A stretch of 25,201 bases of DNA from a virus: the IMG/VR virus record IMGVR_UViG_3300003691_000046, positions 1 through 25,201 of that record. One strand, given 5' to 3'. The notes below the pieces were generated by a model. The model did no database searches. It was given only the letters and a program-made list of their open reading frames with translations, and was not told where the DNA came from. Of the stretch, positions 1 through 25,201 are shown piece after piece; within the stretch, counting starts at the first letter, position 1, and the number at the start of each line of letters is the position of its first letter. The translations under genes were made by a program, and so were the position numbers.

Positions 1-167
1 TCTTGTATTTTTTCTTTACTGAAAACTTCTCCAACCATAAGATTTTCTTTCACATACTCCAAAATAATATTTTCCGGAATTCTAAGCATCCTCATTCTGG
101 TTTGGGAAAGTTCAATGTCCATGGCTTTTATTTCTTTTTCATCGAATTCTACAAGAATTTTACTCAT
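1..167 (-). CDS. Unknown small protein, 3' end cut by window edge
   Basis: The first 55 residues of a protein start at an ATG at 167, preceded by a good ribosome binding site (AGGAGA, about 4 bases upstream); the rest lies outside the window. The visible part begins MSKILVEFDEKEIKAMD and is charged and probably helical, with no catalytic motif or membrane segment. The plus-strand reading frame over the same bases is a shadow: it gives a low-complexity Phe-rich protein. The gene is separated from dnaB by about 310 bases and may have its own promoter. I do not recognise the family. Confidence 0.7.
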   Translation of the reverse strand, partial: MSKILVEFDEKEIKAMDIELSQTRMRMLRIPENIILEYVKENLMVGEVFSKEKIQ

Positions 168-343
168 TTTTCTCCTAAAGTTCAAATATTAGTCCTAGCC
201 TATTTAAAATTGAAAAACTTTTAAAAACTATACTCAGCTATTATTTGCCTACCACTTTTAAATCCTACAGGCCGCAAAACTTAAATTTAGCTATATTCTG
301 ACTGAAATAAAACTGATAATTTCGATTTACTGAATATAAGCTT

Positions 344-372
344 AAATTAACAAGTAAAATTTGGTTTGTCAA
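344..372 (-). promoter_or_regulatory. Possible sigma70-like promoter
   Basis: A perfect -35 TTGACA lies at 372-367. A weak -10 (TAATTT, 349-344) follows after 17 bases, and a better TATATT lies further downstream at non-canonical spacing. It would drive the gene starting at 167. The -35 matches the one used repeatedly elsewhere in the window; the -10 is poor. Confidence 0.3.
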
Positions 373-417
373 GAAGTTTTGTATTGTTCACAAAATCTAT
401 GCTTATTATGTTTTTTG

Positions 418-464
418 TAGAAATTATAGAAGTGATAGAAGTTATAATTATTATAGAAATTATG
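418..464. repeat. Degenerate TAGAA-type short repeats
   Basis: The plus strand carries two copies of TAGAAATTAT and two of ATAGAAGT within 47 bases, spaced irregularly and starting just 15 bases past the dnaB stop. It may be a protein-binding array, an AT-rich unwinding element or simple low-complexity sequence; the sequence alone does not decide. Confidence 0.45.
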
Positions 465-479
465 ATTTGTGACAATTAA

Positions 480-1838
480 TCAATAGAGGTTTGCAGGCTC
501 AATTTGCTCCTCAAATCTCAAGTATCGCTTGTTAAAATAAAAATCACATTCGCCTTGAGTTCCATTTCTATTTTTTCTAATAATCGCTTTAATTATATCA
601 TCATCAGAGTCTGGTTCTTTATGTAAAAAAGTAATCGTATCAGCATCTTGCTCAATTTGACCTGATTCTCTAAGGTCTGAAATAATCGGATTTCGTTTTT
701 GCTTTTCAACATCCCGATTCATCTGAGCTAAAATTAACGAAAATAAATTATGTTCTTTGATTAGCGCGCTTAACCTTGATGAGATATTTGCTACTTCATT
801 TTCTCTACTAAAAGTTTTCTGAGTACCTTTAACTAACTGTAAATAATCAACAATTATCAACTCAATTCCACCATCCTCGTTTTTCATTTCAGCATTAACT
901 AACGCTTCAATATCTGCGATACTCATTGTTGCTTGATCACAAATTTTAAAATTTCTATACGCTCCTAACTGGCTAATAGCGGCGGTTAATTTATCAAGAT
1001 CGCCCTCTTCCATTTTTTGTGGCTGTCTCATGTAAGACGCTGGAACTCTTGATACAACAGGCAATAATCTATCCCTGGCTAACGATTCTGCTGTTGTTTC
1101 CAGTGAAATAAATAAAACTTTTCCTGCTGGTGAAATATTTCTAGCGATGTTCATTGCGAATGCTGTTTTACCTGTTGATGGTCTGGCTGCTATGATATTT
1201 GTTTCTGATTGATACAAGCCACCGCCTAAACGCTCATCAAGCTGTTTGTACCCAGTACTCAAACAAATTCTTGACTCTCCTTTCATGGCTAATTCCATTT
1301 CATGAAATATCACCGGCATTACTTCTCGGATTGTTTTTAAATCATTTTCTCTAGCTCCTATAATTGATTGATAAGATTGCAGATTTTCGATTGTTTCAGT
1401 AATTGATTCATGAACTGAGTAGGTTTTTTCACTGAAACTATTTTCATCATCTTGTTTTAATTTATTCTTGAGCGAGTCAGCTTCACTGATTGCTTTTTGG
1501 GCATAATAATCTTCCCTAAGTAGCTTTGAATAATAGACTGCCGTTAGGTCGATATCAGAGCTAATTTCAAATGATTCTGAAAGTTCTGATAAGTAACCAT
1601 ATCCGCCTATTTTTTGAAGTTGACCGTTTTTTTTCAAATAATCTGCGATAGTCAAGACATCAATGTTTTTAGGCTCTAGCGAGCATATTGCTGAATAAAT
1701 AGTTCTATGATGATAGCCATTAAAAAATTCTAGTTTTTCGATAATTGGATCAACTTGACTGAATACCGTAGGCTCTGAAATTAATATTCCAAGAACCGCT
1801 TTTTCTAGTGATAAATCAGCGATTTCTGCTATGCTCAT
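480..1838 (-). CDS. dnaB: Replicative DNA helicase, DnaB family
   Basis: This is a hexameric 5'-3' replicative helicase that unwinds DNA ahead of the phage replisome. At 452 residues it has the usual DnaB length. The N-terminal domain (about 10-110) has the typical LEKAVLGILI and KIGGYGYLSEL stretches. The RecA-like core carries the Walker A ARPSTGKT at about 218-225, the Walker B IIVDYLQLV, and the late motif DLRESGQIEQDADTI. Its start overlaps the 3' end of the upstream initiator gene by 23 bases with no strong ribosome binding site, so translational coupling is likely. The neighbour is probably the factor that brings this helicase to the origin. No intein is visible. Confidence 0.97.
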   Translation of the reverse strand: MSIAEIADLSLEKAVLGILISEPTVFSQVDPIIEKLEFFNGYHHRTIYSAICSLEPKNIDVLTIADYLKKNGQLQKIGGYGYLSELSESFEISSDIDLTAVYYSKLLREDYYAQKAISEADSLKNKLKQDDENSFSEKTYSVHESITETIENLQSYQSIIGARENDLKTIREVMPVIFHEMELAMKGESRICLSTGYKQLDERLGGGLYQSETNIIAARPSTGKTAFAMNIARNISPAGKVLFISLETTAESLARDRLLPVVSRVPASYMRQPQKMEEGDLDKLTAAISQLGAYRNFKICDQATMSIADIEALVNAEMKNEDGGIELIIVDYLQLVKGTQKTFSRENEVANISSRLSALIKEHNLFSLILAQMNRDVEKQKRNPIISDLRESGQIEQDADTITFLHKEPDSDDDIIKAIIRKNRNGTQGECDFYFNKRYLRFEEQIEPANLY

Positions 1839-2838
1839 TCTGATACGCTTGGTAAATTAGTTTTATATTTTGCTCTGTTTTCTGATTGTCTGCGCGATCT
1901 CTGAATAATCCTTTTGCGTCATCTAAATATTTATGCAAGTACTTGTGATTAATCATGATTTGCATATCGAAACGATAATCTCCGTCATTGTCTGAATTGT
2001 CGATAGTAGGCAATAATTTTGTAATTAGTGATTTGATTTCATTGAACGATTTTAGTTTTTGTGCAGATTGTTGTGTGACTTGCTGTGGTTTTGATATGAT
2101 CGATTCGTTGAGGTACGTGTCGAAGTTTTTATTGATAAACAAAGTTTCCGGTTTCAGGTATTTACGCGCTATTGAGCCGTTGCTAAATTTTAATCCTGGT
2201 TTCCAGTCTGAGTTTTTAAAATCAATTACTGATTTAAAATCTTCAAACGAATAACCTTCGGCTAACCTGCTTGTGATAATTGTTTTTCGATTACCGCTTT
2301 CAAGTTTGATTCTGGTTCCGCAAATTTGATTCAAATAATTAATGATTTTTGAGTGAATTGAAAACTCACATTCTTTCTTCTTCTTATTCTTTCTTTCTTT
2401 CTTTACTTGTTTGTGTACTACTTGCGGTACTACTTGCGGTATCATCTGCGGTTCGTTTGTAGTATCATTTGCTGGACTGTTTGCGGTATCACCTGATTTA
2501 TATGTTGCTTGATAAATCTCATAATTACAGATAGTTACAATCGTTGTTTGGTTGCCTCTTTTTTGTTCAATCATCGACTCGTTTTCCAGATAGTGAAGGA
2601 ACCTAGAAACTTTGCCTTTCGACCACGCCCAACGCCGCATAAAATACATAATTGACTTGCCAGTTTGACCTCTTTTGACATCGATTTTAATGCCTCTCTT
2701 AAAGAAGAAATTAGCCTTAAAATTTGCCGCTCCAACTAAATCAATCCAAGCTTGACCTTTAGTAAATGGCTCAGAAAGCCATAATGGGTGCTCCAAAAGT
2801 TTACGATCAATTTTGAAAAAATTAGTCTGCTTGCTCAT
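1816..2838 (-). CDS. Phage replication initiator / replisome organiser (Phg_2220_C)
   Basis: This is probably an origin-binding protein that recruits DnaB. Residues about 5-115 look like the winged-helix N-terminal domain of phage replication proteins (RKLLEHPLWLSEPFTKGQAW, GKVSRFLHYLENESMIEQ). A low-complexity linker follows at about 115-155: PQVVPQVV, then a Lys-rich run. About 155-250 matches the conserved phage C-terminal domain TIGR02220/Phg_2220_C (LAEGYSFEDFKSVIDFK, ARKYLKPETLF). The final 90 residues are not recognised. An AGGA ribosome binding site lies 8 bases before the ATG. The linker-coding DNA is a tandem repeat beside a pyrimidine tract and may be the origin itself, as in lambda gene O. 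The gene overlaps dnaB. Confidence 0.88.
   Translation of the reverse strand: MSKQTNFFKIDRKLLEHPLWLSEPFTKGQAWIDLVGAANFKANFFFKRGIKIDVKRGQTGKSIMYFMRRWAWSKGKVSRFLHYLENESMIEQKRGNQTTIVTICNYEIYQATYKSGDTANSPANDTTNEPQMIPQVVPQVVHKQVKKERKNKKKKECEFSIHSKIINYLNQICGTRIKLESGNRKTIITSRLAEGYSFEDFKSVIDFKNSDWKPGLKFSNGSIARKYLKPETLFINKNFDTYLNESIISKPQQVTQQSAQKLKSFNEIKSLITKLLPTIDNSDNDGDYRFDMQIMINHKYLHKYLDDAKGLFRDRADNQKTEQNIKLIYQAYQNEHSRNR
2371..2488. other. Candidate replication origin: iterons plus pyrimidine tract
   Basis: Inside the initiator gene, the core TGCGGT occurs at 2423, 2435, 2447 and 2482. The first three lie in near-identical 12-bp units (ACTACTTGCGGT at 2417 and 2429, ATCATCTGCGGT at 2441), with degenerate units on both sides. 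Directly next to them, 2371-2404 is pyrimidine-only on the plus strand apart from single A residues near 2386 and at the right end. Iterons plus a strand-asymmetric AT-rich element inside the initiator gene match the lambda origin plan. The function is inferred; the repeats could simply reflect the PQVV protein repeat. Confidence 0.45.
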
Positions 2839-2883
2839 AAAAATTTCCTGATTTCATATTTTCATCCTTGAAAAAGTTATTAT

Positions 2884-3069
2884 TTAAATATCATTTAAAT
2901 ATTGCATTATAGCTTTTTTAACTTCATATTTAACTGATGCGTACCCATTCAATTGAGCCGTTAATCCGCTATAAGTTAGATCAGCTTTATTTTTGATTTG
3001 GTATCTATCATAAAACCATCTTATATTTCTTCCGTCTTCTTTAATCTTCTTCTTAAAATTTTCAACCAT
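2884..3069 (-). CDS. Small helix-turn-helix-like DNA-binding protein
   Basis: A 61-residue basic protein begins MVENFKKKIKEDGRNIRWFYDRY. The second half (LTYSGLTAQLNGYASVKYEVKKAI) resembles the recognition-helix part of small Cro/XRE-like phage regulators, in which a short turn precedes an SxLxAxLNGYA-type helix. I assign no name. It lies upstream of the initiator and dnaB with a 45-base gap, so it heads or joins the replication operon. Its own upstream region holds a terminator hairpin and a 10-bp inverted repeat over a -35 box, as expected for a self-regulated gene. The function is an inference from fold-like pattern and context. Confidence 0.6.
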   Translation of the reverse strand: MVENFKKKIKEDGRNIRWFYDRYQIKNKADLTYSGLTAQLNGYASVKYEVKKAIMQYLNDI

Positions 3070-3100
3070 AATTTCTTCTTATTTATCGTAATAAGGGTTA

Positions 3101-3144
3101 AACAAAATAAAACCCACCTCAATCAACAGTAACTAAGGCGGGTT
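3101..3144 (-). terminator. Rho-independent terminator (minus strand)
   Basis: On the minus strand AACCCGCCTTAGTT pairs with GATTGAGGTGGGTT around a 6-base loop (3111-3144), giving 14 pairs with several G-U, followed by a T-rich tail. On the plus strand the G-U pairs become A-C mismatches, so it is specific to minus transcripts. It lies between 3302-3604 and 2884-3069 and could also attenuate transcription of the HTH-like gene. Confidence 0.75.
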
Positions 3145-3198
3145 CGAGTCAAGCTATAGCATTGTCGCTATTATTTAAATTTTATAGTACCTCATAAA

Positions 3199-3232
3199 AT
3201 TGTCAATAGCTAAATTTAATAATATTGACAAT
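3199..3232. promoter_or_regulatory. Perfect 10-bp inverted repeat over -35 sequences; possible operator
   Basis: ATTGTCAATA (3199-3208) and TATTGACAAT (3223-3232) form a perfect inverted repeat with 14 bases between. Each arm contains a TTGACA -35 hexamer, one facing each way. On the minus strand TTGACA is followed by TATAAA after only 14 bases, so its promoter strength is doubtful. It may be an operator for the nearby HTH-like protein. Confidence 0.45.
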
Positions 3233-3301
3233 GATCATTTTAGTTTCTAACAAAAAATTGATGTATCAACATATGCATCTGCTCGAAATAGATAATTTAT
3301 A

Positions 3302-3604
3302 TTAAACTTTGTTAATTATATCAACAGTTTCACCAGTATCATTTAAAAGATAAATATCACAATCAGCAATTATAGATATTTCTTGCAAATCATCTAAAAA
3401 GGTTATAAAAACTAATCTGGCGGTTTTATCTGTACCTTTTTTCCATTCCGCAAAATTAAAATTTTCAAGTATTTTAAGGCTAACATCAGAATACTGACAT
3501 TCAATATCTGAAAATTTTAAATGCAATACATGTTTCGTAAGTCGTCTTTTTATTTGGTAATACCAAATTGTTTTAGCTTCTCTCGCTACTAATTTCAAAA
3601 ACAT
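3302..3604 (-). CDS. Hypothetical phage protein, 100 aa
   Basis: A soluble 100-residue protein begins MFLKLVAREAKTIWYYQIKRR, with a basic N-terminal third and an alternating hydrophobic/acidic second half (TARLVFITFLDDLQEISIIAD) suggesting beta strands. No motif or family is recognised. The ATG at 3604 has a weak GGAT-type ribosome binding site. A good sigma70-like promoter sits about 50 bases upstream, and the gene appears to be transcribed alone, ending in the terminator at 3111-3144. It lies beside the putative operator region. Confidence 0.7.
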   Translation of the reverse strand: MFLKLVAREAKTIWYYQIKRRLTKHVLHLKFSDIECQYSDVSLKILENFNFAEWKKGTDKTARLVFITFLDDLQEISIIADCDIYLLNDTGETVDIINKV

Positions 3605-3651
3605 ACTAAATCCTGAATAATAGTTATTTGTAATGGTTACTGAATCTTTTT

Positions 3652-3680
3652 ATACTATGAAACTAAAATCACTTTGTCAA
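3652..3680 (-). promoter_or_regulatory. Sigma70-like promoter
   Basis: TTGACA at 3680-3675, a 17-base spacer, and TAGTAT at 3657-3652, followed by AAAAAG. It points at the gene starting at 3604. The -35 is perfect and the -10 matches 4 of 6 positions. Confidence 0.55.
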
Positions 3681-3724
3681 TATATTTTTTAAAATTAATT
3701 TCAGTTTATGATCTTTTATCGCAA

Positions 3725-4105
3725 CTATTTTAAAAGCTCAGGATTATCATGAATATTGCCTATAATTTCCCATTTTATATCCCATTCGTGAAAATAAAAT
3801 AGTCTACCTTTATTTAAGTCAACACAAAAAGATTGATTTTTAAAAACTACAACCCCTTGTGTTGTTTCGTAAAACTTACCAATCGGCTTGACTATATCAT
3901 CACCGAAAATCTTTATACCATCAAAGTCATCTGTTCCTATATATTGACTAATCGTTTCAGGATAGACCTCGATCCATCCATAATTACACCACAAATATTT
4001 ACGTCCTATGCGATCTGGATAAACATTCACAAAATCAGTTATACCAGTGCCATAAATCCATTTTTTAGTTGGTTTTTCTTTTGCTCTAAGTAAAAATTCA
4101 TCCAT
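3725..4105 (-). CDS. YopX family phage protein (copy 1)
   Basis: This 126-residue protein belongs to the YopX family of phage and prophage proteins, whose biochemical role is unknown. Family hallmarks are visible: an N-terminal LLRAKEKPTKKWIYG segment, the central ETISQYIGTDDFDGIKIFGDDIVKP block, and the C-terminal IIGNIHDNPELL. It overlaps the upstream Lar-like gene by 8 bases and is the last gene of a three-gene unit (RHH protein, Lar, YopX) ahead of a promoter-bearing gap. A second YopX gene lies at 5711-6115 with only moderate similarity, so this is an old duplication or independent acquisition. Confidence 0.85.
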   Translation of the reverse strand: MDEFLLRAKEKPTKKWIYGTGITDFVNVYPDRIGRKYLWCNYGWIEVYPETISQYIGTDDFDGIKIFGDDIVKPIGKFYETTQGVVVFKNQSFCVDLNKGRLFYFHEWDIKWEIIGNIHDNPELLK

Positions 4106-4289
4106 TAATCATCCTTCTATTCCACATATTAATTAGTTCTTCCGGATTCTCCTTATCACCCCATGTAGAACCTATTTGAGCTTCACATGATTGGCATGAG
4201 ATATGGTATCTATTGCTATACATATCTTTTAATTTAGGTACTCCACCACAAAAAGGGCAATTTTTAAGTTTTGTATTATATATTTTCAT
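4098..4289 (-). CDS. Lar-like restriction alleviation / zinc finger protein
   Basis: A 63-residue protein of the Lar family, small phage and prophage zinc proteins named after the Rac prophage restriction-alleviation protein. It shows LKNCPFCGGVPKLKDM near the N-terminus, a second CQSC pair, and the typical ending NPEELINMWNRR. I start it at the ATG at 4289, not at an in-frame ATG at 4346, because AAGGAAG lies 3-10 bases upstream and the family begins with the LKPCPFCG-type segment. It overlaps the RHH gene by 14 bases and the YopX gene by 8. A role against host restriction is known only for the family namesake. Confidence 0.82.
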   Translation of the reverse strand: MKIYNTKLKNCPFCGGVPKLKDMYSNRYHISCQSCEAQIGSTWGDKENPEELINMWNRRMING

Positions 4290-4473
4290 TATCTTCCTTA
4301 TTAGTTGGTGATATTGCAACAAACCACTGAAGCCCATGGCGATCAATATGGTCTAACCCTTTTCTTAATATCATTGATACTAAATCAGATAGTGTTGGAA
4401 AACAAAGTTCATCTTTTTTATCGTCTAATCTTTGAATTAATTCGCTATTATTAATAGTTACAGTTGTTCTCAT
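4276..4473 (-). CDS. Ribbon-helix-helix-like small regulator
   Basis: A 65-residue protein starts MRTTVTINNSELIQRLDD and continues PTLSDLVSMILRKGLDHI. The short N-terminal strand followed by two helices is the pattern of ribbon-helix-helix (Arc/MetJ/CopG) DNA-binding proteins; the last 20 residues are a polar tail. It is the first gene of a small unit with Lar and YopX, downstream of a terminator and a weak promoter, so it may autoregulate that unit. There is no toxin-like partner next to it, which argues against a classic toxin-antitoxin pair. Confidence 0.6.
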   Translation of the reverse strand: MRTTVTINNSELIQRLDDKKDELCFPTLSDLVSMILRKGLDHIDRHGLQWFVAISPTNKEDNENI

Positions 4474-4491
4474 TTATCCTGTATTTAAAAT

Positions 4492-4532
4492 ATTAAATCT
4501 AATAATATGCTAAAAGCATACGTGTGCGCAAT
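4492..4532 (-). promoter_or_regulatory. Possible weak promoter after terminator
   Basis: Just past the terminator, TTGCGC is followed after 18 bases by TATTAT and an AT-rich leader resembling others in the window. It would drive the RHH-Lar-YopX unit. The -35 is poor (3 of 6). Confidence 0.25.
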
Positions 4533-4560
4533 AAAAAACCCATCTCGAAGATGAAATGGG
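4533..4560 (-). terminator. Rho-independent terminator (minus strand)
   Basis: CCCATTTC pairs with GAGATGGG around a 6-base loop (one G-U pair), followed by six T on the minus strand. It starts 12 bases after the stop of the gene at 4573-4857, closing that transcription unit. Confidence 0.8.
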
Positions 4561-4572
4561 ATATTTCATTGT

Positions 4573-4857
4573 TTATTCTGGAAACTTATTTCCAAACTCT
4601 TCCTCATAAGAAGTATGCGGAATTTTAGAGTACTCATCATAATCTAATTTAACAGATGTGTAGGCACTCCAAATTTCTATAATTACTGTATCATAAATGC
4701 GTACTGAATGGCTTTTAATTGTAAAATTATATATTTTATGATACACAGTATCTCCGGTGAATAATGTTAAATTGTCGGCTTTTATATATTCCATACGCCG
4801 ACCAAAATAATCATATAATGACAATGTTTTTAAAACTTTAATCGTATCCATACTCAT
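4573..4857 (-). CDS. Hypothetical protein, 94 aa
   Basis: An unrecognised 94-residue soluble protein (MSMDTIKVLKTLSLYDYFGRR...). The middle is rich in alternating hydrophobic residues (TVYHKIYNFTIKSHSVRIYD), suggesting a small beta-rich fold, and the tail is acidic. Two ATGs (4857 and 4851) could start it; neither has a strong ribosome binding site and I keep the first. It is the last gene before the terminator at 4533-4560, 15 bases after its upstream neighbour. Confidence 0.65.
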   Translation of the reverse strand: MSMDTIKVLKTLSLYDYFGRRMEYIKADNLTLFTGDTVYHKIYNFTIKSHSVRIYDTVIIEIWSAYTSVKLDYDEYSKIPHTSYEEEFGNKFPE

Positions 4858-4872
4858 AGTTTATCTAAGTCG

Positions 4873-5112
4873 TTAATCAAATTTAATCAACTTTGTCTTA
4901 TTAAAACGATTCTCATACCATTTAAGCATTCTCACGTTATATCCAATAGCAGCAGAACCATACTCTTCAATGATTTTTTCCAGCAAATATGTGGCTATCT
5001 TGCTATCGACTTTTATTGTTATAATGTTAACTGGTATTTCTATTTCCATAATCCATCGATCACATAATTTATTCAACAATTCTTTGTGATCGGCTACTGT
5101 CTCTAATCTCAT
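4873..5112 (-). CDS. Hypothetical protein, 79 aa
   Basis: An unrecognised 79-residue protein with a mixed helix/strand pattern: an amphipathic N-terminal helix (VADHKELLNKLCDRW), a strand (IPVNIITIKVDS), a second helix (ATYLLEKIIEEYG) and a basic end. No motif or membrane segment is seen. The ATG at 5112 follows the stop of the secreted Gly-rich gene by 2 bases, so the two are probably co-translated. Confidence 0.6.
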   Translation of the reverse strand: MRLETVADHKELLNKLCDRWIMEIEIPVNIITIKVDSKIATYLLEKIIEEYGSAAIGYNVRMLKWYENRFNKTKLIKFD

Positions 5113-5114
5113 TA

Positions 5115-5555
5115 TTATCTATCATTATTTTTCGGATTAAAAATACTAATGCTTCCGCTATACCCAAACATGCCTCTATTTGACGGCCATTCTCTCTGTT
5201 TATTTTGCCACTTCTTAGTTTTTGCGGCTTCCTTTTTTAATGCCGCGTGAGCTTTCTCCGCGCCCTGGAATACCACGCCCCATCCTTTGAAAAGCGGAAA
5301 AAATACCCACTCAGCTACCTCACGTTTGAAGTTCTGGGCGCGCTTATCACGCGCCTTGTCCTTCGCCGTTGGGCTCCAACGTGAATGCGCTGTGCTATTA
5401 CTGACGCGTCCTCCGCCACGGTTGAATCCTGGACTCATTTGTCCACCGCCTGAGATACCTCGTCCAAAGCCTCTGTCTCCTTCTTTGTTCGCATAAGCAG
5501 TGGATGCTATGGCTAGGAATAAAACCGTTATAATCAAGCACATTTTATTTTTCAT
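5115..5555 (-). CDS. Secreted Gly/Arg-rich basic protein
   Basis: A 146-residue exported protein. Residues 1-22 form a Sec signal peptide (Lys-rich start, LIITVLFLAIAS core, AYA cleavage box). Residues about 25-55 are Gly/Arg/Ser-rich and low-complexity (DRGFGRGISGGGQ), followed by a basic stretch, an aromatic segment (WVFFPLFKGWGVVFQG) that may touch membrane, and a Lys/Ala-rich helix. The coding DNA is much richer in GC than its neighbours, a sign of recent acquisition or amino-acid constraint. It follows a zinc-ribbon gene with 3 bases between stop and start. Its function is unknown; a cell-surface role is a guess. Confidence 0.75.
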   Translation of the reverse strand: MKNKMCLIITVLFLAIASTAYANKEGDRGFGRGISGGGQMSPGFNRGGGRVSNSTAHSRWSPTAKDKARDKRAQNFKREVAEWVFFPLFKGWGVVFQGAEKAHAALKKEAAKTKKWQNKQREWPSNRGMFGYSGSISIFNPKNNDR

Positions 5556-5558
5556 TTT

Positions 5559-5714
5559 TCAATCCTCTTTAAATTCAGTAAATCCTAATTCGCATTCCTC
5601 GCAGAATAACTCCTCGCAATATCCGGGATCGTCATCTTCTTCATTCCAGTGATCGCATGATGGACAATCCCATCCCCACCGCTCCACTTTGGTATATTTA
5701 ACTTTATCGCTCAT
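5559..5714 (-). CDS. Small zinc-ribbon protein, 51 aa
   Basis: A 51-residue acidic protein, MSDKVKYTKVERWGWDCPSC onward, with two Cys pairs (CPSC at 17-20 and CEEC at 38-41) that should bind one zinc ion, plus extra Cys at 33. The ATG at 5714 overlaps the YopX stop codon (ATGA), and the stop lies 3 bases before the next ATG, so it is clearly part of the operon. Such tiny zinc ribbons are common phage accessory genes with unknown targets. Confidence 0.8.
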   Translation of the reverse strand: MSDKVKYTKVERWGWDCPSCDHWNEEDDDPGYCEELFCEECELGFTEFKED

Positions 5715-6115
5715 TTTTTGTTCTCCAAGAGTTCCGGGTTGTCTGTTTTGTTGCCGATGATTTTAGGGTTATCAGCGTCATCAAGATGGAATAAGCTACC
5801 ACATGACAGCTCATAAACAAAAGAGCCGCCTGTGAACCATATTAATGCTTTTTCGCGTTTTCCATTCCAATCTACCTCGATTATATCACCAGAAAACATT
5901 TTTTCACCGTCAAAGTCCTCGCCGTCATTCAAGTCAGTATATTTCCCGACCGTTTCTGGGATAACTTCTGTTCTGTAAACACCCAATGGATTGTTGCGAA
6001 AAATTAAATGCTTACGATTATATTCGCATTGATCTTTTTCTTGAAAAACATAAAAACCTTCGATCCATTCTCCTTCCTCATTTTTACCTCTAAATAAATT
6101 ATCTCTAGCTTCCAT
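5711..6115 (-). CDS. YopX family phage protein (copy 2)
   Basis: A 134-residue YopX-family protein: DNLFRGKNEEGEWIEGFYVF at the start, PETVGKYTDLNDGEDFDGEK plus MFSGDIIEVDW in the middle, a beta-rich segment, and the ending IIGNKTDNPELLE. It matches the family better than the copy at 3725-4105. The ATG has a strong AGGAG ribosome binding site, and a good promoter (TTGAAA, 16 bases, TATACT) lies just upstream, so this gene heads the unit YopX, zinc ribbon, secreted protein and two hypotheticals down to 4573. The family's function is unknown. Confidence 0.9.
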   Translation of the reverse strand: MEARDNLFRGKNEEGEWIEGFYVFQEKDQCEYNRKHLIFRNNPLGVYRTEVIPETVGKYTDLNDGEDFDGEKMFSGDIIEVDWNGKREKALIWFTGGSFVYELSCGSLFHLDDADNPKIIGNKTDNPELLENKK

Positions 6116-6140
6116 TTATTCTCCTAAATATTTACAATTA

Positions 6141-6168
6141 AGTATAAAGTAATTTGTAATTTTTTCAA
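6141..6168 (-). promoter_or_regulatory. Sigma70-like promoter
   Basis: TTGAAA (6168-6163), a 16-base spacer and TATACT (6146-6141), each matching 5 of 6 consensus bases. It overlaps the stop codon of the upstream gene and points at the YopX gene starting at 6115. Confidence 0.65.
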
Positions 6169-6533
6169 CACTTAAATTTTACTTTAGATAATTGAACTAT
6201 TTCTTTATACTTTTCAGTACCAGAATCAACCGAGTTCATTTCAAAGTCTCCGCATCCTTTTACATGAAATAAATCATAATATCCCTGAATCATTTGTTTA
6301 ATGTTTAAAAATCCCCCCAATAAGACAAATACTGGAAAAAATAAAATTGCAACTATCTTAAAAAGTATTGTTGGAGTGCCGTGCATTATAAATTCATCCT
6401 TAGAAATATAATAATCACGGTGGTTCATCCAGTTTCTTTTTATTTTTGGGAATAACTTTTTATGCTGACGGCGGCTTAATTTGAACTTGATAAAACCATT
6501 ATCAACTGGGGATTTATAAATATATTTGCTCAT
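6165..6533 (-). CDS. Membrane protein, tandem duplicate (copy B)
   Basis: A 122-residue protein with a basic N-terminal cytoplasmic-looking domain (NGFIKFKLSRRQHKKLFP) and one strongly hydrophobic stretch at about 60-85 (ILFKIVAILFFPVFVLLGGF), likely a single membrane segment or hairpin, then an acidic C-terminal part. It is a clear paralogue of 6600-6950. I start it at the second ATG (6533) because AGAAGG sits 6 bases upstream of it but directly abuts the first ATG (6539). The function is unknown. Retention of two copies suggests separate roles or partners. Confidence 0.75.
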   Translation of the reverse strand: MSKYIYKSPVDNGFIKFKLSRRQHKKLFPKIKRNWMNHRDYYISKDEFIMHGTPTILFKIVAILFFPVFVLLGGFLNIKQMIQGYYDLFHVKGCGDFEMNSVDSGTEKYKEIVQLSKVKFKC

Positions 6534-6599
6534 AGTCATCCTTCTTATTCACCGGAATCCCGGTTATTTAAAATTCACCTTCCTTGCTTAAGCTAAACC

Positions 6600-6950
6600 T
6601 CACATCTTAGTTTTAATTTGATTATATTTTTCAGTACCAGCGTCAACCGAATCACAGTGAAAACTTCCGTGCTGCTTTTCATTAAATAAATCAGAGTAAT
6701 ACATTAAAATTTCTTTCATATTTGACGCTCCTTCCATTAAAATAACTAAAGGAAAAGCCAGAACAGCACATATTTTAAAAAATACAGTACTCGTTCTATG
6801 CATCAGAAAGTCATCATCTGACATATAATAATCATAATGGGTTGCCCAATTTCTTTTTCTTTTTGGGAATAACTTTTCATGCTGACGGCGGCTTAATTTG
6901 AATTTAATAAAGCCATTGTCAATAGGGTTTTTATAGATATATTTTTCCAT
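6600..6950 (-). CDS. Membrane protein, tandem duplicate (copy A)
   Basis: A 116-residue paralogue of 6165-6533. They share YIYKxPxDNGFIKFKLSRRQ near the start, a single hydrophobic segment (VFFKICAVLAFPLVILMEG) and the ending VDAGTEKY. The start at 6950 is chosen by alignment with the paralogue; an in-frame ATG further upstream (6992) would overlap the micro-gene at 6959-7042. The two copies are separated by about 65 bases and appear to be co-transcribed. The C-terminal half after the membrane segment has diverged most. The function is unknown. Confidence 0.75.
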   Translation of the reverse strand: MEKYIYKNPIDNGFIKFKLSRRQHEKLFPKRKRNWATHYDYYMSDDDFLMHRTSTVFFKICAVLAFPLVILMEGASNMKEILMYYSDLFNEKQHGSFHCDSVDAGTEKYNQIKTKM

Positions 6951-6958
6951 TATTTTGC

Positions 6959-7042
6959 CTAATTCACAATTATCATTGCCCATAACAAACACACAAGAAA
7001 CAATCCAAAACTCATCATAATTGCATTTCCTTTTTCACCCAT
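6959..7042 (-). CDS. 27-aa membrane micro-protein
   Basis: A 27-residue open frame (MGEKGNAIMMSFGLFLVCLL, then WAMIIVN) is a short polar start followed by a single transmembrane helix. An AGGGTG ribosome binding site sits 7 bases before its ATG. It fits exactly between its neighbours: 4 bases after the upstream stop and 8 before the next start. It precedes the duplicated membrane-protein pair and may act with them. Small single-helix proteins are common in phages; no function can be assigned. Confidence 0.6.
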   Translation of the reverse strand: MGEKGNAIMMSFGLFLVCLLWAMIIVN

Positions 7043-7046
7043 TATT

Positions 7047-7340
7047 TCACCCTTTTATCCTATTATAAAAATCTTCTACTTCATCTTTTTTGTTCAAATT
7101 ATATCGGCTTAATACCTCATCAGGTACTTCAAAAATATCAAATTCATCGATCTTGCGATTTAAAAGAGATTTTCTAAATCTACCGACAATTGGTTTTTTG
7201 CAAAAATCATATACAAGGATTGCTATTTTATCTTTGGCATCTTGATAACTTTTAGCAATAAATCTCCATGCAAATTTACGGCTACCATCTTTTTCTATGA
7301 GATCACACTGATACCAACGGTATTTACTTATATCATCCAT
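7047..7340 (-). CDS. Hypothetical protein, 97 aa
   Basis: A soluble, charged 97-residue protein: MDDISKYRWYQCDLIEKDGS at the start, then KFAWRFIAKSYQDAKDKIAI. The pattern suggests a small alpha/beta domain whose N-terminal strand pair is followed by a helix. No catalytic motif is seen and no family recognised. It follows the gene at 7344-7598 with a 3-base gap and precedes the membrane micro-gene, so it belongs to the same operon. Confidence 0.65.
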   Translation of the reverse strand: MDDISKYRWYQCDLIEKDGSRKFAWRFIAKSYQDAKDKIAILVYDFCKKPIVGRFRKSLLNRKIDEFDIFEVPDEVLSRYNLNKKDEVEDFYNRIKG

Positions 7341-7343
7341 ATA

Positions 7344-7598
7344 TTAAACTAGTAAATCTTCTGGAGTTTCATTAAATAAAAAACAATCAATCTCAAAAAA
7401 AGATCGTATTCTGTCAATAAACAGTATTTGACACATTGTCCAATCGTGATTTGCTAATAAGACTCCGCCATTTTCTTCTTTAGTTCCGTTTTTTATCTTA
7501 TGTTTACGCATAACTGAATAAAACATATCAAGGCAATCTTTAAATGTATCTGTTTCCTTAAACTTCAAATTTATCAATTCTTCTGCTATATCTCTCAT
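7344..7598 (-). CDS. Hypothetical protein, 84 aa
   Basis: An acidic 84-residue protein, MRDIAEELINLKFKETDTFK onward, probably mostly helical. GGAG lies 8 bases ahead of the ATG, supporting this start. No known motif. It is the first gene after a short gap (7599-7634) downstream of a secreted protein gene. Confidence 0.65.
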   Translation of the reverse strand: MRDIAEELINLKFKETDTFKDCLDMFYSVMRKHKIKNGTKEENGGVLLANHDWTMCQILFIDRIRSFFEIDCFLFNETPEDLLV

Positions 7599-7634
7599 TT
7601 TTTAACTCCAACTTAGGTTGTAAATATATTTGTA

Positions 7635-7973
7635 CTATTTTATCCTCACATTCTTAGTAAAAGTCCACATTTCAAAAGCTCGTTTACCTAAATAAATTCT
7701 GATATTAGCTCTGTTGCTCCACAATCCAGCATCAATAACAGTTATCTCAAATGGTAATTTCGTTTTAACACATTTACTGCTAGTAAATAGATAATTATAA
7801 GCGCGATTATCCTTATCAACTAAAGCGTCCATAATTTGATTAAGATGATCTTTTTTCTCGCATACGATTGAACCTATCGGCAGTTTATTAGCCCAATTTC
7901 CAGCATACAATAAACCGGAAAAACATGCAATTAATACGCATGTCAGTATTAGTTTTTTAGATAGGTTTTTCAT
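7635..7973 (-). CDS. Small exported protein, 112 aa
   Basis: An exported 112-residue protein with a clear Sec signal peptide: KNLSKK basic start, LILTCVLIACFSGLL hydrophobic core, and cleavage after LYA at about residue 24. The mature part has two Cys (in GSIVCEKKD and SSKCVKT) that may form a disulfide, and looks beta-rich near the end (RANIRIYLGKRAFEMW). The family is unknown. Exported accessory proteins in phage early regions can act on the cell surface, for example in blocking superinfection, but nothing in the sequence shows this. Confidence 0.75.
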   Translation of the reverse strand: MKNLSKKLILTCVLIACFSGLLYAGNWANKLPIGSIVCEKKDHLNQIMDALVDKDNRAYNYLFTSSKCVKTKLPFEITVIDAGLWSNRANIRIYLGKRAFEMWTFTKNVRIK

Positions 7974-8011
7974 TTTTTAATCTCTTGCATATTTCCTCAA
8001 AACCATCAATT

Positions 8012-8266
8012 TCATTTAGAATCCTCAACTATGTGAATCATTAAACCGCCCCATCCTTCGCTAATATTCTCGCCATCTTTACTTGTTAAGTCATCAAGCC
8101 TTAATATTACTCCTAGTCTTGCTTTTTCATTTAAGTTTAACTCACGTATATCTGATTCACTTATAACTAATTCAGCCAACTTCATGACATTATTTTTATT
8201 AGTTGTTGCTTTTACATTTTCAGCCCCATATTCATCATATGTAGAAAGTATATAAATTTTACTCAT
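8012..8266 (-). CDS. Conserved phage protein, 84 aa
   Basis: An 84-residue protein starts MSKIYILSTYDEYGAENVKA and ends EGWGGLMIHIVEDSK. This start/end combination resembles a hypothetical protein recurring in phages, with two beta strands flanking a helix, but I know no function. GAGGA lies upstream of the ATG. It follows the Cys-rich micro-gene at 8270-8449 by 3 bases, so co-translation is likely. Confidence 0.7.
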   Translation of the reverse strand: MSKIYILSTYDEYGAENVKATTNKNNVMKLAELVISESDIRELNLNEKARLGVILRLDDLTSKDGENISEGWGGLMIHIVEDSK

Positions 8267-8269
8267 ACT

Positions 8270-8449
8270 TTAATCCTCATAATACGCGCATTGATTTATA
8301 ATTGCCATATTTAAAAATCGCTCAAAATCCTGACATTTTTTCTTAAAACTTTCATGTTGCAATTCAAATTTTGCGATGAGATTATCTTTGCTTTTGTTCA
8401 CCTCGCAATCATGTTGAAATGCGCATTTATCACACGATGATTTATTCAT
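8270..8449 (-). CDS. Small Cys-rich protein (CxxC-x5-C type), 59 aa
   Basis: A 59-residue protein, MNKSSCDKCAFQHDCEVNKS onward, has Cys at 6, 9 and 15 plus two later Cys, a spacing that could hold zinc or an iron-sulfur cluster. Its ATG overlaps the stop of the upstream gene by 8 bases and its stop lies 3 bases before the next ATG, strong support that it is real. A similar CxxC-x5-C protein lies at 15400-15567. The function is unknown. Confidence 0.75.
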   Translation of the reverse strand: MNKSSCDKCAFQHDCEVNKSKDNLIAKFELQHESFKKKCQDFERFLNMAIINQCAYYED

Positions 8450-8657
8450 TTTTATCTCTAGTTAACGGCGTATCGCCTGGATTTAATACAAGTTTAGTTT
8501 TTAATCCATTAATAAGTATAAAATAACTGCCTAAATCTGTAAAATTATCACTGCCAGTAAGCTTGACATTAGTTTGAATATTAAGACAAACCTCGGCTTC
8601 TCCAAAGCCATTTTTAACTAGATCATCTAATAGTTTTTGTAATTCTGATATTTTCAT
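8442..8657 (-). CDS. Hypothetical protein, 71 aa
   Basis: A 71-residue protein, MKISELQKLLDDLVKNGFGE then AEVCLNIQTNVKL. The N-terminal helix followed by a beta strand (ISELQKLLDDL...EAEVCL) is shared by many small phage proteins of unknown role. It follows the radical SAM gene with a 9-base gap, so it is likely in that operon, and it overlaps the next small Cys-rich gene. Confidence 0.65.
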   Translation of the reverse strand: MKISELQKLLDDLVKNGFGEAEVCLNIQTNVKLTGSDNFTDLGSYFILINGLKTKLVLNPGDTPLTRDKNE

Positions 8658-8666
8658 TTGTACTCA

Positions 8667-9479
8667 TTAAACATCTACTAACAAGTTTTTTAAACGCTCA
8701 ACATCATGCCTACTAAGCCATGAAGATTTATCATCACATAAAGCTTTTCCTTGTCCGCTATATGAAGATTCAGCAACAGTTAAATTAACAGCATCAATAT
8801 ATTTGCTATACACTCCTTCAGATTGGTAGTATGTTTTGTCGTTGATGTTATTTTTATCTAAAAAATGTTTATACATAGTCGCTAATTTAGTATCAATACT
8901 AATACTCACATATTCATATTTTTTAGCTAATTTTACCCAATCTTGTTTATACTGGACTTCTTGCAAATTGGAACCTCTTCCTGTGCTTTTATAACCAAGC
9001 AATACGATAGTTTTATATTTAAAATTTGTATTCACATAATTTAGAATTGATTTAAAACGTTCTATCGACTGCATACCCAATATATAATGAAAAGTTATGC
9101 CACTATCATCTCCTTTTAATATTTTTTTCAACCTTTTTAAGTCTGAAATTGATGTTATTGAAACTCCAATGCCGCCAACAAAAGAGCTAATTAAATTGCG
9201 AAATGATTCATATTCAAACCAATCATAATCGGCAGTTGTGATATTCGGTTTAATATTATATTTTTTGCATTTTTCAAGTATTTTAATAATACCTGGATGA
9301 AATATTGGTTCTCCTCCGCCTATTGCAACTTCAAATACTCCTGATTCGCTGAGGGTTTCTAATATTTTATCTATATTATAAAGTCTAGCATGTATTCCTT
9401 CTGTTGTTGAATCTTGATAACAGAATTTACATTTTTTATCACAATAGTCAGTTATTTTTAAATCAACTAATTCTGGCAC
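8667..9479 (-). CDS. Radical SAM enzyme, apparently 5'-frameshifted
   Basis: A radical S-adenosylmethionine enzyme of unknown substrate. The cluster-binding CDKKCKFC (C-x3-C-x2-C) sits at residues about 13-20 of the readable frame, and VAIGGGEPIFHPG is the SAM-binding GGE motif. The C-terminal part carries further Cys (GKALCDD) but no clear auxiliary cluster set. The GTG at 9479 is the only obvious start in frame, yet the frame stays open for 23 more sensible codons back to 9548. An ATG at 9561, overlapping the upstream stop codon, reaches that frame only with a +1 shift. So the native protein probably starts at 9561. Known members modify peptides, tRNA or nucleosides. Confidence 0.85.
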   Translation of the reverse strand: MPELVDLKITDYCDKKCKFCYQDSTTEGIHARLYNIDKILETLSESGVFEVAIGGGEPIFHPGIIKILEKCKKYNIKPNITTADYDWFEYESFRNLISSFVGGIGVSITSISDLKRLKKILKGDDSGITFHYILGMQSIERFKSILNYVNTNFKYKTIVLLGYKSTGRGSNLQEVQYKQDWVKLAKKYEYVSISIDTKLATMYKHFLDKNNINDKTYYQSEGVYSKYIDAVNLTVAESSYSGQGKALCDDKSSWLSRHDVERLKNLLVDV

Positions 9480-9557
9480 GTATGTTTCAAAGTCTTCTAT
9501 AACTTCATGATCATTTCCTATTCGTAATTTTGTGCCGTTATATTGATTAAATAAAAC

Positions 9558-10037
9558 TCATCCATATTGTTCTTTTCTAATAAAATAGTCAGTATCTGTC
9601 TCTATGTAAGAATGAAACTGTTCATAATCTCCAAAGGTATAACTGTCTTCATTGTCATTGCCGCCGACTATAGATAAAGTATCGTTATTTATTATATGAT
9701 CAGCAAAAGCTTTATAAAAATCTGTGGCAAGTTGACCGTTCAAATACTGTGGACATCTAAAAAGAGATTGATGATCGACATATCCGCCACATTCTCCTTG
9801 ATAGTTAGGGAAAGTATCTTTTATTATTTGAATCTGCCTTGACTCATCCATCTTATACGGCATTGAGGCGTAAAGAGATTGAGCAAAGTAAGATGTTTTA
9901 GCTTCTTTTGAGCTACATATAAATTCCTGCCATCCAAATTCATCATGATCTCTTGAATCTTTACCGTTATAAACGATAATTGAATGTGTCGAACTGCTAT
10001 TTGTTGCAAAACCACGGCGTATATTTAATAGTTTCAT
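9558..10037 (-). CDS. Protein with N-terminal GFATNSSSTHS motif
   Basis: A 159-residue protein begins MKLLNIRRGFATNSSSTHSI. Proteins starting with a basic residue, then GF(A/V)(T/S)NSSS, recur in phages and bacteria; no function has been established for this leader-like motif as far as I know. The rest is acidic and aromatic with no catalytic motif I recognise. Its stop codon overlaps the apparent ATG of the radical SAM gene (ATGA), so the two are translationally coupled. That makes it a candidate partner or substrate of that enzyme, which is inference. A weak promoter lies in the gap upstream. Confidence 0.75.
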   Translation of the reverse strand: MKLLNIRRGFATNSSSTHSIIVYNGKDSRDHDEFGWQEFICSSKEAKTSYFAQSLYASMPYKMDESRQIQIIKDTFPNYQGECGGYVDHQSLFRCPQYLNGQLATDFYKAFADHIINNDTLSIVGGNDNEDSYTFGDYEQFHSYIETDTDYFIRKEQYG

Positions 10038-10074
10038 ATTTTAGTTTTTGTTAGATTTTTTCATATATATAATA

Positions 10075-10103
10075 ATAGTATAGTTGCCAATTGTATCAAT
10101 CAA
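10075..10103 (-). promoter_or_regulatory. Possible promoter
   Basis: TTGATT (10103-10098), a 17-base spacer and TACTAT (10080-10075); an overlapping TATACT gives 15-base spacing. It overlaps the stop of the upstream gene and points at the GFATNSSSTHS protein gene. Confidence 0.35.
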
Positions 10104-10506
10104 TCTTTTTTAAATGTTCATCTGTAATCTCAAAACATTCAATTTTATCTATACAATTTTCAAGTATTACGTGGATAAATGGCTCATTTATTCTTGGCAA
10201 CATACCTCTAATAATTACATGATTATTTTTATTCAAATATTTCCAAACAGGCATGTTTAAATAATCATATTCCCACACACTTTTCTGTTGCTCATGATTT
10301 TCAAATATACATAACTGAGTCTCAGGCAATCTTCCAAGTCGGTTAAAGCCATGATCTAATCCTAAAAATATTTTACCTAACCCCATTATATATGTAGAAG
10401 GACAATGAGACTTGCATCCTATACCAATTTCATTTTCTTTAAAACATTCATTCCCGCCGTAAATACATCCAGGACATTGATATTCATTTACATAGTTATT
10501 TTTCAT
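10096..10506 (-). CDS. Conserved phage Cys-rich protein, 136 aa
   Basis: A 136-residue protein with Cys clustered near the start (YQCPGCIYGG, ECF, IGCKSHCPS), likely a metal-binding knuckle, then LGLDHGFNRLGRLP, MPVWKYLNKNNHVIIRG and a C-terminal alpha/beta part. The block order (CPGC, GFNRLG, PVWKY, RG.LPR.N.PFIHV) resembles a hypothetical protein I have seen in other phages, without known function. It has its own promoter (TTGACA/TATATT) that overlaps the end of the HD gene. Confidence 0.75.
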   Translation of the reverse strand: MKNNYVNEYQCPGCIYGGNECFKENEIGIGCKSHCPSTYIMGLGKIFLGLDHGFNRLGRLPETQLCIFENHEQQKSVWEYDYLNMPVWKYLNKNNHVIIRGMLPRINEPFIHVILENCIDKIECFEITDEHLKKID

Positions 10507-10560
10507 TATTTTTTACCTATTTTATTTTTCTTTTAAAATTTAACTTACTAAACAATATAT

Positions 10561-10590
10561 AATATATTACCAATGATATAATTTTGTCAA
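10561..10590 (-). promoter_or_regulatory. Sigma70-like promoter
   Basis: TTGACA (10590-10585), an 18-base spacer and TATATT (10566-10561), followed by a GTTTAG leader. The -35 overlaps the stop codon of the HD gene. It drives the Cys-rich gene starting at 10506. Confidence 0.7.
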
Positions 10591-11042
10591 GCGATAAATG
10601 CTTTCTTAGCCTCACCCAATATCTGAAACGCTTTATGATATTTTTTAATTCGCTTGAAATCTTCCGCGCTCAATCCTTTCAGTCTCGTTATATCAGAATT
10701 ATGCTCTAAATCTTTTCGCTTTACTCTGATAGCATCGTAATTAGAACAAATTTTCTTAATATATACTTTTATATAATTTTCACAAGAATAATGTGTAAGT
10801 AAATCGAGCGCGGTTAAAACTCGTTCACTAAATCCCAATGACTCCAAATAATTAAAATCCATAGACGAATCTTCAAATACATCATGTAGAACTGCAATTA
10901 TAGCAAGTTCCGTATCAAACATTACTTGGTTCATTAAATGCATTGGATGTAGAATATAAGGCGCGCCGCCTTTATCAAATTGTCCGTCATGATCCTCAAC
11001 CGCTACTTTAATGGCAGTCGCTAATAATTTATTTTTGTCCAT
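10587..11042 (-). CDS. HD hydrolase of the SpoT/MESH1 (alarmone hydrolase) type
   Basis: A 151-residue HD-domain phosphohydrolase resembling the hydrolase half of RelA/SpoT and the small MESH1-type enzymes, which remove pyrophosphate from (p)ppGpp. Visible family residues are HDGQFDKGGAPYILHP (His18, His32) and VLHDVFEDS (His53, Asp54, Glu57-Asp58), in the order and spacing of the Mn-binding site. No synthetase, TGS or ACT domain is present. If active it could lower the host alarmone level during infection; NADPH or nucleotide hydrolysis are alternatives for this family. It follows a terminator by about 40 bases and no clear promoter was found for it, so it may depend on read-through. Confidence 0.82.
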   Translation of the reverse strand: MDKNKLLATAIKVAVEDHDGQFDKGGAPYILHPMHLMNQVMFDTELAIIAVLHDVFEDSSMDFNYLESLGFSERVLTALDLLTHYSCENYIKVYIKKICSNYDAIRVKRKDLEHNSDITRLKGLSAEDFKRIKKYHKAFQILGEAKKAFIA

Positions 11043-11081
11043 TATTTTTTTTAATTCACTCGATTTCTATGGTTTTAAAAC

Positions 11082-11128
11082 AAAAAAGCCCCAACCAACG
11101 CAACGGAGAATAACGTCAATCAAGGCTT
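11082..11128 (-). terminator. Rho-independent terminator with long G-U-rich stem
   Basis: On the minus strand AAGCCTTGATTGACG pairs over all 15 positions with CGTTGGTTGGGGCTT (six G-U) around a 13-base loop, followed by TTTTTTG. It ends the transcript carrying the kinase, DUF3310, ASCH and nuclease genes. The opposite strand would have six mismatches. Confidence 0.8.
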
Positions 11129-11149
11129 AGTAAATAAACAATTTTATTT

Positions 11150-11560
11150 TTAACAATCTGAACTAGCATTTGGATGTTCAAAATTAGAAGCCATCCGCTT
11201 AATTATTGGTATTAAATAATCCCTTTCAGTATCTTTTGATCGCTGAATACAAATTTCCTCACATGTATCAACTAGATGATATTTAACAACCCACAAATTA
11301 TCTTGCCACATTTTACGCCTTTCATTTGTATGATTTGTAGCGTCTAAAATAACATTAGTATGTCCAGCTAAAAACAATGATCTAACCATTGTATGTGCAA
11401 AACCCCATATTAATGGCTCTACCTCAGCATTCCATAATGTCCCATGCATGGCTAATCTAATAGCATCAGGCTCTACAATGGGGAATCCCATTTCTTTTGA
11501 CACGGTTGATTTGCCACTTCTTGGCAATCCCACCATCATGTGCAATACATTAATATTCAT
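11150..11560 (-). CDS. P-loop kinase, T4 polynucleotide kinase-like (AAA_33)
   Basis: A 136-residue P-loop kinase like the 5'-kinase domain of T4 Pnkp. Walker A GLPRSGKST is at about 12-20; the substrate-binding acid lies in VEPDAIRLAMHG (compare RDDYR in T4); VILDATNHTNERRK matches the conserved D-TN-N-ERR segment; and CIQRSKDTE looks like the lid arginines. There is no phosphatase domain on this polypeptide, but a T4 Pnkp-like phosphatase domain lies at 24921-25201. The likely role is phosphorylating 5'-OH ends of nucleic acid, for example in tRNA repair, although AAA_33 proteins have other substrates and no RNA ligase is seen here. It overlaps nothing and starts 2 bases after DUF3310. Confidence 0.8.
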   Translation of the reverse strand: MNINVLHMMVGLPRSGKSTVSKEMGFPIVEPDAIRLAMHGTLWNAEVEPLIWGFAHTMVRSLFLAGHTNVILDATNHTNERRKMWQDNLWVVKYHLVDTCEEICIQRSKDTERDYLIPIIKRMASNFEHPNASSDC

Positions 11561-11562
11561 AA

Positions 11563-11787
11563 CTATTTTCTTGTAAAAAATTCATCTAGCTCTAAAATTA
11601 AGTCAAGCTCGTGTCTGATTTTTTCAATATCTTCTTTACCTTTGCCTGTTGGCAAATTGTATCTACATATTCGCTTTACAATACAACCCTGCAAAAATGA
11701 AAGATTATTTTTAGTTGCAAATTCTACAGGCTGAATTTTGAAATCTTTATAATGATTTCCCCCAACTTGTTTTACTAATGCGTTCAT
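11563..11787 (-). CDS. DUF3310 protein (SaV-like)
   Basis: A 74-residue DUF3310 protein. It has the full family signature: VGGNHYKDFKIQPVEF at the start, LSFLQGCIVKRICRY in the middle, and the lysine/acid-rich GKEDIEKIRHELDLILEL helix at the end. Members are widespread in phages, often annotated as nucleotide kinase-associated (T7 gene 1.7 carries a related segment), but the isolated domain has no proven activity. It lies in a tight operon between ASCH and the kinase with gaps of 2 bases. Confidence 0.9.
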   Translation of the reverse strand: MNALVKQVGGNHYKDFKIQPVEFATKNNLSFLQGCIVKRICRYNLPTGKGKEDIEKIRHELDLILELDEFFTRK

Positions 11788-11789
11788 AA

Positions 11790-12098
11790 TTATGCTGTAA
11801 TAGGCTTTAAATCTTTAATAAATATTCGAGCTATATAAATGTTCAATTCTCCGTAAATTGCCTTTATAGACTCTGTATCTCGATCATTAAACGCCGTCCC
11901 ATGCTGACAAGCAAATTGCCAAATTATACCTTTCATTCTATCGTGTTTTCCATATCCTTTTGACAAAATTACTTCACGGCCAATTTTACAAGTCTCGTTA
12001 TTCCATCGCTTTCCAAAAAGTCTCAACTCTTCAGTTTTTGCGCCAGATTTAAAGGCTTCATAATATTCTGTTTTCAGTGGGATAAATAGTGGTTTCAT
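11790..12098 (-). CDS. ASCH domain protein
   Basis: A 102-residue ASCH-domain protein (PUA-like beta barrel thought to bind RNA or modified nucleotides). Signature residues are visible: KTEYYEAFKSGAKTEELRLF near the start (the G-K-x-E-x-R region), then the CKIGREVILSKGYGKHDR strand pair. Known ASCH proteins include a cytidine-derivative hydrolase (YqfB) and RNA-binding regulators, so base or nucleotide processing is the likeliest area of work, as inference. It is in an operon with the nuclease (3-base gap) and DUF3310. Confidence 0.85.
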   Translation of the reverse strand: MKPLFIPLKTEYYEAFKSGAKTEELRLFGKRWNNETCKIGREVILSKGYGKHDRMKGIIWQFACQHGTAFNDRDTESIKAIYGELNIYIARIFIKDLKPITA

Positions 12099-12101
12099 GT
12101 T

Positions 12102-12557
12102 TTAAAATATTTTTTCTAAATCATTATTTTTGTGAACTCTTCGCAGTGCTGAACAAAGCATTGTAATTTCTGACGGTGTATGTGTTTTAAACGTTGGCCA
12201 ATTACACCATATATTTCCTTCAGGAGCTAATATTTTTTTAACTTTGCATTTTTCATCGACAACTAAAAATCCCCATTTTTCAGGAATATCTCGGATAGTT
12301 AATAATCCTTCAGGAGCCATATAAAAACGATATTTGCCCACGCCAAGATATTCATGTTTTCTGAAATCTTTCTTTTGATCAGCAAAAAAATCAGATCGAG
12401 ACGTTTTGCATTCAATTAACACAGAGTATCCATTTTTCCATCCAATAGCGTCTGGTTGTTCAAGAGTATAAGTGGTCAATTCTTTAAATGCAAAAGAACA
12501 TCTAGCAGATTTTAAAAGCCAATTATACGCAACCTCAACAAGTTCTGAGTGAGTCAT
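12102..12557 (-). CDS. PD-(D/E)XK nuclease-like protein (MmcB/VRR-like)
   Basis: A 151-residue restriction-fold nuclease. The catalytic core is visible as QPDAIG, then VLIECKTSRSDFFADQKKDF: Asp of the PD motif, then Glu-x-Lys, with the SRSDFxADxK tail typical of MmcB-like and related phage proteins. The C-terminal part (KWGFLVVDEKCKVKKI) completes the sheet. I start it at the ATG at 12557 (MTHSELVEVAYNWL) rather than an in-frame TTG at 12593, because the latter lies inside a terminator stem. No Shine-Dalgarno sequence is visible. The probable role is DNA repair or cutting of damaged or branched DNA. It heads an operon directly after the RNA terminator. Confidence 0.78.
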   Translation of the reverse strand: MTHSELVEVAYNWLLKSARCSFAFKELTTYTLEQPDAIGWKNGYSVLIECKTSRSDFFADQKKDFRKHEYLGVGKYRFYMAPEGLLTIRDIPEKWGFLVVDEKCKVKKILAPEGNIWCNWPTFKTHTPSEITMLCSALRRVHKNNDLEKIF

Positions 12558-12578
12558 ATATTTTTTATAGGTATAATA

Positions 12579-12753
12579 TAAAAAATGCCTCAAATGAAAT
12601 TAATCAAATGAAGCATTTGAGCTAATCATGATCAAAGCGATAAGAGGGAGCTTTAAGAGTCTATAGCCCGCTAAAACAAGACTCCGATTCGATTTCTATA
12701 ATGTTGTGTTAAAGCTAAAAAATTAAATCAAATCATCTTACCGCTTACTTGGT
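12579..12753 (-). ncRNA. Candidate structured non-coding RNA (about 170 nt)
   Basis: Between a strong promoter (12789-12760) and a T-tailed hairpin there is no open frame but a nested set of stems. Outer stem: GCGGTAAGA (12744-12736) with TCTTATCGC (12645-12637), 9 pairs. Middle stem: AGCTTTAA (12716-12709) with TTAAAGCT (12656-12649), 8 perfect pairs. Inner stem: GAGTCT (12684-12679) with AGACTC (12662-12657), abutting the middle stem. TATAG (12700-12696) can also pair with CTATA (12666-12662) to give an H-type pseudoknot. I do not recognise the family. It could be a free small RNA or a leader of the nuclease operon. Confidence 0.65.
12580..12618 (-). terminator. Terminator of the candidate RNA
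   Basis: AAATGCTTCA pairs with TGAGGCATTT (12618-12609 with 12592-12583, one G-U) and is followed by a run of T on the minus strand. An alternative perfect stem CTCAAATG/CATTTGAG overlaps it. It separates the RNA from the nuclease gene. Confidence 0.7.
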
Positions 12754-12759
12754 ATACAC

Positions 12760-12789
12760 AATATATCAAAATCATTTTACTTCTGTCAA
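12760..12789 (-). promoter_or_regulatory. Sigma70-like promoter of the candidate RNA
   Basis: TTGACA (12789-12784), an 18-base spacer and TATATT (12765-12760). It has the same geometry as the promoter at 10561-10590. It lies within the 3' end of the weakly supported gene at 12772-12981. Confidence 0.7.
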
Positions 12790-12981
12790 CAACTTTTCTT
12801 TCATTTTGTAAAAATAATTTAAAACTTTTCTTCTTTTCCAAATTCCTGTAACATTCTTTGCCTTTAATTGCTCAATAAAATCTTGATGTTCTTCAATCGA
12901 ATCTTCAGACACAATATAAATCTGTTGATGATTTTTAAAGCAATCTGTTATTTGTATTATTTTATGTGCTGAATTATTCAA
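12772..12981 (-). CDS. Doubtful small protein, 69 aa, possibly the remnant of a longer frame
   Basis: A 69-codon frame with a TTG start and no ribosome binding site. The product (NNSAHKIIQITDCFKNHQQI... ending KMKEKLLTEVK) has a plausible mixed alpha/beta pattern, so it may be coding. The same frame is open upstream for another 39 codons to a TAA at 13099-13101, and beyond that stop continues, in the same frame, the 16-codon ATG frame at 13149-13099. So this may be the 3' part of a gene broken by one stop, or a gene with a non-standard start. No family is recognised. Confidence 0.4.
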   Translation of the reverse strand: MNNSAHKIIQITDCFKNHQQIYIVSEDSIEEHQDFIEQLKAKNVTGIWKRRKVLNYFYKMKEKLLTEVK

Positions 12982-13098
12982 GTGTTTATTTTCTGTAAAT
13001 GCGCCGCTATTTAAAATAGGCCCGACATTATGAATTAATAATATATGAGGTTGAGCAAACCAAAAATCATGAGCCGAGCCTAAAAAATCAAAATGTAA

Positions 13099-13149
13099 TT
13101 ATTTCTTGCGACTAAACATATTTTTTAAATCGCCGTATTTAGATTTCAT
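13099..13149 (-). CDS. 16-codon frame (MKSKYGDLKNMFSRKK), leader or gene start
   Basis: An ATG overlaps the stop codon of the 13149-13487 gene (TAATG), followed by 16 codons of a basic peptide and a TAA. The peptide is in the same frame as the downstream open stretch to 12772. It could be a tiny gene, or the original start of the gene whose remnant is 12772-12981. Confidence 0.3.
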   Translation of the reverse strand: MKSKYGDLKNMFSRKK

Positions 13150-13487
13150 TATCTATCAACTTCAACATAAGATTCAGGATATTTTTTGCAAGCGTTTAAA
13201 TATTTCTCAACCCATGGAACAAAATTTTCATATACACCCCATTTATTAGGAGAATCGTATTGTTTGAAATATTTAGGACGAGCTTTTAAATCAGCTAACC
13301 CTCTTTCTAATGCCATGATTATATGTTTTGCCCTTGTCGCGTTAATCTCTTCAGGTCTCCATAGTTCCTTATAAATTACGGCGGCTTCAGCCATTTCCGT
13401 AAGATTATGTGTTATATTGGCTTCAAATAAATAAAATCGGTTACCTGTGATTTTTCCTATGTCATATAAACTTACATCTAAACTCAT
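13149..13487 (-). CDS. Conserved hypothetical phage protein, 112 aa
   Basis: A 112-residue protein: MSLDVSLYD, ANITHNLTEMAEAAVIYKEL, WRPEEI, then MALERGLADLKARP and WVEKYLNACKKYPESYVEV. This order of blocks recurs in phage proteins of unknown function (mostly helical, one domain). A strong AGGAG ribosome binding site precedes the ATG, and the promoter TTGACA/TATACT lies 20 bases upstream. Its stop overlaps the start of a 16-codon frame. Confidence 0.8.
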   Translation of the reverse strand: MSLDVSLYDIGKITGNRFYLFEANITHNLTEMAEAAVIYKELWRPEEINATRAKHIIMALERGLADLKARPKYFKQYDSPNKWGVYENFVPWVEKYLNACKKYPESYVEVDR

Positions 13488-13507
13488 AATTACTCCTAAA
13501 ATTAAAT

Positions 13508-13535
13508 AGTATAATAGTTGCGGTTAGTTTGTCAA
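13508..13535 (-). promoter_or_regulatory. Sigma70-like promoter
   Basis: TTGACA (13535-13530), a 16-base spacer and TATACT (13513-13508). It starts directly after the sohB-like stop codon and drives the gene starting at 13487. Confidence 0.7.
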
Positions 13536-14423
13536 TTAAAAAAATGGGAAAATTTTGTTTAATAATTTTTTCCACACTAGTTTTTTTGTGTCAATCTTAA
13601 TGTGTCGTACCTCAAAAATATTGTATCCATTGAATTTATACTCTAATATTAATTCTTCAGATGTATATATTTTATCAACTAAACCAGTTTTAATTGCCTC
13701 TTGCGCCGTCCATATCTCACCAGTAGCTATTTTTTCAATATCAAGCTTTGGTCTATTCTTTTTAACGAAATCTTTAAATTGATTAAATATCCTATTCACA
13801 AAATCTTGCTGATGTTTCCTATCATTATCTGTTATAGGCGCAAATATTGGAACACCGCCTTTATATTTTCCCGCCGTAAATCTCTCATAGACGATTCCAA
13901 GTTCATCCATAATTCCTGAAAAATTAGGAACTCCAGAATATACCCCGATTGAGCCGATATAACTAAAAGGAGCTGCGATAATTTCATCTGCGACACATGC
14001 CATCATATATCCGCCTGACGCTGCTACCCTGTCAACTGAAATTATAAGTTTAAGTCCAGCATTTCTGATTCTCAATAACTCATATGCTCCTAAACCATAA
14101 ACATGTGCTGCTCCGCCATGACTTTCTAATCTTACCAAAACATGATCTTTTTGATTGGAGTTTTCAATTATACTCGTAATAGTTTTTTGTAAATTATCAA
14201 CTTGACTGCCTTTTTTGTCTCCTTTAAAATCAACAACAAATAATCTTTTCTTGTAACTATTAGTTTTCTTAAAAATTTGAGTTATTTTACTTGAATACTC
14301 CTGAATATCTTTTATTTTTAAATTTATTTTTTCGTTACCATGAGAATTGAAAAATATTAAACCAAAAATAAATATAACAAAAACAATACTAGTAGCCAAA
14401 ATAATCTTTTTATTCATTTTCAT
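13536..14423 (-). CDS. sohB: SohB/SppA-type membrane peptidase (S49 family)
   Basis: A 295-residue serine peptidase of family S49, closest in layout to bacterial SohB. Residues 5-26 are a membrane anchor or signal (KIILATSIVFVIFIFGLIFF). The core begins RLFVVDFKGD; VRLESHGGAAHVYGLG is a family motif; VDRVAASGGYMMACVAD holds the nucleophile Ser136; and TAGKYKGGVP holds the base Lys188. ATGEIWTAQEAIKTGLVD is the usual late block. With an N-terminal anchor the catalytic domain would face the periplasm, where SohB/SppA digest signal peptides or misfolded proteins. A full-length SohB is unusual in a phage and may come from a host. A terminator lies just upstream and the gene after it has its own promoter, so it stands as its own unit. 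Confidence 0.92.
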   Translation of the reverse strand: MKMNKKIILATSIVFVIFIFGLIFFNSHGNEKINLKIKDIQEYSSKITQIFKKTNSYKKRLFVVDFKGDKKGSQVDNLQKTITSIIENSNQKDHVLVRLESHGGAAHVYGLGAYELLRIRNAGLKLIISVDRVAASGGYMMACVADEIIAAPFSYIGSIGVYSGVPNFSGIMDELGIVYERFTAGKYKGGVPIFAPITDNDRKHQQDFVNRIFNQFKDFVKKNRPKLDIEKIATGEIWTAQEAIKTGLVDKIYTSEELILEYKFNGYNIFEVRHIKIDTKKLVWKKLLNKIFPFF

Positions 14424-14438
14424 ATCACTGCGTTTATA

Positions 14439-14467
14439 ATTTTATTAATGTAAAAAAGGTCTAACAA
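14439..14467 (-). promoter_or_regulatory. Possible promoter of the sohB-like gene
   Basis: TTGTTA (14467-14462), a 17-base spacer and TAAAAT (14444-14439). The -35 lies within the terminator stem of the preceding operon, an economical arrangement, but the match is moderate. Confidence 0.3.
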
Positions 14468-14491
14468 TATTCAGCTAAATATTGCCAGACC
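14452..14491 (-). terminator. Rho-independent terminator (minus strand)
   Basis: GGTCTGGCAATATT pairs with AATATTGTTAGACC (12 standard and two G-U pairs, sharing a small loop), followed by TTTTTT. On the plus strand two A-C mismatches break the stem. It closes the operon from 16591 to 14511. Confidence 0.85.
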
Positions 14492-14510
14492 ATAATTTAT
14501 CAATCAAATA

Positions 14511-14774
14511 TTACTTTACACGCCAACATCTAACCCCACCATCCACTTTTTTCATAGTAAATTTTATATCTTGAGAAGTATATGATTTTTTTTCCTTAAG
14601 ATTTCTTATAGCCGCATAAATCCTAGATTGCACATTTTTGATTTTAATTCTACTTTGCCAATTGCTCATAGGTACAAAAAAAGAATCTCCAACTTTCATT
14701 TCACTTAAGGGATATTTATCTTTATGAGTCATGCGGATGTCTGGCAATTCAATATTTTTTTCAATTTTAAACAT
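14511..14774 (-). CDS. Hypothetical phage protein, 87 aa (KVGDSFFVP / DGGVRCWRV type)
   Basis: An 87-residue protein with the blocks YPLSEMKVGDSFFVP, IYAAIRNLKEKK, and the ending FTMKKVDGGVRCWRV. This pattern (a GDSF strand, a short helix, then a FTxRxVDGGVRVWR finish) is common in phage hypothetical proteins (I believe the DUF7303 type) and suggests a small nucleic-acid-binding, HTH-like domain, but no function is established. It is the last gene of the operon, directly before the terminator. Confidence 0.75.
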   Translation of the reverse strand: MFKIEKNIELPDIRMTHKDKYPLSEMKVGDSFFVPMSNWQSRIKIKNVQSRIYAAIRNLKEKKSYTSQDIKFTMKKVDGGVRCWRVK

Positions 14775-14800
14775 CTTTTTCTCCGTTCAAATTTTAATAA

Positions 14801-15046
14801 TTAGGAAATACAACTTACTTCTCTCGCTGATGCTTGTGCTTCTTTTTCTTTTTCATGATCTGATTTTGAGTCGCAAGCATTTTTGAGTTTTAAAGCAAAA
14901 ATCTCGTCTTTCATATTTAAAGATTCAGCAACTTTGCTAATAATATTACTTGCATCGCTTCTAGTCAACTTTAAACTTCCTGATTGATCATGTCCACCAG
15001 CGAGTCTAATAAAATCACATGCGGTCGTATATGGACAATCTTTCAT
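14801..15046 (-). CDS. Hypothetical protein, 81 aa
   Basis: An 81-residue protein begins MKDCPYTTACDFIRLAGGHD and continues with TRSDASNIISKVAESL, probably helical, and an Ala/Glu/Ser-rich tail. Three Cys are present, two near the start. No family is recognised. The stop of the upstream gene lies 1 base before the ATG, so the two are coupled. Confidence 0.6.
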   Translation of the reverse strand: MKDCPYTTACDFIRLAGGHDQSGSLKLTRSDASNIISKVAESLNMKDEIFALKLKNACDSKSDHEKEKEAQASAREVSCIS

Positions 15047-15047
15047 A

Positions 15048-15395
15048 CTACCCTGGTAAGTCTTTTAGTTTTAAAAATGGTCTTTTACATGATTCTAACA
15101 TATTCTCAATATCGCCTTGTAATTCTTTTTTTGTTTCTCCTATTGGATATGATGGATTTTCCCCATACAAAACAACCTTATTATTTCTATCATAATAGAC
15201 TTCATGAATCTGATAATATTTTTCATTTTCTTCATCATGATGTTCTATTACTCGATAATTCCAGTGGTTAATATCGATATGCGATTTTTTAAATTCTTCA
15301 TCTGTTATCTCAGGTATATCACTATAGTCAATATCAAGGGCTTGCATATTATCAAATTGTCCCCAATCAGTATATGACTTGTCTTTATCTATCAT
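15048..15395 (-). CDS. Conserved hypothetical protein, 115 aa
   Basis: A 115-residue protein. After an acidic N-terminus (IPEITDEEFKKSHI) comes a recognisable block: HWNYRVIEHHDEE, KYYQIHEVYYDRNNKVVLYG, NPSYPIGETKKELQGDIENM and KRPFLKL. Proteins with this YRVI...IHEVYYD...P.G....L layout occur in phages and bacteria with no known role, and look like one alpha/beta domain. It follows the Cys-rich gene at 15400 by a few bases in the same operon. Confidence 0.75.
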   Translation of the reverse strand: MIDKDKSYTDWGQFDNMQALDIDYSDIPEITDEEFKKSHIDINHWNYRVIEHHDEENEKYYQIHEVYYDRNNKVVLYGENPSYPIGETKKELQGDIENMLESCKRPFLKLKDLPG

Positions 15396-15399
15396 ATTT

Positions 15400-15567
15400 T
15401 TACGATGTATAATGTTTGCAATATTTTGATGTAAATTTAAGCAAAGCTTTCATGTATTCAGCTTTTTGCTGTTCATCGACGTGTACGCTTCCACATGAAC
15501 TATATTTCTGAAATACTTTGCAAATATCCATTAATTTACAATCCCAACATATTTTATCATTTTTCAT
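15400..15567 (-). CDS. Small Cys-rich protein (CxxC-x5-C type), 55 aa
   Basis: A 55-residue protein, MKNDKICWDCKLMDICKVFQ onward, has Cys at 7, 10 and 16, a fourth at 25 and a fifth near the end. The first three match the spacing in the protein at 8270-8449, so both may be one small metal-binding family. Its ATG overlaps the stop of 15557-15793 by 11 bases, supporting the call. The function is unknown. Confidence 0.75.
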   Translation of the reverse strand: MKNDKICWDCKLMDICKVFQKYSSCGSVHVDEQQKAEYMKALLKFTSKYCKHYTS

Positions 15568-15793
15568 TTTCGTCACCTATATAATTAAAAACAGTTTTAT
15601 TTTTTCTTTTAGTTACTCGCATATTTGGGCTTTCAACCTTTTTCCCGCTGTCACAATAAATCATATTTTCCAGAAAATACTCCGCAGCAAGTCTTGACTC
15701 CCCCACGTTTGCATCTTCTCTTTGCATACATCTCCAAATACGAGTACACAAATATTTCACTCTATCTAAACTAGTTCCGTATTGTTCTTCCAT
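15557..15793 (-). CDS. Hypothetical protein, 78 aa
   Basis: A 78-residue protein (MEEQYGTSLDRVKYLCTRIW...). The first 50 residues look helical (RVKYLCTRIWRCMQRED), the last 25 are basic and end in an acidic tail. No motif or family recognised. AAAGAG lies before the ATG, which follows the SpoU-type gene by 2 bases. It could be an adaptor co-produced with that enzyme, but nothing in it shows this. Confidence 0.65.
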   Translation of the reverse strand: MEEQYGTSLDRVKYLCTRIWRCMQREDANVGESRLAAEYFLENMIYCDSGKKVESPNMRVTKRKNKTVFNYIGDENEK

Positions 15794-15795
15794 TT

Positions 15796-16239
15796 TTACT
15801 CTTTTAATTCTTTGGCTAATCGATCATATAAAACAACATTGACCGTAGCGGCTAAATTCATACAACTTTTAGTGGGAATATAAACAATATCCCGACACCA
15901 TGATAAAATATTTTTTCCAAGTGTGCCATCTTCTGGCCCAAATATATAAAATGCTCGTTCAGGATGTTTATATGATTGCAAAGGAGTTGCGCCATCTATT
16001 AAATCAACCGCAACAGGAACACAATCAAATGGAACTGAATTTCTTAAATCATCAACATGCGTTAATGGAATATGGCGATAATTTTTCAGTGGGTCAGTAA
16101 TAAATTGTTTAGATCGTTTATATCTTTGTCCAGTATGAAATACAGAACTCGCATTATAACATCCAGCGGCCCTCATGATTGATCCGACATTAGCGGGATT
16201 TTTTGGATTAAATAATCCTATGCAACTATATCCACTCAT
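15796..16239 (-). CDS. SpoU/TrmH-type RNA 2'-O-methyltransferase
   Basis: A 147-residue SPOUT-class RNA methylase, close to the minimal TrmL/TrmH size, using SAM bound in a trefoil knot. Motif 1 is NPANVGSIMRAAGCYNA near residue 13; motif 2 is RAFYIFGPEDGTLGKNILSW; motif 3 is YIPTKSCMNLAATVNVVLYD, where the usual SLNxSxAxxI is written as CMNLAATVNVV. Such enzymes methylate ribose 2'-OH in tRNA or rRNA. A phage-borne copy could protect tRNA or mark phage RNA, which is inference. It lies in an operon behind a Cys-rich micro-gene (1-base gap). Confidence 0.9.
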   Translation of the reverse strand: MSGYSCIGLFNPKNPANVGSIMRAAGCYNASSVFHTGQRYKRSKQFITDPLKNYRHIPLTHVDDLRNSVPFDCVPVAVDLIDGATPLQSYKHPERAFYIFGPEDGTLGKNILSWCRDIVYIPTKSCMNLAATVNVVLYDRLAKELKE

Positions 16240-16240
16240 A

Positions 16241-16420
16241 TTATTTTTTAACTTTTTTAATCTCGTTTAAACACTTTTGACATTTTTTGCGGGGACATTC
16301 CATGGTTATAAATTCCTTAAACAATGAACAAAATGAAAAACTGATAAACTGGCATCCACTTAATTTTGATTCACAAAATATAGGATTATCAAATATTTCG
16401 ATTTCAGTTATTATTTTCAT
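16241..16420 (-). CDS. Small Cys-rich protein, 59 aa
   Basis: A 59-residue protein begins MKIITEIEIFDNPIFCESKL and ends with ECPRKKCQKCLNEIKK. Six Cys (16, 23, 31, 42, 47, 50) suggest zinc or iron-sulfur binding. The stop lies 1 base before the start of the RNA methylase gene and the start is 3 bases after the previous stop, so it belongs to the operon. It may be a relative of the other Cys-rich micro-genes, but the spacing differs. Confidence 0.72.
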   Translation of the reverse strand: MKIITEIEIFDNPIFCESKLSGCQFISFSFCSLFKEFITMECPRKKCQKCLNEIKKVKK

Positions 16421-16423
16421 AGT

Positions 16424-16591
16424 TTAACGAACACCGTTTATATCATTGAGGAACCAAAGTAAAGCCTCATCTAAATCTTCAATAATTTGTAGTGTTTCAT
16501 CTGAACTTAATTTATTAATAATGTCTCTCAGTGATCTTGCTTCTTTTTCGTTTAGTTTTATGTCTAAAGTTTTTTCTATATGATGATCCAT
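16424..16591 (-). CDS. Hypothetical acidic protein, 55 aa
   Basis: A 55-residue, highly charged helical protein (MDHHIEKTLDIKLNEKEARS, then LRDIINKLSSDETLQIIEDL). It resembles a small helical adaptor or inhibitor with no catalytic residues. It is the first gene of the operon that runs to 14511, behind the promoter at 16639-16667, and its leader shares sequence with that of 17723-18031. The family is unknown. Confidence 0.7.
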   Translation of the reverse strand: MDHHIEKTLDIKLNEKEARSLRDIINKLSSDETLQIIEDLDEALLWFLNDINGVR

Positions 16592-16638
16592 AATTCACTA
16601 GTTTTAAGTTTTAAATTATTTACTAAAAAACATAACTA

Positions 16639-16667
16639 ACAATATCAAGCTAAACTGTTTCTGTCAA
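16639..16667 (-). promoter_or_regulatory. Sigma70-like promoter with conserved leader
   Basis: TTGACA (16667-16662) overlaps the stop of 16664-17119. The -10 is TATTGT at 17-base spacing or GATATT at 15. The stretch ATATTGTTAGTTAT and a downstream AATTTAAAACTTAA are identical to those behind the promoter at 18080-18108. Confidence 0.55.
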
Positions 16668-17119
16668 GAATAATATTGAATAACTCCAAACTTTATTTCC
16701 AAAGTCTCACATTGTGGCCTTAGATGTTCGATAATATCATTAAAATGATTTGTGAAATTATCAATATCCTGCCTAATTTCTTCTGTGGTTAATGCAATTT
16801 GATCCGAATTATTAATAGTACTTTTATAATCGAAATTCGCTACGCCATAGATTTTTCCATCGCTTAATCTATCATCTAAATACGGATCGCTTAAACTTTC
16901 ATCATTTTCTGGCAATAAATCATAAAGAGTTTGTATTCGACTAGTTATAGCTTTCATCTTAATAATTTTACTACCGCATATGCCACAAAAATTCTCAATC
17001 GGCTTATATAGTGTTTCAGTAGCCGCACAATTGCATTTATAAAGATTAACTTCTATCTCAACTAACTTAGGCTTCATTTCAACGTATGAACCTATATAGA
17101 CTTCTTTTTGATAACTCAT
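16664..17119 (-). CDS. Hypothetical protein with zinc-binding Cys pairs, 151 aa
   Basis: A 151-residue protein. The N-terminal part has CNC and CGICGSK (about residues 29 and 45-48), likely one zinc site, followed by an acidic middle (LLPENDESLSDPYLDDRLSD) and a helical C-terminus (EEIRQDIDNFTNHFNDIIEH). No family is recognised. The gene follows the lipoprotein-like gene by about 41 bases with a small hairpin in the gap, and no good ribosome binding site is visible. The promoter of the next operon overlaps its stop. Confidence 0.68.
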   Translation of the reverse strand: MSYQKEVYIGSYVEMKPKLVEIEVNLYKCNCAATETLYKPIENFCGICGSKIIKMKAITSRIQTLYDLLPENDESLSDPYLDDRLSDGKIYGVANFDYKSTINNSDQIALTTEEIRQDIDNFTNHFNDIIEHLRPQCETLEIKFGVIQYYS

Positions 17120-17133
17120 ATTTATTTTATTTT

Positions 17134-17153
17134 CAGGCCATAAAGATGACCTG
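17134..17153 (-). other. Small intercistronic hairpin
   Basis: CAGGTCA and TGGCCTG pair (7 pairs, one G-U, 6-base loop) on the minus strand between the lipoprotein-like gene and the zinc-site gene. No T-run follows, so it is not a classical terminator; it could stabilise the upstream mRNA 3' end. Confidence 0.35.
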
Positions 17154-17160
17154 TTAAAAA

Positions 17161-17721
17161 TTATTTATTTGAAATGGTTACAGTAGCTTTTCCAGACTTA
17201 CGAACTCGATTAGTTTTATAATCCACTTTTACAGGCCATGGGAATATAGTCACCTTAGATTCTATATAAACAGGCTCTAAACTTCCTGCGTCTCCTACAC
17301 ACATAACCCAGGTAGCAGATGTATTTTTTGAAGCGAATATTCCATTTGGTTCTGCTTGTTCAATAGCCGTTATTGAATGATAACTATCACCAATAGCTAC
17401 TAATGGATTTGTCAAACTTACATCATACGGCAAACCATATCCCAAACTAGGACAATCATATTCGATCATTCCATAATCAGACCGCCAGACGGCATGAGTT
17501 GTAACTTTCATGTTACGCAATTTATAAAGTTCAATCATCAAGTGTCGCTCCAATGACCAATCAAAACCTGGAACTGGTTGCCCTTTTGCATATTGCGATT
17601 GCTGTCGATTTACTTTTTCTGCTTCACGTTTTGCCTCTACATTCCTTGTTTGACAACTTTGTCCCATCAATACCAAACAAATACACATCAAAATTGTAAT
17701 ACCAAAAAATTTTCTTTTCAT
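17161..17721 (-). CDS. Lipoprotein-like exported protein, 186 aa
   Basis: A 186-residue exported protein with an N-terminal signal: KRK then FFGITILMCICLVLM, followed by GQSC (Cys23), a loose lipobox. If lipidated it would sit in the inner or outer membrane. The next part is basic and Gln-rich (EKVNRQQSQYAKGQ), then GFDWSLERHLMIELYKLRNM and a mostly beta region ending RKSGKATVTISNK. I do not recognise the family. It sits 1 base after a single-pass coiled-coil membrane protein, so the two probably act together at the envelope; a spanin-like or superinfection-exclusion pair is possible but unproven. Confidence 0.75.
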   Translation of the reverse strand: MKRKFFGITILMCICLVLMGQSCQTRNVEAKREAEKVNRQQSQYAKGQPVPGFDWSLERHLMIELYKLRNMKVTTHAVWRSDYGMIEYDCPSLGYGLPYDVSLTNPLVAIGDSYHSITAIEQAEPNGIFASKNTSATWVMCVGDAGSLEPVYIESKVTIFPWPVKVDYKTNRVRKSGKATVTISNK

Positions 17722-17722
17722 A

Positions 17723-18031
17723 TTATTTGCTCCTAGCTACATTTAAATGAATTCTTAAAGAAGCTGCTTGAGCTTCTAAGTTATTTCTAATTTGAGGATC
17801 ATTTTCAGAGGTCAATCTTCTCTCAATTTCTGCTAATTGTGCCTGAAATGTTGCTATTTCTGTCTTTCTGGCTTCTTTATATTGAAAGCTGTTTTCAAAA
17901 ATCACTCGTTCAGCAATAGTATCGCCGATCATACCGCAATATCTAAGACCACCAAAAATAATACTTGTTAAAATTAGCATCCCAACAATCCAAATCCACC
18001 ATCTCGCAAAATACTTTTTTTCAAACTCCAT
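17723..18031 (-). CDS. Single-pass membrane protein with coiled coil, 102 aa
   Basis: A 102-residue protein with a short basic N-terminus, a transmembrane helix at about 10-30 (ARWWIWIVGMLILTSIIFGG) and a C-terminal heptad-rich region at about 45-100 (FQYKEARKTEIATFQAQLAE, IERRLT, then LEAQAASLRIHL). The charge pattern suggests the tail is outside the cytoplasm. AAGG lies before the ATG, and a strong TTGACA/TATATT promoter with a conserved leader is upstream. It resembles a class of small phage envelope proteins with an ERVIFENSFQYKEARKxE-like segment. The partner is the lipoprotein-like gene directly downstream. Confidence 0.78.
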   Translation of the reverse strand: MEFEKKYFARWWIWIVGMLILTSIIFGGLRYCGMIGDTIAERVIFENSFQYKEARKTEIATFQAQLAEIERRLTSENDPQIRNNLEAQAASLRIHLNVARSK

Positions 18032-18079
18032 TTTACCTTGTTATTAAGTTTTAAATTGATTTATAAAAATATAACTAAC

Positions 18080-18108
18080 AATATATTTACATTTTACAAT
18101 TATGTCAA
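18080..18108 (-). promoter_or_regulatory. Sigma70-like promoter with conserved leader
   Basis: TTGACA (18108-18103), a 17-base spacer and TATATT (18085-18080), a near-consensus match. The leader runs on with GTTAGTTAT and AATTTAAAACTTAA (18057-18044), as behind the 16639-16667 promoter. It drives the envelope-protein pair. Confidence 0.75.
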
Positions 18109-18122
18109 CCAATTAATTTATA

Positions 18123-18143
18123 GCTCTTGGATTTACCAAGAGC
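18123..18143 (-). terminator. Terminator-like hairpin after the reductase gene
   Basis: A perfect 8-bp stem (GCTCTTGG with CCAAGAGC, 5-base loop) lies 9 bases after the nrdJ stop. The T-run behind it is weak (TATAAATT on the minus strand), so termination may be partial. A TTGACA promoter follows. Confidence 0.5.
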
Positions 18144-18152
18144 GTTATTAAA

Positions 18153-20960
18153 TTAGCTACATCCTTGACTATCGCCGCATGTAGAACAAACAAAACATGT
18201 TCCGGTTCTTAAAAAATCAACTCCACCACAATTTGAGCATGGTTGATGATTGCCAGAATCTACTTTTACATCTATCAACGGCTCAGAAAAACCGATATTA
18301 TGTTCACCAATATTTTCATTACTATTAGTTAAATAATACCTTTCTAATGTCCTAAAAATAGCATCTGGAATAGATGTGGCCGTCTTTAAGAATGGATGTC
18401 CAGTTACCATTCCACGCGGTTCAAATTTAGTAAAAGAAAATTTATTAACTAATGTTTTTACTGGTACTCCATGTTGCAAGCAATATGAAATACTAATAGC
18501 AAATTGATCCATTAATGAACGTACCGTTGATCCTTCCTTGTATCCAAGATCAATGAATATTTCGGCCAAACTTCCATCTTCATATTCACCGCTTCTAAGG
18601 AAAACTTTTTCGCCAGCTACTTTAAACTCCCAAGTCTTTCCATCTCTTACATTTGGAGGTTTATGAGATTTACCCCATTTTAATTTTTTGTCTACTATCT
18701 TGGTGTCCCCAAGTTTTCCAGTTACAACTATATCAGATTTTGAACCATCAGATTTTTCAATTGACCCTAAAACTTGTTTTTCACTGCTTTCTTTTTTAGT
18801 TGTCAACGGTTGCGATCCTTTTGATCCGTCTCGATAAACTGTGACTGCCTTCAATCCGCGTTTCCACGACTCGATAAATACGTTTTTTATATCTTCAACT
18901 GTTGCGTCATTGGGCAATGAAATTGTTTTACTAATAGATCCTGATAAAAATGGTTGAACAGCTTCTAGCATTTTAACATGTCCCATCGGTTCAATAAAAC
19001 GCTTGCCGCTTCCTGACTGCATGGCACAATCGAAAATGGGGAGATGTTTATCGTATAATCCATTGGTTATATTTTCTTCAAAATTACCAAAATGTTCTAT
19101 ATCTATCATCAATGTGCCAATATGTTTTTCACTATACCCTAAATTTTCCAAAGCTTGTTTAACTGAGCTATTTACCATTTTTAAGTTTCCACCGCCAGCC
19201 AAAGCTTTGTAGCTTACTAGTGAAAATGCTGGTTCAACTCCTGTTGTGTCACAGCCCATAAGCAAACCTATTGTCCCGCAAGGCGCGGCAACTGAGGCTT
19301 GTGCATTGCGAAATTTAGGTGTTTCTTCATGATCGGCTACTTTATCCCATATTTTCCTGGCTGAATCAGCTAAATATTCTAGTCTTGCATCACCTTCATA
19401 GTATGTCAAATTAACTAACTTCTCATTACATTGATAATGCTTTTCCAATACATCATCCATTGGCACTTTATTTTTTTCATATTTATCAAACGCGCCTAAT
19501 TTCTCAGCTAATTCCGCACTTGTTTTGTAGGCAGTGCCAGTCATAATGCTAGTCACTAAACTAGCAAAATCTCTTCCTTCATCGCTATCATAAGCATAGC
19601 CAGCAAGCATTAGCAATGTTCCAAGATTAGAATAACCCAGTCCCAAAGGTCTAAATTCATGGGAATTTTTAGCAATTTCTTTTGTTGGATAACTACCTAA
19701 GTCTACCAAAATATCTTGTGCTGTCATGAATATTCGGCAAGCTTTTTGGAATGATTCATGGTCGAATTTTACATCCTTAAAGAATTTAGCTAAATTTAAA
19801 CTTGACAAATTACAAGCTGAATCGGCAAGAAACATAAACTCGCTACATGGATTCGACGACTTAATTTTACCCGACTCTTTACATGTATTCCAATTATTAA
19901 TTGTTGTATCAAACTGAACTCCAGGATCAGCAACTTTCCATTCGGCTTTACAAATTTTATCAAAAATATAGCGAGCTTTTAAAATCTCACAAACTTCTCC
20001 GTCAGTCCTGTTTATCAGCGACCAATCCTCATCATTTTCAACCGCTTTCATAAAAGAGTCGGTTAGCCTGACCGCATTATTGCTATTTTGTCCGCTAACA
20101 GTCGCATAAGCTTCGCCGTTAAAATCAGAATCATAACCTTGAGCAATTAAAGCTTTTGCTTTATCTTCTTCAACAATTTTCCAATCAATGAAATCTAAAA
20201 TTTCAGGATGATCAACGTCTAAAGCCCTTAAAACTGCACTTCTGCGAGTAACTCCACCACTCTTAATGGCTCCTGCCGCGCTATCAAGTACCTTTAAAAA
20301 GCTCATCAGCCCAGAACTTTTACCACCACCACTAAGTTGCTCATTAGCCCCACGCAAATTAGACATATTGGAACCACTCCCACTGCCGTACTTAAATATA
20401 GAAGCTTCATTCTTAATAAGTTCAAAAATACTCATCAAGTCATCATCTACTGACTGAATAAAACACGCGCTTACTTGCGGTCGTTCGTATTGATTTTCTG
20501 GCTGATAATAATCGTCGCACCCAAAATCGTAAATCCAATTTTGACCAGTTCCTTGAATATTATATTTATTCCAAAGCCCAACATTAAACCATACCGGACT
20601 ATTAAAAGCTCCATATTGATTAATTAAAAGCCATTTAAGATCATTAATGAAATTAAATTTTGATGTAGATGACGCAAAATAATTATGCCAACACCCAAAT
20701 TCTGCAATTGTATCCACAACCCTATCAACAACTTGTTTCAGACTCCACTCATGGCCGCGATCGTTTGGCACTCCTGATTTCCTGAAATATTTAGACGCTA
20801 ATATATTAGCCGCCAACTGACTCCAAGATTCTGGAACCTCAACGTCTTTCATCTCGAATTTAATATTGCCGTCATTGTCTTTTATTTGACAATCTATAAT
20901 TTTCCATTTTATTTCGTTATATGGCTGGTCTGTATCGCAAAAATGTTTTTTAAATTTCAC
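18153..20960 (-). CDS. nrdJ: Adenosylcobalamin-dependent (class II) ribonucleotide reductase
   Basis: A 935-residue class II reductase that makes deoxyribonucleotides for phage DNA synthesis using vitamin B12, without oxygen dependence. Family marks in order: FNSPVWFNVGL and SACFIQSVDD near residue 120-170, KYGSGSGSNMSNLRG, KSGGVTRRSAVLR, the catalytic NPCSEF with ACNLSSLNL, AAPCGTIGLLMGCDTTGVEP, and AVTVYRDGSKGSQ. A C-terminal TSCPD-type domain (SVTKFEPRG-like, here FTKFEPRG) follows, and the tail has the CSNCGG and CxxCGDSQGCS thiols used for re-reduction. A GTG start (20960) has AAGGAAG 6 bases upstream and overlaps the stop of the DUF5662 gene. No intein or split is visible. The host or medium would need to supply B12. 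Confidence 0.96.
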   Translation of the reverse strand: MKFKKHFCDTDQPYNEIKWKIIDCQIKDNDGNIKFEMKDVEVPESWSQLAANILASKYFRKSGVPNDRGHEWSLKQVVDRVVDTIAEFGCWHNYFASSTSKFNFINDLKWLLINQYGAFNSPVWFNVGLWNKYNIQGTGQNWIYDFGCDDYYQPENQYERPQVSACFIQSVDDDLMSIFELIKNEASIFKYGSGSGSNMSNLRGANEQLSGGGKSSGLMSFLKVLDSAAGAIKSGGVTRRSAVLRALDVDHPEILDFIDWKIVEEDKAKALIAQGYDSDFNGEAYATVSGQNSNNAVRLTDSFMKAVENDEDWSLINRTDGEVCEILKARYIFDKICKAEWKVADPGVQFDTTINNWNTCKESGKIKSSNPCSEFMFLADSACNLSSLNLAKFFKDVKFDHESFQKACRIFMTAQDILVDLGSYPTKEIAKNSHEFRPLGLGYSNLGTLLMLAGYAYDSDEGRDFASLVTSIMTGTAYKTSAELAEKLGAFDKYEKNKVPMDDVLEKHYQCNEKLVNLTYYEGDARLEYLADSARKIWDKVADHEETPKFRNAQASVAAPCGTIGLLMGCDTTGVEPAFSLVSYKALAGGGNLKMVNSSVKQALENLGYSEKHIGTLMIDIEHFGNFEENITNGLYDKHLPIFDCAMQSGSGKRFIEPMGHVKMLEAVQPFLSGSISKTISLPNDATVEDIKNVFIESWKRGLKAVTVYRDGSKGSQPLTTKKESSEKQVLGSIEKSDGSKSDIVVTGKLGDTKIVDKKLKWGKSHKPPNVRDGKTWEFKVAGEKVFLRSGEYEDGSLAEIFIDLGYKEGSTVRSLMDQFAISISYCLQHGVPVKTLVNKFSFTKFEPRGMVTGHPFLKTATSIPDAIFRTLERYYLTNSNENIGEHNIGFSEPLIDVKVDSGNHQPCSNCGGVDFLRTGTCFVCSTCGDSQGCS

Positions 20961-21517
20961 TAATCTTCCTTAGTTGATAGCAGGTTTTTAACAACTCCAT
21001 TGAAAATATGAATATATAATTCGATCCATTCTCTTGTATCTTCCGACAATATCATTTTAGACCTATTTTTGTTATAAAAAGATGACGGTTTATCATTGAA
21101 TTTTAAACTCATAGCAGACCAATCACAAAGCATTTCGATAATATAATTAAATGGCATATCAAGCACTTTATATCCTGTATCATCAACTAAAACCCAGTAC
21201 TCCCAATGATGTAAATTGTATTTCTGATGATGATTCCATGCAACCTCAAACTGCTGTTTAATAAGTTCTGGAAATATTTTATCATTATCGTTTGGGAAAA
21301 AATTAGCTTGATAAGGTTTAAACTCCTCAAAAGACTTTTTTGAGTGATCATGTATTGCAATTTGCTTGTCAATCACATGACAATGCGCATCATCAAGTTT
21401 TCTTTCCTGATTATTTTTAATTTTATCCCATATTAATTTTACATTCTCAATATGTTCTTCAATATAGGATTGATATTTTTTTTCTTGATCTGAAAGTGGT
21501 ATCTTATGATTATTCAT
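20960..21517 (-). CDS. DUF5662 protein
   Basis: A 185-residue DUF5662 protein, mostly helical with an HD-like metal site pattern: CHVIDKQIAIHDHSKKSFEE (His/Asp pairs), then FEVAWNHHQKYNLHHWEYW, and MPFNYIIEMLCDWSAMSLKF. Members are found in phages and some bacteria; the activity is unknown, although the HDHSK and HH residues suggest a hydrolase. It lies between the SNF2 helicase (8-base overlap) and nrdJ (start/stop overlap), so it belongs to the nucleotide operon. Confidence 0.85.
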   Translation of the reverse strand: MNNHKIPLSDQEKKYQSYIEEHIENVKLIWDKIKNNQERKLDDAHCHVIDKQIAIHDHSKKSFEEFKPYQANFFPNDNDKIFPELIKQQFEVAWNHHQKYNLHHWEYWVLVDDTGYKVLDMPFNYIIEMLCDWSAMSLKFNDKPSSFYNKNRSKMILSEDTREWIELYIHIFNGVVKNLLSTKED

Positions 21518-23147
21518 TGTTATTATTATCTATATTGTTAATAAAATATTTCTCTTGTTCAATTATTAGATTTTCCCATGAATCGCTTTTAAGATTAACA
21601 TTATCCATTATCGGTTTCTCTAAATCTGTTATTGGAACCCATACGTCTAAATGTTTTTCTTGACCACGCCTATAACATCTTCTTAATGACTGATAAAACT
21701 TTTCATATGAATCACTAATGCCATAATATATCATTTTATTAACATGCTGCAAATTCAATCCAAATCCAGCTATTTTTGGTTTTGTGATCAATATACGTAT
21801 GCCACCATTAATAAAATCATTTATAATCGTGGATTTATCATCAAGCTTTGTTTTGCCATTAATAATTTTGTAATCGTTATGCCCTTGAAAGATTTCAGCT
21901 AATTTATTTTCTTCATAATCTAGCTCAACCCATATCAAAAATTGTTCATTCGGGAACTCATTATAGCATTTTCTATAAACATATTGTGGTTTATATGAAT
22001 AAATATCTGTTACTGTTTTCTTTTTATTTATAGTTTTATAAAAAAAACCTCTGGAAATTTGAGCAAGTTTATTTCTTATTGTAATTCCTTTAGGTATTTT
22101 ATCAATATTAATATCTTCATCTTCAAAAAAATCTTGCTGCCATTTTTTACTGTCTTGGTTTTTATGTTTATTATCGAATATAAATGTCTTTACATTAGTA
22201 TTCTGGTCATATGTTAAACCAATGTCATCAATATGTAAGTAATATTCTGGCGGTAACTTTGTATTATCATTAAATCCAAATTTGTCAGGATGGCGCATTA
22301 TAACAGACCATGAATTTAAATACGCATAAAATTTAGATTTAGCATGCGGTCTTAATATCCATTTTGTTTGATCTTTAAAATCTTTTTGAAACCAATCACC
22401 AAAGAATTGAGAGTAAGTTTTTATTTTACCCAAAAAAAGCGCATGATTTGCTAGTTCAGCGTAATCATTTGGAGCAGGAGTGGCTGATGCTGCACATCTA
22501 AATTCTATCCCAGCCTTATTGCAACTTGAAATAATATTGCGACCGTACACACCATTTTCAGATTTTAAAATTGAACTTTCATCAAGTATAAATCCACTTA
22601 TCCCCAACAAGTCCTTTTCTTTTTTAAAGAATTCAAAATTAATTAATCCTATTTTGTCATTAGAATTTTTAAAATCTTCTAATGAGCTATTTCTGATATT
22701 ATGTATTTTTAAATTTTGATAAAATTTATCAATTTCTCTTTCAAATTGAGATAATACCATTAAAGGACAAACTATCAATGATTTTATATTATTCTTAGCT
22801 AATTGACTAGCTATTTCAATTTCGATTGATGTTTTACCTAATCCTGTATCAAGAAATAGCGCAAACTTTTTTTTATTTAGGCATATATTCGTAAAAAACT
22901 TTTGGTAATCAAATAGATGGTTAGACAGCTCACTAAAATTATTATGAGAATCGACTAAATTTAAATTAATTTTATCGGTCACAATGTATGGTTTCTCATC
23001 AATATACTCAAAATCATAACTAGGTAATGATGATCTGAGCCACATAAATAAATTATAATCATCAATATTATAATTATCCCCGATTTTAATTTTAGCTATA
23101 TCCCTATCTATTATTATGTTTTCAGACTTTATTTTATCAATAATCAT
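21510..23147 (-). CDS. SNF2-family DEAD/H helicase
   Basis: A 545-residue SNF2-type translocase. Motif I LDTGLGKTSIEI at about 98; SLIVCPLMVLSQFERE (Ia); motif II FILDESS, a DESS form instead of DEAH; motif III AASATPAPNDYAEL; and in the second lobe AGFGLNLQHVNKMIYYG and the arginine-finger motif VI SYEKFYQSLRRCYRRGQ. It probably translocates on double-stranded DNA. It follows the methylase directly (1-base gap), a pairing seen in several phages and possibly used to scan and methylate, or to remodel, incoming DNA. No ribosome binding site is evident, so it may be coupled to the methylase. Confidence 0.92.
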   Translation of the reverse strand: MIIDKIKSENIIIDRDIAKIKIGDNYNIDDYNLFMWLRSSLPSYDFEYIDEKPYIVTDKINLNLVDSHNNFSELSNHLFDYQKFFTNICLNKKKFALFLDTGLGKTSIEIEIASQLAKNNIKSLIVCPLMVLSQFEREIDKFYQNLKIHNIRNSSLEDFKNSNDKIGLINFEFFKKEKDLLGISGFILDESSILKSENGVYGRNIISSCNKAGIEFRCAASATPAPNDYAELANHALFLGKIKTYSQFFGDWFQKDFKDQTKWILRPHAKSKFYAYLNSWSVIMRHPDKFGFNDNTKLPPEYYLHIDDIGLTYDQNTNVKTFIFDNKHKNQDSKKWQQDFFEDEDINIDKIPKGITIRNKLAQISRGFFYKTINKKKTVTDIYSYKPQYVYRKCYNEFPNEQFLIWVELDYEENKLAEIFQGHNDYKIINGKTKLDDKSTIINDFINGGIRILITKPKIAGFGLNLQHVNKMIYYGISDSYEKFYQSLRRCYRRGQEKHLDVWVPITDLEKPIMDNVNLKSDSWENLIIEQEKYFINNIDNNNNE

Positions 23148-23148
23148 A

Positions 23149-24042
23149 TTAAAATTGTGATTGTATACTTTTTTTAGACTCTAATTTATCAAGATTCTTT
23201 TTCATTTGATCGAAATAACTATCTTTTAGCTCTATAGCGGTTGCGTGTTGCCCCAATTTTAAAAATTGATACGGTTCTGATCCAATGCCACCATATGGGG
23301 AAAAACATTTTTCTCCGGGATTGCAATACATCATAGTAATGCGTTCAATAACTGTCAATTGAAGTGGACATACATGTTTTTCTCTATCATTTTCTTTAGT
23401 GCCACGCACTTGTAACGTGTCAGATTCTTTAATATCAGTCCAAATTCCTGATGCCCATTCGATCCATGTATCTTTGTCGAATCTAGCAGGTTTTACTGGT
23501 TTTGATCTGTCACCAGGCTTCTTAAATAACACTACATAATCATTATAGCATGGAGCTAGTTTTGCAGTATCGCGTCCATGTGTTGCCATCGTTAACGTAC
23601 TGGCATGAGTTCTTATGCTGACCGCTTGCTGATTTTTCTTAATAACAAACTCTCCATACATATTAAATCCAGCGCGGCACATTCCAGCCCTTACCATAGA
23701 ATGAAAATCTCTTATACCAGTATATCCATGATTTACTTGCGTAGCTATAAGATTTGATAGATGTATCGCCGTCACAGTTCCTGGCTTCATAACCCTAAAA
23801 AGTTGCTTTGCAGTTATCACCCATGTATAAAAAAATTCACCTTTATTCTCTATATCATTGTGATTCAAAGAATTATCTCTGCAATTACCTTGATCTTCAA
23901 TCTTACTTGAGTATGTAAATAAATCAGCGAACGGTAATGAAAATACTGATAAATCAAACTCATTTTCTGGAATATAATCAGCCATAGTCGTTACACAATC
24001 GCCATTATATATTCTATAGTTTATTCCTTCTTTTATTCTCAT
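23149..24042 (-). CDS. Beta-class DNA methyltransferase (N6-adenine or N4-cytosine)
   Basis: A 297-residue DNA methylase. The catalytic motif IV comes first (LSVFSLPFADLFTYSS, about residue 35) and the SAM motif I last (CFSPYGGIGSEPYQF, about 250), the beta-class order. Motif IV reads SLPF where [DNS]PP[YFW] is usual, so the first proline is lost; a family variant or weak activity is possible. The middle (GYTGIRDFHSMVRAGMCRAG) holds the target-binding part. It overlaps the HD gene by 4 bases and is followed by the SNF2 helicase. It may protect phage DNA from host restriction. Confidence 0.88.
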   Translation of the reverse strand: MRIKEGINYRIYNGDCVTTMADYIPENEFDLSVFSLPFADLFTYSSKIEDQGNCRDNSLNHNDIENKGEFFYTWVITAKQLFRVMKPGTVTAIHLSNLIATQVNHGYTGIRDFHSMVRAGMCRAGFNMYGEFVIKKNQQAVSIRTHASTLTMATHGRDTAKLAPCYNDYVVLFKKPGDRSKPVKPARFDKDTWIEWASGIWTDIKESDTLQVRGTKENDREKHVCPLQLTVIERITMMYCNPGEKCFSPYGGIGSEPYQFLKLGQHATAIELKDSYFDQMKKNLDKLESKKSIQSQF

Positions 24043-24554
24043 ATTATTAACTCTTTAAACCTTTTTAAAAAATGTTTTTTAGCTGATTTAGGTTCCCAAC
24101 AATATATTTCAATATTCAATTTTTGCCCAAGTAACTCCCATTTTGATGGGGCGTTTGGCATTAATTGTTCTTTTTCATCATGTAAAATACAATCATCAAT
24201 ATACTTTGTATTATCTAATTTTTCAATACTAAACTTCTGGTATATTAAATCAGATATTTTTTGCTCATATATTTTATACTTTGGGAATATATTTTTAATT
24301 GGCCTGGGAATATCAGATATATAAGCTTCAGCCGCATCATGCATAAGTCCGTCTAATGTTTTTGTAATTCTACTCACTAAAACACAATGCTCTGCTACTG
24401 AATAAAATCTATTGACATGCCCATTAAATCTACACTGCATACTTAACGAATGAGCTATATCTTCAATATTTATTTTATCAATTTCTGGTTTTGTTGGCCA
24501 AAATTGCAATCCCATATATGTCTGACACCATGTATTATCTATTAGTTCTCCCAT
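24039..24554 (-). CDS. HD-domain phosphohydrolase (YfbR-like)
   Basis: A 171-residue HD-fold hydrolase of the YfbR/5'-deoxynucleotidase type. Visible residues: IAHSLSMQCRFNGH and RFYSVAEHCVLVSRI (first His), the central HD in GLMHDAAEAYISDIPRPIK, and a late acid in ILHDEKEQLM. Its substrate may be a deoxynucleoside monophosphate; phages use such enzymes to steer nucleotide pools. It sits in front of the methylase with a 4-base overlap and behind the zinc-ribbon gene. A leader-like AATTAGTTATATTTT lies before its ATG. Confidence 0.88.
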   Translation of the reverse strand: MGELIDNTWCQTYMGLQFWPTKPEIDKINIEDIAHSLSMQCRFNGHVNRFYSVAEHCVLVSRITKTLDGLMHDAAEAYISDIPRPIKNIFPKYKIYEQKISDLIYQKFSIEKLDNTKYIDDCILHDEKEQLMPNAPSKWELLGQKLNIEIYCWEPKSAKKHFLKRFKELII

Positions 24555-24586
24555 TTTTTGTTTAAACTATTTTTATTAAAATATAA

Positions 24587-24835
24587 CTAATTATTATGAG
24601 TTGTCCATTCAACTCCAAGTTTGAAATCATTAATTTCTTCACATGCTGGGCATATATATTGATGATCTGAGGTTGACACTCCAATCTTTAATTTTGATCC
24701 AAAAACCTTAATCCAACTTGTATAGATAATAGCCCTGTAACATTTTTGGCAATATATTTTTGTATCTTCATTCGGATAATCACGACCATGTTTTTTATAT
24801 TGACATAAATCTTTAAAATTAAGTCTTTGCTCCAT
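24587..24835 (-). CDS. Zinc-ribbon protein, 82 aa
   Basis: An 82-residue protein with two Cys pairs, YCQKCYRAIIY and YICPACEEIND, spaced as in a zinc ribbon, and a basic first half (LCQYKKHGRDYPNEDT). GGAG lies just before the ATG. No family assignment. It is the first gene behind the promoter at 24879-24908 and probably the head of the long nucleotide operon. Confidence 0.75.
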   Translation of the reverse strand: MEQRLNFKDLCQYKKHGRDYPNEDTKIYCQKCYRAIIYTSWIKVFGSKLKIGVSTSDHQYICPACEEINDFKLGVEWTTHNN

Positions 24836-24878
24836 TTTGCTCCGTTTTAAATAAATAAGTTATCCAACCAAAAGTAAT

Positions 24879-24908
24879 AATATATATTAAAAACTCTAAA
24901 AATTGCAA
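24879..24908 (-). promoter_or_regulatory. Sigma70-like promoter
   Basis: TTGCAA (24908-24903) with TATATT at 18-base or TATATA at 16-base spacing, in an 85-base gap. It probably drives the long operon from 24835 to the reductase gene. Confidence 0.5.
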
Positions 24909-24920
24909 CCAAAAAATCAC

Positions 24921-25201
24921 TTAAAAATCTCCTTTCGCAACTTGACAGCAAGTTAAACCCATTTCGCGCCACATATCGACCACTTTTTGACGGTCATCGA
25001 AAATAATAAAATCTTCATTTTTAAAGGTAATTTCTAGATTATCACGCTTCAATTCTAAGAATAATTCCTTTTTAACAATAGTATCATCCCTTGAATCGCC
25101 TTTGCGCCTCATGTACAGTCCATCCCAATCTTCAATATCATGCCTACCCAGCCAATCAATAGTATCAAATTTCATGTCTTCAGAGCGCCCACTTAAGATA
25201 A
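24921..25201 (-). CDS. HAD-type 3'-phosphatase domain (T4 Pnkp-like), 5' end outside window
   Basis: The visible part is the C-terminal region of a HAD phosphatase closely patterned on the phosphatase domain of T4 polynucleotide kinase/phosphatase. It shows ILSGRSED (HAD motif II), WDGLYMRRKGDSRDDTIVKK (LYMR, then the motif III lysine), and FIIFDDRQKVVDMWREMGL (motif IV DD), ending CCQVAKGDF. The frame stays open past an in-frame ATG at 25175 to the window edge, so that ATG is not the start. The catalytic DxDGT should lie upstream, outside the window, and so might a kinase domain. The role would be removing 3'-phosphates during nucleic acid repair. Confidence 0.85.
   Translation of the reverse strand, partial: ILSGRSEDMKFDTIDWLGRHDIEDWDGLYMRRKGDSRDDTIVKKELFLELKRDNLEITFKNEDFIIFDDRQKVVDMWREMGLTCCQVAKGDF

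Follow-up and report, generated by a model that had tools for sequence, protein, structure and literature searches.

The 25.2-kb virus record analysed here, the window, whose positions serve as coordinates throughout, likely encodes a small structured RNA that belongs to no known family. On the minus strand, a near-consensus promoter is followed in the ORF-poor gap 12558-12789 by a stretch able to fold and then by an intrinsic terminator, and the best, partly supported, reading of this arrangement is that a structured RNA has a transcription unit of its own. Judged from sequence only, the locus has the general mark of a phage intergenic small RNA, a promoter and a terminator of its own around an ORF-free stretch. 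We consider the chances roughly even that this is a stand-alone phage small RNA gene of about 175 nt that acts in trans. Its transcription, its termination and its independence from the nuclease operon are what we infer from these signals, and any antisense target of the RNA is speculative.

An ORF-poor gap between a predicted promoter and terminator

The recognisable phage genes of the window lie on the minus strand throughout, and of the gaps in this tightly packed genome, the one with the candidate RNA is among the two longest (Table 1). It is flanked by the putative nuclease gene (ATG 12557) and by an upstream open frame ending at 12772, with no plausible gene between them. The preliminary description had called this stretch gene-free and had named a protein frame covering the stems as an observation that would speak against a structured RNA. 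Its view of the gap is borne out. The ORF list of the window contains no long coding frame across the stems of the 12577-12753 RNA, and a frame opening at TTG-12593 touches the terminator only, ATG 12557 being the better start and the point where homologues begin. By eye, two short ORFs can be read within the candidate RNA, ATG-ATT-TGA at P1/P2 (helices described below) and one of nine codons across the terminator foot, neither of them with an obvious ribosome-binding site. The upstream frame (12772-13098, minus strand; 108 codons) lacks a good start codon and has no Pfam match, and its end overlaps the RNA promoter, within the promoter spacer; it may be a decayed gene, a frameshifted gene or an assembly error.

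Both the TTGACA-18-TATATT promoter and the T-tailed hairpin that had been described are present, and the predicted RNA start falls near 12753. Eight of the 17 minus-strand TTGACA hexamers lie in intergenic sequence, which makes up 11% of the window, and seven of these eight have a TA--(A/T)T hexamer at 15-18 nt from TTGACA. Because TTGACA is concentrated in the minus-strand gaps of the phage, the promoter at 12789-12760 is credible. A mechanical terminator scan did not list the 12618-12583 hairpin, presumably owing to its interrupted stem.

The other of the two longest gaps also carries promoter and terminator signals (3110-3232, minus strand), with TTGACA at 3206, TAAAAT at 3179 and a terminator at 3145-3110. 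An operator-like inverted repeat, ATTGTCAATA...TATTGACAAT (about 3232-3199), encloses the -35 element of this promoter. Further minus-strand terminators at 14458-14491, 4539-4560 and about 11070-11110 stand before genes with no recognisable promoter in between, which suggests leaky termination or a phage-wide antitermination.

Table 1. Features of the candidate RNA locus and of a possible target, in window coordinates
Feature	Position	Strand	Basis
Sigma-70-like promoter, TTGACA-18-TATATT with TG-extended -10	12760..12789	-	11/12 consensus matches
Predicted small RNA, about 175 nt	12577..12753	-	promoter and terminator; fold z -3.6 vs -1.0 on the other strand
P1 5′ strand, AAGCGGTAAGA, pairs with 12635-12645	12736..12746	-	pair probabilities mostly near 1.0
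P1 3′ strand, TCTTATCGCTT	12635..12645	-	folding, pair probabilities
P2 hairpin: stem 12734-12725 / 12695-12686 (10 bp), loop 12724-12696 (29 nt)	12686..12734	-	folding
P3 hairpin: stem 12685-12679 / 12662-12656 (7 bp), loop 12678-12663	12656..12685	-	pair probability 0.5-0.66
Pseudoknot strand in P2 loop, AGCTTTAA (5′ arm of the middle stem described earlier)	12709..12716	-	inverted repeat; rarity
Pseudoknot strand just 3′ of P3, TTAAAGCT (3′ arm of the middle stem described earlier)	12649..12656	-	inverted repeat; rarity
TATAG, may contact CTATA (12666-12662) in P3 loop, 5 bp	12696..12700	-	read from sequence
Intrinsic terminator: interrupted hairpin 12618-12583 (10-bp main and 3-bp inner stem) and T6 run	12577..12618	-	-15.4 kcal/mol; pair probability 0.66-1.0
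Downstream gene, probable nuclease/MmcB-like DNA repair protein	12102..12557	-	phrog_631, phrog_5429
Possible antisense target, start site GTTGGAGTTAAAAAAT of gene 7344-7598	7597..7612	-	16 contiguous pairs (several G-U) with P2 loop

Other genes of the window

Three further loci on the minus strand are of note. At 21510-24042, adjacent genes for a SNF2-type helicase and an N4/N6 DNA methylase match successive parts of the long phrog_16, and this helicase-methylase looks split in the window. The class II (B12-dependent) ribonucleotide reductase at 18153-20960 shares 47% identity with its counterpart in a 485-kb uncultured phage (LR745208.1). A SohB-type S49 peptidase with a Peptidase_S49_N domain, a domain usual in host proteins, is encoded at 13536-14423. 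Among the plasmid matches listed, the top-scoring one, 46% over 74% of the protein, comes from Candidatus Bandiella woodruffii and hints weakly that the host is a proteobacterium.

Predicted fold of the RNA

The minimum free energy (MFE) structure of the candidate core is a three-way junction formed by P1 (11 bp), P2 (10 bp with a 29-nt loop; stem strands GATTTGATTT/AAATCGAATC) and P3 (7 bp), of which P3 is the weakest helix by pair probability. The preliminary description had drawn three nested stems instead. All three exist, with corrected sizes: AAGCGGTAAGA/TCTTATCGCTT has 11 bp rather than 9, AGCTTTAA/TTAAAGCT has 8 bp, and (G)GAGTCT/AGACTC(T) has 6-7 bp. As described, the inner and middle stems have contiguous 3′ arms. 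The exact nested fit is not the minimum, as the P2 hairpin displaces the middle stem, which becomes a crossing helix; at -21.9 against -26.8 kcal/mol, the nested form is about 5 kcal/mol worse and, in the folding model, is a legitimate but less stable alternative.

Save for one base, AGCTTTAA and TTAAAGCT are unpaired in the MFE structure, and their 8 bp can form alongside it. In the model, a pseudoknot joining the P2 loop with the P3-P1 junction is thus more likely than a middle stem. The CTATA/TATAG pseudoknot proposed earlier is present as sequence, and given the three-way junction, it may instead be a 5-bp contact between the P2 and P3 loops.

When successively longer transcripts were folded in silico, the core formed first and persisted, and the terminator hairpin formed later and independently. 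The cross-pairing that we examined, an inverted repeat between the P2 5′ strand and the terminator foot, costs about 12 kcal/mol. Since core and terminator fold independently, a self-contained small RNA fits better than a riboswitch.

Search for relatives

The candidate RNA has no match among the Rfam 15 covariance models at the gathering threshold, and the whole library, searched down to an E of 10, returned chance-level matches only. This is the Rfam search that the preliminary description had proposed, and its opinion that the RNA is neither tRNA nor tmRNA holds, as ARAGORN made no such call. The c4 antisense RNA was rejected as the family, there being no match to its model (RF01695).

Sequence searches likewise yielded no relative. 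BLASTN against INPHARED phages and PLSDB plasmids gave at most short chance pieces over the candidate RNA, and exact and gapped patterns found no relative in IMG/VR or in one genome per species for about 85,000 prokaryote species; patterns from the P3 loop (28 and 14 nt) and from both pseudoknot strands hit unrelated sequence only. A covariance model built from the single sequence had no match over the fetched loci, whole viral records and 1158 sampled bacterial genomes (two classes and two phyla). Run with filters on and off, the model search found the RNA absent from loci gathered through the neighbouring proteins (29 for nuclease homologues, 13 for the 13149-13487 protein and 4 for the 11790-12098 protein). 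Six whole genomes gave a single weak match of 20.2 bits, largely without P1, and queries with the S49 protease and the ribonucleotide reductase led to no relatives.

The contig stretches reached via neighbouring proteins have at most two genes in common with the window, and no close sister phage is among them, so the absence of a homologue says little about conservation. The earlier label of an undescribed phage RNA accordingly stands at the level of sequence and model searches only. The lack of any homologue, and so of covariation or signs of conservation, weighs against a stand-alone small RNA. So far the candidate RNA is an orphan within a known kind, the phage small RNA.

Chance, read-through control or a self-contained RNA

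An ordinary promoter, UTR and intra-operon terminator in AT-rich phage DNA could fold fortuitously and have no function as a structured RNA, an explanation that we judge unlikely. Folding z scores are -3.6 for the predicted transcript strand and -1.0 for the opposite strand, so the structure is confined to the former, a point in favour of a stand-alone small RNA. By MFE alone, the 112-nt core (terminator excluded) is only mildly unusual and is unremarkable for the genome, which lends the fortuitous fold some weight: its z is -2.76, its energy is reached by 1.25% of shuffles, and 19 of 838 windows of the genome (20 shuffles each, a noisy estimate) have a stronger z. The crossing helix is rarer: at least eight Watson-Crick pairs beside the MFE structure occur in 0.15% of shuffles, and the core MFE jointly with an 8-bp crossing helix in 0 of 2000. 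Across 3586 windows of the real sequence, both strands included, a crossing helix appears in eight, none with a z below -1.3, and the combination occurs nowhere else in the 25 kb; the scan step fell off the exact core window, for which a separate score was computed. The claim that the pairing is hard to explain by chance therefore holds for the combination, but not for folding energy alone. If the fold were fortuitous, a densely packed genome would also be keeping one of its two longest gaps unused. In favour of a fortuitous fold, conservation could not be shown, and the shuffle statistics, framed after the finding had been seen, argue for selection on structure without proving it.

Control of read-through in cis is the main rival to a stand-alone small RNA, because no promoter of the nuclease gene is visible and a second unit of promoter, short RNA, terminator and gene lies at 3206-3110, ahead of gene 2884-3069 and replication genes. 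The structured RNA would then be a leader that governs the terminator before the nuclease gene, either as a riboswitch or attenuator or by modifying RNA polymerase as an antitermination element; we find this somewhat unlikely. Between the terminator and the start of the nuclease gene lie 20 nt in which no promoter-like site was recognised, an arrangement that a fully independent small RNA leaves unexplained and that speaks against it, and the other terminators before genes without an obvious promoter make read-through seem general. Leaky termination or an unrecognised promoter could serve the nuclease operon instead. The two leaders (12577-12753 and 3206-3110) are dissimilar, with no sequence likeness beyond chance, and no Rfam riboswitch or leader class matches. 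The riboswitch-like leader of the nuclease operon suggested in the preliminary description is disfavoured: core and terminator have no strand in common and coexist in the MFE structure, and the best cross-pairing found, at the cost given above, falls short of a mutually exclusive antiterminator. That a new class of phage RNA is at work, its pseudoknotted junction antiterminating the nuclease operon as RNA only (with the second, shorter unit before the replication genes) or binding a host defence or RNA-processing protein, seems to us decidedly unlikely. A decoy or mimic with a protein or a small RNA of the host as its partner, for anti-defence or host take-over, is very improbable indeed. A compact three-way junction with a pseudoknot, as predicted here, and a promoter and terminator of its own would suit such a role, for which phage RNAs that titrate host RNAs, such as AgvB, are a precedent (PMC12197685), but no Rfam model matches above chance.

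Proposed mechanism and known systems

As a stand-alone small RNA, the locus would work as follows. RNA polymerase would start at the extended sigma-70-like promoter and stop at the intrinsic terminator, giving a transcript of about 175 nt. This RNA would fold as the P1/P2/P3 three-way junction, which the 8-bp pseudoknot would lock by joining the P2 loop to the P3-P1 junction. Regulatory action would most likely be in trans, with the P2 loop opening to pair with a message around its ribosome-binding site. The best target candidate in the window is the phage gene 7344-7598, in a manner comparable to c4 antisense RNA on the ant mRNA. The pairing of the P2 loop with the start of this gene and its ribosome-binding site has a shuffle p of about 0.07, so it is a lead only and the match may be chance. 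The P3 loop and the C-rich junction show complementarity to start sites no better than shuffles.

The put RNAs of phage HK022 are antitermination RNAs that modify RNA polymerase. Compared by description, not sequence, they resemble the candidate as structured RNAs that immediately follow a phage promoter and precede terminators, whereas the predicted fold of the candidate is larger and pseudoknotted. Attenuation leaders and riboswitches have in common with it a promoter, a folded domain, an intrinsic terminator and a gene on the same strand; unlike them, the candidate has neither a strand common to core and terminator nor a competitive antiterminator, and it matches no Rfam class. The c4 antisense RNA of phages P1 and P7 (RF01695) uses loops complementary to the ribosome-binding site of a phage message and blocks ant (PMC12197685), and it is listed as a phage/Proteobacteria RNA (PMC2864571). 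Like c4, the candidate would be a phage-encoded folded RNA with a loop complementary to a phage ribosome-binding site, weakly so at the p given above. It differs from c4 in its lack of a match to that model and in its candidate target, a gene of unknown function rather than the ant antirepressor.

Few phage small RNAs are described, and most of them come from model phages. The lack of relatives shows how sparsely such RNAs have been sampled. A compact pseudoknotted RNA gene from an environmental phage that has no close relatives would extend them by a new fold, and if its target were shown, it would provide a new way of timing phage genes.
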